Assembly: GCA_903843965.1 (NCBI GenBank)
Contig: CAIMRY010000015.1
Coordinates: 1 to 64,000 of the forward strand
Source: an uncultured delta proteobacterium
Lineage (GTDB): Bacteria; Desulfobacterota; Desulfovibrionia; Desulfovibrionales; Desulfovibrionaceae
DNA: 64,000 nucleotides
Reading direction: 5' to 3'
Position 1 is the first letter of the stretch. Every line of letters starts with the position of its first letter. The notes beneath the pieces were generated by a model that made no database searches, was not told the DNA's origin, and was given only the letters and a program-made list of their open reading frames with translations. This document shows, in pieces, positions 1 to 64,000 of this stretch. The position numbers and the translations under genes are program-made.

Positions 1-932
1 CGAAATATCTCGGCAACTATCTGGCGTGGTTCCAGACGCTCGACAGCAAGGGCGTGGCGCAGAACTCGGCGAATTGGCTACGGGGCTGTGCGGGGATGGG
101 GCTTGCGGGGTAGGCTTCAACACAAATTTTGAACAGAGCCTCCCTGTCCAAGGTGGCGCCCATGTTCCGCGTGGTGGGCAGCCGGGTCCAGTTCTACTCG
201 GCCATGGCCAACGAGAACGTCATGACCAACCTCTGGACCGGCCCGTTCTACGGCTACCGCTCGGTCATCGAGACCATCAAGCGCACGGAATCGCCGCGTC
301 GGCTCAAGCCCATCGACCTGTACTACCATTTCTTCAGCGGCGAGCACGAGGCCTCGGTCCGGGCCCTGGAGGACGTGTACAGCTATGTCATGTCCCTGCC
401 GCTGGCCCCGGTGTTCACCACCCAGTACCTGGAGGCCGCGCGCGACTATATGAAGGTGCGCATCCTGCGCGCCGGGCCGAACGTGTACCACATCGAGAAC
501 TACGGCAAGAGCCTGACCCTGCGCCTGGACCCTGCCGCGCCCGCGCCGAACCTGGAGCGTTGCGAGAACGTGCTGGGCTATTCCCGGCAGAAGCAGGGGC
601 TTTTCGTCTCCCTGGCCGACGGCGCCGCGCGGGCCGTGCTCTCCTTTGAGCCTGCATCTGAGCATGTGGCGGGCAAGTCCGCGCCGCTGCCGTATCTGGC
701 TGAGGCCACGGGCTATGTCTCGAACTTCAAGCCCGGCAAGGATGCCGTGGCGCTGACGTACAAGGGCTTCGGCGCGGACGGGCGCATTCGCCTGGCCGGG
801 TTCAAGCCCGGCGCGCAGCTGCGGGCCCAGGGCGCGGCCCTGGCCAAGCCCGTGAACGTGCGTGCGGACGCCTCCGGCTTTGCCGATATCCCCGGCCTGC
901 GCAGCGGGCATCTGGAGGTCGGCGCGCCATGA
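1..932 (+). CDS. pelA: PelA C-terminal part, cut by left edge and interrupted by an in-frame stop
   Basis: The reading frame entering from the left edge ends KYLGNYLAWFQ...NSANW and meets a TAG at 111-113. The same frame then resumes with LSKVAPMFR and stays open to 932. The later part carries blocks typical of the end of PelA, the periplasmic hydrolase/deacetylase of Pel export, such as TNLWTGPFYG and IDLYYHFFSGEHEAS. The only start after the stop is a TTG at 129 with no convincing ribosome site, so I do not believe an independent gene begins there. Reading about 80-139 in the next frame gives a GC-rich-codon segment ending FNTNFEQSLP, which suggests two compensating indels (or two sequencing errors) rather than a true end. 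The stop overlaps the start of the next gene as ATGA. Family assignment is confident; whether the gene works is not known. Confidence 0.72.
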
Positions 933-3493
933 AGATCAGCGCCTGGCAAACCATTCTCTTCATCGCCCTGGTCATCGGGGCGACCTGGCTGGTGTTCCCA
1001 GGCCCGCGCACGCTCATCTCCATCTACATCAAGGACAACAAGGGCCAGCTTGCAAAGGCCATGCTGGACAAGCTTCTGGTTCTGCATCCCGATGACCCGG
1101 ACCTGAACTCGGAGGCCGCCGATCTGGCACAATACTACGGCGAGTCCGACAAGGCCATCGCGCTCCTGACCAAGGTCATGCAGTTGCGGCCCGGCCGCAA
1201 GGAATTGGTCTTGCGCATGGCCGACTGGCGCGAATGGGCCGGGCAGTACAAGGAGGCCGTAGCCAGCCTGGAGGACGCCCTCAAGCTCATGCCCCAGCCC
1301 AACGAGCGCCAGCCAAACACCTACGCCAACCGGCGCGACATCCTGGTCCGTCTGCTGGACCACTACGCCTACGAGGGCGACCTCGCAGGCATGTACCAGA
1401 CCGTGCAGCGCCTCATCCCCCTGGACAAGTATCTGCTGGCCAAGGAGATCGCCGCCGACACGCCCCTGCGCGAGGTCAGCCTGGTGCTCGACACCTTGTC
1501 GGTCAAGGTCGCCAAAAGTGATGATCCCGTGGCCCAGTCCCTGCTTGTGGATTCCTACATCATCCGCCGGGGCTATATGGATGATGTTGCGGATAACCAG
1601 GGCGGCGCAGCGCGCGAAAAAATCTTCATGAACGATATTCTGGAGCAGTTCGTCCGGGGTGGTCTGACGCAAGAGTCCATCCATCTGGCCGAGCTTCTGG
1701 ACCGGCGGGACAATTCCGCCAGCGCGCGTCTGGCCGTTGCCGTTGCCCTTGGCGGCTATGGGGCGGACAAGGACGCCGAGCGGCTCATGGCCGATCTGGC
1801 CAAGGAGCGGCCCAACGACACCGCGCTGTTGCGCGGCTTGGCCGAGCTGGCCATGAACGCCAACCTGCCGCAGGAGGCCGTAAAGAACCTGCAGCGCCTG
1901 GTCCAGCTGGAGCCCGCCAACACCGACGCCAAGCGCCTGCTGGGCGAGGCCCTGCTCTCCGCCGACCGCCCGGCCGAGGCCTATGCCGTGCTTTCGCCGC
2001 TGCCTGTGGGCTCCGTGGGCGAGGCCAACCTGCTGCTCGACGCCGCCGGGGGCGCCAAGAGCGCTGCTGCGGTCGAGGCGGCGGCGAAGTCCGTGCAGTC
2101 CATTGTCGCCAGCGAGCCCCTGGTGGGCGTGAAGCTGGCCGACGCCTGGCTCGACGTGGGCCGCCCGCGCGAGGCCTGGCTGCTTCTGCGAACCTTGGCT
2201 GCGGATTCCGGCGGCAACCCCGTGCTCATCCGCAAGGCCGTGGAGGCCGCGTCCCAGACCAACGACCCGGCCACCATGCGCGAGGTGCTGGCGCTCATCG
2301 AACGCCCGGACTACGCGGACGCGGCGCTCTTGCTTGAGGTTGCGGACATGCTGGTGGGCAACAACGAGCTCAAGGGCGCGGCCAAGGTCTACGAGCGCTA
2401 TCTGGCGCGCAATCCGGGCGACCGCAAGACCGCGCTCATGCTGGCCCAGGTGCAGTCCTGGCGCGATGCCCCGGACCTGGCCTTTGCCGTGGTGGACCGC
2501 CTGCTCGCGGCCACCCCCGGCGACAAGGCCCTGCAGAAGCTGGCCGCAAACTACGCCGAGCAGGCGGGCAAGGACAACGACGCCTTCCGCATTTACGCCG
2601 AGATGTACCGCCAGAACCCTAGGGACAAGACCGTCCGGGAGAACTTTCTGCGCCTGGCCGAGTGGACGGGAAAGACGGCGGAAAGCGCCAAGATATTGGC
2701 CGAGGACTCGGACCGCGAGCCGAAAAATATCCAGAAGGCCAGGCAGACCGCCCAGGCCTACCTCGACGCCGACGAGCCCAAGCGCGCCCTGCCGTACCTG
2801 GAGCGCGCCCTGTCCATCAAGCCCGACGACATCGCCCTGCGCCGCCTGTTGGCCGACACCCTGGGCGGCCTGGGCTTCGTGGACCGCCAGGCTGCAGCCC
2901 TGGAGCCCCTGGCCGCGCGGGGCGTGCTCACCGAGGACGAGACCGTGCTGGTGGCCCAGCGCAACCTGGACCGCAAGCAGACCCAGAAGGCCCTGGCGCT
3001 GCTGGCGCGCTTCGAGAACATGCAGCCCCTGCCCTGGGACGCCGGGGGCCTGCTGGTCCAGGCCTACACCCTGCAGCACCGCGAGGACAAGGCCCAGCAG
3101 ACCATGCACCGGCTGAAGACCGACTACGAGAACGACCCGGTGCGCTTGTCCGCCATCGGCGACATGGCCGTGATGACCAAGCGCCTGGACCTGGCCATGG
3201 ACTGCTACGCGGCTGCGCTCCGGCTCGACCCGCGCAACCGCGGCGCGCTCAAGGGCCAGGCCGAGATTTACGCCTGGAACAACGACGCCGAGCGCGCCAT
3301 CCTGGGCTTTGAGCACTACCGCGTCCAGCACCCCTCGGACGTGGATGCCCGCTACCAGCTGGGCGAACTGTACTTCACCACGGACCGCCAGGGTGAAGCC
3401 GAAGGGGAGTACAAGAAAACCTTGAGCCTCATCAGGCAGGCCCGCAGGGCCAGGGCGGCGGCCAAGAGCCTCCCGGGGAGCGTGATCCAATGA
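929..3493 (+). CDS. pelB: PelB-like TPR scaffold, inner-membrane anchored (first half of a split PelB)
   Basis: This is an 854-residue protein with one N-terminal hydrophobic segment (about residues 7-23, no cleavage motif) followed by TPR-like helical repeats to the end. In the Pel system PelB is the periplasmic TPR scaffold and outer-membrane porin that binds PelA and guides polymer out. In the classical Pseudomonas protein TPRs and barrel are one chain of about 1,190 residues. Here this chain has no barrel; the next gene supplies it. It starts by ATGA overlap with pelA and ends by ATGA overlap with the barrel gene, so the three are translationally coupled. The role as a PelB fragment is inferred from order and architecture; TPR content alone would not prove it. 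Confidence 0.75.
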   Translation: MKISAWQTILFIALVIGATWLVFPGPRTLISIYIKDNKGQLAKAMLDKLLVLHPDDPDLNSEAADLAQYYGESDKAIALLTKVMQLRPGRKELVLRMADWREWAGQYKEAVASLEDALKLMPQPNERQPNTYANRRDILVRLLDHYAYEGDLAGMYQTVQRLIPLDKYLLAKEIAADTPLREVSLVLDTLSVKVAKSDDPVAQSLLVDSYIIRRGYMDDVADNQGGAAREKIFMNDILEQFVRGGLTQESIHLAELLDRRDNSASARLAVAVALGGYGADKDAERLMADLAKERPNDTALLRGLAELAMNANLPQEAVKNLQRLVQLEPANTDAKRLLGEALLSADRPAEAYAVLSPLPVGSVGEANLLLDAAGGAKSAAAVEAAAKSVQSIVASEPLVGVKLADAWLDVGRPREAWLLLRTLAADSGGNPVLIRKAVEAASQTNDPATMREVLALIERPDYADAALLLEVADMLVGNNELKGAAKVYERYLARNPGDRKTALMLAQVQSWRDAPDLAFAVVDRLLAATPGDKALQKLAANYAEQAGKDNDAFRIYAEMYRQNPRDKTVRENFLRLAEWTGKTAESAKILAEDSDREPKNIQKARQTAQAYLDADEPKRALPYLERALSIKPDDIALRRLLADTLGGLGFVDRQAAALEPLAARGVLTEDETVLVAQRNLDRKQTQKALALLARFENMQPLPWDAGGLLVQAYTLQHREDKAQQTMHRLKTDYENDPVRLSAIGDMAVMTKRLDLAMDCYAAALRLDPRNRGALKGQAEIYAWNNDAERAILGFEHYRVQHPSDVDARYQLGELYFTTDRQGEAEGEYKKTLSLIRQARRARAAAKSLPGSVIQ

Positions 3494-4986
3494 CTCGAAT
3501 GACCCGAACGACCCGGACCCCGGTCCGCATCATCGCCGTGCTGCTTCTGCTGGCCTGGCTGGTCCCGGCCCCGGCCCCGGCCCAAAATCCGGGCCAAAAT
3601 CCGGTCAGAACCACCGCCGTGGCCCCGGCCCAGCGCCCTGTGCGCGACCCGGATGAGCCGCTCACCGAGCGTGAGATGAGCCTCATGGAGGCGCACATCC
3701 TAAGCCGCCAGGGCGACTTCCCCAAGAGCCTGGTCATGTACGAGCAACTGCGCGCCGCCTATCCCGACGACGTGGAGGTCTACGAGGACTTTCTGGAGAC
3801 CTTGGTGGCCAACGCCCAGTACGAGCGCACCCTGTTCGAGCTGGTGAGCTTCCGCAAGAAGTTCGGCAGCACCTCCCGCTCCGAACGCATCGAGGCCGGG
3901 CTCTACGCCGAGCTGGAAAAGCCCCAGTACGGCCTGGACATTCTGGAGCGGGCCATGCGCGGCAACCCCAACGACACCGGCCTGTGGAGCGACCTGGCCG
4001 TGCAGCGCCAGGCCAGCCGCGACACCAACGGCGCCATCCAGGCCTTTTCGCAGGTGCTGGAGCTGGACCCGGAGAACCAGGCCGCCAAGGACGCCCTGCA
4101 CCTGCTGCTGCTGGAGAAGCGGCCCCGGTTCGAGGCCGGATTCAGCCGCTATGACCAGGGCAAGAAGACCATAACCACCACCTGGTCCACAGGCTGGTCC
4201 GCGCAAACGGGAGACAACACCCGGTTGTTTCTCGACGTCGACCAGGTGCACCTCTCGCGGCCAGATCCCGAAGAAGGCGTCCGGACGGACATGCAGGCCT
4301 TTGGCGCGCGCATCGAGCACGAGCTGACGCGCAACTGGACCCTGGACCTGGGCCTGCAAAGCTACCTGGGCCTGGGCAACGGCCTCTCGCCCATGGTCGG
4401 CGCGCGCTACAACTTCGAGAAGTATGGCCGCGCCAGGGTGAACTACGCCTACCACATGCCCTGGTACGACCCGATGGACGCGGCGGACCGCGACGGCAGC
4501 AAGGACCGCTTCCACGTGGAGTACGAGCTGCCCTTTCGCGATGTCTGGGTGGCCTTCGCCTCCTACACCAGGGAAAATTACCGCATCACCGACATGAGCG
4601 ACGCGGGCTACCGCTGGGAGGGCACGGCCAGCCTGACCAGGCGGCTGTGGACCCGGCCCGACATCTTCTTGACCTACACCTTTGAGCGGGCCGAGACCGA
4701 GCCCAACGTGGACATCCCCTTTGCCCTGATCCGGCGCGAGCTGGGCCACACCGGCACCCTGTCCATCGCCTACCCGTTCTTCCCCTGGCTGGAGGGCTCG
4801 GTCAGCACCGGCATCAAGCACGACTACGACCGCAAGATCGAGGCGGTCATGCTCTCGCCCAAACTGACCTTCCGGCCCGTGGAGCGCATGCGCTTCGAAC
4901 TCGGCTGGGACTACGCCAGCGAGGGCAGCACCGTGGCCGGCGGCGAGTCCAACACCTTCAACGCCAAGTTCTACTGGGTCTGGTAG
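3490..4986 (+). CDS. PelB-like TPR plus outer-membrane beta-barrel (second half of a split PelB)
   Basis: This 498-residue protein has its own N-terminal export signal (hydrophobic stretch IIAVLLLLAWLVPAPAPAQ, about residues 14-33). A TPR block follows (about 60-210), then a C-terminal region of alternating amphipathic strands ending in aromatic ...KFYWVW, as outer-membrane barrels do. It matches the C-terminal porin of PelB, the exit pore for Pel polysaccharide. The start overlaps the stop of the preceding TPR gene (ATGA). A 12-bp in-frame duplication lies just after the signal peptide (about 3582-3605, giving QNPGQNP). The independent signal peptide shows that this is a separate exported polypeptide and not a simple frameshift product. 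Confidence 0.75.
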   Translation: MTRMTRTTRTPVRIIAVLLLLAWLVPAPAPAQNPGQNPVRTTAVAPAQRPVRDPDEPLTEREMSLMEAHILSRQGDFPKSLVMYEQLRAAYPDDVEVYEDFLETLVANAQYERTLFELVSFRKKFGSTSRSERIEAGLYAELEKPQYGLDILERAMRGNPNDTGLWSDLAVQRQASRDTNGAIQAFSQVLELDPENQAAKDALHLLLLEKRPRFEAGFSRYDQGKKTITTTWSTGWSAQTGDNTRLFLDVDQVHLSRPDPEEGVRTDMQAFGARIEHELTRNWTLDLGLQSYLGLGNGLSPMVGARYNFEKYGRARVNYAYHMPWYDPMDAADRDGSKDRFHVEYELPFRDVWVAFASYTRENYRITDMSDAGYRWEGTASLTRRLWTRPDIFLTYTFERAETEPNVDIPFALIRRELGHTGTLSIAYPFFPWLEGSVSTGIKHDYDRKIEAVMLSPKLTFRPVERMRFELGWDYASEGSTVAGGESNTFNAKFYWVW

Positions 4987-4990
4987 GCTG

Positions 4991-6409
4991 ATGGACCTGA
5001 ACCGCCTGGCCGCACGGCCCGAAAAAACCTCCTCCATGAGCTTTTTGGTGGAGATTCTGCTGGGCTTCGCCCTGATCACGGCCGTGAACGTCATGTGGTT
5101 CCGCGCCAACCTGGGCTTTGCGGACATCAGCCCGCACCCGTATTGGATCGTGGTGCTGCTGCTCAGCTCGCGCTACGGTTTCCAGGCCGGGCTGTTCAGC
5201 GGCATCATTTCCGCAGCCCTGGCCGTGGGCCTGTCCATCATCGGGCGGCAGGGCACCACCATCTACGAGCTGTGGAAGATGCTCCTGGGCGAGCCCCTCC
5301 TGTTCATCGCCGTGGGCTGCATCCTGGGCGAGATCGCCCAGACCATCAAGAGCCGCTACGAGGCCCTGCTGGGCGAGCATGAGGAGCTGCAGGAGATGTT
5401 CGAAAAGCTCCGCGAACGCTACGACGCCCTGGTCAAGGCCAAGCAGGAGGTGGACACGCGCATCCTGTCCCAGGAGCAGACCCTGACCACCATGCACGAG
5501 ACGGCCCAGGCCCTGCGCTCCCTTAGCGAAGCCGAGCTCTACCCGGCGGCGCTCGACATGGTGGCCAAGTTCCTTGGGGCCGAGGCCAGCTCGATCTACG
5601 CCTTTGACGCGGGCCGCCTGAAGTTCAAGGCCAGCCACGGCGAACTGGACAACCGGCAGCGGCCCCAGGACCTGCTCCCGGACGAGGGACTCATGGGCCG
5701 GGCCTTTTCCAGCGGGCACGTGGCCTCGGCCAACGTTTTGCTGGAGATGTACGAGAAGGGCGTGCTGCCCGACGCCGACACCCTCATCGCCGCGCCGCTT
5801 CTGACCAGCGGCAACAAGGTCCTGGGCGTGCTGAACATCGAGAAGCTGCCCTTCCTCAAGTTCAACTCCCAGACCATCCGCATGGCCGAGGTCTTCTCCG
5901 GCTGGTGCGCAGACGCCCTGGAAAACGCGCTGCTCTATACGGACACCAAGTCCAAGACCATCAACGACGACATCACCGGGGCCTACACGCTGTCCTACAT
6001 GAACGCCCGCCTCTTGGAGGAGTGCGCCCGGGCCAGGCGCTACAAGACGGACCTGGCCATGATCGTTCTGGACATCCTGGGGTACGTTGCGTACTCCGAA
6101 CAGGAACAGCGGGAGATCCTGACCGCCTTGAGCAAGGCCCTGAAGACCCTGCTGCGCAACATCGATCTGCTCTTTTCCGGCGATGTGCCCGGTCGCTACA
6201 TCATCCTCATGCCGAACACGCCCCTGGTCGGCGCCAAGGTCGTTGGCGGCAAGATCGTGCAGCTGGTGGGCGACATGGGCAGCGTGGTGGCCTCGGCCGA
6301 GGGCGCCTTGCCCGTGGGCATGGGCGTGTCCGCCTTTGGCGACTCGAGCAACACCCCGGAGCTCATCCTGGAGACGGCGCTGGCCGACCTGGCGGTGAAA
6401 CAGGGCTAA
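4991..6409 (+). CDS. pelD: PelD, membrane GAF / degenerate GGDEF c-di-GMP receptor
   Basis: This 472-residue protein has several transmembrane helices in residues ~16-110, a coiled-coil stretch (~110-165), a GAF domain (~165-310) and a C-terminal domain shaped like GGDEF but with the catalytic signature replaced (SGDVP). An RxxD inhibitory-site motif, R389-N-I-D392, sits just upstream, as in PelD proteins, which bind c-di-GMP without making it and thereby switch on Pel synthesis. It begins 4 nt after the barrel gene. The domain layout and retained RxxD make the call strong; binding itself is inferred. Confidence 0.88.
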   Translation: MDLNRLAARPEKTSSMSFLVEILLGFALITAVNVMWFRANLGFADISPHPYWIVVLLLSSRYGFQAGLFSGIISAALAVGLSIIGRQGTTIYELWKMLLGEPLLFIAVGCILGEIAQTIKSRYEALLGEHEELQEMFEKLRERYDALVKAKQEVDTRILSQEQTLTTMHETAQALRSLSEAELYPAALDMVAKFLGAEASSIYAFDAGRLKFKASHGELDNRQRPQDLLPDEGLMGRAFSSGHVASANVLLEMYEKGVLPDADTLIAAPLLTSGNKVLGVLNIEKLPFLKFNSQTIRMAEVFSGWCADALENALLYTDTKSKTINDDITGAYTLSYMNARLLEECARARRYKTDLAMIVLDILGYVAYSEQEQREILTALSKALKTLLRNIDLLFSGDVPGRYIILMPNTPLVGAKVVGGKIVQLVGDMGSVVASAEGALPVGMGVSAFGDSSNTPELILETALADLAVKQG

Positions 6410-6439
6410 GGGACAGGCAGAAACAGTTTACCGGAGACG

Positions 6440-7714
6440 ATGCAGACAGTGGTGGACAGCATGAAGACGAGCACTCCGGAAGATCCGGCATTCTATCAAG
6501 GCTTCATCGCGCGGCAGGCGGTGTTCGACGCCAAGCGCGCCATCTGGGGCTATGAGATCTTCTACCGCCAGAACAAAAACGCCGCCCAGGCCGCCACGGA
6601 CCACAAGTCCATGCTGGAGGTGGCCACCCGGGCGTTTTTAAGCCCCCAGTGGCAGCAGAGCCCCACCTCCTACCTTCTGGTGACCCTGGACCCGCAGTCC
6701 GACCCCGACGACATCACCGGAGTCCTGCCCAAGGGCAGGTCCGTGCTCAAGGTCAGCGAAGACGCCCTGGCCGCGCCCGGCATGCAGGATATCCTCGTGC
6801 GGCTGCGCCAGGAGAACTACCTCATCGCCCTGGGCGACTTCACCGGGAGGCTTTCGGGCAGCCCGCTTTTGAACATGGTGGACATCCTGGCCGTGGACAT
6901 GCAGCGCGACAACCGCAGCGCGCTCATTGCCGACGCCATGGCGCAGCGGGTGCAGCGGCCCATGCAGATCCTGGCCAAAAAGGTGGAGGACGTGCAGACC
7001 TTCGCCGTGGCCAAGGACGCGGGCTGCGCCCTGTTCCAGGGCTTCTTCTTCCAGAAGCCGGAGCGCATTTCGAGCAAGGTCATCACCTCCAGCCTGGCCG
7101 GGAGCCTGGGCATCCTCAAGATGCTGGAGCAGGAGGACCCGGACATCAGCGCCCTGGCCCAGGCCATCCAGAAGGACGTGTCCCTGAGCTACCGCCTGCT
7201 CAAGTTCCTGAACTCGCCCTATTTCGGCTTCGCGCGTGAGGTCTCCTCCATCAAGGTGGCGCTGATCCTGGCCGGCTGGCAGCAGATGCGCACCTGGCTC
7301 AGGCTCGTGCTCATCACCGAGATGAAGCCCAAGCACAAGCCCAACGAGCTGGTCTTCCTCTCGGCCCAGCGCGGGCGCTTTCTGGAGCTGGCGGCCCAGC
7401 GCACGGGCGGCCGACGCATGAACTCCGAGCGCCTGCTGCTGCTCGGGCTCTTCTCCCTCCTGGACAGCATCTTCGACATGCAGATGGAGGACATCGTGAG
7501 CTCCCTGCCGCTGGACCAGGAGATCAAGGACACGCTGTGCCTGCGGCCCACGGCCCTTTCGCCCTGGCTGGGGCTGGTGCACAGCTTCGAGCGGGCGGAC
7601 TGGCAGGAGCTGGAGTCGCGTTTTGCTGTGCTGGGGGTCGACCCCGTGGAGGTGGCGGCCTGCTACACCGAATCCATGCAGTGGGCCCACGCCATCTTCA
7701 ACTTCCTTAGCTGA
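6440..7714 (+). CDS. EAL/HDOD signalling protein, catalytically degenerate EAL (YuxH type)
   Basis: This 424-residue protein has an N-terminal EAL-like half in which the signature reads YEIFYR (E39), the usual DDFG becomes GDF and the AEGVE block becomes AKKVED. Phosphodiesterase activity is therefore doubtful. An HDOD domain follows (about 215-400; KDVSLSYRLLKFLNS and IKVALILAGW are typical). Such proteins bind partners or act in c-di-GMP-linked control without hydrolysis. It lies 30 nt downstream of pelD as the last gene of the plus pel arm, so a role in tuning Pel output is a reasonable inference. The ATG at 6440 has a GGAG only 3 nt away; the ATG at 6461 is an alternative. It is not a standard pel gene. 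Confidence 0.82.
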   Translation: MQTVVDSMKTSTPEDPAFYQGFIARQAVFDAKRAIWGYEIFYRQNKNAAQAATDHKSMLEVATRAFLSPQWQQSPTSYLLVTLDPQSDPDDITGVLPKGRSVLKVSEDALAAPGMQDILVRLRQENYLIALGDFTGRLSGSPLLNMVDILAVDMQRDNRSALIADAMAQRVQRPMQILAKKVEDVQTFAVAKDAGCALFQGFFFQKPERISSKVITSSLAGSLGILKMLEQEDPDISALAQAIQKDVSLSYRLLKFLNSPYFGFAREVSSIKVALILAGWQQMRTWLRLVLITEMKPKHKPNELVFLSAQRGRFLELAAQRTGGRRMNSERLLLLGLFSLLDSIFDMQMEDIVSSLPLDQEIKDTLCLRPTALSPWLGLVHSFERADWQELESRFAVLGVDPVEVAACYTESMQWAHAIFNFLS

Positions 7715-7723
7715 TTTTCCGAG

Positions 7724-8848
7724 CTATTTCGACACAGGGGCCGCCACAGAGGTCGCCACAGAGGTCGCCACAGAGGTCGTCTGGTCCCGGGCCTGAAGGT
7801 CCTGCCGGTACCAGGCGATGGTCCGGGCCAGGCCCACGCTCAGCACGGTCTCGGCCTTCCAGTCGGACCTGGTGGTCATCTCGGTCACGTCGGCCACGGA
7901 ATCCACGATGTCGCCCTCGCGCGAGGGGTAGAACAGGCACACCGGCTGGCCGTCCAGCTCCACCCCGTTGGTCGGGCCGATGTTGACCACGATGGCGTTT
8001 GGCTTGTCCGCCAGGATGAGCACGATGCGCGCCAGGGCCACGATCTTCACGGCCTTGCCCGTGCCGATGTTGTACACGCCCGTGGGCAAGAGTTTTTGCC
8101 CGACCATGCCGGCGGCCGTCAGGTAGGCCAGCACCACGTCCTGCACGTAGACGAAGTCGCGCGTCTGCTCGCCGTTGCCGAAAATGGTCAGGGACTGGTC
8201 GGTCAGGGCCTGGGCCATGAACTTCGAGATGACCCCGCTGTACGGGCTCGACGGGTCCTGCCGGGGGCCGAAGATGTTGAAGAAGCGCAGCGACACGCCG
8301 ATGGGGCTTGAACCCACCGCGCGGGAGGACAGATACTTGGCGTTGCCGTAAGGGCTCAGCTGCAGGGTCTGATCGTTTGCGTAGAATTCCTTGATGGGCA
8401 TGCGGCACTCGGCCCCGTATTCCGCAGCGGACCCGGCAAAGACCAGGCGCGTGGCGCCGTGCTTCTCTGCGGCCAGAAGCAGGCGCTCGGTGGCCAGGAA
8501 GTTGATGTCGTAGGTCTCGTCGGCGTGGGTCATGGAGTAGGGCACGCTGACGATGGCCGCCAGGTGGAACACCGCGCGGATGGGGCCGGACTGCTGGAAG
8601 AGCTCCTCGAAGAGCGTGGGCTCGGCAATGGAGCGCTCAAGGAACGAGAAGCGTTCGTGGTTGATGAAGGCCTGCATGTTCTCCGGCTTGCCGGAGAAGA
8701 AGTTGTCCACGCCGATGACGCGGTGGCCCATGTCCAGCAGGCTCTGGGTCAAATGGCTGCCGACAAAGCCCGCGCAGCCCGTGACCAGGCAGGTCTTGCC
8801 GACGATGGGCTCCATGCTTTCCGTGATCTCGATATGTTCCAGCGTCAT
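7724..8848 (-). CDS. NAD-dependent sugar-nucleotide epimerase, PelX-like
   Basis: A short-chain extended Rossmann enzyme of 374 residues. The glycine motif TGCAGFVG lies at residues 23-30 and the catalytic tyrosine-lysine pair at Y167-GNA-K171, preceded by S140. It resembles UDP-GlcNAc/UDP-GalNAc C4-epimerases. Pel contains GalNAc, and a PelX epimerase serves this purpose in some pel loci, so UDP-GalNAc supply is the likely role; the exact substrate is inferred from context. It is the last gene of the pelE-F-G arm, 15 nt after pelG, and its stop lies 9 nt from the converging EAL/HDOD gene. The C terminus carries a triplicated 12-bp repeat (TSVATSVATSVA) that looks non-essential. Start: first ATG, or the M12 ATG. 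Confidence 0.8.
   Translation of the reverse strand: MTLEHIEITESMEPIVGKTCLVTGCAGFVGSHLTQSLLDMGHRVIGVDNFFSGKPENMQAFINHERFSFLERSIAEPTLFEELFQQSGPIRAVFHLAAIVSVPYSMTHADETYDINFLATERLLLAAEKHGATRLVFAGSAAEYGAECRMPIKEFYANDQTLQLSPYGNAKYLSSRAVGSSPIGVSLRFFNIFGPRQDPSSPYSGVISKFMAQALTDQSLTIFGNGEQTRDFVYVQDVVLAYLTAAGMVGQKLLPTGVYNIGTGKAVKIVALARIVLILADKPNAIVVNIGPTNGVELDGQPVCLFYPSREGDIVDSVADVTEMTTRSDWKAETVLSVGLARTIAWYRQDLQARDQTTSVATSVATSVAAPVSK
7743..7778. repeat. 12-bp tandem repeat, 3 copies, in the epimerase 3' end
   Basis: Three exact copies of GCCACAGAGGTC in the last codons of the epimerase gene. They keep the frame and encode repeated Ser-Val-Ala-Thr. Confidence 0.9.
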
Positions 8849-8863
8849 GTGGGGAGGACCTGT

Positions 8864-10231
8864 CTAGATGGGTTGCCGGGCAAAGGTGATGAACTCCAGG
8901 TCCTGCACCGTTTGCACCAGGAGATAGAAGCCGAGCATGAGCGAGAAGAAGCAGGCGTACGCGTAGCCGAAGCCATAGAACGGGAAGCCCAGCTGGAGGC
9001 TTAAGCGCGAGAGCCCGGCATTGAGGATGAGGTAGCAGAAGGCGATGGACAGGACCCGCTGGCGCAGGTCGAAATAGAACAGGATGGTCACGGTGAGCGA
9101 CATGAGCGCCTGCAGAAACGAGCCGATGCAGGCGATGCGCAACAGCGGCACCTGCGTGGGCGAAAGTCCGCAGATGTTGATGATCTCCGGGGAGAAGACG
9201 GTGCACAGGCAGGTGATGCCGCCCTGGACGATGAACATCTCGCGGATGCTGGTCTTGAGCATGTCGGCCATGCCCTGCTTCTCCTCCAGCAGGATGGAGA
9301 GGGGACGTTTCTCGATGATGCACTGGTAGTAGCGCCGGTAGTGCTCGTAGAAGCCGGTCTCGATTTTGACCATGAACACGGCCAGGGCCGGAACGATGCT
9401 GAGGTAGGACAAGAACACCGGGCCCTCGTAGAAGTCGTGCACGGTGAGCGGCACCACGATGACCCGGGCCGAGGGGTCCATCCAGAAGACGAACTTGTCG
9501 GCCCAGATGGCCAGGTTGTACACAAAGCCGATGAGGGCCAAGTCCCAGTACTTCTTGAAGTAGGTCACCATGTCGAACTTGAGCTGCGCGTTCTGGTCGA
9601 ACTCCGAGAGGATGATGGCCAGAAACCAGAACACGCTGACCACGAGCCCCAGGGTGTAGCCCAGAAGCCGCCCGTGCAGGCCCAGCAGCGGCTCCAGCGC
9701 CCAGACCCCGCCCACGGAGAGGATGGCCCCCACGGCGAAGCCGATGACGATGTTGTTGTAGTCCTTCACCGCCGAAAGCATGATCATGGTCAGCCAGAGC
9801 AGGCAGACCACGTCGAAGAGCACGATGGCCAGGGCCTTGTATGTCCAGGGCAGCGGCCCGGGGGAGAACACGGCCAGCCCCACGAACAGCCCGCCCACCA
9901 GGACCAGGATGGCGCAGGCAGCAAAGGCCGTGAGCAGCGCCTGGTCGTCCTTCATGTACAGCCTGTCGGCCAGAAAGCGCGTCAGCACCAGCTGGAAGAT
10001 GCCCACGAAGATGAGCGAAAAGGCGAAGACGTAGACCACGGTGGTGCGGAAGATCTCGCCGTCCTGCTCCGCGCCGCTGGTGGATGACAGCGCCGTGAGC
10101 ACCCCCAGGCAGGTGATGGACAACAGCCACGGGCCCGAGGACAGAAGCGCGGCGTACAAAAACGCGCGCAGGTCGCCCGTGAAGTTGTCCTTGTCCAACA
10201 GCTTGCGCAGTTCAAACCCGATGCCGGCCAT
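8864..10231 (-). CDS. pelG: PelG, inner-membrane polysaccharide transporter
   Basis: A 455-residue polytopic membrane protein with about 12 hydrophobic helices, beginning MAGIGFELRKLL, a start shared by PelG proteins. PelG is the MOP/flippase-like inner-membrane component that, with PelD, PelE and PelF, moves growing Pel polymer across the cytoplasmic membrane. It sits 1 nt after pelF and 15 nt before the epimerase in the minus arm. Length and gene neighbours fit the family. Confidence 0.9.
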   Translation of the reverse strand: MAGIGFELRKLLDKDNFTGDLRAFLYAALLSSGPWLLSITCLGVLTALSSTSGAEQDGEIFRTTVVYVFAFSLIFVGIFQLVLTRFLADRLYMKDDQALLTAFAACAILVLVGGLFVGLAVFSPGPLPWTYKALAIVLFDVVCLLWLTMIMLSAVKDYNNIVIGFAVGAILSVGGVWALEPLLGLHGRLLGYTLGLVVSVFWFLAIILSEFDQNAQLKFDMVTYFKKYWDLALIGFVYNLAIWADKFVFWMDPSARVIVVPLTVHDFYEGPVFLSYLSIVPALAVFMVKIETGFYEHYRRYYQCIIEKRPLSILLEEKQGMADMLKTSIREMFIVQGGITCLCTVFSPEIINICGLSPTQVPLLRIACIGSFLQALMSLTVTILFYFDLRQRVLSIAFCYLILNAGLSRLSLQLGFPFYGFGYAYACFFSLMLGFYLLVQTVQDLEFITFARQPI

Positions 10232-10232
10232 G

Positions 10233-11759
10233 TTACGCCATCCTGCCCGGCATTTCCATGCACTCGCGGTACAGGGCCCTGTACCGGCTGATGAGGTCGG
10301 CCTCGGCGTAGAAGCGCGTCACCCGCTCCCGCCCGTTCAAGGACATGGCCCGGCGCAGCTTCGGATTCGCAAGAATGGTCAAAATGCCCTGGGCCGTGTC
10401 CATGGGCTCGGCCGGGCGGGTGATGTAGCCCGAGGGGCCAAGGGCCTCGTCCTCGGGCAGGCGGCCGTGCAAAAGCTCGCTGCAGGCGCCCACATCCGAG
10501 GCCACCACCGGGATGCCCGCGCAGTTGGCCTCCAGGATCACGAGCGGCTGGGCCTCGCTGACGCTGGTCAAAACGAGCAGGTCGAGGATGGCGTAGTAGT
10601 CGTTGACGTTGACCTTGCCGGTGAAGGTGACGATCTGGTCCAGGCCCAGCATGTGCACCAGCTCGTGGCATTCGCGGGCGTACTCCTCGGACTCGTCCTC
10701 CGGCCCGATGATGTAGGCCTCCAGGTTCTTCACCTCCTGGGTGACGATCTTGACGGCCCTGATGAAGGTCTTGACGTCCTTGATGGGCACCACGCGGCCC
10801 ACGAAGCCGATCTTGTAGTGGCCCTCGACCCCGCGCTCGTCCTCAAAGGTGTCGGCCCGGGGCTTCAGGTTCTCGTAGCGCGAGAGGGTGATGCCGTTGG
10901 GGATGACCTCGGTGCGGTCCGGGTCGGAGCCGCCCAGGATCTGCATCTTGCGGTTGCCCTCGAACAGGGTGATGACCCGGTGCGCGTGGGCGTAGGTCAG
11001 CCTGCTCAGGGTCTCGAAAATATGGATCCAGAGGTTCTGGAAGGTGCCCAGGTCGCGCTCGATGCGCAGCCGGTCGTCCTGCTCGGTGTGGATCCACTTG
11101 GACTGGGCCACCTCGATCTTGCGCTCCTTGGTGTAGATGCCGTGCTCGGTCAACAGCATGGGCCGGTTGGTGCGCAGGCTGGCCAGCACGGCCATGAGCC
11201 CGGCGAAGCCGGTGCAGATGGTGTGGTAGACTTTCGCCTTGGGCAGGGGCGCGTTGATGCAGTTGCAGATGGGCAGGTGCGTGAAGCGGTAGGTCCAGAA
11301 ATAGTCCAGGAACGAGGATTCCGGGTGCTTCAGGTTGTACAGCTCCAGCATGATGTTCCAGGGCTTGCGGCCAAAGACCATGTCCTTCACGTCGATCTGC
11401 CCGCCGGAGGCGTCCAGGGCCTTCACCAGCTCAAGCAGGCCCTGCGAGCCGCTCTTGTTGGCGTCCAGGTGCCACAGGCGGATGGTCTCCAGCAGCGCCG
11501 CCCGCTCCCTCGTGCTCATCTTGGCGGTCTTCTGGGTGTCGTGGTCGTGCAGGTAGAGCAGCTGCGGGTCCACGAAGTTCTCCGGAACCTGGTAGCGGTA
11601 CTCGGCCTTTTCCTTGGCCGTGGCGCGGATGCAGACCGAGGTGAAGGTCAGCTCGGGCATGGCCTTGATGAGGTGGTGGACCCAGGTGGACACGCCGCCG
11701 GAAACATAGGGGTAGGTGCCTTCCAGGATCAGGCAGACATCGTAGGTCTTCTCAGCCAT
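10233..11759 (-). CDS. pelF: PelF, cytosolic GT4 glycosyltransferase
   Basis: A 508-residue glycosyltransferase of the GT4, GT-B fold. The N-terminal region (CLILEGTYPYVSGGVSTW) is the PelF start, and the C-terminal nucleotide-sugar site has the EX7E pattern (EAQPLVILE) followed by AGIPVVASDVG. PelF polymerises Pel from UDP-sugars in the cytosol. The start overlaps the end of pelE by 8 nt and the stop lies 1 nt before pelG, so this is one operon. Confidence 0.93.
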   Translation of the reverse strand: MAEKTYDVCLILEGTYPYVSGGVSTWVHHLIKAMPELTFTSVCIRATAKEKAEYRYQVPENFVDPQLLYLHDHDTQKTAKMSTRERAALLETIRLWHLDANKSGSQGLLELVKALDASGGQIDVKDMVFGRKPWNIMLELYNLKHPESSFLDYFWTYRFTHLPICNCINAPLPKAKVYHTICTGFAGLMAVLASLRTNRPMLLTEHGIYTKERKIEVAQSKWIHTEQDDRLRIERDLGTFQNLWIHIFETLSRLTYAHAHRVITLFEGNRKMQILGGSDPDRTEVIPNGITLSRYENLKPRADTFEDERGVEGHYKIGFVGRVVPIKDVKTFIRAVKIVTQEVKNLEAYIIGPEDESEEYARECHELVHMLGLDQIVTFTGKVNVNDYYAILDLLVLTSVSEAQPLVILEANCAGIPVVASDVGACSELLHGRLPEDEALGPSGYITRPAEPMDTAQGILTILANPKLRRAMSLNGRERVTRFYAEADLISRYRALYRECMEMPGRMA

Positions 11760-12819
11760 GGCTGGCCCTGCCCATGGTGGACCAGAACTCGAACAAGGCC
11801 AGGGGGTCCGCCTTCTCCGGCCGGGGCGCGTCAGAGGCGGCCATGCACCTGGCCTGTTTGGCCAACTGGCCGATGTCGCGCTTCAGGAAGGCGATCTCGG
11901 CCAGGCCCAATTGGGCCTCGGAGACCGTCTCCTCAAAGCGCGCGCACTTCTCGAACATCAGCCAGGCCTCGCGCAGCCTGCCCAGCTCCAGCAGGGCCTG
12001 GCCCAAAAGCAGCATGGTCTGGTCGTGGCCGGGCTCCAGGTCCAGGGACTGGATCAGCGCGTCGCAGCAGCTTTCCAGGTGCTGTCTGCGGGCGATCTCG
12101 TCGGCCAGGCCGGAGTCGGCGTAGGTGCGGTACTGCTGGCCCAGCAGGCGGTAGGTCTGGGCGCTGGGCGCCTCTTTCAGCTTCGCGTTGAGAGCCTGGA
12201 TGCGCTTGGAGAAGCCGTCCTCCAGCTCGGTCAGGGCCGAGTGGGCGTAGAAGCGCACCTCCGGGAACTGGTCCGAGAGGCTTTGGCGCAGCAGGCCCAC
12301 GGCGTTTGGCGTGCCGATGCGCTGGAGCAGCTTCACCGCGCCGCGCTTGAGGTCCGGGTCGTCGCCCTGGAGCACGTCGATGACCGGCTCGATGGCGATC
12401 TCGTCGGCCAGGACCTGGCCCACGCGCTTGCGGGTGATCCAGCGGGAGTCGTCGCCCAGGTCGGCCTCCAGGCTCAGCTTGAACTCCCTGGTCTTGTTTT
12501 TCTGGCGCAGCAGCAGCTGCGCGCAGAGCAGCGCAAACAGGCAGCCGATGATGCCCATGCCCGGCAGACACAGGGTGACGGCGGCGGTGAAGCCGTAGAA
12601 GGTGCTGCGCGTGGCGTACCACTGCCGGGCGAAAAGACCGGGCAGGACAAAGACCAGGGACGAGGCCACAAGCAGCACAGCGGCGGCGGCCGCGACCTGC
12701 GGCTGGTTTCCGGTGTGGAAGCGCCACGCGGCCAGCAGGCCTGCGGCGTGCAGCGCCAGCCCGGCGGTCCACACGGCAAGGCCGATGATGCGCTGGGAGG
12801 AGTCGGTTCTCTCGTCCAC
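11752..12819 (-). CDS. pelE: PelE-like membrane/TPR protein
   Basis: A protein of about 355 residues with N-terminal membrane helices (GLAVWTAGLALHAAGLLAAW, a second after QPQVAAAAA, a third near FTAAVTLCLPGMGIIG). A soluble region of HEAT-like repeats (DDPDLKRGAVKLLQRIG) and TPR-like helices follows. PelE is the membrane-TPR partner of PelD/PelF/PelG. I use the GTG at 12819 because the frame's upstream ATG (12942) lies ahead of a strong promoter; AAGGGA about 10 nt before the GTG could be the ribosome site. It is the first gene of the minus arm. Sequence conservation of PelE is low, so the call leans on position and layout. Confidence 0.75.
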   Translation of the reverse strand: MDERTDSSQRIIGLAVWTAGLALHAAGLLAAWRFHTGNQPQVAAAAAVLLVASSLVFVLPGLFARQWYATRSTFYGFTAAVTLCLPGMGIIGCLFALLCAQLLLRQKNKTREFKLSLEADLGDDSRWITRKRVGQVLADEIAIEPVIDVLQGDDPDLKRGAVKLLQRIGTPNAVGLLRQSLSDQFPEVRFYAHSALTELEDGFSKRIQALNAKLKEAPSAQTYRLLGQQYRTYADSGLADEIARRQHLESCCDALIQSLDLEPGHDQTMLLLGQALLELGRLREAWLMFEKCARFEETVSEAQLGLAEIAFLKRDIGQLAKQARCMAASDAPRPEKADPLALFEFWSTMGRASHG

Positions 12820-12870
12820 GGCCTGGGCGTCCCTTGCTACAGTTTTGACACATGGCGTATAGGCTGGATA

Positions 12871-12899
12871 AATGTATGCGAATTGCGTGCCGAGGTCAA
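12871..12899 (-). promoter_or_regulatory. Sigma70-type promoter of the pelE-F-G arm
   Basis: On the minus strand, TTGACC (12899-12894) and TACATT (12876-12871) are separated by exactly 17 nt. Transcription would start near 12864, about 45 nt before the GTG of pelE. The same two hexamers with the same spacing occur before the alpha/beta hydrolase gene near 52.55 kb. Confidence 0.6.
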
Positions 12900-12989
12900 C
12901 GCGGAGCGTGAGCAGGCAAGGCTTCCCGGGCCAGGCCCGCATCTGTCGGGCGCAGGGGCCGCCTGTCTGGCCCTGGCGGCTGTGGGGCT

Positions 12990-13463
12990 TCAGCCGTCGG
13001 AGTGGCTGCGGCTGGTCAAGAACCTGTCCAATTGATTGGCGAAGGCGTTGCGGTCGGCCAGGCTCAAGGGCGCTGGGCCGCCGGTGCTCACGCCCGTGCT
13101 GCGCAGCTCGTCGAGCATGTTGCGCATGGTCAGCCGGGCGCTGATGTTGTCTGTGGTGTAGAGTTCCCCGCGCGGATTCAGGCCCACGCCGCCGCGCTCA
13201 ATGACCTTGGCCGCCAGCGGGATGTCGGCGGTGACGACCAGGTCGCCGGGCTCAACCAGGGCGGCGATGGTCTCGTCCACCACATCGAAGCCCTGGCCCA
13301 CACGCATGGCGGAGAGGTGCGGCGAGGCGGGCAGGCTCAGGGTCTTGTTGGCCACAAAGGTGGTTTTTACGCCCCGGCGCATGGCCGCGCGCACCAGGAT
13401 GTCCCTGATGGCGGCGGGGCAGGCGTCGGCGTCCACCCAGATCTGCATGGGCCGTGTCTGCAC
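12990..13463 (-). CDS. yaiI: YaiI/YqxD family (UPF0178) NYN/PIN-like protein
   Basis: A 157-residue protein with the family's opening IWVDADACPAAIRDI and the later blocks DLVVTADIPLA and LDELRSTG. The fold is PIN/NYN-like with conserved acidic residues, so RNA processing is often suggested, but the function is unproven. The GTG at 13463 is preferred because AGGAG lies 6 nt upstream; an in-frame ATG at 13448 is possible. It lies between pelE and selC on the minus strand with its own leader. Confidence 0.88.
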   Translation of the reverse strand: MQTRPMQIWVDADACPAAIRDILVRAAMRRGVKTTFVANKTLSLPASPHLSAMRVGQGFDVVDETIAALVEPGDLVVTADIPLAAKVIERGGVGLNPRGELYTTDNISARLTMRNMLDELRSTGVSTGGPAPLSLADRNAFANQLDRFLTSRSHSDG

Positions 13464-13579
13464 GGGGAACTCCTGGGACTATGCCGGGACAAAGTTGGCG
13501 TTCGGGGCTACTCGGTTGGGTGGCATTGCGGTCTGTGAATGCAGCGTAAAGAAGGAATAAGCATGTTTGTGCAGTGCGT

Positions 13580-13673
13580 TGGCGGAAGCGTATAGGGGTC
13601 GAACCTACCGAACGCCTCTCGACGTTCCACTGGATTTGAAGTCCAGGCGCCACACCGGTGACGATACGCTTCC
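13580..13673 (-). tRNA. selC: tRNA-Sec (anticodon TCA)
   Basis: Read on the minus strand, the gene begins GGAAGCGT and ends ACGCTTCC followed by discriminator G and an encoded CCA, giving an 8-bp acceptor stem. The anticodon arm is CTGGA-CTTCAAA-TCCAG with anticodon TCA, and a long variable arm (AACG...CGTT) follows. The T arm reads AGGTTCGACCCCT. Length is 94 nt. The extended acceptor and long variable arm are specific to selenocysteine tRNA. The organism therefore makes selenoproteins; none is recognisable in this window. Confidence 0.95.
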
Positions 13674-13687
13674 CCGGCGCGAAGTGC

Positions 13688-13716
13688 CGAGTACCTGTTT
13701 TGCCATCCTGGCGCAA
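13688..13716 (-). promoter_or_regulatory. Possible selC promoter
   Basis: On the minus strand, TTGCGC (13716-13711) and TACTCG (13693-13688) are 17 nt apart and would start transcription about 8 nt before the mature tRNA. Both boxes match the consensus only partly. Confidence 0.35.
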
Positions 13717-13865
13717 GTGGCGCGGCTGCTCTGCCGACACTTGCTTTTTCATGAGTATGCCTTATCTTGCTCTTCATTGATCACGCCGCGCCGGGAACCG
13801 TCTTCCCAGCAGCACCATAGGCCAACGGCCCAGAATGAGCCTGTCCGTCACCGGAGGATCTCCGC

Positions 13866-15896
13866 TTGAATAGCTTCACCAAAAATTTGCTCATCTGGGC
13901 GACCATCTCCCTTGTCATGGTCGTCCTGTTCAATCTCTTCAGCCAGCAGCCCGCGCCGCAGCTCAAGCTGTCTTACAGCGACTTCGTGACCCACGTGAAG
14001 AGCGGCGACGTGGTCTCGGTCAAGATCCAAGGGCCGAAGATCTCCGGCGTCATGGCCGGCGACAAGAAATTCACCACCTACGCGCCGGACGACCCGAACC
14101 TGGTGCCCTCCCTGGTCAGCGGCAAGATCCAGGTCACCGCCGAACCGGTGGAGGACTCGCCCTGGTACATGACCCTGCTCGTGTCCTGGTTCCCCATGCT
14201 GCTGTTGATCGGCGTGTGGATCTTCTTCATGCGCCAGATGCAGGGCGGCGGGGCAGGGGGCAAGGGCGCCATGAGCTTTGGCCGGTCCAAGGCCCGGCTC
14301 ATCAGCGAGGACACCCAGAAGGTGACCTTTGAGGATGTGGCTGGCGTGGACGAGGCCAAGGAGGAGTTGTCGGAGATTGTCGACTTCCTGCGCGAGCCCA
14401 AGAAATTCACCCGCCTGGGCGGGCGCATCCCCAAGGGCGTGCTGCTCGTGGGCCCCCCGGGCACGGGCAAGACGCTTTTGGCCCGCGCCGTGGCGGGCGA
14501 GGCCGGGGTGCCGTTCTTCTCCATCTCCGGCTCGGACTTCGTGGAGATGTTCGTGGGCGTGGGCGCGGCCCGCGTGCGCGACCTGTTTTTGCAGGGCAAG
14601 AAGAACGCGCCGTGCCTCATCTTCATCGACGAAATCGACGCCGTGGGCCGCCAGCGCGGCACCGGCATGGGCGGCGGCCACGACGAGCGCGAGCAGACCC
14701 TGAACCAGCTGCTGGTCGAAATGGACGGCTTCGAGTCCAACGACGGGGTCATCCTGATCGCCGCCACCAACCGCCCGGACGTGCTGGACCCGGCGCTGCT
14801 GCGCCCCGGCCGCTTCGACCGCCAGGTTGTCGTGCCCTTGCCCGACGTCCGTGGCCGCAAGCGCATCCTGGCCGTGCACTCGCGCAAGAGCCCCCTGGCC
14901 GAGGAGGTCGACCTGGATGTCCTGGCCCGCGGCACGCCGGGCTTCTCCGGCGCGGACCTGGAGAACCTGGTCAACGAGGCCGCGCTGCACGCCGCCAAGA
15001 TGGGCAAGAACCACGTGAACATGAGCGACTTCGAGGAGGCCAAGGACAAGGTGCTCATGGGCAAGGAACGCCGCAGCATCATCCTCTCCGACGAGGAGAA
15101 GAAGACCACGGCCTACCACGAGGCCGGGCACGCCCTGGTGGCCAAGCTCATCCCCGGCACCGACCCGGTGCACAAGGTGACCATCATCCCGCGCGGCATG
15201 GCGCTCGGCCTGACGCAGCAACTGCCCGTGGACGACCGCCACAACTATTCGCGCTCCTACCTGGAGAACACGCTGGCCATGTTTTTCGGCGGCCGCGTGG
15301 CCGAGGAGCTGGTGCTGAACCAGCTGACCACCGGCGCCAGCAACGACATCCAGCGCGCCACCAAGATGGCCCGCAGCATGGTCTGCCAGTGGGGCATGAG
15401 CGAGAAGTTCGGCCCCATGAGCTATGGCGACGACGGCCAGCAGGTGTTCCTGGGCCGGGACTTCATGCAGCACAAGGACTACTCCGAGGAGACCGCGCGG
15501 CTCATCGACGTCGAGATCCGCCGCTTCGTGGACGACGGCTACCAGCGCGCCAAGAAGCTTTTGGGCGAGAACATGGACCACCTGCACAAGATCGCCGAGT
15601 CCCTGCTGGAGCGCGAGTCCTTAAGCGGCGACGAGATCGACCTGCTCATGAAGGGCGAGGTCCTGCCGCCCCTGGTGGACGAGAACAACGTGCGCCGCGC
15701 GGCCAAGGCCTACGAGGACATGAGCCGCAAGTTCGGCGACACCCCGCCTGAAGCCGTGGTGGCCAAGACCGACACCCCCGAACCCGGCGAGTTCAAGCTG
15801 GAGGAGGCTCCGCCTTCGCCGCCGCCCCTGGTCAGAAAGCCGGGCCGGAACGATGGCCGGGATGGCGGACGCGACGACGACAGGGACGGGGAATGA
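13866..15896 (+). CDS. ftsH: FtsH, membrane AAA+ zinc metalloprotease
   Basis: A 676-residue ATP-dependent membrane protease. Two transmembrane helices (about residues 8-25 and 100-120) flank a periplasmic loop. The AAA+ module has Walker A GPPGTGKT at 196-203, Walker B IFIDEID and the SRH block [19 protein letters not shown]. The zinc site HEAGH is at 418-422. The start is TTG, chosen because GGAGG lies 8 nt upstream and the protein begins directly with the first membrane helix. It degrades misfolded membrane proteins and regulators. Its stop overlaps folP (ATGA), an arrangement common in these bacteria. The last ~70 residues are charged and Pro-rich, as usual. Confidence 0.97.
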
Positions 15897-16843
15897 TCGG
15901 CGGAAACACATGGCATGTGTCCGGGGGCAGGGTGCTTGGCCCTGCCCCTTTTCTTGTGGCGGGCATCGTCAATGTCACGCCGGACTCCTTTTTTGACGGC
16001 GGGCGCTTCCTGCACCCGGAAGCCGCCTTGGACCAGGGCCGCCAGCTGGCCGTTGCCGGGGCGCACATCCTGGACGTGGGCGGCGAGAGCACCCGGCCCG
16101 GCGCAGCGTCCGTGGCCGAGGAGGAGGAGCTGGCCCGCGTCATCCCGGTGGTTCGCGCGCTTGCTGGCCTGGCCGGACCGGACGCAGGCGGAGCCGACGC
16201 CCTCCCGACCGCCGACCCGGCTACCAGCCCAGTCTCCGGCCCGGCCCTCGGCCTGGCCATCAGCCCGGTTCTCAGCCCGGTCATAAGCGTCGACACCTAC
16301 AAGGCCAGCGTGGCCGAGCAGGCCCTTGAAGCCGGTGCTTTGATCATCAACGACATTTCGGCCTGCCGCTTCGACCCGGGGCTCATCGACGTGCTGGCCC
16401 AGCACAGGCCCGGCTACGTCCTGATGCACAGCCTGGGCCGTCCGGGCGCCATGCAGCTTGATCCGCGCTACGACGACGTGGTGGGCGATGTGCTGCGCTT
16501 TTTCGAGGAGCGCCTGGCCGTTTTGACCAGGGCCGGCCTGCCCGAGGCCAACATCGTGCTTGACCCCGGCATCGGTTTCGGCAAACTGTTGGAGCATAAT
16601 CTGGCCATTCTGCGTGGCCTCAAGCGTTTCGGCGCGCTGGGACGGCCCCTGTACGTGGGGCTGTCGAACAAGAGCCTCTGGGGCCAGCTGCTGGGCCTGG
16701 AGCCCGGCCAGCGGCAAACGGCCACGGCCGTGGCCACCGGGCTTCTGGTGGCGCGCGGAGTGCTGGCGCACCGGGTGCACAACGTGGCAAGCGCCCGCCA
16801 GGCGGCCCTGGTGGCCCTGGCCCTGGCCGAGACGCAGGAATAG
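15893..16843 (+). CDS. folP: Dihydropteroate synthase with a low-complexity insertion
   Basis: A 316-residue enzyme that joins para-aminobenzoate to the pterin pyrophosphate in folate synthesis. Visible motifs are NVTPDSFFDGG, DVGGESTRPG, the SVDTYK strand and DPGIGFGK. Between the second and third motifs (about residues 88-137) is a Gly/Pro/Ala/Ser-rich insertion made of degenerate repeats (SPVSGPALGLAISPVLSPV), which makes the protein longer than the usual ~280. Two late motifs deviate: the usual SRK loop reads SNKSLWG and the final RVHD reads RVHN. It is coupled to ftsH by a 4-nt overlap. Identity is safe; the insertion probably forms a surface loop. Confidence 0.93.
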   Translation: MIGGNTWHVSGGRVLGPAPFLVAGIVNVTPDSFFDGGRFLHPEAALDQGRQLAVAGAHILDVGGESTRPGAASVAEEEELARVIPVVRALAGLAGPDAGGADALPTADPATSPVSGPALGLAISPVLSPVISVDTYKASVAEQALEAGALIINDISACRFDPGLIDVLAQHRPGYVLMHSLGRPGAMQLDPRYDDVVGDVLRFFEERLAVLTRAGLPEANIVLDPGIGFGKLLEHNLAILRGLKRFGALGRPLYVGLSNKSLWGQLLGLEPGQRQTATAVATGLLVARGVLAHRVHNVASARQAALVALALAETQE

Positions 16844-16966
16844 CGCGAAAGGACACGAGCCGCGACGCGCAAGGGGCATCGCGACAGGACAGACTGGGGC
16901 CGCCACAGCAAGGCACAGCGCCACAAGGGTCCCGGCCCGGAGCCGGGGCATCGAAAGAAGGGAGCG

Positions 16967-17716
16967 ATGGAGTACCTGATCAGCCTGAACATCGCCTGGC
17001 GGGAGGCCCTGGACATCCTGCTCGTAGCGGTCATCTACGCCTACATCATCCATCTGGTGCGCGGCACGCGCGCGGTGGCGGTCATCTACGGCCTGGTGCT
17101 GGTGCTTTTGGTCTACTACCTGTCCAGCGAGCTCGGCCTGTATTCCCTCAACTGGCTCTTGACCAATTTCCTGGGCTCCATCGTGCTCATCATCATCATC
17201 CTCTTCCAGGGCGACCTGCGCCGGGCCCTGGCCCAGATGGGTGCCGGGCGGTTCTTCAAGAAGCCGCTCATGGCCGAGGCCGTTGTGGACGAGATCGCCC
17301 AGGCTGTGATGACCCTGGCCAAGGCCAACGTGGGCGCGCTCATCGTCCTGGAGCGCCACGTGCCCCTGGGCGACGTCATCGAGCGCGGCGTGCCGCTGGA
17401 CGCCGTGGTCACCGGCTCGCTTCTGACCACCATCTTCCAGGTCGACACCCCCCTGCACGACGGGGCCGTGATCATCCGCCGGGCGCGCATCGCCGCCGCC
17501 GGGTGCATCCTGCCCCTGTCCTCCAAGCTCAAGGCCCAGAGCCTGTTCGGCACGCGCCACCGCGCCGCGCTCGGCATCAGCGAGGAGTCCGACGCCCTGT
17601 CCATCGTCGTGTCCGAGGAGCGTGGCACCGTGTCCATCGCCATGAGCGGACGGCTCACCACCTCACTGAACGACCAGCGCCTGCGCCGGGTCATCAAAAA
17701 CGCCCTGGAACGCTAG
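16967..17716 (+). CDS. cdaA: CdaA, membrane diadenylate cyclase
   Basis: A 249-residue enzyme making c-di-AMP from two ATP. Three N-terminal membrane helices precede a DisA_N catalytic domain with the DGA motif at 165-167 and RHR at 197-199, both needed for activity. AAGGGAG stands just before the ATG. The next two genes encode its known partners: the YbbR/CdaR regulator 3 nt on and GlmM. This order (cdaA-cdaR-glmM) is conserved in Firmicutes and supports the assignment. Confidence 0.95.
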   Translation: MEYLISLNIAWREALDILLVAVIYAYIIHLVRGTRAVAVIYGLVLVLLVYYLSSELGLYSLNWLLTNFLGSIVLIIIILFQGDLRRALAQMGAGRFFKKPLMAEAVVDEIAQAVMTLAKANVGALIVLERHVPLGDVIERGVPLDAVVTGSLLTTIFQVDTPLHDGAVIIRRARIAAAGCILPLSSKLKAQSLFGTRHRAALGISEESDALSIVVSEERGTVSIAMSGRLTTSLNDQRLRRVIKNALER

Positions 17717-17718
17717 CC

Positions 17719-18627
17719 ATGCTCAAAAATTGGAAAGACATCGGCATCGCCCTGGCCCTGGCCATCCTCACCTGGTACCTGCTCACCGGCCGGGAAAAGG
17801 TCGAGGCCTGGGTGGACATGAGCGTGGAGATGGCCAACGCGCCCGAAGGCCTGATCATCCGCAAGGGCCTGATCAGCAGGATCGAGGTGCGCGTGCGCGG
17901 ACCCAAGGGCCTGGTGCGCTCCCTTGACCGCCGCAAGTGGACCTATTCGCTCGACGTGAGCAAGCTCAAGGTCGGCGAGAACCTGGTCGACATCGACCGC
18001 GAGCGCATCCCCCTGTCCATGGCCTACGAGGTGGTGGAGGTGAAGCCCTCGCGGCTCATCCTCTCCGTGGACCGCCTGGTCAAGAAGGAGCTGCCCGTGG
18101 CCTCGGAGTGGCGCGGCACCCTGCCCAAGGACTACCGCCTGCTGGAGATCAAGACCGTGCCCGAGCTGGTGGAGGTGCGCGGGGCCGAGCGCCAGGTGCG
18201 GCCCATGACCCAGGTGCGCGTGGTGTTGCAGAACGATTTCGATACGCCCCCGGCCACCTGGACCGACGACGTGCCCATCAAGCTGGCCGAGGGCCTGGAG
18301 GCCAATCCCGGCCAGGTGAAGATGACCCTGCGCTTCGGCCCGGAGGTCAAGACCGTGTGGCTGCGCGTGCCCGTGCGCCTGGGCACCACCCTGGGAGCCA
18401 CGGCGCAGACCTCGGTCAAGTACGTGCGCGTGCAGGTGGAGGCCCCGCTGCCCCTGCTGCGCGAGGCCGAGGCCGGGCGCGACATCCCCGGGCTCATGGC
18501 CCTGGTGAAGGTGCCCGGCGGGCTGAAGTCCGGCCGCCACGCCCTGCCCTATGAGGTGGAGGTCCCGGAGGGTGTCCGCGTGGTGTCCACCAAGGGCGAG
18601 AGCGTTGCCGTTCTCGTCCGGAAATGA
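17719..18627 (+). CDS. ybbR: YbbR-domain protein, CdaA regulator (CdaR-like)
   Basis: A 302-residue protein with one N-terminal membrane helix ([16 protein letters not shown], about 6-21) and repeated YbbR domains of beta-rich sequence ([13 protein letters not shown]..., [10 protein letters not shown]...). YbbR/CdaR proteins bind CdaA in the membrane and modulate c-di-AMP synthesis. The ATG at 17719 follows the cdaA stop by 2 nt and opens directly into the membrane helix. The stop overlaps the first possible, but unlikely, start of glmM. Confidence 0.9.
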
Positions 18628-18674
18628 GAGCTGTCGCGGCGGCGTTGTCCGCCAGCGGCGGGGGAATGAAGAAC

Positions 18675-20027
18675 ATGCGTGAGAAGTTGTTTGGCACCGA
18701 CGGCCTGCGGGGCCGGGTGAACGAATACCCCATGACCCCGGACATCGCCCTCAAGCTGGGCATGGCCGTGGGGCAAAAGTTCCGCAACGGCGGACGCAAA
18801 CACACGGTCATCATCGGCAAGGACACCCGGCTTTCGGGCTATGTCTTCGAGACGGCGCTGACCTCCGGCCTGTGCGCCATCGGGCTCGATGTGTACCTGG
18901 TCGGCCCCATGCCCACCCCGGCCATCAGCTTTCTCACGCGGAACATGCGCGCGGACCTGGGCGTGGTCATCTCGGCCTCGCACAATCCCTTCCACGACAA
19001 CGGCATCAAGTTCTTCGACGCCGACGGCTTCAAGCTGGCCGACGAGCTGGAGAACGAGATCGCCGAGCTGACCCTGGCCGAGAACCCGGCCTGGGACTTC
19101 CCCGCGCCCGAACGCGTGGGCCGCGCCAAGCGCATGGTCGACAGCTGGGGCCGCTACATCGTGTACCTGAAGAACACCTTCCCGCGCGAGATGAACCTCA
19201 AGGGCTTGAAGATCGTGCTCGACTGCGCCCACGGCGCAGCCTATGGCGGCGCTCCGCTGGTCTTTGAGGAACTGGGGGCCGAGGTCGTGACCCTTGGCGT
19301 GAACCCCAACGGCGTGAACATCAACGAGGGCTGCGGATCGCTTTACCCGGAGGTGGTGGCGGCCAAGGTGCGCGAGGTCGGCGCGGACATCGGGCTGGCG
19401 CTCGACGGCGACGCCGACCGGCTCATCGTCTGCGACGAGCAGGGCAAGCTCCTCGACGGCGACCAGATCATGGCCCTGTGCGCCCAGGACATGCTGGAGC
19501 GCGGCGCGCTGCCCGGCGGCGCCCTGGTGGCCACGGTCATGAGCAACATGGCCCTGGAGATGTTCATGCACGACCAGGGCGGTCGGCTGCTGCGCACCCC
19601 GGTGGGCGACCGCTACGTGGTCGAGGCCATGCGCCGCGAGGGCGCCATGCTCGGCGGCGAGCAGTCCGGGCATCTCATTTTCATGGAGAACTCGACGACG
19701 GGCGATGGCACGCTGGCGGCTTTGCAGCTGCTGCGCATCATGTGCCAGAAGAACCTGCCGCTCTCGCTTTTGGCGCACCTGATCGAGCCCTTTCCCCAGG
19801 TCATGGTCAACGTGAAGCTCTCGCGCAAGGTGCCCTTCGAGGATCTGCCCGAGGTGGGCCGGGCCGTGGCCGCCGTGGAGGCCGCCCTGGCCGGACGGGG
19901 CCGCGTGCTGCTGCGCTATTCCGGCACCGAGCCCAAGGCCCGGGTCATGGTCGAGGGCGAGGACATTTCCCGCGTGCAGCAGTATGCCGCAGACATCGCG
20001 GCGGTGCTGGAGCGCTCTCTGCGCTAG
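18675..20027 (+). CDS. glmM: Phosphoglucosamine mutase
   Basis: A 450-residue enzyme interconverting glucosamine-6-P and glucosamine-1-P for UDP-GlcNAc synthesis. It begins [13 protein letters not shown], has the phosphoserine loop ISASHNP with the serine at position 102 (the number expected for GlmM), the metal loop DGDADR and the C-terminal [12 protein letters not shown]. The ATG at 18675 is chosen because it gives Ser102 and a GGGG ribosome site 10 nt upstream; an ATG at 18666 is too close to that site. GlmM is the third partner of CdaA and YbbR, and its product feeds both peptidoglycan and the amino-sugar polymers of this window. Confidence 0.96.
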
Positions 20028-20056
20028 TGCGCGGCAGCAATACCGAGGAGGACGTT

Positions 20057-20932
20057 ATGGACGTGCGCAAGGTCGTCATCCCGGTGGCAGGTTGGGGCAC
20101 CCGCTCGCTTCCGGCCACCAAGAACATCCCCAAGGAGATGCTGCCCATCTTCAAGAAGCCGGTGGTCCAGTACGTGGTCGAGGAGGCCCAGGCTGCGGGC
20201 ATCGACACCGTGGTGCTGGTCACCAGCCAGAACAAGACCATCATCGAGGACCACTTCGACCACAACCTGACCCTGGAGAACCTGCTGGAGCGCAAGGGCA
20301 AGACCGCGCTTTTGCAGGAGGTGCGCGCCGTGGCCGAGATGGTCGACATCATCGCCGTGCGCCAGAAGGTCCAGCTGGGCCTGGGCCACGCGGTGCTCTG
20401 CGCACGAGAGGTGGTCAAGAACGAGCCCTTTGCGGTCATGGTCGGCGACGACCTGATGTTCGGCAAGGAGCCTGGCATCAAGCAGCTGCTCGACGTGGCC
20501 AAGACCGAGAACATGGCCGTGGTCGGCGTCATCGAGGTGCCGGAGAACAAGGTCGACCGCTACGGCATCATCCAGGGCGAGGAGTACATGTCCGGCGTGT
20601 ACCGCGTGCGCAACCTGGTGGAGAAGCCCGCCCTGGGCACGGCCCCCTCGCGCCTGGCCATCGTGGGCCGCTACGTCCTGGTGCCGGAGATCTTCAAGTA
20701 CCTGGAGAAGCTCGAACCCGGCGTGGGCGGGGAGCTGCAGCTCACCGACGCCCTGCAGGGCCTGGCCAACGAGAACCGCCTGCTGGCCGTGAAGCTGCGC
20801 GGCCAGCGTTTCGACGCCGGGGACTGGGTGGAGTACCTCACGGCCAACATCTACTTCGCCCTGCACGACGAGGACCTGCACGACGACCTCGTGCGCCGCA
20901 TCCAGGAGCTCGTGCCCTGCAAGGGCAAATAG
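20057..20932 (+). CDS. galU: UTP-glucose-1-phosphate uridylyltransferase
   Basis: A 291-residue nucleotidyltransferase making UDP-glucose. The start KVVIPVAGWGTRSLPATKNIPKEMLP is the GalU signature region, followed by PVVQYVVEEA and a VGDDLM metal-binding stretch. GGAGG lies 5 nt before the ATG at 20057. It is 29 nt after glmM and probably in the same transcript. UDP-glucose serves glycolipid and exopolysaccharide synthesis. Confidence 0.96.
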   Translation: MDVRKVVIPVAGWGTRSLPATKNIPKEMLPIFKKPVVQYVVEEAQAAGIDTVVLVTSQNKTIIEDHFDHNLTLENLLERKGKTALLQEVRAVAEMVDIIAVRQKVQLGLGHAVLCAREVVKNEPFAVMVGDDLMFGKEPGIKQLLDVAKTENMAVVGVIEVPENKVDRYGIIQGEEYMSGVYRVRNLVEKPALGTAPSRLAIVGRYVLVPEIFKYLEKLEPGVGGELQLTDALQGLANENRLLAVKLRGQRFDAGDWVEYLTANIYFALHDEDLHDDLVRRIQELVPCKGK

Positions 20933-20954
20933 GCCCCGCAGCGCACTTTTGCCC

Positions 20955-23351
20955 ATGACTGCTCCCTGGCAAGTCTTTCTGGCCAGCCCGCCCTACGCGG
21001 CCCTGACCTATCTCTGCCCGGACTGGTTCCCGGAGCCGCAGCCCGGCCTGCGCGTGCTGGCCCCGCTGGGGCGCTCCTTGCGCGTGGGCATCTTGCAGGA
21101 GCCGACCAAGGCCCCGCCTGAGGGCGTGGCCCTGAAGCCCCTGGTCTGGCCCCTGGAGCACGAGCCCGTGCTCGACCCCGGCACGCTCGACCTGGTGCGC
21201 GAGCTTTCGGCCCGGCACATGGCCCATCCGGGCCGGGTGCTGGAGCTGATCCTGCCGCGCGGCCTGCGCTCGTCCAGCGCGGTCTTTTCCGTGGAGCACC
21301 CTGATTTTCCCGCCAGCCTGAGCCCCAAGACCCTGCAGGCCCTGCCGCCGGAGCGCCTGGCCGTGCTGGCCGGACTCTGGGCCGGGGGCCGCATGCGCGT
21401 GCGCCTGGCCCCGCGCAGACGCGACGAGGAACTCTTCGTCATGCTCGCGGCAGACCCGCCCTGGGGCGTGCGGCCCAACGCCGTGAACCAGATCCGCCTC
21501 TTGGAGCGCCTGTTCGAGTCCGGGGCCATGAGCCTCGGGGCCGTGCGTGCGGTCTACGGCGATTCCGGCATCCAGGCCATGAAGCGCCTGGCCCAGGCAG
21601 GCATCGTGCGCCTGGGCGAGCCGCTGGACGCGATGGACGCCTCCGACAACCCGGACGAGATCCCGGCCTGCATCCCCTTGCCGGGGGAACAGCAGCCGGA
21701 AGGCGACGGCCCAGGCCTGACAGCCACCCCGGAGCAGCAGGCCGCCCTGGACGAGCTTGTGCCCGCGCTGGCGTCCGCTTCGGCGCGCATGGCGCTGATG
21801 CACGGGGTCACGGGCAGCGGCAAGACCCATGTCTACCTGGAGCTGGCCCGACGCTGCCTGGAGTCGGGCCGCTCGGCGCTGCTTCTGGCCCCGGAGGTGG
21901 CCCTGGCCTGCCATTTGTGGCGGCAAGCCAAAGCGGCTCTGCCGGATGCCGAGGCCTATTTCTCCCACGGCTACCAGAGCCCGCGCCGCCGCGAAAAGAC
22001 CTTCGCGCACATTGCCGCGGCCGGCAGCATGAACAGAGGCCCGGTGCTCGTGGTGGGAACGCGCTCGGCCCTGTTTCTGCCCATCCGCGACCTGGGGCTC
22101 ATCGTGCTCGACGAGGAGCACGACGAATCCTACAAGCAGGAGGAGCGCCTGGCCTACCACGCCAAGGAGCTGGCCTATTCGCGCATCCAGCGCTCTGGCG
22201 GCCTGCTTGTGCTGGGCTCGGCCACGCCGGACGTCAAGACCTTCCACGCCGGGCAAAGCGGCCAGCTGCCGGTGCACACCCTGGCCAACCGCGTGGGCAG
22301 CCGGGCCATGCCCGAGGTGCGGCTGGTGGACATCGCGGGGCTGAAAAATCCGGACGAGCCCTTTGCCCCGGAGACGCTGGCCGCCATCCAGACCGCGCTG
22401 GCCGCCGGGGAGCAGATCATCGTCATGCTCAACCGGCGCGGCTACGCCCCGGTGATGTACTGCATGGCCTGCGAGGAGGTGGTCCAGTGCCCGGACTGCC
22501 AGGTGGGCCTGACCTACCACAAGCTGCGCGAGCGGCTGGTCTGCCACTACTGCGGCCTGACCTACCCCTACCCCATGCCCTGCGGCAAATGCGGCGGCGT
22601 GACCTTCGTGCCCATGGGCGAGGGCACGGAGCGGCTGGAGGAATATTTCCTGCGCACCCTGGGGCACGAGGTCGCGGTGCTGCGCATGGACCGCGACAGC
22701 GCCCGCCGCCAGGAGCGGATGGAGGAGATCTTGCGCCGCTTCCGCGAGGGCGAGGCCCAGGTGCTGGTGGGCACCCAGATGCTCAGCAAGGGCCACCACT
22801 TTCCCGGCGTGACCCTGGTCGTGGTGGCCAATGCGGACATGGGCCTGTACCTGCCGGACTACCGCGCGGCGGAGCGCACCTACCAACTGCTCGTCCAGGT
22901 CTCTGGCCGGGCCGGGCGCGGCGACAAGCCGGGCCGCGTGCTGGTGCAGACGAGAAACCCGGCGCACCCCTTCTGGGACTTCGTGCTCCGGGCCGACTAC
23001 CAGGGCTTTTACACCCGGGAGATCCAGAGCCGCCAGCGCTTCCGCTACCCGCCCTTCACCCGGCTGGCGCTGCTGCGCCTGTCCTGCCCGGCGGGCCAGG
23101 AGCACCTGCACGAGGCCATGCAGGCCTTTGCCAAGGCCCTGCGCGCGCTCGCCAAACCTCTGGGCGTGGACGCGCTCGGCCCCGCGCCAGCGCCCATGGC
23201 CCAGCTGCGCGGGCGCAAGCGCTTCAACTGCCTGCTCAAATGCCAGGACTGGCAGCCCATACGCACCTTGTACCTGGCCCTTTCCCGCGCGGACGCAGCG
23301 CCCGTGGGCTTTCGCCTGGAGCTGGACCTGGACCCGGTGAACATGCTGTGA
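20955..23351 (+). CDS. priA: PriA, replication-restart helicase
   Basis: A 798-residue superfamily 2 helicase that reloads the replisome at stalled forks. An N-terminal DNA-binding domain precedes Walker A GVTGSGKT (from residue ~284), the DEEH box (LDEEHDESYKQE) and a zinc region with four CxxC-type pairs (CMAC, CPDC, CHYC, CGKC). Helicase motifs GTQMLSKGHHF and QVSGRAGRG follow. The ATG at 20955 is preferred over a TTG at 20949. Length is slightly above the family norm. It begins 22 nt after galU. Confidence 0.96.
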   Translation: MTAPWQVFLASPPYAALTYLCPDWFPEPQPGLRVLAPLGRSLRVGILQEPTKAPPEGVALKPLVWPLEHEPVLDPGTLDLVRELSARHMAHPGRVLELILPRGLRSSSAVFSVEHPDFPASLSPKTLQALPPERLAVLAGLWAGGRMRVRLAPRRRDEELFVMLAADPPWGVRPNAVNQIRLLERLFESGAMSLGAVRAVYGDSGIQAMKRLAQAGIVRLGEPLDAMDASDNPDEIPACIPLPGEQQPEGDGPGLTATPEQQAALDELVPALASASARMALMHGVTGSGKTHVYLELARRCLESGRSALLLAPEVALACHLWRQAKAALPDAEAYFSHGYQSPRRREKTFAHIAAAGSMNRGPVLVVGTRSALFLPIRDLGLIVLDEEHDESYKQEERLAYHAKELAYSRIQRSGGLLVLGSATPDVKTFHAGQSGQLPVHTLANRVGSRAMPEVRLVDIAGLKNPDEPFAPETLAAIQTALAAGEQIIVMLNRRGYAPVMYCMACEEVVQCPDCQVGLTYHKLRERLVCHYCGLTYPYPMPCGKCGGVTFVPMGEGTERLEEYFLRTLGHEVAVLRMDRDSARRQERMEEILRRFREGEAQVLVGTQMLSKGHHFPGVTLVVVANADMGLYLPDYRAAERTYQLLVQVSGRAGRGDKPGRVLVQTRNPAHPFWDFVLRADYQGFYTREIQSRQRFRYPPFTRLALLRLSCPAGQEHLHEAMQAFAKALRALAKPLGVDALGPAPAPMAQLRGRKRFNCLLKCQDWQPIRTLYLALSRADAAPVGFRLELDLDPVNML

Positions 23352-23413
23352 GGGATTTGCGGTCGCGGGGTTCGGGCGGCGGTCCACAGACCCTCGACAA
23401 GAAGGCCCCGCGC

Positions 23414-23971
23414 ATGTATCAAACCCCAATGAGCCGCACCATCCGTCCGCGCGCCTCGCTTGTGCGCACCCTCTTCTTCTCCGCTGGAATCCTTGTGTTT
23501 GTTCTTGCGCCCCAGGCCGGGCTGGCGGAACAGAAGATCGGCTTCGTCAACCCGCAGCGCGTGGTCAACGAGACGCGCCTGGGCCAGACGGCCAAGGCCG
23601 ACCTGGCGCGCTACGTGGCCGAGAAGGACCGCCTGGCCAAGGAGAGCGCCGCTCAGGTCGCGGCCCTGCGCAAGGAGGCCGAGGCTCCCGGCCTTTCGGC
23701 CCCGGACCGGGGTCGGCGCGAGGACCTGCTGCGCCGCAAGGCCGCCCAGCACGAGCAGCTGCTGGCCGAAAACGCGCGCGACGTCAAGGCCGAGGAGACC
23801 CGGCTGCTGCAGTACGTCATGCGCCGGGCCGAGGCCGTGCTCGAAGACCTGGGCAAAAAGGGCGGCTACGCCATCATCTTCACTGACCCCGCAGCCGTGG
23901 GCTATGTGGACAAGGCCTCGGTGGACCTGACCGAGCGCGTGGCCCACGAGCTCGACGGGCGCAGCAAATAG
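23414..23971 (+). CDS. OmpH/Skp-like periplasmic chaperone
   Basis: A protein of about 185 residues with a signal peptide (TLFFSAGILVFVLAPQAGLA) followed by EQKIGFVNPQRVVNET, the usual Skp/OmpH start of the mature chain, and a long charged coiled-coil (about 50-140). Skp holds unfolded outer-membrane proteins in the periplasm. ATG candidates are 23414 and 23429; neither has a clear ribosome site. The SH3 gene follows with a 2-nt gap. This is not the usual bamA-skp-lpxD setting, so a diverged paralogue is possible. Confidence 0.8.
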   Translation: MYQTPMSRTIRPRASLVRTLFFSAGILVFVLAPQAGLAEQKIGFVNPQRVVNETRLGQTAKADLARYVAEKDRLAKESAAQVAALRKEAEAPGLSAPDRGRREDLLRRKAAQHEQLLAENARDVKAEETRLLQYVMRRAEAVLEDLGKKGGYAIIFTDPAAVGYVDKASVDLTERVAHELDGRSK

Positions 23972-23973
23972 CC

Positions 23974-25047
23974 ATGCGCACCCCCGCACTGTGTCTTGTG
24001 GCGGGCCTGCTGGCCCTGGCCTGCGCCGCCACCGGCCTGGCCAAGGCTTCGGGCGCTGGTCCGGGCTGGGGCCGCGTGGTCACGGTGCACGGCGAGGTGC
24101 CCGTGCGCGAAAGCCCGGCGCCGGACGCCCTGCAGGTGCGCCTGCTCAAGGACGGCCAGAAGGTGCGCGTGGACTTTGTGGACGAGGGCTGGGCTGCGGT
24201 GTTCGACCCGCAGGAGCCTGTCCGCGCCGAGACCCGCGCCGAGGGCTACGTGCGCCTGTCGGAGCTGCGCTCCGGTGGGGATGCGTCCCTGCTGCGTTCC
24301 AGAACCTCCGCGAAGCTTGAGAAATCCGCGAAATTTGAGAAGTCCGGGAAGCCTGAGGGGTTCGAGCTGGCCGAAGCCTTGGCCAAGGGCAGGAAAAAGG
24401 AGGCCAAAAAGGCCCAGCCAGCGCAGTCCTTTGGCGAGATACGCGTGGCCGACCGCCAGATGGCCGTGCGCGCCGGGCGCGACAAGGACTCGGATTTCTT
24501 GCGCCTGCTCAACGCCGGGCAGCGCGTGCGCGTGGACATGCAGGCGGACGGCTGGTTCGCCGTGTTCGCCCCGGACGAGACGGTGCGCGACCTTTCGCGC
24601 GCCTGGGGCTACGGGCGCGACAAGTATCTGGTGCCGGAGAAGGCCTACGCGGGCCACCCCCTGCCGGAGCCTGCGGAAGCCCCGGCCAAGGAAGCCCCGG
24701 CCAAGTCCGGGCAGAAGCCCGGCGCAGCGGCTGCTGCGACTGCTGCGGGCGGCGACGCCGTGAGCTACTCCGTGCTGGCGCGACAGGTGGACCGTCTGCG
24801 GCCCCTGGCCCCGGTGGTGCTGCGGGTGCGCCTCGACATGCCCGCGCCGCCCGCAGCCGAAATTTTGCGCAAGGTCGTGCGCGAGATATGGAAGGCCGAA
24901 CGGCGCAAGAACGAGGACCTCCAGGTGGAGGTGCTCCTGCCGGGCATGGACCAGAACGGCCTGGCCTTTGCCGTGGCCCGCTTTTACGAAGACGGCAGGC
25001 TCAAGGAGTTCTGGTGGCGCGAGGTGCTGCTGCGCACCAAACGCTAG
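23974..25047 (+). CDS. Secreted protein with two SH3-like domains, function unknown
   Basis: A 357-residue exported protein (signal LCLVAGLLALACAATGLA). It has two copies of a bacterial SH3-like unit: one at about residues 33-98 (VHGEVPVRESPAP...GYVRLSEL) and one at about 150-220 (RVADRQMAVRAGRDKD...KYLVPE). They are joined by a Lys/Glu-rich linker with short duplications and followed by an Ala/Pro linker (EAPAKEAPAKSG). The last ~100 residues (from DAVSYSVLARQV) are unlike anything I recognise. SH3-like domains often bind peptidoglycan. It is coupled to the Skp-like gene, suggesting an envelope role. No catalytic motif is seen. Confidence 0.72.
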   Translation: MRTPALCLVAGLLALACAATGLAKASGAGPGWGRVVTVHGEVPVRESPAPDALQVRLLKDGQKVRVDFVDEGWAAVFDPQEPVRAETRAEGYVRLSELRSGGDASLLRSRTSAKLEKSAKFEKSGKPEGFELAEALAKGRKKEAKKAQPAQSFGEIRVADRQMAVRAGRDKDSDFLRLLNAGQRVRVDMQADGWFAVFAPDETVRDLSRAWGYGRDKYLVPEKAYAGHPLPEPAEAPAKEAPAKSGQKPGAAAAATAAGGDAVSYSVLARQVDRLRPLAPVVLRVRLDMPAPPAAEILRKVVREIWKAERRKNEDLQVEVLLPGMDQNGLAFAVARFYEDGRLKEFWWREVLLRTKR

Positions 25048-25074
25048 TCGGCGCTGGCCCTTTCCCAACGCCGG

Positions 25075-25119
25075 AAAAAAGCGAAAGGGCCGCGGATCAC
25101 TCTGCGGCCCCTTTGCTTT
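25075..25119. terminator. Bidirectional intrinsic terminator
   Basis: A 10-bp hairpin (AAAGGGCCGC / GCGGCCCCTTT, one bulge) is flanked by an A run at 25075-25080 and a T-rich tail. It lies between the converging SH3 gene and zinc-ribbon gene and can serve both. Confidence 0.75.
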
Positions 25120-25135
25120 GGCGCGGGTTCGGCGG

Positions 25136-25564
25136 CTACTTCATGAACAGCGGGATGGGCGGTCGGGGCACGGCTGCGGGGAAGGCCCGGCGGGTGGCGG
25201 TCTCCTTCACGGCCTTGGTGTCCACGAAGACGTTGCCGCAGCACTGGCACTTCCAGTGGCGCTGCTGCTTCTGCAGGCGCATCAAGAGGCCGTCGCGGTC
25301 GTAGCAGAGCTGGCAGTAGGGCCCCTTGTGGCGCAGGTCGTCCGTGAGCCAGTACTTCTGGCCGTCGAACTCCATGCACTCGGCCATGTCCAGCACCTGG
25401 GCAACCTCGATGATCTGGTTCTTCAGGGCATCGTTCTCCTCAACCAGGGAGATGTATTCGTCCTGCAGGGCCTTGAGCAGTTCCCTGGCCTCGTCGTCCC
25501 GGCCCTCGGTGATGAGCTGGTGGATGCGGCCGAATCCCGTGGCGTGGAGCAGTTTCTTCGACAT
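25136..25564 (-). CDS. Zinc-ribbon protein with coiled coil, unknown function
   Basis: A 142-residue protein beginning MSKKLLHATGFGRIHQL. An N-terminal helical part (about 1-60, coiled-coil-like: EARELLKALQDEYISLVEEN) precedes a zinc ribbon with cysteine pairs CQLC (about residue 82) and CQCC (about 105). I do not recognise a family. The ATG at 25564 is preceded by AGGGAG at good spacing and is preferred to an upstream ATG at 25597. Upstream lies a 600-bp leader region containing two structured repeats and a small hairpin, so regulated expression is possible. Confidence 0.7.
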   Translation of the reverse strand: MSKKLLHATGFGRIHQLITEGRDDEARELLKALQDEYISLVEENDALKNQIIEVAQVLDMAECMEFDGQKYWLTDDLRHKGPYCQLCYDRDGLLMRLQKQQRHWKCQCCGNVFVDTKAVKETATRRAFPAAVPRPPIPLFMK

Positions 25565-25616
25565 GGGGCACTCCCTATGCGTTTGAGTCGTTGACACCCC
25601 TCTTATCGGCCCACCA

Positions 25617-25633
25617 ATGCCCTATCTTTAGGG
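25617..25633 (-). other. Small hairpin in the leader of the zinc-ribbon gene
   Basis: GCCCT-aaagat-AGGGC on the minus strand, about 55 nt before the zinc-ribbon start. It has no T tail. Function unknown. Confidence 0.35.
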
Positions 25634-25645
25634 CGCTGGCGGTTA

Positions 25646-25885
25646 TTGGACAGGGCAACCGAGTGTAAAGAAACAGGCTTGAACCTTTCGACCCCGGCCC
25701 GTGGTGTGCGGAACCTCCGTCCAACCAGGCCGTACACGCCGTCCACCAACGGCAAGACCAAACGGTTATCCAGACGGCGCAGCATTGGCCGGGCCTGCGC
25801 CTTGGCCTGCCCGAAAACGGAAGAGCCAGTGAGTCGCCCCGCTGGCTCCATGCGTACACGCTGTACGGGAATCACTTCGTCTTAC
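25646..25885 (-). repeat. Structured repeat, copy B
   Basis: The second unit, in minus-strand order, of a tandem pair of diverged repeats of about 230 bp. Shared features are AGTGATTCC at the start, a hairpin GAGCCAGCG/CACTGGCTC followed by TTCCGTTTT, then GCAGGCC, then a perfect 7-bp hairpin GGCGCAG/CTGCGCC with a GCCCGGCC-containing loop. Reading frames through the unit do not correspond between copies, so it is probably not coding. Confidence 0.6.
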
Positions 25886-26115
25886 ACGATAAACCGGCAG
25901 TCAGCCGAGCCGGAATGGGGGACACCCTCGCGCAAGCCACACCCGGCGGGCCGCGATCCCGAGCCCCAACGGCGGGACCGGGCGCTTCAGCCAGAAGGCG
26001 CAGCAAGGGCCGGGCCTGCGCCGTGGCCTGCCGGTACGCAAAAGAAAAAGCCAGCGAGTCGCCCCGCTGGCCGCACAAGTGCTGTCATCACTGGAATCAC
26101 TCGATGTTACAACGT
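25886..26115 (-). repeat. Structured repeat, copy A
   Basis: The first unit of the pair, in minus-strand order. It has the same order of elements as copy B: AGTGATTCC, a hairpin GCCAGCG/CGCTGGC followed by TTTTTCTTTT (terminator-like), GCAGGCC, and hairpin GGCGCAG/CTGCGCC. The first stem is shifted by compensating changes relative to copy B, which argues for a conserved RNA or DNA fold. It lies between the M48 protease stop and copy B. Confidence 0.6.
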
Positions 26116-26133
26116 GTTCCGCCCGCGAGCCAG

Positions 26134-26165
26134 GTCAACCGCGAGCCGGGTCAACCGTGGGCCGG
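26134..26165. repeat. 16-bp tandem duplication downstream of the M48 gene
   Basis: Two copies, differing at one base, of CGGTTGACC(C/T)GGCTCG on the minus strand, 37 nt after the M48 stop codon. Confidence 0.75.
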
Positions 26166-26202
26166 ATTCACGGCGCAGCGAACAGCGTCGCGCACCTGCG
26201 CC

Positions 26203-27081
26203 CTAACGGGCCTGGGCCTTGAAGCGGTCGGCCAAGACGGCCAGTTTGGCCGCGTCCGGGTACTTGCGCATCTGGGCCTGGTTCTTGGCGATGCGCGAGG
26301 TCAGCGGCGGGTGCGTGGAGAACCACGAGCCCTTCTTGTCCGGCGAGCTGGCCTCGATGCGCTTGAGCTCCAGCAGGACCTCCATCAGGCCCGCCGGGTT
26401 GTAGCCCGTGCGGTACGTCGTCTCCATGGCCGAGGCGTCGGCCTCGTACTCCATGTTCTGGTCCAGGCCCTTGTCGAAGAGCGTGTTCTGCAGGTCGCCG
26501 ATCATGCTCTCGAACTGCGCGCCCTTGTCGCCCTTCATGGTGGCGGCGGTGATCTGCCCCACGCCGGAGAAGAACTGCGAGCGCTGGATGCTTTTCAGCG
26601 CATGGCGCAGGGCCACGTGCCCCACCTCGTGGGCCAGGATGCCCGCCAGCTGCGCCTCGGTCTGCACGGTCTGCACCAGCGCGGAGGTGACGAAGATGAT
26701 GCCGCCGGGGCAGGCGAAGGCGTTCTGCACCGGGCTGTCCAGCACCACGAAGCGGTATGGGATGTCGGGCCGGGGGGAGTTCATGGCCACGGACAGGCCC
26801 ACGAGGTTCACGTAGTGCTGCAGCTTCTGGTTGTCCACGGGCATGCCGTAGCGGCGCAGGCCTTCCACGGCCAGTCGCTCGCCGATGGTCCGCTCGGACT
26901 TGTAGTCCATCTGCTGTGAGCTGCTGAGTACGCTCTGCGCGCCGGAGAGCATCTTGCGCTCCTTGGAGCTGGGATCCAGGAGGTTGTCCAGGAACCCGGC
27001 GGCGGCCAGGGCGGGCAGGGCGATGAACACGGCCAGGACGAGGTATGTCAGCGGGGCGGTGAGGATGCGTTTGGCGGACAT
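26203..27081 (-). CDS. M48-family zinc metalloprotease, exported
   Basis: A 292-residue protein with an N-terminal signal or anchor (LTYLVLAVFIALPALAAAG) and a peptidase M48 domain. The zinc motif is HEVGH (in GILAHEVGHVALRHAL), with the third-ligand region MEYEADASAM and the substrate-strand sequence NAFACPGGIIFVTSAL. Such Ste24/BepA/LoiP-like proteases work in the periplasm in envelope quality control. The ATG at 27081 has AGGAG 8 nt upstream and opens into the signal peptide. It follows the SH3 gene by 10 nt, so the two form an operon. Confidence 0.9.
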   Translation of the reverse strand: MSAKRILTAPLTYLVLAVFIALPALAAAGFLDNLLDPSSKERKMLSGAQSVLSSSQQMDYKSERTIGERLAVEGLRRYGMPVDNQKLQHYVNLVGLSVAMNSPRPDIPYRFVVLDSPVQNAFACPGGIIFVTSALVQTVQTEAQLAGILAHEVGHVALRHALKSIQRSQFFSGVGQITAATMKGDKGAQFESMIGDLQNTLFDKGLDQNMEYEADASAMETTYRTGYNPAGLMEVLLELKRIEASSPDKKGSWFSTHPPLTSRIAKNQAQMRKYPDAAKLAVLADRFKAQAR

Positions 27082-27091
27082 GTCGGGACTC

Positions 27092-27622
27092 CTACTTCGC
27101 ATACTCGCCGATGCGGCCGGACTTGAGGAAATATTCAATTTCCTTCTTGTCCACCTTCTCGGCCAGGATTTTGTCCAGGGCGTTCTTGTAGTCCGCCAGG
27201 GGGCGCGTTGGGCGTCCGGCGGCCTTGGCAGCATCCTGCTCGCTGGCGTTCAGGCCGCGCATGCTGCGGGCGCTGTCGGCCTCGCTGACCATGATGGTGC
27301 TTTGGCCCGCGCCGCCGAACAGGTTGTCGCCGCCCTGCTGCGAGGGCTCGGGCGGGCTGGCGGCCACCTTGCCGCGATAGATCCAGCCGGTGTTCCCGCC
27401 GACAGTGACCTTGTACCAGCTGTCCTCCTGGCCCGCGACCCGAAGCGCGGTGCCCACGGGCAGTTCGGCCACGGTGTCGGAGCTGGCGCTCTTGTCGGCC
27501 TTGAGCTTGGCCCCCTCGGAGGCCACGTAGAGCCTGTCCTGGGCCAGGGCGGGCAGGGCGAAAAGCGCCAGGCAGGCCAGGCCCGCAAGCAGCGTCGTCA
27601 GCAGTTTCATGTGGCGTTTCAT
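27092..27622 (-). CDS. Secreted SH3-domain protein, operon partner of the M48 protease
   Basis: A 176-residue exported protein: signal peptide LLAGLACLALFALPALA, then one bacterial SH3 domain (about residues 29-88: LYVASEGAKLKADKSAS...WYKVTVGGNTGWIYRGKV). A Gly-rich linker and a C-terminal helical segment follow. SH3 domains of this type target cell-wall peptides or partner proteins. GGAGAAG precedes the ATG at 27622. Its place directly before the M48 gene suggests joint envelope maintenance. Confidence 0.8.
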   Translation of the reverse strand: MKRHMKLLTTLLAGLACLALFALPALAQDRLYVASEGAKLKADKSASSDTVAELPVGTALRVAGQEDSWYKVTVGGNTGWIYRGKVAASPPEPSQQGGDNLFGGAGQSTIMVSEADSARSMRGLNASEQDAAKAAGRPTRPLADYKNALDKILAEKVDKKEIEYFLKSGRIGEYAK

Positions 27623-27718
27623 ATGCTTCTCCCTGGTGCGGAGGTTGGGTTCACTTTGGACATTGTGCGTGAACAGCGGCCGGATTGCAAGGCCCGAACG
27701 TTTTCCGCGCCGCCCGGC

Positions 27719-28273
27719 TCAGGCCAAGCCCACCTGGGTTGCTATGCCCGCCACTGCGGCGATGGCGACGGTGAAGAACTCCGCCTGCTCCAGGCCTAGC
27801 TTCTGGCATTCGCCGATGGTCTCGCGGCAGACGCTGGCGGCAAAGGCCTTGTCTTTCATCTTCTTCTTGAGGCTTTTGGCGTCCATGCCGTCCATGCGCG
27901 CCGGGCGCACCAGGGCGTTGGTGTGGATGAGCCCGGTCACGGTCTCGCCCGCGCGCAGGGCGAAGTCCAGGTCCGTGGACGGCGCAATGCCCGTGCGTTC
28001 AGCATTGTGCGCGCGGATGGCGTTCAGCGCCTCCTCCGGCAGCAGGCCCGCCAGCATCTCGGCTGCGGCCAAGCCGTGGCGCTCGGGCTGGTCCTTGGTC
28101 GCGGCGTAGTCCAGGTCGTGCAGCAGCCCGACGATGCCCCAGAGATTTTCGTCCTTGCCCAGGCGGCGGGCCAGGGCGGCCAGCACGGCCTCGGACTCCA
28201 GGCTGTGGCAGACCAGCTGGGCGTCGGCCAGGTGTTTGGTCAGCAGGGTGAACGCTTCATCACGGGTCAGCAT
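27719..28273 (-). CDS. HD-domain phosphohydrolase-like protein
   Basis: A 184-residue soluble protein of the HD superfamily. The metal motif is in WGIVGLLHDLDYAAT (HD), with upstream H at VCHSLESEA and downstream H residues near ERHGLAAAEM and IRAHNAE. It is typical of the small uncharacterised HDIG/HD hydrolases with helical C termini. AAGGAG lies ahead of the ATG. It is monocistronic as far as visible. The substrate is unknown. Confidence 0.82.
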   Translation of the reverse strand: MLTRDEAFTLLTKHLADAQLVCHSLESEAVLAALARRLGKDENLWGIVGLLHDLDYAATKDQPERHGLAAAEMLAGLLPEEALNAIRAHNAERTGIAPSTDLDFALRAGETVTGLIHTNALVRPARMDGMDAKSLKKKMKDKAFAASVCRETIGECQKLGLEQAEFFTVAIAAVAGIATQVGLA

Positions 28274-28482
28274 GGGGCAAATCTCCTTGGTTTGAGCTCC
28301 GGAAATATGGGGCAGCGCCGCCAGGGCCTGCTCCAGAGGCTTTGTAGCCAGGGCAGCCGCGTGCGCCGCGAGGTTTTGAGACTGTTGCCGCCTGTTCGTC
28401 GTATCGCCTGTTCGTCGTGCCGTCCGGGGCCGCAGCTCGCGACCGCGCGAAAGGCCCTGCGGGCGTGTTCGCGCAGCGCGCC

Positions 28483-29076
28483 CTAGGCCGGGAACTCCCG
28501 GCTGACCAGCCCGGCGGCCTCGGCCAGCCAGGCCGCGCGCTGGTCCGGCGTGCTGGTGCAGATGACCCCGAACATGCGCCGGACGACCTTCCTGACCCCG
28601 CAGAAGGTCAGGATGCAGTCCGCCCAGAGGCGCTCCAGGGGGTCGCCGAACACGGCCTGCTCACGCACGGCGGGCGTGTTCGAGGTGTTCAGCACCAGGG
28701 CGGTCATGGGTTGCAGCAGGCCCGTGGGCACGCCCTCGCCGCCGTCGCCGGGCAGGAATTCATAGGCCACGCCGGGCCGCAGCACGCGGTCCACCCAGCC
28801 CTTCATGACCGCTGGCGGCTGGCCCCACCAGTTGGGGTGGACGAGCACCAGCCCGCCGGCCTCGCGGATCTCCCGGCAGTGCAGGGCCACCAGCGGCGGC
28901 AGCGCGGCGTCGCGCGCGGTCTCGGTCGCCGGGAGCACCGGGTCGAAGCCCTCGGCCTGGAGGTCGTGGAAGTTCACCTCGTGGCCCAGCTCCCGCAGGG
29001 TTGCAACAACGGTGCTGGCCAGGGCGTGGTTGAAGCTCTTTGGGTCCGGGTGGCCCAGGATGACGGAGACGCGCAT
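28483..29076 (-). CDS. NAD(P)H quinone oxidoreductase-like flavoprotein (flavodoxin fold)
   Basis: A 197-residue protein of the NQO/MdaB/KefF group. The start VSVILGHPDPKSFNHALA is the FMN/FAD phosphate loop, and LVLVHPNWWGQPPAVMKGWVDRV is the family's second hallmark. It reduces quinones or other electrophiles with NAD(P)H. The ATG at 29076 has AAGGAG 8 nt upstream. A short inverted repeat lies just before this. Confidence 0.87.
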   Translation of the reverse strand: MRVSVILGHPDPKSFNHALASTVVATLRELGHEVNFHDLQAEGFDPVLPATETARDAALPPLVALHCREIREAGGLVLVHPNWWGQPPAVMKGWVDRVLRPGVAYEFLPGDGGEGVPTGLLQPMTALVLNTSNTPAVREQAVFGDPLERLWADCILTFCGVRKVVRRMFGVICTSTPDQRAAWLAEAAGLVSREFPA

Positions 29077-29094
29077 GGCCTGCTCCTTGTGACG

Positions 29095-29109
29095 GCGGGA
29101 TATCCCCGC
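29095..29109. promoter_or_regulatory. Inverted repeat, possible operator before the flavoprotein gene
   Basis: GCGGG-ATATC-CCCGC, 19 nt upstream of the ATG at 29076. An operator is a guess from position alone. Confidence 0.25.
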
Positions 29110-29331
29110 TGGTGTCGTGTCCTTGAACCGGATGCGCCTTGGCGCCGGTGGCATTCGCCCTGTGCACAGCCATAAGAAGCGTCTGGCCTCCGGTCAATGG
29201 CCCACCGTGCTGTCAGTCGAAAGTCTGTTGGCTTGGATATGACTGCGTTGCGATTCCAGCAGGCCAGACCTTACGCTACGTGTTCGCGTGATCAGGCGAC
29301 ACGGGCGGACCCGCTCTCCGCAAACGCGCCG

Positions 29332-30299
29332 TCAGCCTTTCCGCTCCGGCGCGTAGAGCCAGCAGTTGGCCAGGCGCGCCTCCCCGGTGGCGAAGGCCGG
29401 GGGGAACTCGCGGCGGCAGATGTCCATGACCTGGGGGCAGCGCGGGTGGAACGGGCAGCCAAGGGGCGGATTGAGCGGGCTGGGCGGCTCGCCGACCAGA
29501 TGCAGGCGGCTGCGGGCGTGGCCGGGGTCGGGCACGGGCACGGCGGAGAGCAGGGCCCGGGCGTACGGGTGTTTGGGATCGCGGATGAGCGCCTCGGCCG
29601 GGGCCAGCTCCACCACGCGGCCCAGGTACATCACCGCGATGCGCTCGCAAATCTGGCCCACCACGGCCAGGTCGTGGGAGATGAACAGGTAGGTCAGCCC
29701 CAGGCGCGTGCGCAGGTCCTGCAACAGCAGCAGCACCTGGGCCTGGATGGACACGTCCAGCGCGCTCACGGGCTCGTCGCAGACAACCAGCGCCGGGCCG
29801 AGGGCCAGGGCCCGGGCTACGGCCACGCGCTGGCGCTGGCCGCCGGAGAGCTGGTGCGGGTAGCGGGCGGCCATGTCCGCATCCAGGCCCACGGTGCGCA
29901 ACAGCGCCAGGGTCTTGGCCCGGCGCTCCGCCCTGGTCCCGATGCCGTGGATCACCAGGGGCTCGGCCACGATGGCGCCCACGCTCATGCGCGGGTTCAG
30001 CGAGGAGTAGGGGTCCTGGAAGACCATCTGCATCTGGCGGCGCAGCTCGGTCTGCGGCCAGGCGGCGATGTCCCGGCCCTGGAAGCGGATCACCCCGGCG
30101 TCCGGCGGCTCCAGGCCCAGGATCAGCCGGGCCAGGGTGGACTTGCCGCAGCCGCTTTCGCCCACCAGGCCCAGGCTCTCGCCCGCCTGGAGCGTAAGGG
30201 ACACGCCGTCCACGGCGCGCACCTCGCCCTGCTTCAGGCCCAGCAGCCCTGCCCGGACGAGGTAATGCCGGACCACGCCGTCCAGTTCGAGCAGGGCGC

Positions 30300-30303
<4 letters not shown>
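29332..30303 (-). CDS. Oligopeptide/dipeptide ABC transporter ATPase (OppF/DppF type)
   Basis: A 323-residue ABC ATPase: Walker A GESGCGKS, signature [15 protein letters not shown], Walker B LVVCDEP, then the C-terminal oligo_HPY cluster ([13 protein letters not shown]) typical of peptide and nickel importers. It energises uptake through permeases not found nearby. The start overlaps the stop of the partner ATPase by 4 nt (ATGA). No permease or binding protein gene lies on either side. Confidence 0.9.
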
Positions 30304-31403
<1,100 letters not shown>

Positions 31404-31469
31404 GGCCTTGCCTGTTTTGGTCCACTGAAATCTTTTGCACTGAAATCTTCTGTGAGGATAGCTGAAATC

Positions 31470-32900
31470 ATGCCGGATAACAACGAGTCTCACGGCAGCG
31501 GGTTCCGCAGCGAGTTCCGCAGCGACGAGCACCCGGAAAAGGCCGCTGCGCGCGTCGCGGTCATCGGCGGCGGGCTGGCCGGGTGCGAGTGCGCCATGGC
31601 CCTGGTCAAGGCGGGCCTGACCGTGCGCCTGTTCGAGATGCGCCCGGACAAGAAGTCCCCGGCGCACGAGACGGGCAAGCTGGCCGAGCTGGTCTGCTCC
31701 AACTCCCTGCGCTCCGAGGAGCTGACCACGGCCATCGGCGTCTTGAAGGCCGAAATGCGCGAGCTGGGCAGCCTGGTCATGCAGGTGGCCGACGAGACGC
31801 GCATTCCTGCGGGCAAGGCGTTGGCCGTGGACCGCACCCTGTTCGCCAACTACATCACCGCGCTCATCGAGCACGACCCGAACATCCAGGTGGTGCGCGC
31901 CGAGGTCGAGAGCCTGGACTCGCCGCTGCTTGTCGGCTTCGACGCCGTGGTCGTGGCCGCCGGGCCCCTGGTCAGCGATCACCTGGCCGCCAGCCTGGCC
32001 GCCAGCCTGACAGGGGCCGCCACGGGCCAGGGCGGCGGCAAGAACCTGTATTTCTACGACGCCATTGCGCCCATCATCAGCCGCGAGAGCGTCAACATGG
32101 ACATCTGCTTCTGGGGCAGCCGCTACCGCCCGGAGGAGGACGACTACCTCAACTGCCCCATGACCGAGGAGGAGTACGACGTGTTCCTGGCGGCGCTCAT
32201 GGCGGCGGAAAAGGTGGCCCCGCACGGGTTCGAGCAGCACATCCACTTCGAGGGCTGCCTGCCGGTGGAGGAAATGGCCGAGCGCGGGCGGCTCACCCTC
32301 TGCTTCGGCCCGCTCAAGCCCGTGGGCCTGCCCAATCCGCGCACCAGCGAGGAAGCGTTCGCAGTGGTCCAGCTGCGCGCGGAGAACAAGGAGAAGACCG
32401 CGTTCAATCTCGTGGGCTTCCAGACCAAGCTCAAGTACGCCGAGCAGGAGCGCGTGTTCCGGCTGATTCCCGGCCTGGAGCGCGCCGAGTTCCTGCGCCT
32501 GGGCAGCATCCACCGCAACACCTTTGTGGACGCGCCTGTGGTCTTGACCGACGAGCTGGAGCTCAGGACCCGGCCCGGCGTCTACCTTGCCGGGCAGATC
32601 ACCGGGGTGGAGGGCTATCTGGAGAGCGCGGCCTGCGGGCTGTGGCTGGGGCTGATGCTGGGCGCCAAGCTTTCCGGCCGCAGCCTGGCCCCGCCGCCGG
32701 TGACTTCGGCCCTGGGCGCGCTCCTTGGCCATTTGCGCACGCCGCCGCCCAAGAACTTCCAGCCGTCCAACGCGCACTTCGGCCTCATGCCGGATTTGAA
32801 CCGTCGCGCGGGCAAAAAGGTCCGCAAGGAGTTGTACGGCCAGCGCGCGCGCGACAGCTTTGCGGAGTGGAAGGCGCACGCTCTTGACGCCGAAAAATGA
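31470..32900 (+). CDS. trmFO: TrmFO, folate-dependent tRNA m5U54 methyltransferase
   Basis: A 476-residue FAD enzyme using methylenetetrahydrofolate to methylate U54 of tRNA. After a ~28-residue non-conserved start come [14 protein letters not shown] (FAD loop), the [17 protein letters not shown] block, and the C-terminal [19 protein letters not shown]. The start at 31470 is the first ATG after GAGG (12 nt away). The N-terminal tail has a 12-bp tandem duplication (GFRSEFRSD, about 31497-31520), and LAASLAAS near residue 172 is another. It diverges from the ABC ATPases. Folate use links it to folP. Confidence 0.95.
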
Positions 32901-33126
32901 CAATGCCTGCTACTGCACGTAGCGTTTGCATGGCTTTCGGGAGTGTTTCAAAGTGCATGGCGCTGTTTTTGCGGCCTGGAAAATAATTTTTATTTCTGCG
33001 ATTTAGGCCTTTACAAGTTGCGTCAGGGAGCCTACTTAACGACATCTGGATTTGAGTTCTGGAGGCTTTTTGCTCAGGCGAAATGGGCGACCAAATTTTA
33101 GCAGTCTTTTTTAGGAGTTTTATCAC

Positions 33127-33396
33127 ATGCCTAAGTCTATCTATGTCGGCAACATCGCGTTCAGCACCTCCGAGGATGACATCCGCAACCTGTTCTCCCA
33201 GTTTGGCGAAGTCAACTCCGTCAAGTTCATCAGCGACCGCGAAACCGGCCGTTTCCGCGGCTTCGGCTTCGTGGAGATGGACGACAACGCTGCCCGCGAG
33301 GCCGTCCAGGCCCTGAACGGCAAGGAAGTTGGCGGCCGCGCCCTGAAGGTCAACGAGGCCCAGGAACGCGAGTCCCGTCCGCCCCGTCAGTACTAA
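33127..33396 (+). CDS. Small RRM RNA-binding protein
   Basis: An 89-residue single-RRM protein with RNP2 IYVGNI and RNP1 RGFGFVEM, ending in a short Arg/Pro-rich tail. Such proteins bind single-stranded RNA and are often cold- or stress-responsive. AGGAG is well placed before the ATG. It has a 226-bp AT-rich leader and its own terminator, so it is a monocistronic and probably strongly expressed gene. Confidence 0.93.
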   Translation: MPKSIYVGNIAFSTSEDDIRNLFSQFGEVNSVKFISDRETGRFRGFGFVEMDDNAAREAVQALNGKEVGGRALKVNEAQERESRPPRQY

Positions 33397-33417
33397 TCAA
33401 AACAAAGCACATTACGA

Positions 33418-33454
33418 AGCCCCGGTCTGCGCAAGCGGACCGGGGCTTTTTCTT
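33418..33454 (+). terminator. Intrinsic terminator of the RRM gene
   Basis: A 10-bp stem AGCCCCGGTC/GACCGGGGCT with a 10-nt loop followed by TTTTTCTT. The same stem recurs after gapA. Confidence 0.9.
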
Positions 33455-33552
33455 GTATTGGAGACAGGTCGGTGGGGAGCGGTACTTTAAAGAAGCATTT
33501 CTGAAGAGGAGTAAAATCAGAGAACGGTCATGGTTCTGTGATGGTGTAAAGA

Positions 33553-34494
33553 TTATTTACCAAGACCGCCAAGGTAAGCCGGCAAGCCTAACAAGGAATC
33601 AATTCTGTTCGATTCAGTTGAAGTTTGATTCCTTGCTGCATACGGAAATACGTTTAGAAGTACATCTTTCAACTTTTCAAATGCAATTTCTGAGAACTTT
33701 TCACCAGCATATAGTTGGTTTATGGCCATCATGACACGTTTTATGAATATGACAGGGATTTTTAAGTCAGCTATATCTTCCCAAGCATCAATGTAGCCTC
33801 GTTCATAATTTGCAGCTTTAAGGTGTTGTTCGCAACTGCCTTTGCAGCACCAATAAATATTCTTAATGTGTCGTTGTTTGCGTTCCGCCGTCATGCTGTG
33901 CCAATATACGATAATTCCAGTCGGTTCTGGCGTAAGGAGGTTTTTCCCACAGTGCTCACAATTGAGTGTTGTTTCGGAATCGAAGACTAATGCTGGACTA
34001 GGATTTTCGTCAGTCCATTTTTTTAATGATTCAGGGAAGTATTGTTTCGCAAGTTGAAGGCCTTCAACTGATTTTAAGAGATGCCCTTCAATCAAATTAT
34101 GATCAAATTGTTGAACCTCAAATTGCCTCTTTAGATTAGTTAGTATTGTTGCTAAACCAGAGCTTGGGACACTTGAATAAAATCCAATAAATCCGTTACA
34201 CTCGTTTGAGTGAAGGCGGTTATTGAGATTTTCTTCATCTTTTGGTTTCACTGAAGAATTTGAATGAGCGTTATGCTTGCAGCTAACAAGCCAGCGGATT
34301 TGTGTTGTTCCAGAAATGCCAGTTCTATTTTCAATTACAATTATGTCTTTCCCGCCATCTGCACCTCTAGAAGGGTGTACATCAATTTGGTAGCCTAGAT
34401 AGAGTAAAAAGTCGCGCGCGAATAGCTCAAACGTATCTTGCCTCCCATCGCCGGTATTCGCTCTTGGGATTTCTTTGAAGTCTAAAGCTGACAT
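33553..34494 (-). CDS. Mrr-like (type IV-type) restriction endonuclease, AT-rich
   Basis: A 313-residue protein with a restriction-endonuclease-like core at the N terminus: a helix with ELFARDFLLYLGY, then GADGGKDIIV and, further on, WLVSCKHN, giving the D...(S/Q/E)xK pattern of the Mrr_cat domain. The middle has a putative zinc knuckle (CEHCGKNL and WCCKGSC). The C terminus is helical and unrecognised. Codon use and base composition are strikingly AT-rich against neighbours. The ATG (34494) lies 17 nt after the FTR-like gene with TAGGAGAA as ribosome site, so it is read as an added last gene of that operon. Modified-DNA cleavage is the family role; the catalytic Gln/Glu being Ser is atypical. 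Confidence 0.72.
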   Translation of the reverse strand: MSALDFKEIPRANTGDGRQDTFELFARDFLLYLGYQIDVHPSRGADGGKDIIVIENRTGISGTTQIRWLVSCKHNAHSNSSVKPKDEENLNNRLHSNECNGFIGFYSSVPSSGLATILTNLKRQFEVQQFDHNLIEGHLLKSVEGLQLAKQYFPESLKKWTDENPSPALVFDSETTLNCEHCGKNLLTPEPTGIIVYWHSMTAERKQRHIKNIYWCCKGSCEQHLKAANYERGYIDAWEDIADLKIPVIFIKRVMMAINQLYAGEKFSEIAFEKLKDVLLNVFPYAARNQTSTESNRIDSLLGLPAYLGGLGK

Positions 34495-34511
34495 AGTATT
34501 CTCCTACCCCC

Positions 34512-34844
34512 TCACCCCAATATCCTCTCCACCGGCCTTCTCTCCGGCACATACACCCGCTCTCTCCCCCCCTCGTTCCACTCCTTCGTCACATACAGCC
34601 CACAAAAGCACGCCCCATACTCGTCCATGTCCGCCGCGCGATACTCGCACGGGCACACGATGTCCCGGTCGGCCTCGAAGGTGCCGTTGGCCAGCCTGCA
34701 CGGGCAGGCCATGTACCCCAGCCGCTCCTTGGTCGCCAGCAGGCTCTCCATGAGCGCCATGGTCATGGAGGCGTCCGCGTTGAAGTAGCAGCCCTTGGGC
34801 TCCTGGATTTTTTGCAGGGTGTCGTGCAGTTGCTGCGCGTTCAT
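34512..34844 (-). CDS. Ferredoxin:thioredoxin reductase catalytic-subunit-like protein
   Basis: A 110-residue protein with the FTR beta pattern: CPCR (about residues 47-50), CPC (about 64-66) and CFCGLY (about 79-84), which hold a [4Fe-4S] cluster next to a redox disulfide. It would pass electrons from ferredoxin to a thioredoxin-like partner. That partner is probably the upstream small redoxin, which it overlaps by 4 nt. The plant-type alpha subunit is absent, as in anaerobes. Confidence 0.88.
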   Translation of the reverse strand: MNAQQLHDTLQKIQEPKGCYFNADASMTMALMESLLATKERLGYMACPCRLANGTFEADRDIVCPCEYRAADMDEYGACFCGLYVTKEWNEGGRERVYVPERRPVERILG

Positions 34845-35092
34845 TTGCCCAGCGCCTCGTCGACCTTGGCCTTGTCAAAGCCCACCAGCACCTTGCCGTC
34901 GATGACCAGGGTGGGGAACGACACCGAGGGGTTGAGCTTCTTCACTTCCTCGACCATGGCCTTGCGCTCGTCGCCGGTCAGCTGGTCCACATGCACGCAG
35001 TCATACTTCACGCCGCACTGGTCCAGGTACTCCTTGGCGTTCTTGCAGTGGATGCAGGTGGACAGGGCGTAGACCTTCACTTCCGGGGCCAT
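34841..35092 (-). CDS. Glutaredoxin/NrdH-like small redoxin
   Basis: An 83-residue thioredoxin-fold protein: active site STCIHCKNAKEYL (CxxC at about residues 13-16), cis-Pro loop SFPTLVIDGKVLVGF. It is the likely substrate of the FTR-like protein encoded by the overlapping next gene, giving a ferredoxin-driven disulfide relay. The ribosome site AAGGAGAA lies before the ATG. Confidence 0.88.
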   Translation of the reverse strand: MAPEVKVYALSTCIHCKNAKEYLDQCGVKYDCVHVDQLTGDERKAMVEEVKKLNPSVSFPTLVIDGKVLVGFDKAKVDEALGK

Positions 35093-35253
35093 GGCGTTCT
35101 CCTTGTTCGGTTGCGGGGCGCCAGCGGCGCTAGTTTTTCGTGTTGAGCATTCTTTCGGCGCGGTGAGTATCCTTTCGTGATGATGGATTCATGCGCGAAA
35201 ACCGAGCCGCTGTCAAAGCCGCGCGCATATGGCTTGACTGCGGCCCACAGGCC

Positions 35254-36198
35254 TCACGCGGCGCGTTCGAAGTCCCGGTCCGAGCGCCGCAGCTTGAGCT
35301 CCAGCCAACGCGCAGCGAGCGAGCAGGGCAGGTTCAGCGCCAGGTACAAAACAAGCACCAGGGTCCAGACCTCGAAGCTGCGGTACGTGGCGCTGACAAG
35401 CTCCTGGGCCTGGAAGGTCAGCTCCGGGATGGAGATGACGGACACGATGGCCGAGTCCTTGACCGTGGACACGAACTGGCTGGTCAAGGGCGGCAGCATG
35501 CGCCGCAACGCCTGGGGCAGGATGACCTGGACGAGGGTCTGCGGGCGGGAGAGGCCCAGGGCGAACGCCGCGTCCCACTGGCCGCGCTCCACGGACTGCA
35601 CGCCCGCGCGCACGATCTCGGCCATGTATGCGCCCTCGATGAGCCCCAGGGTGACGATGGCAGTGAAAAAACCGGGCATCTGCGCCAGCGGTCCGAAAAG
35701 CGCCTGGGCCACGAGGCGCAGGCCCTCGGGCAGGTTGGCCACGGCGATGTCCAGCCCGAGCGCGCTGATGAGCTGGCCGCTCAAAAAATACGAGAACAGG
35801 AAGATGAGCACGAGCGGCGGGGTGTTGCGCACGAAAAGCACGTACGCCCCGCCGCACAGCCGCCAGAACAGGCGCAGACCCACGCGCATGAGCCCGGCGC
35901 AGGTGCCGAGCAGCAGCGCCAGCAGCCCGGCCCACAGGCTCAGGCGCACGGTGGTGAAGACCCCGGTCAGGATGCGCCCGGCGCGCCAGGTCCCGTCCGC
36001 GTCGGTGTAGACCAAAAACTGCGGGATCACCGACCAGTCCCAGACATAGGGCAGGTTGGCCCGTGCGCGCAGAACCAGCCAGGCCGCGCCAGCGCCCACG
36101 AGCAGCAGCACGGCCAGGTCGATCCACAGCGCCGGGGTCGGCAGCGCCGGGCTGGAGGTCCGCGCCCTGGCTCGCATCTTCGGGTCGGCGCTTGTCAT
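35254..36198 (-). CDS. Polar amino-acid ABC transporter permease (second)
   Basis: A 314-residue inner-membrane permease of the His/Glu/Gln/Arg/opine group, with a long N-terminal part (helix LWIDLAVLLLVGAGAAWLVL) before the core helices. The EAA-like loop reads GAYMAEIVRAGVQSVERGQWDAA. It would form a heterodimer with the other permease of the cluster. The cluster order is permease - binding protein - permease; no ATPase gene is present. Confidence 0.9.
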   Translation of the reverse strand: MTSADPKMRARARTSSPALPTPALWIDLAVLLLVGAGAAWLVLRARANLPYVWDWSVIPQFLVYTDADGTWRAGRILTGVFTTVRLSLWAGLLALLLGTCAGLMRVGLRLFWRLCGGAYVLFVRNTPPLVLIFLFSYFLSGQLISALGLDIAVANLPEGLRLVAQALFGPLAQMPGFFTAIVTLGLIEGAYMAEIVRAGVQSVERGQWDAAFALGLSRPQTLVQVILPQALRRMLPPLTSQFVSTVKDSAIVSVISIPELTFQAQELVSATYRSFEVWTLVLVLYLALNLPCSLAARWLELKLRRSDRDFERAA

Positions 36199-36208
36199 GC
36201 CGGGTCCG

Positions 36209-37066
36209 CTACTCCACGATGCCCTTCCAGGCGTCGGTGCGGAACCAGTAGTCGTGGCGCTCGTCCAGCCAGCCTTCGTCGCTGACGACGCGTATCCAGC
36301 CGTCCAGGAAGTTCAGGAAGTCCGGGTCGCCCTTGCGCACGGCAAAGGCGATGGGCCCCCTGGCAACGGCCTTGGCCACGGGCAGAAAGAGCTGGTCCGG
36401 GTTCTTCAGGGCTTGAAAAGCGGGGAAAGGCTCGGAGGCGACCACGGCGTGGGCCCGGCAGTTCAGCACCTCCTGGATGGTCTGGGCCTCGTTGTCGAAG
36501 TACTTGACCTGGGCCTTGGGCATGTACTTGCGGGCCGCGTCCACGGCGGTGGTGCCCTGGCGGATGGCCAGGATGATGTCCGGCCTGTTGAAGTCGGCCA
36601 GGGACTTCAGCCTGCCCGCCAGCTTTTTGCTGGCCACCAGCGACATGCCCGAATACTCGTAGGGGATGCTGAAGTTGACCTTGAGGGCGCGCTGGGGCTG
36701 GATGCTCATGCCGCCGATGATGATGTCGAACTTGCCGGACAACAGCGCCGGGATGATGCCCGACCACTGGGTGGGCTCGAACTGCGCCTTCACGCCCATG
36801 TCCTGGGCCAGTCTGCGCGCCACGTCGATCTCGAAGCCGACGAACTCGCCCTTCTTGTCCTGCATGGCCCAGGGCACAAAGGTGCTGAAGCCCACGCGCA
36901 GCACCCCGCGCTGCAGCACCTGCTCCAGCGTGCTCTCCCTGGCCAGGTCGGCGCGGGTGGCGGCGGTTGCGACGTTTGCTGCGGCGGCAAGCAGCAACAC
37001 CAGGCTGCAGGCGGCCAGGCACAGGCAGAGCATGGTCCTGTTGGGGGTCCGGTGGGCGTTGCGCAT
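36209..37066 (-). CDS. Polar amino-acid ABC transporter substrate-binding protein
   Basis: A 285-residue periplasmic binding protein of family 3 (SBP_bac_3): signal peptide LCLCLAACSLVLLLAAAANVATA, then LRVGFSTFVPWAMQDKKGEFVGFEIDVARRLA, the classic domain-1 start, and DIIIGGMSIQPQRA. It binds a polar amino acid and delivers it to the two flanking permeases. Ligand not predictable. Confidence 0.92.
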   Translation of the reverse strand: MRNAHRTPNRTMLCLCLAACSLVLLLAAAANVATAATRADLARESTLEQVLQRGVLRVGFSTFVPWAMQDKKGEFVGFEIDVARRLAQDMGVKAQFEPTQWSGIIPALLSGKFDIIIGGMSIQPQRALKVNFSIPYEYSGMSLVASKKLAGRLKSLADFNRPDIILAIRQGTTAVDAARKYMPKAQVKYFDNEAQTIQEVLNCRAHAVVASEPFPAFQALKNPDQLFLPVAKAVARGPIAFAVRKGDPDFLNFLDGWIRVVSDEGWLDERHDYWFRTDAWKGIVE

Positions 37067-37105
37067 GGGTGCCTCCTTGGTTGTTTTGACTCAGGCCGGT
37101 TTGGC

Positions 37106-37912
37106 TCAGGCCGGATAGGCCAGGCGGCGCTCCAGGGCATCGGCCGCGCCGGAGAGCGCCGTGGTGACGAGCCAGTACATGGCCGCAACCGTAAACCAAA
37201 TTTCGAAGCTGAGGAAGGTCTCGGACACGATATTCTGCCCGCGCAGGGTCAGCTCGTTGATGGCGATGACGCTGGCCAGGGACGAGTCCTTGATCAGCGA
37301 CACGCCCTGTCCGGCCAGGGGCGGCAGCACGCGGCGCATGGCCTGGGGCAGGATCACGGAGACATACGCCCTGGCCCGGCCCATGCCCAGGCTGCGGGCT
37401 GCGTCCCACTGGCCGGGCTCCACGGAGCGCACCCCGGCGCGCAGAATCTCGGACACGTACGCGCCCTCGAACAGCGACAGGCCGAGCACGGCGGTGGCGA
37501 AGGCGTCCATGTTCAAAACGGGTGAAAGCACAAAGTAGAGGAAAAAGAGCTGGATCAAAAGCGGCGTGTTGCGCACCAGCTCCAGGTAGCCCCGGGCCAG
37601 CACCCGCCCGGACCACGAGCCGGACAGCCGCAAAAGCGCCGTGACCAGGCCCACGGCAAAGGCCCCGGCAAAACTCAAGGCCGTGAGCTTGAGGGTGACG
37701 AACAGGCCCTGCAGCAGCGGACCGGGCGCGAGGGTTCCGTCGCGGTGGGTGATGAGCGCGCGCGGCACCTGGTACCACTGCCAGTTGTAGCCCAGGTCCT
37801 CGGCCCCGCGCAGCACCAGCCAGACCAGGCCCGCAGCCAGGAGCAAGAACAGGAGCCAGTCGGTCAGGGCAGGCAGGGCAGAGCGTGCTGTGCGGCCCGG
37901 AGGCTCAGACAT
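37106..37912 (-). CDS. Polar amino-acid ABC transporter permease (first)
   Basis: A 268-residue permease of the same His/Glu/Gln/Arg/opine group as the second one, with GAYVSEILRAGVRSVEPGQWDAARSLG as the cytoplasmic EAA loop and about 5-6 membrane helices. It lies 42 nt after tmk and 39 nt before the binding protein gene. The two permeases share architecture and look like an old duplication. Confidence 0.9.
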   Translation of the reverse strand: MSEPPGRTARSALPALTDWLLFLLLAAGLVWLVLRGAEDLGYNWQWYQVPRALITHRDGTLAPGPLLQGLFVTLKLTALSFAGAFAVGLVTALLRLSGSWSGRVLARGYLELVRNTPLLIQLFFLYFVLSPVLNMDAFATAVLGLSLFEGAYVSEILRAGVRSVEPGQWDAARSLGMGRARAYVSVILPQAMRRVLPPLAGQGVSLIKDSSLASVIAINELTLRGQNIVSETFLSFEIWFTVAAMYWLVTTALSGAADALERRLAYPA

Positions 37913-37954
37913 GGTGTCGCTCAGGCATGGTGTTTCGCTCAGGCATGGCGTCCC

Positions 37955-38590
37955 TCAGGCATTCAGGCGGCCCTCCACCAGGGCTCCGACCCTGAGGGCG
38001 ATTTCCTCCGGCGTGCCCGTGGCGTCCACCACGCGGATGCGCTCCGGGCAGCGCGCGGCCTGGTCCAGAAAGCCCTGGCGCACGCGGCCGTGGAAGGCCA
38101 GGCTCTCGGCCTCGAAGCGGCCCTCGGCGTTGGTCTTGCCCTCGCTCACGTTGCGGGCCACGGCGCGGGCCAGGCCGGTTTCCGGGTCCAGGTCCAGCAA
38201 TATGGTCAGGCCGGGCCAGAGCCCGTCCACGGCCACGGCGTTCAGCTGGTGCAAAAGCCCGGTGTCCATGCCGCGGCCATAGCCCTGGTAGGCCACGGTG
38301 GAGTCGGCGAAGCGGTCGCAGAGCACCACGGCCCCGGCCGCCAGGGCCGGGCGCACCACCTGGGCCACGTGCTGGGCGCGGTCGGCCAGGTACAGGAACA
38401 GCTCGGCCTGGGGCGTCAGGTCGCGGTTCTCCAGGGACAAAAGCACGCGCCGCAGCTCCGCGCCGATGCGGCTGCCGCCCGGCTCGCAGGTCACGACCAC
38501 GCGGCGGCCCTGGGCCTCCAGGCGGCTTTTCAGCAGGGCGATCTGCGTGGACTTGCCCGTGCCCTCGATGCCTTCAAAGGTTATGAACAT
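37955..38590 (-). CDS. tmk: Thymidylate kinase
   Basis: A 211-residue kinase converting dTMP to dTDP: P-loop [11 protein letters not shown] (about residues 4-14), the DR motif [18 protein letters not shown], and a lid region [15 protein letters not shown]. The ATG at 38590 overlaps the end of the ClC gene by 10 nt, so the two are coupled. Length is normal. Confidence 0.95.
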
Positions 38591-40434
38591 GCGAGCCCCG
38601 GAGTTCCAGGCGCGTTGCCGCCGATTGTCGGCCGTGGCCGGTACATGCCGAGCAGGGCCCGGCGGTCGAGCATGCCGAGGATGACGCCCTTGGCCTCGTC
38701 CAGCACGGGCAACTCGTCCAGCCCGGTGTCGAGCATAGTCAAGAGGGCCTCGTAGCCGTCGGCGTCGGGCGCGACAAAGACCGGGGCCCGCGCGACCTCC
38801 TTGACCACCACGAGGTCGAACAGGCAGGTTTCGTAGAGCACCTCGCGCAGGTCCGACAGGGTGGCGATGCCGGTCATGGCACCCTGGGCGTTGAACACCG
38901 GGTAGCACAGGGCCTGGGAGCTGGTGACCAGGCCGCGCAGGTCGCCCAGCTTGGTGGACTCCAGCAGCGGCGGCGGGGCCGGGGCCAGGGGCAGCTCCGA
39001 AACCTTGCGGCCTTTGAGCAGGTTCACTGCGGCCTCGTGGGTGTGGGCGCGGGAGGCCAGCTTGTTCGGCAGCTGGTTGTCGTACAGCGAGACATTGCGC
39101 GAGAGCAGCAGGCCGCAGCCCGTGGCCAGCATCAGCGGCACCAGCAGGCCGTAGCTGCTGGTGATCTCGCAGGTCATGACCAGCGGCCCGAGCGAGGCCC
39201 CGGTGGCGCAGGAGAAGAACACCGACATGCCCACGATGCCGAAGGCGGCGGGCCTGGTGACGATGTCCGGGAAATAGGTATGGAACAGGGTGCCCAGGGC
39301 CGTGCCGGTCATGCCGCCCACGTAGAGCGAGGGCGCGAACATGCCGCCGCTCATGCCGGAGCCGATGGTCAGGGCCGTGTCCACGGTCTTGCCCAGGGCC
39401 AAAAGGCCGAGCGCCATCAGGGGCAGGTCGCCGTGCAGGGCCAGCTCCACCCACTCCAGGCCGCCGCCCAGAAGCTGTGGGAAGAGCATGCCCACGACCC
39501 CGGCCATGAATCCGCCCAGGGCCGTGGCGCCCACGACCCCGATGCGCCTGCGCAGGGGCGCGAAGAAATGGTACTTGACCCGGCGAAAGCCCGCCACAAA
39601 GGCCCAGGCCGCCACGGAGCAGCCCACGGCCAGCAGCACGTAGAAGGGCAGTTCGGTCACGCTGCGCAGCTTCAGGTCCGGCACGTGGAAGATGGGGTCT
39701 GTGCCGAAAAAGATGGTGAAGATGGAATAGGCGGTGGTGGAGGAGAACAGGGCCGCCAGGAGCGAGTCGGCCTCGAAGTCCTCGCGGTAGATGACCTCGA
39801 TGGCCGTAAGCGCGCCGCCCAAGGGCGCGCGGAAGATGGCCCCGAGCCCACCCGCAGCCCCGGCCAGCAGCAGGGTCCGGCGTTCACGCGCGTTGAGCTT
39901 CAGCCTGTCGGCCAGCCAGGAGGCGGCCCCGGCGCCGATGAGCGAGATGGGGCCCTCCTGGCCCGCGCTGGCGCCGCTGGCGATGGTCAGGATGGCCCCG
40001 GCCCCGCGCACGGCGGTGATGCGCGAATCGACGCGCCCGGTGGGCCCGTGGAAGGCGCGGATCACGATGTCCGTGCCGTCGGTGCCCAGGTCCGGGCTGT
40101 CCGGCAGGATCAGGCGCATGCACAGGCCGATGAGCGCGCCGGTGATGGTGGTCATGAGCGGGATGTACAGCGGCGAGGAGGTGGACGCCGTGAGCGCCAC
40201 GATGCCGTGGGCGGGCATGGGCGCGCCGGCGATGCGGCCGAGCAGCAGGTCCTGCAGCGCGTTCAGGGAGGCATAGAAGCCCACGGCCAACAGGCCGGAA
40301 AATGCGCCGATGACGCAGCCCAGGACGATGATGCGCAGGGCGTCGCTGGTGTGCAGCCCGCTTGCGATCCTGACCAGGCGGGTGAGCAGCCGCGAGGCTG
40401 TCATTTTCGGAGTGTCTGGAGAGGCGTCAGCCAT
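38581..40434 (-). CDS. ClC-family chloride channel/transporter with CBS pair
   Basis: A 617-residue membrane protein. Ion-path motifs: [11 protein letters not shown] (the gating glutamate is kept; the usual Arg/Lys before it is Gln), [17 protein letters not shown], and the region [12 protein letters not shown]. Two cytoplasmic CBS domains follow (about 470-600; [14 protein letters not shown] is in the second), which usually bind adenine nucleotides. It moves chloride, perhaps against protons. It overlaps tmk downstream and lies 48 nt after YhaM. Confidence 0.92.
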
Positions 40435-40482
40435 GCGGTCACCTTTGGCGAATCATGGGGCTCTTGTCCCACGTGGATGGTT

Positions 40483-41541
40483 CTACTCGGAATCCAGGGG
40501 CAAAAGCAGGATCCGGCCATCGGGCTTGTGCGCCTCGGGTCTTGATTGCGCGGCCTGGCCGGCCTGACCGTCTTGGGCGGCGGGGGTGTGCGCCGGGCGG
40601 TAGAGAAAGCGGTCCAGGTAGCGCTGGAAGGGGGTCCAGGCCGGGTCCGCGCCGTCGATCTCGGCGTAGGCCCCGGCAATGCTGTTCATCTTGGCGTCGA
40701 TGTTGTCCGCGAAGTGCAGGATGAACGCCTCCGCCGTCTTGGGCCGCCTGGGCGCGCCGAATTCGTACTCGCCGTGGTGGCTGAGGATCAGGTGCTTCAG
40801 GTGCAGGATGAGCGCGGGGTCGAGGTCGCGGGCCTTGGCCAAAAAGCCCTCCACGAGCGTGAGGCCGAGCTGGACATGGCCCAGCAGGCGGCCCTCGTCG
40901 GTGTAGTCCGTGGTCAGCCCGCTGGTGAGCTCCCAGGCCTTGCCCAGGTCGTGCAGGATGGCCGCGGCCAGCAGCACCTGGCGGTCCAGCCGGGGGTAGA
41001 GGTCGCACAGGGCCAGGCAGGTGCGGGCCACGCAGAGCGTGTGCTCCAGCAGGCCGCCCACGTAGGCGTGGTGCACGGTCTTGGCCCCGGTGGCGGGCAA
41101 CAGCCGCGCGCGGATCTCCTCGTCAGTCAAGATCTTCTTCATCAGACTGCGCCAGGGCCTGTGCGTCAGCTCGCGGCGGCACAGGGTCTCGATCTCGGCC
41201 AAAAGCTCGGCGGGTTTGACCGGGCTGGGCGGCAGAAAGTCCATGGGCTCGACCTCGGCCTCGGGCGTCAGGGCCAGCTGGTCCAGGGTCAGCTGGCATT
41301 TTTCGCGGTAGTTGGCGGCCAGGCCGCGCACGGTGACGAATTGCCCAGCGGCAAGGGTGAGGAATTGTTGCGAAAGCGGGCTCCAGACCTTGGCGTCCAT
41401 CTGCCCGGTGGCGTCCTGCAAGACCAGGCTCAAGTAGGGTCCGTTGCGCGACTGGCCCGTGCGGACCTCGGTCAGGAGGAAGGTGTCCTGAATCGTCTGG
41501 CCGGGGCTAATATCCCGTATGTACACGGCTTTCGCGATCAC
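40483..41541 (-). CDS. YhaM-like 3'-5' exoribonuclease (OB fold plus HD domain)
   Basis: A 352-residue protein with an N-terminal OB fold (GPYLSLVLQDATGQMDAKVW) and an HD domain: VHHAYVGGLLEHTLCVA, ILHDLGKAWEL and LSHHGEYEFG hold the metal ligands. This is the YhaM architecture, a 3'-5' exonuclease in RNA turnover. The C-terminal tail is Gln/Ala/Pro-rich and unstructured. It runs toward the ClC gene on the minus strand and diverges from surE. Confidence 0.88.
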   Translation of the reverse strand: MIAKAVYIRDISPGQTIQDTFLLTEVRTGQSRNGPYLSLVLQDATGQMDAKVWSPLSQQFLTLAAGQFVTVRGLAANYREKCQLTLDQLALTPEAEVEPMDFLPPSPVKPAELLAEIETLCRRELTHRPWRSLMKKILTDEEIRARLLPATGAKTVHHAYVGGLLEHTLCVARTCLALCDLYPRLDRQVLLAAAILHDLGKAWELTSGLTTDYTDEGRLLGHVQLGLTLVEGFLAKARDLDPALILHLKHLILSHHGEYEFGAPRRPKTAEAFILHFADNIDAKMNSIAGAYAEIDGADPAWTPFQRYLDRFLYRPAHTPAAQDGQAGQAAQSRPEAHKPDGRILLLPLDSE

Positions 41542-41684
41542 GGCCTTGCCTTCTCCCTGATGTTGGGGTATTCTGGACCGACCGCAGTCAGGCGGCGGTG
41601 GGTGTGCTCTGAACCGATTTCATTGCCCCCGTCGGAGCCGATTGTCAAACCGAAGGGCGCTCTGCGCGCCCGCCAGGGAGCCCC

Positions 41685-42437
41685 ATGCGCATTCTTTTGA
41701 CCAACGACGACGGCATCCAGGCCGTGGGCCTGCGGGCCATGCACCGGGCGCTGGCGGCAGCCGGGCACGATGTTCAGGTGGTTGCGCCCATCACCGAGCA
41801 GTCCGCCGTGGGCCACGCCATCACCCTGTCCGCGCCGCTGCGGGTCAAGGAGTTCCGCGAGGAGGGCTTTTTCGGCCTGGGCGTTTCCGGCACCCCGGCA
41901 GACTGCGTGAAGCTGGGCCTGTCCACCCTGGTCAATCCCGCGCCGGACCTGGTGGTCTCGGGCATCAACGCCGGGGCCAATGTCGGCGTGGACATCATGT
42001 ACTCGGGCACGGTCTCCGCCGCCACAGAGGGCGCGCTCATGGGCTTCCCGGCGCTGGCCGTGTCCATGGACGACCACAACCCGGTGGAGCTCTCCGGCCA
42101 GGCCGCATACGCCGCCGCGCTGCTGCCCCGGCTGCCCTTTGCGCGCCTGCCGAAAAAGTGCGTGCTGAACCTGAACTTTCCCAACCTGCCCATGGACCAG
42201 GCCAGGGAGCTGCGCGTCTGCGCGCACACCCGCGTGGCCTACACCGACTGGTACGAGGAGCGCCTGGACCCGCGCGGCCACAAGTATTATTGGATGTGCG
42301 GGGAACTCAAGCCCGAAAATATCAGCCACGGACGCGACCGCAGGCTGTTGACTGAGGGCTTCATCACCCTGACGCCGCTGCGTTTCGACTTCACGGACCA
42401 CGAGACCATGGCCTTGCTGGAGTCCAATATTCTCTAA
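41685..42437 (+). CDS. surE: SurE, 5'-nucleotidase
   Basis: A 250-residue nucleotidase with the diagnostic start MRILLTNDDGIQA, the SAVGHAITL strand, GTPADCVKLG and SGINAGANVG. It removes phosphate from nucleoside monophosphates and helps stationary survival. The standard length and start leave no doubt. It precedes fba by 96 nt, where a separate promoter is seen. Confidence 0.95.
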   Translation: MRILLTNDDGIQAVGLRAMHRALAAAGHDVQVVAPITEQSAVGHAITLSAPLRVKEFREEGFFGLGVSGTPADCVKLGLSTLVNPAPDLVVSGINAGANVGVDIMYSGTVSAATEGALMGFPALAVSMDDHNPVELSGQAAYAAALLPRLPFARLPKKCVLNLNFPNLPMDQARELRVCAHTRVAYTDWYEERLDPRGHKYYWMCGELKPENISHGRDRRLLTEGFITLTPLRFDFTDHETMALLESNIL

Positions 42438-42443
42438 GGTATG

Positions 42444-42473
42444 TTGACAGAATTTCCGCTGCGTGCCAAGAAT
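42444..42473 (+). promoter_or_regulatory. Probable promoter of fba-gapA
   Basis: A perfect TTGACA (42444-42449) and AAGAAT (42468-42473), 18 nt apart, 60 nt before the fba start codon. An alternative TATGTA lies a few bases further but at poor spacing. Confidence 0.45.
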
Positions 42474-42533
42474 ATGTACTGATTGCACGACCTATAGCCA
42501 CACCACGCCCTTTCGAGCCCCAAGGAGGAGTCC

Positions 42534-43457
42534 ATGCCACTCGTATCACCCAAGGAAATGTTCCAGAAAGCCTATGCCGGGGGCTACGCCATCGGCGCCT
42601 TCAACGTGAACAACATGGAGATCATCCAGGGCATCATGGAGGCGGGCAAGGCGGAGAACGCCCCGCTGATCCTGCAGGTGTCCGCCGGGGCGCGCAAATA
42701 CGCCGGGCAGATCTACATCATGAAGCTCATGGAGGCCGCCCTGCAATTGGCCGACCTGCCCGTGGTGCTGCACCTGGACCACGGCCCGAACTTCGAGCTC
42801 TGCCGCGACGTCATCGACGGCGGCTTCACCTCGGTCATGTACGACGGCTCGCACCTGCCCTATGAGGAGAACATCGCCGAGACCAAAAAGGTGGTGGCAT
42901 ACGCCCACGCGCGCGGGGTCTGGGTCGAGGCCGAGCTGGGCCGCCTGGCCGGCGTGGAGGAGGACGTGCACTCCGACGAGCATATCTACACCGACCCGGA
43001 CCAGGCCAAGGACTTCGTGACCCGCACCGGCTGCGACTCGCTGGCCATCGCCATCGGCACCAGCCACGGCGCGTACAAGTTCAAGGGTGAGGCCAAGCTC
43101 GACTTCGACCGCCTGGAAAAGGTCAGCACACTGCTGCCCGGGGTGCCCATCGTGCTGCACGGCGCGTCCAGCGTGCCCCAGGAATTTGTGGACATGGCCA
43201 ACAAGTACGGCGGCAACATCCCCGGCGCGCGCGGCGTGCCCGAGGACCTGCTGCGCAAGGCCGCCAGCATGGCCGTGTGCAAGATCAACATCGACACGGA
43301 CATCCGCCTGGCCATGACCGCCACCATCCGCAAGCACCTGGTGGAGAACCCGGCGGACTTCGACCCCCGGCAGTACCTGACCCCGGCCCGCAACGCGGTC
43401 AAGGAGATGGTCCAGCGCAAGATCAAGAACGTGCTCGGCTGCTCCGGCAAGGCCTAA
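42534..43457 (+). CDS. fba: Class II fructose-bisphosphate aldolase
   Basis: A 307-residue zinc aldolase. Motifs: GAFNVNNMEIIQGI, the zinc site VVLHLDHGPNFE, DGSHLPYEENI, GTSHGAYKF and IVLHGASSVP, and the phosphate-binding KINIDTDIRLA. It splits fructose-1,6-bisphosphate in glycolysis and runs in reverse in gluconeogenesis. AAGGAG precedes the ATG. gapA follows after 26 nt in the same transcript. Confidence 0.96.
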   Translation: MPLVSPKEMFQKAYAGGYAIGAFNVNNMEIIQGIMEAGKAENAPLILQVSAGARKYAGQIYIMKLMEAALQLADLPVVLHLDHGPNFELCRDVIDGGFTSVMYDGSHLPYEENIAETKKVVAYAHARGVWVEAELGRLAGVEEDVHSDEHIYTDPDQAKDFVTRTGCDSLAIAIGTSHGAYKFKGEAKLDFDRLEKVSTLLPGVPIVLHGASSVPQEFVDMANKYGGNIPGARGVPEDLLRKAASMAVCKINIDTDIRLAMTATIRKHLVENPADFDPRQYLTPARNAVKEMVQRKIKNVLGCSGKA

Positions 43458-43483
43458 GCGCTCAATTCAGCAAGGAGATTCCT

Positions 43484-44467
43484 ATGGCGATGAAAGTAGG
43501 CATTAACGGCTTTGGCCGCATCGGCCGCTACCTGACCCGGCTTCTGGCCGACGTGAAAGACGTCGAGCTGGTGGTCATCAACGCCCGGGCCGAGAACAAG
43601 GACCTGGCGCACCTCTTGAAGTACGACTCCGTGCATGGCCGCTTTTTGCGCGTGGAGCCCAATGACAAGGGCATGCTCATCGACGGCAGGCAGGTGCTCG
43701 TGACCCGCAACGCGCCGGGCGAGTGGATCTGGAAGGATCTTGGCGTGGAGCTGGTCATCGAGACCACGGGCAAGCTCGTGAAGCGCGAGGACCTGGCCAA
43801 GCATCTGGCCTGCGGCGCGAAAAAGGTCATCCTGAGCGCCCCGGGCAAGGAGCTGGACGCGACCATCGTCATGGGCGTGAACGACGCGGACCTCAAGCCC
43901 GAGCACATCATCGTGTCCAACGCCTCATGCACCACCAACTGCCTGGCCCCGGCGGCCAAGGCGCTGAACGACGCGTTTGGAATCAAGCACGGGCTCATGA
44001 CCACCATCCACAGCTACACCATGGACCAGCGCCTGCACGACGGCAGCCACAAGGACATCCGCCGCGCCCGCGCCGCAGCCATGAACATGGTGCCCACGAC
44101 CACCGGCGCGGCCAAGGCCATCTCCCTGGTCATCCCCAGCCTGGCGGGCAAGCTCGACGGGTTCTGCATCCGCGTGCCAACCCCGGACGTGTCCATCGTG
44201 GACCTGGTGTGCGAGGTGGAGAAGCCCGCGACCAAGGAGTCGGTCAACGCGGCGCTGAAGGCCGCAGCCAGCGAATACTTCGGCTACACCGAGGAGCCGT
44301 TGGTCTCCACGGACTTTGTGGGCAGCACCTTTGGCGGCGTGGCCGACGCGGGCCTGACCTCGGTCATGAACGGCAGCATGGTCAAGCTCATCGTCTGGTA
44401 CGACAACGAAGCCGGGTTCACCCACCAGCTGGTGCGGCTGATCCAGAAGGTGGCCTCGTTTGGTTGA
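43484..44467 (+). CDS. gapA: Glyceraldehyde-3-phosphate dehydrogenase
   Basis: A 327-residue NAD-dependent enzyme: INGFGRIGR (nucleotide loop), SNASCTTNC with the catalytic cysteine at position 149, and SYTMDQRLHDGSHKDIRRARAAA. It acts right after the aldolase in glycolysis. The ATG at 43484 has AAGGAG 6 nt upstream. A strong terminator follows. Confidence 0.97.
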   Translation: MAMKVGINGFGRIGRYLTRLLADVKDVELVVINARAENKDLAHLLKYDSVHGRFLRVEPNDKGMLIDGRQVLVTRNAPGEWIWKDLGVELVIETTGKLVKREDLAKHLACGAKKVILSAPGKELDATIVMGVNDADLKPEHIIVSNASCTTNCLAPAAKALNDAFGIKHGLMTTIHSYTMDQRLHDGSHKDIRRARAAAMNMVPTTTGAAKAISLVIPSLAGKLDGFCIRVPTPDVSIVDLVCEVEKPATKESVNAALKAAASEYFGYTEEPLVSTDFVGSTFGGVADAGLTSVMNGSMVKLIVWYDNEAGFTHQLVRLIQKVASFG

Positions 44468-44519
44468 TGCTGGCGGTTGATATTGGCGGGCTAGCCCGTC
44501 GCCCTCCCGAAAAACGCGC

Positions 44520-44553
44520 AAGCCCCGGTCAGATCGTTTGACCGGGGCTTTTT
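44520..44553 (+). terminator. Intrinsic terminator of fba-gapA
   Basis: Stem AGCCCCGGTC/GACCGGGGCT, 9-nt loop, TTTTT tail. The stem is the same as that after the RRM gene. Confidence 0.9.
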
Positions 44554-44575
44554 CGCGTCGCGTGGCCGGGGACGG

Positions 44576-45424
44576 CTATGTCGCGGCCTGGTCTAAGGCC
44601 AATTCGGGGGCCAATTCGGGGGCCAATTCCGGGGCCTGTTCCGGGAACAGCGTTGTGCCTGCCCTCAGCAGGTCGTCCAGGCGCAGGCCCAGGGGCACCA
44701 AGCGCTGCTTGATGAGCGTGATCTCGTCGCCGGGGTCGAAGAGGGGGTAGTCGCTGCCGAAGAGCAGGCGCTCCGCCGGGTGGCGGTCTATGAGCGCGCG
44801 CAGGGTGTCTTCGCGCACCACGCGCAGGGAGCTGGAGGTGTCCATGTACACGTCGAGCCCGGCCAGGTGCTCCACGGCGTGCTCCCAGTGCAGGTAGCCG
44901 CCCAGGTGCGCGGCGATCATCACCGGGCCGGGGAACGTACGCCGCAGCCGGGCCAGCTTGATGGGACAGGACGGGTTGTCCTTGGGCGGCAGCTTGTCGC
45001 CCACGTGGAACATGAGCATGAAGCGGCTGCCGATGCGCTCCATGAGCGCGTAAAACTTGGGGTCGTCCAGGAAAAAGCCCTGGAAGTCCGGGTGGAATTT
45101 GAGCCCGCGTACGCCCGCGCGCTCCAGCCGGTCCAGCTCCTTTTCCGGCTCGGCATAGTCCGGGTGCAGCGTGCCGAAGGAGATGACGCGCGGGGACTGG
45201 CGCATGAGGTCCAGCGCCCAGTTGTTGGCCGGAATGACCTGGGAGGGGTCGGTGGCGGCGGTGTGCACCACCACGCGGTCGATGCCCGCGCTGTGGGCCC
45301 GGGCCAAAAGGTCGCCCAGCAGGCCGGTGCCCTGGGGCCGTATGCCGTAATGGCCCTCCAGATGCGTCAGGGCCTTGCCCGCGATCTTGGGGTGGAAGAG
45401 ATGGCAGTGGGTGTCGGTGAACAT
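44576..45424 (-). CDS. Amidohydrolase-family metal-dependent hydrolase
   Basis: A 282-residue TIM-barrel hydrolase of the amidohydrolase 2 group: FTDTHCHLFHP (HxH), GLKFHPDFQGFF, IAAHLGGYLHW (metal His) and LLFGSDYPLFDP (catalytic Asp). The substrate is unknown. The start at 45424 (MFTDTHCH) has AGGAG about 9 nt upstream. The C terminus carries a repeated PELA sequence from 12-bp tandem repeats that adds ~16 non-conserved residues. Confidence 0.88.
   Translation of the reverse strand: MFTDTHCHLFHPKIAGKALTHLEGHYGIRPQGTGLLGDLLARAHSAGIDRVVVHTAATDPSQVIPANNWALDLMRQSPRVISFGTLHPDYAEPEKELDRLERAGVRGLKFHPDFQGFFLDDPKFYALMERIGSRFMLMFHVGDKLPPKDNPSCPIKLARLRRTFPGPVMIAAHLGGYLHWEHAVEHLAGLDVYMDTSSSLRVVREDTLRALIDRHPAERLLFGSDYPLFDPGDEITLIKQRLVPLGLRLDDLLRAGTTLFPEQAPELAPELAPELALDQAAT
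44598..44645. repeat. 12-bp tandem repeat, about 4 units, in the amidohydrolase 3' end
   Basis: Two exact units GCCAATTCGGGG, a third with one change and a fourth more diverged. In frame; encodes Pro-Glu-Leu-Ala repeats. Confidence 0.88.
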
Positions 45425-45735
45425 GCGTGGAAGCTCCTGGAAACATAGCGAAAGCATTGCGGAAGCACAAAGGTACTCCAAAATGCTCCAGGGGCAAGAA
45501 AAAATGAGCGAGGGGGCGCTTACTGTCGCGGCTTCGTTCTCTGGCCGGGAATGCCTGGCCTGTGGCGAAACCGAAGAAGTTCTGAAGCCGAAGGGTTCAT
45601 GGCTGGCTTATCTTGAGGGCACGATGGAATCAAAAAAGGGAAGCCCTTCTGGGTGTGGCCAACAAGTAGAGATTTCGGAAAAAAGGCACGAAAAGGTCGG
45701 CGCAGGACGAGCCCATCCCTCCGGGGCGACTCCGA
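45425..45735. other. Gene-free stretch between the amidohydrolase and the thioesterase
   Basis: About 310 bp without a convincing gene. It holds the amidohydrolase leader and a minus-strand terminator candidate. A plus-strand frame at 45375-45863 exists but has no family features and ends in translated tandem repeats. Confidence 0.5.
45631..45650 (-). terminator. Candidate terminator of the hom-to-thioesterase run
   Basis: On the minus strand, GAAGGG-CTT-CCCTTTTTTG: a short stem with a T run, about 140 nt after the thioesterase stop. Confidence 0.45.
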
Positions 45736-45807
45736 TCGGACCTACGGTCGGACCTACGGTCGGACCTCGGGTCGGACCTACTGTCGGACTTACGATCGGA
45801 CCTGCTG
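45736..45807. repeat. 12-bp tandem repeat, 6 units, across the thioesterase stop codon
   Basis: Six 12-bp units of TCGGACCTACGG type in a row. Units 1-2 are identical and the rest carry 1-3 changes. The stop codon of the thioesterase falls in unit 5, so the array forms both the last codons and the 3' flank. Confidence 0.9.
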
Positions 45808-46242
45808 CCGACCCTCCGGGGTGCTCTCGCACAGGTCGTGGAACCAGCCAGGCACGGCGATGAGCTTGCCTTCCCGGTTCACGATGGGGTGCTCGGTGTA
45901 GCCCTGGGCGCGTAGCTGGGCGCGGTCCTCGCTCCAGAATTCGTAGACGATGCGCATGGACGCCCGGCCCCAGCCGGACACGCCGCAATGCGCCCAGAGC
46001 AGGTCGTCGTAGCGCGAGGGCGCGCGGTAGCGGCACCAGGCCTCGCGCACGGGCAGGATGACCCCGCGCTCCTCCACAAGGTTGTAGCCCATGCCGCGCT
46101 CGCGCAGGAACTGGCTGCGGGCGCGCTCGAAAATGTGCAGATATTCCGCATAATAAAGCACGCCCATGGCGTCCGTCTCGCCGTAGGAGACACGGTGGGC
46201 GTACCAGGTGTCGGAGGTGGGGAAGACCTTGGGGAACTCCAT
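45790..46242 (-). CDS. Acyl-CoA thioesterase, 4HBT/YbgC family
   Basis: A 150-residue hot-dog-fold thioesterase: the catalytic region YGETDAMGVLYYAEYLHIFERARSQFL has the conserved Asp and Tyr, and RASMRIVYEFW is the central strand. It hydrolyses acyl-CoA or acyl-ACP. The ATG at 46242 is 2 nt after the mutase-like gene, so they are cotranscribed. The C-terminal end runs into a 12-bp tandem array. Confidence 0.87.
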   Translation of the reverse strand: MEFPKVFPTSDTWYAHRVSYGETDAMGVLYYAEYLHIFERARSQFLRERGMGYNLVEERGVILPVREAWCRYRAPSRYDDLLWAHCGVSGWGRASMRIVYEFWSEDRAQLRAQGYTEHPIVNREGKLIAVPGWFHDLCESTPEGRQQVRS

Positions 46243-46244
46243 GC

Positions 46245-47486
46245 TCAAGGCTCCTGCGTGGGGGTGAGCTGGCGCAAAACCCAGTGCAGCAGCTCGTGCC
46301 CGGCCTCGACCACCAGCCCGGTGGAGCGCGCCTGGGCCTCGCTGAAGTCCGTTACCTCCGGGGGCTCGCAGCCGACTGGGTCGCAGCCCGGACGCCAGAG
46401 CAGGAAGGGCACGGCGTCGGGCGTGTGGGTCTTTTCGGCAATGGGCGTGAAATGGTCGCAGGTGATGACAAAGGCCACGTCCTGGCCCCCGTTCTGACCC
46501 CCGCTCTGACCGTTGAACGCCTGGCGCAGCGGGGCCACGATGCGCGCGTCGAAGCGGCTGATTGCCTCGGTCTTCTCCACGGCGTTGCCCGCGTGGCCGC
46601 ACTCGTCCGGGCCCTCCAGGTGCACGAAGGCGAAGTCGCCGTGTTCCAGGAACTTGAGCGCCGCGTCCACCTTGCCCTGGTAGTTGGTCTCGATGAGCCC
46701 GGTGGCGCCAGGCACCTCGATGACCTCCATGCCCGCAGCCCGGCCCAGGCCGCGCACCAGGTCCACGGCGGAGATGACCGCGCCCCTGCGGCCAAAGGTC
46801 GTGTTGAAATTGGGCAGGCTGAGCGGGCGGCCCTGGCCCCAGGGCCAGATGGAGTTGGCCTTGGAGCCGCGCGCGGTCTCGGCCAGGCGCTCCTCGGCCT
46901 GGAAAAGCAGGTCCCACATGCGCGGGCAGCGGGAAAACTCGCGCAGGTCCGCGTGCAGGGACTTGCCGGTGATGTCGTGGGGGGGGCTGATGCGTAGGGA
47001 AACCTCGGGCTCCAGCGCGCCGCCCTTGTGCACCAGCAGGTGCCGGTACTGCACGCCGGGGTGAAACTGGAAGGTCTCGTCGCCCAGGCGCTGCTCCAGG
47101 TCGCGCACCAAGGGAGCGGAGACCTCGGTGGTGATGTGCCCGGAGGAGTAGTCGAGCATCCTGCCCTGGGGCGAAAGCTCGCTCACGCTGACCAGGTTCA
47201 TGCGCCAGACCAGGTCGTCCGGGTCGAGCACGAGCCCCTGGGCTGCGGCCTCGATGGGCCCGCGCCCGGTGTGGTGCGTGGCCGGGTTGAAGCCCAGAAG
47301 CGACATGTTGGCCACGTCCGAGCCGGGCGCCATGCCCTCGGGGATGGTATGGCACACGCCGACAACGCCGCTGGCGGCCAGCTCGTCCATGTTCGGGGTG
47401 GCGGCGGCCTCCAGGCAGGTTGTGTTGCCGGGCATCTCGCCCGGCCAGCCGCCCATGCCGTCGGCGATGAGAAAGAGGAGTTTCAT
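46245..47486 (-). CDS. ApgM-like alkaline-phosphatase-fold enzyme; possible homoserine kinase
   Basis: A 413-residue member of the cofactor-independent phosphoglycerate mutase (archaeal ApgM) family: start LLFLIADGMGGWPGEMPG, TPNMDELAASG, GSDVANMSLLGFNP, and metal block ITCDHFTPI. A named subfamily (TIGR02535, proposed homoserine kinase) sits beside hom and threonine synthase genes in organisms lacking ThrB. Here the gene lies in the same strand run as hom and an aminotransferase, so homoserine phosphorylation is a serious alternative to mutase activity. Its ATG (47486) overlaps the stop of the PIN gene (TGATG) and has no clear ribosome site of its own. A 12-bp duplication gives GQSGGQNGGQ. 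Confidence 0.82.
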   Translation of the reverse strand: MKLLFLIADGMGGWPGEMPGNTTCLEAAATPNMDELAASGVVGVCHTIPEGMAPGSDVANMSLLGFNPATHHTGRGPIEAAAQGLVLDPDDLVWRMNLVSVSELSPQGRMLDYSSGHITTEVSAPLVRDLEQRLGDETFQFHPGVQYRHLLVHKGGALEPEVSLRISPPHDITGKSLHADLREFSRCPRMWDLLFQAEERLAETARGSKANSIWPWGQGRPLSLPNFNTTFGRRGAVISAVDLVRGLGRAAGMEVIEVPGATGLIETNYQGKVDAALKFLEHGDFAFVHLEGPDECGHAGNAVEKTEAISRFDARIVAPLRQAFNGQSGGQNGGQDVAFVITCDHFTPIAEKTHTPDAVPFLLWRPGCDPVGCEPPEVTDFSEAQARSTGLVVEAGHELLHWVLRQLTPTQEP

Positions 47487-47983
47487 CAAGTATAACTCAG
47501 CAGATGATTAATGTTAAAGGCACCATAGCCCTGTTTGCATATGCGAAAATACAATGGTCCGTCTGCTGTGACAATATAAAATCCACGTTTTGCCATTGAG
47601 ATTAGAGTTGAGTCAGAAAGGCCAAAAATACTGAAGTGATCATCTTTGCAGGCTTCATTGCTACAAGTATATACTTCATTGAGCTGCGGTATATGCTTGC
47701 TGAGTTCTTCGAGATATTTGCTTTTCGAGTTTACGTACTTTGATTCCAGAAGGTTTGAAACTTCTGTAAGCGAGTTCGGTGTAGTGTATATTGAACCAAA
47801 ATAAGACTGAATTTGGTTTAAAAAAATAAATTCATCAATATTAAATGAAGCTGTTCTTTTGTATGTTGAGATTAGATTAGTATTAATACTACCAATAACA
47901 TAGAGTAGTAAGACGTTTGCATCAAATACAACACCCGTCTTAACAAACTTTTCAAGTCTAAGATAGGAAAGATTAACTTTCAC
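47486..47983 (-). CDS. PIN-domain protein, likely toxin-type nuclease (AT-rich)
   Basis: A 165-residue PIN-fold protein: VVFDANVLLLYVIG (first Asp, D21), TPNSLTEVSNLL (Glu), FGLSDSTLISMA (Asp) and IVTADGPLYFRI (last Asp) form the acidic metal site of VapC-like RNases. The whole gene is AT-rich with codon use unlike its neighbours. It overlaps its upstream partner by 4 nt and its stop overlaps the mutase-like start (TGATG). A toxin role is inferred from fold and pairing. Confidence 0.78.
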   Translation of the reverse strand: MKVNLSYLRLEKFVKTGVVFDANVLLLYVIGSINTNLISTYKRTASFNIDEFIFLNQIQSYFGSIYTTPNSLTEVSNLLESKYVNSKSKYLEELSKHIPQLNEVYTCSNEACKDDHFSIFGLSDSTLISMAKRGFYIVTADGPLYFRICKQGYGAFNINHLLSYT

Positions 47984-48222
47984 AGTTCTCTAAACTTCAT
48001 AGAGTGAACTTCAGCTGTATTAGCATTAATTTTAAATGTTTTATAGGTATAGGAGCGTCTTAGTGTGTCTGCTGGATAACCAACTGTGATCAACCAAAAG
48101 GTTTCATCATCAGATAGCTCTGCTTCTTCAACAGTTATGTCCTGCGGATTGATGAAAGGATTAAGGTCTCTTATGTATCCTCTTGATATGGTCGCCGCTT
48201 GCTTGACGTCTACTGAAGGCAT
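47980..48222 (-). CDS. Small partner of the PIN protein, possible antitoxin (AT-rich)
   Basis: An 80-residue protein (MPSVDVKQAATISRGYIRDL...) of no family I recognise, with a predicted beta-rich C-terminal half (WLITVGYPAD, YKTFKINANTAEVHSMKF). It overlaps the PIN gene by 4 nt (ATGA) and has the same AT-rich composition. Antitoxin or PIN cofactor is inferred only from pairing and size. No known DNA-binding motif is obvious. Confidence 0.6.
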   Translation of the reverse strand: MPSVDVKQAATISRGYIRDLNPFINPQDITVEEAELSDDETFWLITVGYPADTLRRSYTYKTFKINANTAEVHSMKFREL

Positions 48223-48291
48223 AATCGCTCCGTTTGTTATATTTGATGAGCCAATAATTCACTCTGCAAAGTTGGTCCATTTTGATGATTG

Positions 48292-49590
48292 CTACAGGAT
48301 GGGGAAGTGCACCGTGGGCCGGACAGTGAAGCTCATGGCGTCGATCTCGCGGATGGTCTCGGCCACGGCCTTGGCGCGCGCGTTGTGGGTCAAAAAGACG
48401 ATGGGCACGTCCGTGGCGGACATGTCGCCCTTTTGCACGGCCTGGGCGATGGAGATGCCGTGCTCGGCCATGGCGTGGGCGATGGACGCCATGACGCCGG
48501 GGCGGTCGGCCACGGCGAAGCGGAAGTAGTGCATGGACACGGCCTCGTCCGAGGGCAGGATGTCGGCCTGCGCAAGCGGCCTGTTGCCGAAGCCGGTGTT
48601 GTCGAACCGCCAGCCCGGCACGGCCAGCCCCCGGCAGATGGCCATGATGTCGGCCATGACCGCGCTGCCTGTGGGCAGATCCCCGGCGCCCTGGCCGTGC
48701 AGCATGATCGGGCCCACGGCGTTGCCCTCCACGCGCACGGCGTTGAAGTTGCCGCCAACCCGCGCCAGAAGGAAGGTGTACTTGACCAGCGTGGGCTGCA
48801 CGCTGGCCTCGATCCTGCCATCGACCTCGCGCGCCTGGGCCAAAAGCTTGATGCGGTAGCCGAACTCCCGGGCCAGCTCGATGTCCAGCGGCGTGACCTG
48901 GGTGATGCCGCGCACGGGCACGCTGGAAAGCGGGAAGTCCCGTCCGTAGGCCAGGCGGATGAGCACCACGAGCTTGTGGGCCGTGTCCAGGCCCTCGATG
49001 TCATAGGTCGGGTCGGCCTCGGCATAGCCCAGGTCCTGGGCCTGCTTCAGCGCCGTGGCGAAGTCCAGGTGGCTGGTGGTCATCTCCGACAGAATGTAGT
49101 TGGCCGTGCCGTTCATGATGCCGACCAGGCGCTCGATGCGGTTGGCCCCCAGGCTCTCGCGCAGGGTCTGCACGATGGGGATGCCCCCGGCCACGCTGGC
49201 CTCGTAGAACAGGCCCAGGCCCCTGGCCGCCGCCAGGGCCGAGAGCTCCGGCCCGTGCAGCGCCAGCAGGTGCTTGTTGGCCGTGACCACGTGCTTGCCG
49301 GACGAGAGCGCCCGGGTGATGAGCCCCTTGGCGGTGTCGATGCCGCCCATGAGCTCCACCACCACGTCGATGTCCGGGTCGTTCACCAGGTCGTCGGGGC
49401 TGGCGGTGAAGCGCACGTCCGGGCCCAGGTCCACGGCGCGTTTCTTGGCCAGGTCGCGCACCAGCACGGTCTTGATGGCGATGCTGCGCCCGGTGCGCGC
49501 GCGGATGATCTCGCCGTTCTCCTGGAGGATCTTGGCGAGGCCGGAGCCGACTGTGCCGAAACCGGCGAGTCCGAGGCGCAGCGTTTCCAT
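48292..49590 (-). CDS. hom: Homoserine dehydrogenase with ACT domain
   Basis: A 432-residue enzyme making homoserine for threonine and methionine. NAD(P)-binding loop GFGTVGSG; catalytic region GGIPIVQTLRESL...IMNGTANYILSEM; C-terminal ACT domain (RFAVADRPGVMASIAHAMAEHGI) for threonine feedback. It follows the aminotransferase by 9 nt. Downstream, the AT-rich PIN pair separates it from the homoserine-kinase candidate. Confidence 0.96.
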   Translation of the reverse strand: METLRLGLAGFGTVGSGLAKILQENGEIIRARTGRSIAIKTVLVRDLAKKRAVDLGPDVRFTASPDDLVNDPDIDVVVELMGGIDTAKGLITRALSSGKHVVTANKHLLALHGPELSALAAARGLGLFYEASVAGGIPIVQTLRESLGANRIERLVGIMNGTANYILSEMTTSHLDFATALKQAQDLGYAEADPTYDIEGLDTAHKLVVLIRLAYGRDFPLSSVPVRGITQVTPLDIELAREFGYRIKLLAQAREVDGRIEASVQPTLVKYTFLLARVGGNFNAVRVEGNAVGPIMLHGQGAGDLPTGSAVMADIMAICRGLAVPGWRFDNTGFGNRPLAQADILPSDEAVSMHYFRFAVADRPGVMASIAHAMAEHGISIAQAVQKGDMSATDVPIVFLTHNARAKAVAETIREIDAMSFTVRPTVHFPIL

Positions 49591-49599
49591 CGAGTCTCC

Positions 49600-50772
49600 C
49601 TATTTGCCGAAGAACTTCTTCAGGTTGCGCGTGGCCTGGTTGATGCGGTGGCGGTTCTCCACCAGGGCGAAGCGCACGTGGTCGTCGCCGTAGTTGCCGA
49701 AGCCAAGGCCCGGCGACACGGCCACCTCGGCCTCGCGCAGCAGCAGCTTGGAGAATTCCACGCTGCCCATGGCCTTGAACTCGTCAGGTATCTCGGCCCA
49801 GACGAACATGGTGGCCTTGGGCGGCGGCACCATCCAGCCTGCGCGGTGCAGGCCCTCGATGAGCGCGTCGCGGCGGTCCTGGTGCACGTCCATGATCTCG
49901 CGCACGCACTCCTGCGGGCCGTTTAGGGCCGTGCAGGCCGCGATCTGGATGGGCTGGAAGATGCCGTAGTCCAGGTAGCTCTTGATGCGCGTGAGCGCCT
50001 GGACCATGTCGCGGTTGCCCACGCAGAAGCCCACGCGCCACCCGGCCATGGAATAGCTCTTGGTCAGCGAGAAGAACTCGACCGCCACGTCCTTGGCGCC
50101 CCTGGCCTGCATGAAGCTGGGGGCCACATAGCCGTCGTAGGTGAAGTCCGCGTAGGCGAAGTCGTGGATGATGTACATCCCGTGCTCCTTGGCGAAGTCC
50201 ACGATTCGTTCGAAATAGGGTATGTCCGCGCAAATGGTGGTCGGGTTGTGCGGGTAGTTGATGACCAGCAGCTTGGGCTTGGGCCAGGTCTGCTTGACGG
50301 CGATCTGGAGGTCCTCCAGGAAGTCGCGGCCCTTGCCCATGGGGATGCGGCGCACGTCGGCCCCGGCGATGATGGCGGCATAGGGGTGGATGGGATAGGC
50401 CGGATCGGGCGCGAAAACGACATCGCCGGGGGAGAGCATGACCAGGGCCAGGTGCGCCAGGCCTTCCTTGGCACCCATGGTGCACACCACCTCCTGGTCG
50501 TGGTCCAGCTCAACGCCGAAGCGGCGCAGATACCAGTTGGCGATGGCCAGGCGCAGGCCCTTGATGCCCTTGGAGGCGCTGTAGCGGTGGTTGCCGGATT
50601 TCTGCGCCGCCTCCATGAGCTTTTCGACGATATGTGGCGGGGTGGGCAGGTCCGGGTTGCCCATGCCCAGATCGATGATGTCCGCGCCCTGGTGGCGCAT
50701 CTGCATCTTCAGTTCGTTGACCTGGGCGAAAACATACGGCGGCAGGCGGTGGACTCTGGGAAATTGCTGCAT
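49600..50772 (-). CDS. alaC: PLP aminotransferase, AlaC-like (alanine/aspartate type)
   Basis: A 390-residue class I aminotransferase: [32 protein letters not shown], and the PLP lysine in [16 protein letters not shown]. It is closest in pattern to AlaC glutamate-pyruvate transaminases and related aspartate aminotransferases, which are often linked to hom in these bacteria. AAGGAG lies before the ATG. Substrate is not certain. Confidence 0.9.
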
Positions 50773-50907
50773 TGCGCGCTCCTTGGCTCCCCGTAGCTGC
50801 CCGGACTTGCCCGTCGCTCACCGGAGATGATTGTTCGGTAGGGCGGAACCTTACATGCGCACGGGGGCTGCTGTCAAAAGCAATGATGCTGCAAATGCGG
50901 GGCGCGG

Positions 50908-50935
50908 GCATTGTCCGGGACGCATTGTCCGGGAC
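50908..50935. repeat. 14-bp tandem duplication in the alaC/deaminase intergenic region
   Basis: Two exact adjacent copies of GCATTGTCCGGGAC in the divergent promoter region. Confidence 0.9.
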
Positions 50936-50980
50936 GCGAGGACATGCTATGCGTTGCAGAATCCATGGAGGAGGTGCGCC

Positions 50981-51517
50981 ATGCCGCGTGAAACAGCCGC
51001 AACTCAAGCCGCAAAGCCAGCCGGAAGGCCTGCCGCAAAGCCAGCCGGAACATTGGTCGGAAAATTGTCCCGCAAGGACTATGAACGGATGCTGGAGGTG
51101 GCCCTGGTGGAGGCCCGGCTGGGCCTGGCCGAGGGCGGGGTGCCCATTGGCGCGGCCCTGTTCGACAGCGCGGGTAAGCTCTTGGGGCGCGGGCGCAACC
51201 GCCGCGTGCAGGACAACGACCCCTCCATGCACGCCGAGACCTCGGCCTTCCGCAACGCGGGCCGCCGCGCCAGCTACCGCGACACGATCATGGTCACCAC
51301 GCTGGCCCCGTGCTGGTACTGCTCCGGGCTGGTGCGCCAGTTCGGCATCGGCACCGTGGTGGCGGGGGAAAGCGCGACCTTCCAGGGCGGTCTTGCCTGG
51401 CTCAAGGAGAACGGCGTCACGGTCGTCGACCTGGACAGCGCGGAGTGCAAGGCGCTGCTCGGCGGGTTCATTGTGGCCAGGCCGGAGGTGTGGAACGAGG
51501 ACATCGGGGTGGAGTAA
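50981..51517 (+). CDS. Zinc-dependent nucleoside/cytosine deaminase family protein
   Basis: A 178-residue cytidine-deaminase-like protein: MHAETSAFRNAGRR (zinc His and catalytic Glu) and TLAPCWYCSG (PCxxC zinc cysteines). It resembles yeast-type cytosine deaminase and guanine/nucleoside deaminases more than TadA. The ATG at 50981 follows GGAGGAGG. The first ~27 residues are Ala/Pro/Lys-rich (AAKPAGRPAAKPAG) from a 24-bp duplication and are not part of the fold. Confidence 0.87.
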   Translation: MPRETAATQAAKPAGRPAAKPAGTLVGKLSRKDYERMLEVALVEARLGLAEGGVPIGAALFDSAGKLLGRGRNRRVQDNDPSMHAETSAFRNAGRRASYRDTIMVTTLAPCWYCSGLVRQFGIGTVVAGESATFQGGLAWLKENGVTVVDLDSAECKALLGGFIVARPEVWNEDIGVE

Positions 51518-51615
51518 GCGAGGACCGCTCGCAGCCGAACGATTTTCGCGGCGTACGCGTTGGCGTCGTCGACCGGCGAGAGCCGGTCCATGAACACGTG
51601 AACCGTGCCGTGCAG

Positions 51616-52425
51616 CTATTCCTTGAGGACGTCAGAGGCGAATTCGTCGATCGCCTTGTACACTTCTTCATATGCGTTGAAGAACATGTGGTATCCCGAT
51701 CTGCATGGGCTTTTGGACTCAGATGTTCCTGTTTTGATGATGACATACCTCGTTTTCCGCGAGTTCGTTTTCAGCAGGTCGTTGTACACCTGAAGCGAGC
51801 TTGATCTGGTCGATTTCGGGCAGCCGTCGTTCTCGTGGGCCAGGAACAGAACCGCCACGTTGGTGTCCGGGTTGAACCGGGAGCCGTTTCTGCCGGAGCT
51901 GTAGATGATCCCGCCGACAAGATCCTCTTTGTGGCTTTTCTGCAAATATTTATAGAATTCCGTGACGCTGACCGCGCCGTTGCTATGCCCCATAAGCCAG
52001 ACCGGTTTGTTGAACTTCTGCTTGTAAAACAGCACGACGCTCTCTATCCGCAGGAGGTGGTCGGCTATGGTCCTGGAGATCGGGTAGCCATCTCCGACGG
52101 ACAATTCCGTGGGACTGTCGAAGATGACGACGTTGAAGGCTCCGGATGTGAGCTGCGGATTGCTGAGCGGCTTCAACGTATTTCCATAGAAGCCGCCGAG
52201 ATCGGTTCTGTCCAACGTGAGTCCGATGTGCCCCTCTCCGCCAGGGATCATGATCAATGTAGCCTTTGCGGCAGGGCTTCTCCAGAGGAACGTCATTGTC
52301 GGTGTTGTTGACGGCGAGCCGTTATTTCGGAATTCCACAGGGAGCACTTCCGCAAAGCTACAGGTTGCCGAGAGCGCCAGGCAAAGACATATTGCGGAGC
52401 GAATGAGAAAATGTGCCGGTTTCAC
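51616..52425 (-). CDS. Secreted alpha/beta hydrolase
   Basis: About 269 residues, with a signal peptide (FLIRSAICLCLALSATCSFA) and an alpha/beta-hydrolase fold: PGGEGHIGL (oxyanion region), GHSNGAVS (nucleophile serine elbow), VAVLFLAHENDGC (acidic residue) and a late His (GYHMFFN). The mature protein has four Cys. I chose GTG 52425, with GGGAG just upstream, because the frame's first ATG falls inside the promoter. Base composition is visibly lower in GC than neighbours, suggesting transfer. Substrate unknown. Confidence 0.78.
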   Translation of the reverse strand: MKPAHFLIRSAICLCLALSATCSFAEVLPVEFRNNGSPSTTPTMTFLWRSPAAKATLIMIPGGEGHIGLTLDRTDLGGFYGNTLKPLSNPQLTSGAFNVVIFDSPTELSVGDGYPISRTIADHLLRIESVVLFYKQKFNKPVWLMGHSNGAVSVTEFYKYLQKSHKEDLVGGIIYSSGRNGSRFNPDTNVAVLFLAHENDGCPKSTRSSSLQVYNDLLKTNSRKTRYVIIKTGTSESKSPCRSGYHMFFNAYEEVYKAIDEFASDVLKE

Positions 52426-52543
52426 GAGACTCCCAAAGGCCTTGTGCCCTGGTTGCGGCGGGGTGCAGCACGAATGCGGACGGACGTAGGCCCGCAGCCG
52501 CTGCATCTCTGAGGCGATGCCCCAGCCGTGAGGTTCATCTTTT

Positions 52544-52572
52544 AATGTAGCCCCGCGTGAAGGCGTGGTCAA
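52544..52572 (-). promoter_or_regulatory. Sigma70-type promoter of the hydrolase gene
   Basis: Minus strand: TTGACC (52572-52567), 17-nt spacer, TACATT (52549-52544). Both boxes and the spacing are identical to those before pelE. Confidence 0.6.
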
Positions 52573-52619
52573 TCCAATGGAACATCGTGGGCGTTGACTC
52601 CGCGTACCGGCCCCCGCCC

Positions 52620-52648
52620 TTGACCTGCGGCCCCGTTTTTTTTAGCGT
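52620..52648 (+). promoter_or_regulatory. Possible ilvE promoter
   Basis: TTGACC (52620-52625), 17 nt, TAGCGT (52643-52648). Only the three most conserved -10 bases match. Confidence 0.35.
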
Positions 52649-52732
52649 GTCGGACTAACGTGAGACCTCGACGTGCCTCCTGGCCTGTCCTGTGCTCAAC
52701 CCCCCAAATCGGCCCAAATGGAGAACACGGAC

Positions 52733-53656
52733 ATGGTTCAGAAAGCTGAAAAGATCTGGATGGATGGCAAGCTCGTCAACTGGGATGAAGCCAATGTGCA
52801 CATCCTCACCCATACCCTGCACTATGGCTGCGGCGTCTTCGAGGGCATCCGCGCCTACGAGTGCACCGACGGCCGCAGCGCCGTCTACCGCCTGACCGAG
52901 CACATGCAGCGCCTCATCGACTCCGCGCACATCCTGGGCATGAAGCTGCCCTTCAGCCGCGAGGAGCTGGTCCAGGCCGTGGTCGACACCCTGAAGGTGA
53001 ACAAGATGAAAGCCGGGTACATCCGCCCGCTGGTCTTCATCGGCGACGGCGTCATGGGCGTGCACCCCGGCGCCAACCCCATCCGCGTGGCCATCGCCAC
53101 CTGGCCCTGGGGCGCCTACCTGGGCGACGGCGCCTTGGAAAAGGGCATCAGCGTCAAGACCTCGACCTTCGCCCGGCACCACGTCAACGCCATGATGACC
53201 AAGGCCAAGGCCTGCGGCAACTACGTGAACTCCGTGCTGGCCAAGACCGAGGCCGTGGCCGACGGCTACCACGAGGCGCTCATGCTCGACACCCAGGGCT
53301 ACGTGTCCGAGGCCAGCGGCGAGAACATCTTCATCGTCAAGAACGAGATCATCAAGACCACGCCGCTGACCTCCATCCTGCCCGGCATCACCCGCGACAG
53401 CATCATGACCCTGGCGCGCGACCTGGGCTACGAGGTGGTGGAGCAGCTCTTCACCCGCGACGAGCTGTACATCGCCGACGAGGCCTTCTTCAGCGGCACA
53501 GCGGCGGAGATCACGCCCATCCGCGAGGTCGACCGCCGCAGCATCGGTGCTGGCAAGGCAGGCCCCCTCTCGCTGCTGCTCCAGAAGGAGTACTTCCGCA
53601 TCGTCAAGGGCGAGAACCCGGACTATTCGCACTGGCTGCACGAGTACGCCATCTAG
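52733..53656 (+). CDS. ilvE: Branched-chain amino-acid aminotransferase
   Basis: A 307-residue fold-type IV PLP enzyme: [25 protein letters not shown] start, THVNAMM-type region reading [19 protein letters not shown] with the PLP lysine, and [14 protein letters not shown]. It makes valine, leucine and isoleucine from their keto acids. The ATG at 52733 gives the family start; ATG 52718 is possible. It is followed by a stem-loop. Confidence 0.95.
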
Positions 53657-53668
53657 CGTCCAACCGTT

Positions 53669-53698
53669 CCGGGGGGAGCGCCCAGACGCTCCCTCCGG
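53669..53698 (+). terminator. Strong hairpin after ilvE, without T tail
   Basis: CCGGGGGGAGCG-cccaga-CGCTCCCTCCGG. The stem is strong but no T run follows, so its role in termination is uncertain. Confidence 0.35.
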
Positions 53699-53843
53699 GC
53701 TGTGGCCCGAAAAACCGTCGGGGCGTTTGACGCCACCGGGACAGCCGACGCCAAAGACGCATCCGTCGTTATCGAAACATCCGGCGACACCGACGCCGCC
53801 AGCCCCCCCCCAAACCCGCGCACCCACGCCCCGGAGCCCGCAC

Positions 53844-55844
53844 ATGGCCAGCCTCACCGCAAAATACAGGCCCCGCCGCTTCGCCGAAGTGGCCGGGCAG
53901 GACGCGGTCAAGGCCATCCTCTCGCGCGCCTCGGCCACGGGCAAGATCGCCCCGGCCTACATGTTCAGCGGCACGCGCGGCGTGGGCAAGACCACCATCG
54001 CCCGCATTTTCGCCAAGGCGCTGAACTGCGAGCAGGCCCCGACGGCCGAGCCGTGCAACGTCTGCCCCATGTGCCGCCAGGCCACGGCGGGCACGGCTGT
54101 GGACATCATCGAGATCGACGCGGCCAGCCACGGCGGCGTGAACGACGTGCGCGCGCTGAAAGAGGACGTGGGCTACGCCCCGCTGGAGGGCCGCTTCAAG
54201 GTCTTCATCATCGACGAGGCGCACATGCTCTCCACCGCCGCATTTAATGCTCTCCTGAAAACGTTGGAAGAGCCGCCCGCCCGCGTGACCTTCATCCTGG
54301 CCAGCACCGAGGCCCACAAGTTTCCGGCCACCATCCTTTCCCGCTGCCAGCACTACGTGTTCAAGATGCTGCCCCAGGCCGACCTGGCCGCGCATCTGGA
54401 AGGGCTCTTGTCCCGCGAAGGGCTGGAGTACGAACCTGCGGCGGTGCGCATCATCGCCCGGCGCGGCGCGGGCAGCGTGCGCGACAGCATGTCGCTTTTG
54501 GGCCAGGCTTTGGCCTACAGCTCGGGCAAGCTCTTGGAGAGCGAGGTGCGCGGCTGCCTGGGCCTGGCCGGGCAGGAGGTCTTTTTCGACCTCATGCAGG
54601 CCATCCAGGCCCGCGACCTCCCGCTTTTGTCGCGCACCCTGCGCCTGGTGCTGGACCAGGGCCTGGACCTGGGCTTCTTCCTGCGCGAGCTGTCCTCCTG
54701 CTGGCGCAACATGTTTCTCCTGCGCCAGGCCGGGCAGGCCATCCTGCCGGAGCTGGGCCTGCCCGCCGAGGAGGCCGCCCTGTGGCTGGACTGGGCCCAG
54801 CGCTTTACGCCCGCACACATCCACGCCTGCTGGCAGATGACGCTGGACGGCCAGCAGCGCGTCATCAAGAGCCTGGAGCCCGCGCAGTCGCTGGAGCTGC
54901 TTTTGCTGAACCTGGCCTGCCTGCCGGATCTGATTCCGCTGGCGGCCTTGGGCGGGCAGCGACCTGCGTCGCCTTCCGGTTCGGGCGGCTCGGGCGGGTC
55001 GCCGCAGTCCGCACCGTCCAGGCCTGCGCCCGCTGGTCCGGCGACGCCTCCGCCGACGTTCACGACAACGCCGCCGTCAACGTCTTCGTCAACGCCAACG
55101 ACAACGTCGTCGCCAACGCCTCCGTCAACGTCGCCGTCCACGCAGGCGTCCACGTCGACGACAGCTTCCCAGGCCCCGGCCCAGGCCGCTGCGCAAGCCG
55201 CCCCGTCCACGGCCTTGTCCACGCTGTCGCCGACGTTCACGACAACGCTGTCGTCCACGCCAGCGGCAACGCCGACGGCAACGCCTTTGGCCACGAGTTT
55301 TTCCGCGCCGCCCTCGCCGTCCGCGCCCCCGCCCTGGGCCCAGGGGACTGCGGCCGAGCGGGCGTCCGTCCCTGCCGCGTCGGCCGCGTCCGGTCTGGTG
55401 GGCGAGGCCGTGTCGTCGTACGCGTCGGCAGCCGGGACATCAGCCGGGACGCCCGCCGAGACGTCAGGAACGCCCGGCAGCGCGGAAGCGCCCACCTGGG
55501 AGGGCTTCCAGGCCTTTGTCACCGCCAAGAACGGCAGCGGCATCATCACCGGCCTGGCCCAGGCCCAGGGCGAGTGGAGCGCCGGGGTGCTGACGCTCGG
55601 CTGTCACAACGGCACCCACTGCAACATGCTTTCCCAGGGCGACAACCACGCCCGCTTGCGGCGGCTCGTGCTGGAGTACTTCGGCCCGGAGGCGGCGCTG
55701 GAGTTCAGCTTCGAGGAGCGCGGACCCCAGCGCAGCTCCACTGAGGTGGACCGCGAGATCCAGGCCAATCCGGCGGTGCAGCGCGTGCGCGAAACCTTCG
55801 AGGTCAAGGGCCCGGGGCAGGTCACCCTGCGGGACCAGCGCTAG
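53844..55844 (+). CDS. dnaX: DNA polymerase III tau/gamma subunit with very long Ser/Thr/Pro linker
   Basis: A 666-residue clamp-loader ATPase: start SLTAKYRPRRFAEVAGQD, Walker A GTRGVGKTT, zinc cysteines (CNVCPMC), DEAH box IIDEAHMLS and SRC box ILSRCQHY. Domain III ends near residue 365. Residues ~370-548 are a Ser/Thr/Pro/Ala-rich linker from repetitive ACG/TCG/CCG codons, followed by a folded C-terminal part (TWEGFQAFVTAKNG...) that presumably binds DnaE. I see no clear A-rich slippage site for a gamma product. It begins a dnaX-ebfC-recR group. Confidence 0.94.
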   Translation: MASLTAKYRPRRFAEVAGQDAVKAILSRASATGKIAPAYMFSGTRGVGKTTIARIFAKALNCEQAPTAEPCNVCPMCRQATAGTAVDIIEIDAASHGGVNDVRALKEDVGYAPLEGRFKVFIIDEAHMLSTAAFNALLKTLEEPPARVTFILASTEAHKFPATILSRCQHYVFKMLPQADLAAHLEGLLSREGLEYEPAAVRIIARRGAGSVRDSMSLLGQALAYSSGKLLESEVRGCLGLAGQEVFFDLMQAIQARDLPLLSRTLRLVLDQGLDLGFFLRELSSCWRNMFLLRQAGQAILPELGLPAEEAALWLDWAQRFTPAHIHACWQMTLDGQQRVIKSLEPAQSLELLLLNLACLPDLIPLAALGGQRPASPSGSGGSGGSPQSAPSRPAPAGPATPPPTFTTTPPSTSSSTPTTTSSPTPPSTSPSTQASTSTTASQAPAQAAAQAAPSTALSTLSPTFTTTLSSTPAATPTATPLATSFSAPPSPSAPPPWAQGTAAERASVPAASAASGLVGEAVSSYASAAGTSAGTPAETSGTPGSAEAPTWEGFQAFVTAKNGSGIITGLAQAQGEWSAGVLTLGCHNGTHCNMLSQGDNHARLRRLVLEYFGPEAALEFSFEERGPQRSSTEVDREIQANPAVQRVRETFEVKGPGQVTLRDQR

Positions 55845-55870
55845 GCGAATTTTCGGCGCGCGCGACACTG

Positions 55871-55912
55871 TGCATGACAATCCGTGCATGACAATGCGTG
55901 CACAACAATGCG
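55871..55912. repeat. 14-bp tandem repeat, 3 copies, between dnaX and ebfC
   Basis: TGCATGACAATCCG, TGCATGACAATGCG and TGCACAACAATGCG in direct tandem, 27 nt after the dnaX stop. Confidence 0.88.
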
Positions 55913-56078
55913 CGCCACGACAAATCGGATCGACCGGAGCACACCCCCGGACGTGGAATGCGGAAGACACTGCGCTAGGCGTTTGGAAAACAGGGACACG
56001 GGGCTCGCTTCTTTTTCGATGTGTCGACAAGCCGACATCTGCTTTAAAAAAAACAAATAATAGAAGGTGGTTGTAGCT

Positions 56079-56390
56079 ATGCGTGGAATGCAGGACATGT
56101 TGCGCCAGGCCCAGCTGATGCAGAAGAAGATGGCCAACATCCAGGAAGAACTCAAGACCCGCGAGGTCGAGGCCAGCAGCGGCGGCGGCATGGTTTTGGT
56201 GCGCGCCACCGGCGGCCAGGAGATCGTCTCGGTGACCATCGACAAGAGCGTGGTCGAGGCCGGGGACGTGGAGATGCTCCAGGACTTGGTGCTGGCCGCG
56301 GTGCGCGACGCGCTGAAGAAGGCCAAGCTCATGAATGAGGAAGAGATGAGCAAGATCACCGGGGGCATGAAAATTCCCGGCATGTTCTAG
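56079..56390 (+). CDS. ebfC: YbaB/EbfC nucleoid-associated protein
   Basis: A 103-residue DNA-binding protein: RGMQDMLRQAQLMQKKMANIQEEL, GGGMVLVRATGGQEIVSVTID and KITGGMKIPGMF are typical of the family. It binds DNA as a dimer and is regularly found between dnaX and recR, as here. The ATG at 56079 has AGAAGGTGG 9 nt upstream. The recR start follows after 2 nt. Confidence 0.95.
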   Translation: MRGMQDMLRQAQLMQKKMANIQEELKTREVEASSGGGMVLVRATGGQEIVSVTIDKSVVEAGDVEMLQDLVLAAVRDALKKAKLMNEEEMSKITGGMKIPGMF

Positions 56391-56392
56391 GC

Positions 56393-57019
56393 ATGTCCTC
56401 TTCCCGCACGTCGGGCGACAGACTGCCCGGTCCCCTGCGCGAGGTGGCCGAGCACCTCTCGCGCCTGCCCGGCCTGGGCCCCAAGAGCGCCCTGCGCGCG
56501 GCCCTGGCCCTGCTCAAGATGCCGCGCGAGCAGGCCGCCGCCGTGGGCCAGTCCGTTTTGACCCTGCGCGAGCGTCTGTGCCTGTGCCGCACCTGCGCCA
56601 GCCTGGCCGAGGCCGACCCCTGCCCCATCTGCGCCGACGCCTCGCGCAATCGCGAGCAGCTCTGCCTCGTGGCCGAGTGGGACTCGCTCCTGGCCCTGGA
56701 GGAGATGAGCCTGTTCCGGGGCACATACCTGGTGCTGGGCGGGCTGCTCTCGCCGCTGGACGGCGTGGGCCCGTCCGGGCTGGAGTTCGACCTGTTGCGC
56801 CGCCGCCTGGCCTCGGGCGAGGTGCGCGAGCTGATCCTGGCGCTCGGCGCCACGCTGGACGCCGAGAACACCGCCTCGTACGTCAAGAACATCGTGGCCC
56901 AGGGCTTCCCGGACATCAGCGTGTCGCGCCTGGCCCAGGGCATTCCCATGGGCGCGGAGGTCAAGTACATGGACCGCGAGACCCTGCGGCAGTCCCTGCT
57001 GCACCGCCAAGCCGTGTAG
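56393..57019 (+). CDS. recR: RecR, recombination mediator
   Basis: A 208-residue protein of the RecFOR pathway: HhH region LSRLPGLGPKSALRAAL, zinc finger CLCRTC...CPIC, and Toprim domain LCLVAEWDSLLALEEM and GTYLVLGGLLSPLDGVGP. It loads RecA on gapped DNA. The standard order dnaX-ebfC-recR confirms it. Confidence 0.96.
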   Translation: MSSSRTSGDRLPGPLREVAEHLSRLPGLGPKSALRAALALLKMPREQAAAVGQSVLTLRERLCLCRTCASLAEADPCPICADASRNREQLCLVAEWDSLLALEEMSLFRGTYLVLGGLLSPLDGVGPSGLEFDLLRRRLASGEVRELILALGATLDAENTASYVKNIVAQGFPDISVSRLAQGIPMGAEVKYMDRETLRQSLLHRQAV

Positions 57020-57250
57020 GCAGTCCGTGTAGGGCGGGCGGCAGGGCGCAGGTCAGCAGGGCCAGTCACGAAAAGCGGCCAGCCCTGGACGCCATCCTGG
57101 CGCTTGCCGTGTCGCTTCTGGTCCAGGTCCGCAGAGCACGAGCACCCTCCCTGGCCCCAGGCGGCTTCGCTCCTGGCCGGGGAACACCTTCCAACTTTTG
57201 GAGCCAGGCCCCACGGCTTGCCAATCAGTCCACCCCGGCCAAGGAGCCCC

Positions 57251-59437
57251 ATGCCCGCCACCATCACCGCAGAAGTCCACGCCGTGGTCTACCACAACCC
57301 GGACAACGGCTATGCCGTGGTGCGCGTGCGCGCCAAGGACGAACCCGGCATGTTGACGGTTGTCGGCTGCCTGGGCCAGCTCCAGCCCGGCGAGTACCTG
57401 GAGATCACCGGGGAGTGGAAAAACCACCCCAAGTTCGGCCGGCAGATGGAGGCGACGAGCTTCAAGCAAACCTACCCGGCCACGGAGCACGGCGTGGTGC
57501 GCTTCCTCAAGTCCTCGCTCAAGGGCGTGGGCGAGAAGACGGCCAAGGACCTGGTGGAGCGCTTTGGCGTGGCCGTGCTGGACCTGCTGGACAACGACCC
57601 GGACAAGCTGCTGGGCCACGGCATCAGCCGCAAGAAGCTGGCGGGCATGCTCGAATCCTGGCAGGGCCAGCGCGAGGTCAAGAGCCTGATTGTCTTCCTG
57701 CACAGCAGCGGCGTGCCGCCCACCTATGCCTCGCGCATCTTCAAAATCTACGGCGCGCAGAGCGAGGCCAAGCTGCGCGAGAACCCCTACGAGCTGGCCT
57801 ACCTGATCCGGGGCATCGGCTTCCGCACGGCGGACGCCATGGCGCTCAAGCTCGGCTTTGCCGAGGACTCGCCCCAGCGCATCGAGGCGGCCATCGCCTA
57901 CATCCTGGTGAGCCAGGGGGAGCGCGGCGGGCACATGTTCTGCCCCAAGGACAAGCTGCTCGCCGAGGCCGCCAAGCTCGTCGACGTGCACGACCCGGAA
58001 CTCCTGGAGGAGGGCCTGGCCACCCTGGAGGGCAAGAAGCGCGTCCACATCGAGGACCTGCCGGAGCAGGGCGTGGTCCAGGCCGTGTTCCTCATGACCT
58101 CCTACCGGGCCGAGCGCGAGATCAGCCAGCGGCTGTTCGGGCTGGTGAACCACCCCGCGCCCGTGTCCGAGGCCAAGGTCCGCCAGACCCTGCCGGTCAT
58201 CGAGGGCAACCTCGGCTTCACGCTCTCCGACGAGCAGCGCGCCGCCGTGCTCCAGGCCTGCGTGCACAAGGTCTTCATCATCACCGGCGGGCCGGGCACG
58301 GGCAAGACCACCATCACCAGGGCCATCGTGGCCGCGCTGAGCGAGCTCAAACTCACGGTGCGCCTGGCCGCGCCCACGGGCCGTGCGGCCAAGCGCCTGT
58401 CCGAGGCCACGGGCGAGCCCGCCCAGACTCTGCACCGCCTGCTCATGTACTCCCCGGAGCACGGCTTCTACTACTGCGAGGACCAGAAGCTGGCCGCCGA
58501 GGTGCTGCTGGTGGACGAGGTGTCCATGCTCGACGCCCAGCTCTTCCTGGCCGTGCTGCGGGCCCTGCCCGTCACCTGCAGGCTGATCCTGGTGGGCGAC
58601 GTGAACCAGCTGCCGAGCGTGGGCGCGGGCAATGTTCTGTCCGACCTCATCGGCAGCGGCGAGGTGCCCAAGGCCGTGCTCACGCACATCTTCCGCCAGG
58701 CCCAGGAAAGCTCCATCGTCATCAACGCCCACCGCTTCAACGCCGGGCAGGCCCCCATCCCCAGCCCCAAGCAGCCGCCCGAGGCCGACTTCTTCTGGAT
58801 GCCCCAGGACGACCCGGCCAGGGTCCAGGAGCGCATCCTGGAGATGGTCTGCCAGCGCATCCCGGAGCGCTACGGCCTGGACCCCCTGCGCGACATCCAG
58901 GTGCTGACGCCCATGCACAAGGGCGACGTGGGCACCGGCACCCTGAACAGCCTTTTGCAGGAGCGCCTGAACCCCAAGCGCGGGCCAGAGCTCAAGCGCG
59001 GCTTCGCGACCTTCCGGAAAGGTGATCGCGTGCTCCAGCTGAGGAACAACTACGACAAGGAGGTGTTCAACGGCGACCTGGGCTGGGTGGCCGAGGTGGA
59101 CGTGGATGAGGGCGCGCTGGCCGTTGATTTCGACGGCCACCTGGTGGCCTTTGACTCCACCGAGCTGGATGAGCTGACCCTGGCCTACGCGGTCAGCGTG
59201 CACAAGTCCCAGGGCTGCGAGTACCCGGCCATCGTGGTGCCTGTGGTGACGCAGCACTACCTGCTTTTGCAGCGCAACCTGCTGTACACGGCGCTGACCC
59301 GCGCGCGCAGACTGGCGGTGTTCATCGGCAGCGAAAAGGCCCTGGCCATGGGCCTGAACAACGTCACCTCGGGCAGTCGGCTCACGCACCTCAAGCACCG
59401 CATCCGCACGGTCTTCGGCGGGAACATCTTCGGCTAG
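57251..59437 (+). CDS. recD2: RecD2-type helicase
   Basis: A 728-residue superfamily 1B helicase of the RecD2/TraA-like group, acting without RecBC: an N-terminal OB-like part (AEVHAVVYHNPDNGYAVVRV), helix-hairpin-helix region (LKGVGEKTAKDLVERFG), Walker A GGPGTGKTT, LLVDEVSMLDAQL, GDVNQLPSVGAGNVL, and the C-terminal SVHKSQGCEYPAIV. The ATG at 57251 has AAGGAG upstream and gives the family start. It unwinds DNA 5'-3' in repair. About 230 bp separate it from recR. Confidence 0.94.
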   Translation: MPATITAEVHAVVYHNPDNGYAVVRVRAKDEPGMLTVVGCLGQLQPGEYLEITGEWKNHPKFGRQMEATSFKQTYPATEHGVVRFLKSSLKGVGEKTAKDLVERFGVAVLDLLDNDPDKLLGHGISRKKLAGMLESWQGQREVKSLIVFLHSSGVPPTYASRIFKIYGAQSEAKLRENPYELAYLIRGIGFRTADAMALKLGFAEDSPQRIEAAIAYILVSQGERGGHMFCPKDKLLAEAAKLVDVHDPELLEEGLATLEGKKRVHIEDLPEQGVVQAVFLMTSYRAEREISQRLFGLVNHPAPVSEAKVRQTLPVIEGNLGFTLSDEQRAAVLQACVHKVFIITGGPGTGKTTITRAIVAALSELKLTVRLAAPTGRAAKRLSEATGEPAQTLHRLLMYSPEHGFYYCEDQKLAAEVLLVDEVSMLDAQLFLAVLRALPVTCRLILVGDVNQLPSVGAGNVLSDLIGSGEVPKAVLTHIFRQAQESSIVINAHRFNAGQAPIPSPKQPPEADFFWMPQDDPARVQERILEMVCQRIPERYGLDPLRDIQVLTPMHKGDVGTGTLNSLLQERLNPKRGPELKRGFATFRKGDRVLQLRNNYDKEVFNGDLGWVAEVDVDEGALAVDFDGHLVAFDSTELDELTLAYAVSVHKSQGCEYPAIVVPVVTQHYLLLQRNLLYTALTRARRLAVFIGSEKALAMGLNNVTSGSRLTHLKHRIRTVFGGNIFG

Positions 59438-59658
59438 GGCCGCGTTCCAGCCGCTTGCGCAGAAACTTTTGGCCGGTGTTCTCTCTGCCTGCGGCCACGC
59501 GGGCCCTGTCCGCCTGAACCGGCTGAATCCTCAGAACCGGCTGGCCGACATTTCCTGACTGCCCCGTCTTCCCTTCCTTCGCAATAATGCGTAAAGTCAG
59601 AAGATGGAGCTTTTGCCATGCACGGTTCCAACACCCGCTGTTCACAAGGAGTTCCGCC

Positions 59659-60168
59659 ATGCTGAGCAAGAAGATGGAAAAGGCCTTCAATGACCAGATC
59701 AAGTGGGAGTACTACTCCGCGTATCTGTACCTGTCCCTGTTGTCCTACTTCCAGAGCCTGGGCCTGCCCGGCTTCGCCAACTGGATGGGCGTGCAGTTCC
59801 AGGAGGAGCAGTTCCACGCCCGCAAGATGTTCGACTACGTGCTGGAGAAGGGCGGCAAGATCCAGCTGCAGGCCATTGACGCCCCGCCAAACAACTGGAA
59901 GTCGCCGCTGGCCGCCTTTGAGTTCGCCTTGAACCACGAATACGTCGTCACCAGGCGCATCAACGACCTGGTGGACCTGGCCCAGAAGGAGCGCGACCAC
60001 GCCTCGGCCATCTTCCTACAGTGGTTCGTCACCGAGCAGGTGGAGGAGGAGTCCAACTTCGGCGACACCGTGAACAAGCTGAAGCTGGTGGGCGACGGCG
60101 GCGGGCTGTTCATGCTCGACCGCGAGCTGGCCGCCCGGGTGTTCATCCCCCCGGTCGCTGCGGCCTAG
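59659..60168 (+). CDS. ftn: Ferritin, non-haem
   Basis: A 169-residue ferritin: the four-helix pattern with ferroxidase residues in EYYSAYLYLSL (first Glu), EEQFHARKM (Glu and His) and WFVTEQVEEE (Gln, Glu). It stores iron and removes peroxide or oxygen in anaerobes. The ATG at 59659 follows AAGGAG. It is an independent gene between recD2 and the kor operon. No clear Fur box was seen. Confidence 0.94.
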   Translation: MLSKKMEKAFNDQIKWEYYSAYLYLSLLSYFQSLGLPGFANWMGVQFQEEQFHARKMFDYVLEKGGKIQLQAIDAPPNNWKSPLAAFEFALNHEYVVTRRINDLVDLAQKERDHASAIFLQWFVTEQVEEESNFGDTVNKLKLVGDGGGLFMLDRELAARVFIPPVAAA

Positions 60169-60257
60169 GGGCAGGGGCCGCAATCGCAGCCGGCAGCAGG
60201 CAGGGGCCGCGCCGCGGCTCCCCGCATTCACTTTGTCCCTCTAACCTGGAGGGTTCC

Positions 60258-61970
60258 ATGCCGGACACAAGCATTGTCATTCTCGTCGGCGGCGAGGCCG
60301 GGCAGGGCCTGGTCACCGTGGGCCAGCTCATGGCCAAGGCCCTGGTGCGCGCGGGCTACGAGGTCGTGGTCTGCCAGGACTACCAGTCGCGCATCCGCGG
60401 CGGGCACAACACCTTCGCCATCCGCACCGGGGTCGACCCGGTCTACCGCCCCAGCGAAAAGGTCGACATCCTGGTGGCGCTGGACGCCGAGACCGTGGCC
60501 CTGCACAGGCGCCAGCTCACGCCGGGCGGCATCGTCCTGGCGGACGAGGCCTTTGACCTGGGCGCGAGCGCCGCAGGCCTGAACTGCCTGCGCATTCCGG
60601 CGAAGAAGCTGGCCCCCAAGGCCGCGCACCAGAATGTGCTGTTCCTCGGCGTGCTGGGCTCGGCCCTGTGCAAGGACATCGGCCTGCTGGAGGAGCTGCT
60701 GCGCCAGACCTTCGCCAAAAAGGGCGCGGAAATCATCGACCAGAACCTGGCCGTGCTGCGCGTTGCCTACGACTGGACGGCCGCCCAGCAGTACAGCTTT
60801 GCCTGCATGCCGCCCGCGCCGGAAAGTCCGGTCCGGCAGTTGATGCTCACCGGCAACGAGGCCATCGCCCTGGGCGCGCTGGCCGCAGGCTGCAATTTCT
60901 GCTCGTTCTACCCCATGACGCCCGGCTCCTCCGTGGCCCTGACCCTGGCGGCCAAGGCCAAGACCATGGGCACCGTGGTGGAGCAGGCCGAGGACGAGAT
61001 CGCAGCGGCCAACATGGCCGTGGGCGCGGCCTGCGCCGGCGGGCGCTGCATCGTGCCCACCTCGGGCGGGGGCTTTGCGCTGATGGTCGAGGCCGTGAGC
61101 CTGGCCGGAATGTTGGAGACGCCGGTGGTCTTCGTGGTGGCCATGCGCCCCGGACCGGCCACGGGCCTGCCCACGCGCACCGAGCAGGGCGACCTGAACC
61201 TGGTGCTCTATGCCGGGCACGGGGAGTTTCCACGGGCCGTGTTCACGCCGGGCAGCGTGGAGCAGTGCTTCAGCCTTGCGCACCGCGCCTTTGAGATGGC
61301 CGAGACGCACCAGTCCCCGGTGTTCCTGCTCACGGACCAGTACCTGGCCGACTCCTTCCAGAACGTTGCGCCCTTTGACCTGTCCGCGCTGCCGGAGCTC
61401 CCGGCCCCGTTGCTGGAGCCGGAGGACCCGGCCTCGTACAAGCGCTTCGCCCTGACCGAGGACGGGGTCTCGCCGCGCGCCATTCCGGGCTTCAGCACGG
61501 CGCTGGTTGTTTCCGACAGCGACGAGCACACCGAGGACGGCAAGCTCACCGAGGACCTGGGCGTGCGCGTGCAGATGGTGGCCAAGCGCCTGGGCAAGGG
61601 CGCGGGTCTGGCCGAGGACGCCCTCGCGCCCGACTATACCGGACCGGAGGGAGCGGACGTGGACGTGCTGCTGGTCTGCTGGGGCTCCACCCTGGGGGCC
61701 GCCCTGGAGGCCAGGGAGCGGCTGGAGGAGGCGGGCAGAAGCGCCGCTGTGCTGCACTTCGCCCAGGTCTGGCCCTTGAACGAGGACCAGTTCCTGCCGC
61801 TGCTGGAAAAAGCCAGGCGCGCCGTGTGCGTGGAGGGCAACGCCACCGGGCAGTTGGCCAGGCTCATCCGCCAGGAGACCGGGTTCCGGTTCAAGGACCT
61901 GGTGCTGCGTTTCGACGGTCTGCCCATCACTGCCGCCACCATCCTGCGCGGCCTGGAAAGCATCCTCTAG
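60258..61970 (+). CDS. korA: 2-oxoacid:ferredoxin oxidoreductase, fused gamma-alpha subunit
   Basis: A 570-residue fusion: gamma domain first (about 1-185; VGGEAGQGLVTVGQLMAKAL, SRIRGGHNTFAIR), then the alpha (pyrimidine-binding) domain from ~200 (GNEAIALGALAAGCNFCSFYPMTPGSS, EQAEDEIAAANMAVGA, PTSGGGFALM). With KorB it oxidises a 2-oxoacid, most likely 2-oxoglutarate, with CoA and ferredoxin, feeding an incomplete reductive or oxidative TCA branch. GGAGGG precedes the ATG at 60258. The beta gene follows after 17 nt. Substrate choice is inferred from the two-gene fused layout. Confidence 0.93.
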   Translation: MPDTSIVILVGGEAGQGLVTVGQLMAKALVRAGYEVVVCQDYQSRIRGGHNTFAIRTGVDPVYRPSEKVDILVALDAETVALHRRQLTPGGIVLADEAFDLGASAAGLNCLRIPAKKLAPKAAHQNVLFLGVLGSALCKDIGLLEELLRQTFAKKGAEIIDQNLAVLRVAYDWTAAQQYSFACMPPAPESPVRQLMLTGNEAIALGALAAGCNFCSFYPMTPGSSVALTLAAKAKTMGTVVEQAEDEIAAANMAVGAACAGGRCIVPTSGGGFALMVEAVSLAGMLETPVVFVVAMRPGPATGLPTRTEQGDLNLVLYAGHGEFPRAVFTPGSVEQCFSLAHRAFEMAETHQSPVFLLTDQYLADSFQNVAPFDLSALPELPAPLLEPEDPASYKRFALTEDGVSPRAIPGFSTALVVSDSDEHTEDGKLTEDLGVRVQMVAKRLGKGAGLAEDALAPDYTGPEGADVDVLLVCWGSTLGAALEARERLEEAGRSAAVLHFAQVWPLNEDQFLPLLEKARRAVCVEGNATGQLARLIRQETGFRFKDLVLRFDGLPITAATILRGLESIL

Positions 61971-61987
61971 CGAAAGGGGCACAACCC

Positions 61988-62839
61988 ATGGTCAGTGCTG
62001 AAGAATACGGACAGTTCGACACCGCCTGGTGTCCCGGCTGCGGCAACCACGGCCTGCTTGCCTGCATGAAGCAGGCGCTGGCGGGGCTGGATTTGTCCCC
62101 GCACCAGGTGCTCATGGTCACGGGCATCGGCCAGGCGGCCAAGGCGCCCCTGTACATGAACTGCAACATGATCACCGGGCTGCATGGCCGGGGCCTGCCC
62201 ACGGCCACCGGGGCCAAGCTGGCCAACCCGGAGCTCACGGTCATCGCCGAGAGCGGCGACGGCTGCAACTACGGCGAGGGCGGCAACCACTTCCTGGCGG
62301 CCATCCGCCGCAACGTGGACCTGACGCTCATCGCGCACGACAACGGCATCTATGGTTTGACAAAAGGCCAAGCGAGCCCGACCACGGCCAGGGGCCAGGT
62401 GACCAAGGCCCAGCCCTTTGGCCAGCCTTCGGAGCCCTTCAATCCCATGGCCGTGGCCGTGGCCATGGGCGCGGGCTTTGTGGCCCGGGGTTTCACCGGC
62501 GAGCCGGAGCACCTGGTGGGCCTGATCCAGCAGGCCGTGCGGCACAAGGGCTTTTCCCTGGTCGACGTGTTCCAGCCCTGCGTCTCCTTCAACAAGGTCA
62601 ACACCTTTGCCTGGTACAAGCAGCGCTGCCGCAAGATCGGCCCGGAGCACGACCCGCGCAACCGGGAGCAGGCCCTGGCCCTGGCCTTCGAGTTCGGGGA
62701 GCAGATCCCCATCGGCGTGCTGTACGAGAACGACCGCCCGGCCTTCGGCGCGGACCTGCCGACCCTTGCGCGCGGCCCCCTGGCCCGCCGCCAGCTGGAC
62801 ACGGCGGCCCTGCAGGACGTGCTGGCCTCGTACCTCTAG
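61988..62839 (+). CDS. korB: 2-oxoacid:ferredoxin oxidoreductase beta subunit
   Basis: A 283-residue TPP-binding subunit: CPGCGNHG (first pair of cluster cysteines), GDGCNYGEGGNHFLAAIRRN (TPP/Mg site), HDNGIYGLTKGQASPTT and VFQPCVSFNK (a further cysteine). It has no ferredoxin domain, so reduced ferredoxin is the external acceptor. Same operon as the fused subunit; a long inverted repeat lies downstream. Confidence 0.95.
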   Translation: MVSAEEYGQFDTAWCPGCGNHGLLACMKQALAGLDLSPHQVLMVTGIGQAAKAPLYMNCNMITGLHGRGLPTATGAKLANPELTVIAESGDGCNYGEGGNHFLAAIRRNVDLTLIAHDNGIYGLTKGQASPTTARGQVTKAQPFGQPSEPFNPMAVAVAMGAGFVARGFTGEPEHLVGLIQQAVRHKGFSLVDVFQPCVSFNKVNTFAWYKQRCRKIGPEHDPRNREQALALAFEFGEQIPIGVLYENDRPAFGADLPTLARGPLARRQLDTAALQDVLASYL

Positions 62840-62955
62840 CCGCCGCGTTTGCGAGGCAGAGGGAGCCGTCGGCTGGACGGGAAGCAGCTTGACGGGACTT
62901 GAGGGCGCGGCACGAGGGTGTGCTTTATACAACGTTTTCTGTCTCCAGAACGCCA

Positions 62956-63050
62956 TCTTGGCGGCAACGCAAGCCGGTTTTGGCCCAGGGCAGCACCACA
63001 CGGCGCACTCCCTGGGCTAAAACCGGCTATCACCTTGCCGGGAAACAAGA
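62956..63050. repeat. Long inverted repeat downstream of kor
   Basis: Core arms AGCCGGTTTTGGCCCAGGG (62972-62990) and CCCTGGGCTAAAACCGGCT (63010-63028) pair over 19 bp with one G-U, around a 19-nt loop. Outer short arms CGGCAA/TTGCCG and TCTTG/CAAGA continue the symmetry after internal bulges. There is no T tail, so it is not a typical intrinsic terminator; a REP- or MITE-like element is possible. It lies in a 307-bp gene-free gap (62840-63146). Confidence 0.75.
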
Positions 63051-63146
63051 GCCTATCCGTGAGAAGCAGGCGCAAGGCGGGCCGCCAGCACAAGAAAGGG
63101 GCGCGCCGGGACGTCCCATTTTTTTTGGCGCCAAGCGGCGCGGGCT

Positions 63147-64000
63147 TCAGGCCGCGGAGCCGGGATCGGCGCAGGTCGCCAGGATTGCGGCCTGCTCGGT
63201 GCCCAGCGGCTGCCTGCGGTCCCAGGCGTAGACGTTGCCGGGCATGGACTTGGCGTATTTCTTCACGTAGGCGGCGCGCTCGCCGATCTCCATGAGGTTG
63301 CAGGGCCCGCCAATCTCCATGATGCCGATGCTGAGCGAGACCAGGGGATAGGTGCGCTCCACGCCGTCGCGGCCCGTGGCCTGCACCTGCCCGCGCGCGC
63401 GGTCCTCAATGCAGTAGCAGCCCCGGATGAGCCGCTTGAAGCAGCGCGTGGTGGCCTGGCAGATGCGCTCCACGTGCTCCGGCCTGCAGACAAGCACGAA
63501 GTCGTCGCCGCCGATGTGGAACAGCCTGGCCGTGGCGTCGCCGTGGCGGCGCACGCTGTGGTCCAGCATGTCGGCGGCCAGCTTGATGACCCGGTCGCCG
63601 TTCTTGAACCCATACGTATCGTTGTAGATCTTGAAGTTGTCCAGGTCGGCGTAGGCTATGGAGAAGCGCTTGCCCGAGGCGATGCAGGCCTCCACCTCCT
63701 GCTCCAGGGTCACGTTGCCGGGCAGGCCGGTGAGCGGGTTGGTGCCCTTGGCCATCTCCACCTGGACGCTGGCCAGGGTGTTCAGCAGGCGCTGCACGGT
63801 GACGATGCCCAGAACCTGTCCCTGGCGCGTCACGATGACGTCGTCGTAGGCCTTGATCTTCTCGCGCTGCATGGCCGCCTTGGCCGTCTGCTCCACCGGG
63901 GTCGCCTCGTCCACGATGAGCGGGTTGCGGTCCATGATGGCCTCCACCGGGCGCTTGGCGTACAGGGCCGAGCCGAACTGGCCGGAGAGCTGGCGGTTGA
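63147..64000 (-). CDS. CBS-GGDEF diguanylate cyclase-like protein, N-terminal part outside window
   Basis: An open frame runs off the right edge; the visible 284 residues are the C-terminal part. They start inside a CBS region (KRPVEAIMDRNPLIVDEATPVEQTA, ... VIVTRQGQVLGIVTVQRLL) and continue with a GGDEF domain: TNPLTGLPGN, FSIAYADLDNFKIYNDTYGF and signature GGDDF, which is compatible with activity. The CBS-GGDEF arrangement commonly follows an EAL domain (EAL-CBS-GGDEF); that part would lie beyond the edge. It may set the c-di-GMP level read by PelD, but that link is a guess. Confidence 0.87.
   Translation of the reverse strand, partial: NRQLSGQFGSALYAKRPVEAIMDRNPLIVDEATPVEQTAKAAMQREKIKAYDDVIVTRQGQVLGIVTVQRLLNTLASVQVEMAKGTNPLTGLPGNVTLEQEVEACIASGKRFSIAYADLDNFKIYNDTYGFKNGDRVIKLAADMLDHSVRRHGDATARLFHIGGDDFVLVCRPEHVERICQATTRCFKRLIRGCYCIEDRARGQVQATGRDGVERTYPLVSLSIGIMEIGGPCNLMEIGERAAYVKKYAKSMPGNVYAWDRRQPLGTEQAAILATCADPGSAA

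Follow-up and report, generated by a model that had tools for sequence, protein, structure and literature searches.

The stretch of DNA analysed here (the window; 64,000 nt of a contig from an uncultured delta proteobacterium) carries two similar units, arranged in the same order, between a gene for an M48 metalloprotease and a zinc-ribbon gene (Table 1). The initial annotation had picked out this resemblance, and it is borne out by 55 nt at 82% identity with a spacing of 221. On the minus strand, each unit has, in order, AGTGATTCC, a first stem (GCCAGCG..CGCTGGC) accompanied by a T-rich tract, GCAGGCC, and then a second stem, GGCGCAG..CTGCGCC. The first hairpin (GCCAGCGGGGCRACTCGCTGGC) together with its T-tract has the shape of an intrinsic terminator. 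Elsewhere in the window, a selenocysteine tRNA gene lies on the minus strand at 13584-13673 (Rfam tRNA-Sec, 82.9 bits), so the organism probably makes selenoproteins.

Table 1. Features between and including the zinc-ribbon and M48 genes, in window coordinates.
Feature	Positions	Strand	Basis
Copy 1: decayed 3′ end of IS481-family transposase gene; reading frame disrupted, CTAG missing from right end	25724..25950	+	transposase tblastn, C-terminal peptide match; limits by alignment
Copy 2: decayed 3′ end of same transposase gene; right end adjoins M48 stop codon	25951..26206	+	C-terminal peptide match, alignment, hairpin model
Hairpin of copy 1 (GCCAGCGGGGCGACTCACTGGC) with a single C-A mismatch and a poor T-tract	25825..25846	-	hairpin model, folding
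Hairpin of copy 2 (GCCAGCGGGGCGACTCGCTGGC, GCGA loop), proposed M48 terminator	26050..26071	-	terminator scan, fold z -2.5, hairpin model
T-tract of copy 2 (TTTTTCTTTTGC)	26038..26049	-	sequence, terminator scan
Two 16-nt tandem repeats within copy 2	26123..26154	+	repeat comparison
TAG stop of M48 gene, at right end of copy 2	26203..26205	-	CTAG target now CTAA on +, TTAG on -
M48 metalloprotease gene, proposed beneficiary of terminator	26203..27081	-	initial annotation; HEVGH motif seen; conserved in congeners
Zinc-ribbon gene, start MSKKLLHATGFGRIH, downstream of relics	25136..25564	-	conserved in congeners

When the first stems were excised and folded alone, they folded better than shuffled sequences (z -2.9 and -2.5); folding of the whole units of ~140 nt was no better than that of shuffles (z -0.9 and 0.0). 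In copy 2 a GC-rich stem is directly followed by a T-rich tract and was picked up by a terminator scan, while copy 1 resembles an intrinsic terminator only weakly, with a mismatched stem and a weak T-tract. This mismatch means that, contrary to the initial annotation, the stem of copy 1 does not stay perfect through shifted boundaries, and the second unit, formerly ended at 26120, extends towards M48 as far as 26206. The right arm of copy 2, from hairpin to stop codon, is ~32 nt longer than the usual 96, an excess that fits the 16-nt repeats within it. By alignment, the copies have 25 derived changes in common and 27 and 35 private ones, pointing to local duplication of an already decayed copy or to descent from an older subfamily. 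The second stem was considered as a functional part and set aside: it is common to both window copies, but conservation among the related remnants described below reaches only 47-55% in the stretch that precedes the first hairpin.

The strand opposite the hairpin and T-tract encodes a peptide ending in SSERASELPRWLHEYNHFRNHKSLQRKTPMSRIGERVNNVLQLHS and a stop, the C-terminus of an rve_3 transposase, and the first stem corresponds to the transposase codons ASELPRWL. An annotated IS481 transposase matched the window directly (tblastn, 25724-25917, E 1.4e-6), and the element’s own C-terminal peptide matched both units on the plus strand in a shared frame (25819-25914, E 7e-5; 26041-26142, E 3.6e-5). 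With hairpin starts at 25825 and 26050, the copies are offset by 225 nt (75 codons), and both match a single frame of one transposase, contrary to the earlier statement that frames do not correspond between the copies; the units are alike because their ancestor was protein-coding. A Pfam search of the conceptual ORF 25646-26203 gave no match, although the other searches found transposase similarity, and blastn of the raw window sequence, which is too diverged, found nothing among plasmids. Plasmid relatives of the element are annotated as IS481 family transposases, and copies at contig ends score above the Pfam cut-off for rve_3 (PF13683). At window positions 14561-14941, a weak tblastn match (E 0.03) to an IS481 transposase covers its N-terminal half and may be due to chance.

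Searching the genome itself with the unit returned 42 places, and eight of the better ones lie at contig ends, as is the mark of a multi-copy mobile element. When these places were read, they proved to hold a single element: its right end (TGTGGAGTTGCAAGACG...) is constant and adjoins CTAG, in surroundings that differ. Among recent copies, CTAG flanks 28/28 right ends and 23/24 left ends, and the TAG stop of the transposase is itself derived from the CTAG target. The IS481 of Bordetella duplicates NCTAGN upon insertion. The window units are not a complete mobile element: they comprise only the last ~75 codons, with a broken frame and without a left end. On these comparisons it is essentially certain that both units are what is left of the 3′ end of an insertion sequence of the IS481 family; the source is protein-coding, and neither a new ncRNA nor an independent palindromic family is supported. 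At the start of contig C4 of G000 (locus L021), a recent IS481 copy seems to have split a reading frame whose beginning, MILQALNEYYGRL, resembles that of a Cas8c protein; the CRISPR locus of that genome may have been disrupted.

The genus to which the window genome belongs is Humidesulfovibrio-like and holds dozens of remnants of this element, nearly all of them beside different host genes. At many loci, what survives is limited to the right end with the final 45-80 codons, and most of the remainder has been lost; away from contig ends, about 10 N-terminal-only remnants stand against more than 30 C-terminal ones, by hand count and with the N-terminus showing somewhat lower conservation as well. 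A covariance model of the antisense hairpin, the kind of search that the initial annotation had proposed, matched 25 places in the genome itself (17 away from contig ends), among them copy 1 (25795-25862, E 3.8e-12) and copy 2 (26020-26087, E 1.2e-13). It matched up to 25 places in congeners and gave one partial match in 25 genomes outside the genus; some relic-like matches may be ordinary terminators, and the genus-wide figure of about 120 places includes some ends of intact copies at contig breaks. A repeated, intergenic family of mobile origin with a terminator-like stem on the minus strand, as first described, is supported. A lack of other copies, which the initial annotation had named as counting against its proposal, is contradicted by these matches. 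Doubled hairpins also occur at L093, L097 and L106; at L097 the second copy begins at the CTAG of the first, and at L093 and L106 the hairpins are spaced about 98 nt apart. A hairpin of this type at G000:C17:167772-167816 (L023, about 1270-1320) is almost symmetrical and has a T-tract on each strand (AAAAGCCAGCGGGTTCGCCCGCTGGCTTTT); it is possibly a bidirectional terminator between genes.

That many remnants start in the same transposase region (about residues 235-260) would also be expected of a MITE-like, non-autonomous element consisting of the last ~70 codons and both ends and spread in trans by the full-length element. This is very improbable, as sequences upstream of the start region are unrelated and no common left end was seen by eye, start points vary, and some loci retain N-terminal or internal pieces; by eye, the pair of terminal inverted repeats around a fixed internal sequence that defines a MITE was not seen.

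The hairpin is the best conserved part of the remnants. Compared with the consensus of full-length and recent copies, remnant identity was 0.93 in the hairpin and 0.87 in the core of the T-tract, against 0.47-0.65 in the surroundings, for a set of remnants partly recovered by a protein search that favours conserved parts. Since the hairpin had itself helped to find remnants, the test was redone on 24 remnants recovered by right-end DNA alone (leaving out L059, which has lost half its hairpin), and identity to the active element was 0.94 in the hairpin, 0.67 in the spacer and 0.66 in the right end (p 4e-5). L059 (G014:C19:49226-49324) is a right-end remnant in which the first half of the hairpin is lost and CTAG has become CCAG, and it may be a picture of a remnant whose terminator is not needed.

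The changes within the hairpin speak to the cause of this conservation. Remnants show 64 non-synonymous and 11 synonymous changes, as compared with 2 non-synonymous and 5 synonymous ones in copies that are full-length or recent; hairpin conservation is therefore not explained by protein constraint, and the same excess rules out a conserved small protein. Stem energy was kept in remnants (-15.0 vs -11.7 kcal/mol for random changes, p 5e-6), the GNRA loop is retained in most of them, and recurrent changes converted a G-U pair to G-C in 10/47 and lengthened the T-tract in 14/47 and 8/47, although remnants share ancestry and these substitution tests are not fully independent. Similarly, 97.2% of cells in the pair counts were paired, a value reached by 0/500 shuffles, which alone is a weak control because the sequences are related.

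These data bear on two other accounts of the remnants. They could be neutral IS481 debris, tails persisting by chance in which the hairpin only seems conserved because it lies in a conserved part of the transposase or because the insertions are young; several remnants are indeed close to the active element, and the hairpin encodes the conserved motif ELPRWL. Against this, most changes to the hairpin in remnants are non-synonymous yet preserve pairing, flanking sequence of equal age has diverged far more than the hairpin, N-terminal remnants are far scarcer, and retention depends on orientation (see below); we regard this account as unlikely and already disfavoured. The initial annotation had suggested instead a new small RNA on the minus strand with its own terminator stem. 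A terminator-like stem is present there, but an Rfam search gave no match at or above the gathering score, a simple sigma-70 scan found no promoter-like site in 25550-26300, and conservation among remnants is confined to the hairpin and T-tract; a small RNA is very improbable.

Orientation relative to host genes separates remnants from recent insertions. The right end abuts an opposite-strand host stop codon, as judged by six-frame codon usage, in 33/37 remnants compared with 12/28 recent copies (Fisher p 9.5e-5); the remnant count leaves aside 10 more in which CTAG can no longer be recognised, including the window pair, for which the TAG was assigned by hand. The remnant fraction also departs from one half (p 1e-6). 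Left ends of recent copies lie at a host stop in 9/24 cases, a proportion similar to that of recent right ends (p 0.78), indicating no orientation preference at insertion itself. Retention is thus orientation-dependent, likely because the right-end hairpin reads as a terminator for the adjoining gene.

Comparison with congeners suggests what preceded the relics at the M48 locus. Copy 2 ends exactly at the M48 TAG, the remains of the element’s CTAG target, and sister species still have GCTAGA at this site. Among 12 congeners with a close M48 homologue, the stop is TAG in nine and is contained in GCTAG in five. A GC-rich inverted repeat followed by T’s, of the ordinary terminator type, lies no more than a few tens of bases past the M48 stop in most or all of the 12, as read by eye (for example GGCGGGGGCTGACAAGCCTCCGCCTTTTTT in L196), and is followed by the leader of the zinc-ribbon gene. 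In the window genome this leader is intact, a terminator scan found no native sequence of the congener type after the M48 stop, and the two relics lie between stop and leader in place of the congeners’ terminator-like sequence. In a second comparison, at L024, a simple rule picked out a terminator in none of the orthologues, and the remnant seems to have supplied one there; orthologous empty sites were compared at these two loci.

Together, these observations argue that IS481 tails carrying an antisense hairpin have been repeatedly domesticated as gene-end terminators, including that of M48 here, a reading to which we assign a probability of roughly 80%. The mismatched stem and weak T-tract of copy 1, and the loss of half the hairpin at L059, speak against it. 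The element carries a hairpin, mostly with a GNRA loop, and a T-tract antisense to the C-terminal codons of its transposase, about 100 nt inside its right end, and its site is CTAG, which frequently includes a gene’s TAG stop. Upon insertion with the right end towards the gene, the hairpin would end the transcript of the host gene. Selection could then keep the hairpin while everything else in the element, and at times the host’s native terminator, was lost. Copy 2 would be the working terminator of M48 and copy 1 a weaker second one, arisen by local duplication or a second insertion. We strongly infer that the hairpin terminates transcription and is retained for this reason. It is also probable, though we hold this less firmly than the domestication itself, that transposase codons double as an antisense terminator and that a transposon frequently targeting stop codons gave the genus dozens of gene-end terminators that were kept, improved and sometimes substituted for ancestral ones.

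If so, insertion would be nearly harmless, since the stop codon is regenerated and the transcript ended. A reason is thereby suggested for the tolerance of elements with stop codons as their targets. The remnants would offer a replicated case, with statistics, for the birth and replacement of bacterial terminators, and would make terminator turnover directly testable. The strengths of the case are that one element family is involved with dozens of host genes, most of them different, that sister species show empty sites, and that recent copies provide an orientation control.

Relationships to known systems are of three kinds. With the IS481 family (DDE/rve_3 transposase, CTAG-containing target) the units share a homologous transposase C-terminus and ends abutting CTAG, but the window holds only decayed tails and no mobile element. 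The PRW motif is not kept in five relatives from Rhizobiales and Azospirillum, and in a sixth the corresponding antisense stretch folds differently; the terminator hairpin therefore seems to be a feature of this lineage and not of the IS481 family. A literature search, outside whose coverage most subscription papers fell, returned one precedent of principle and nothing that describes IS481 tails ending host genes as terminators at a targeted stop codon. That precedent proposes that the host can exapt IS terminators to attenuate genes lying downstream of the IS (Naville and Gautheret, 2010; PMC2965389). The likeness lies in IS terminators that outlast pseudogenisation and are reused by the host; there, the IS terminator is upstream of a host gene, whereas here it is antisense within the transposase coding sequence, at host 3′ ends, and joined to the stop codon. 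The same paper mentions BIMEs as bidirectional terminators (PMC2965389). Gene-end hairpins of the REP/BIME type are likewise repeated downstream of genes, but the hairpins described here differ from them in their origin from a DDE transposase gene, their exact junction with the host stop codon and the T-tract on one strand.
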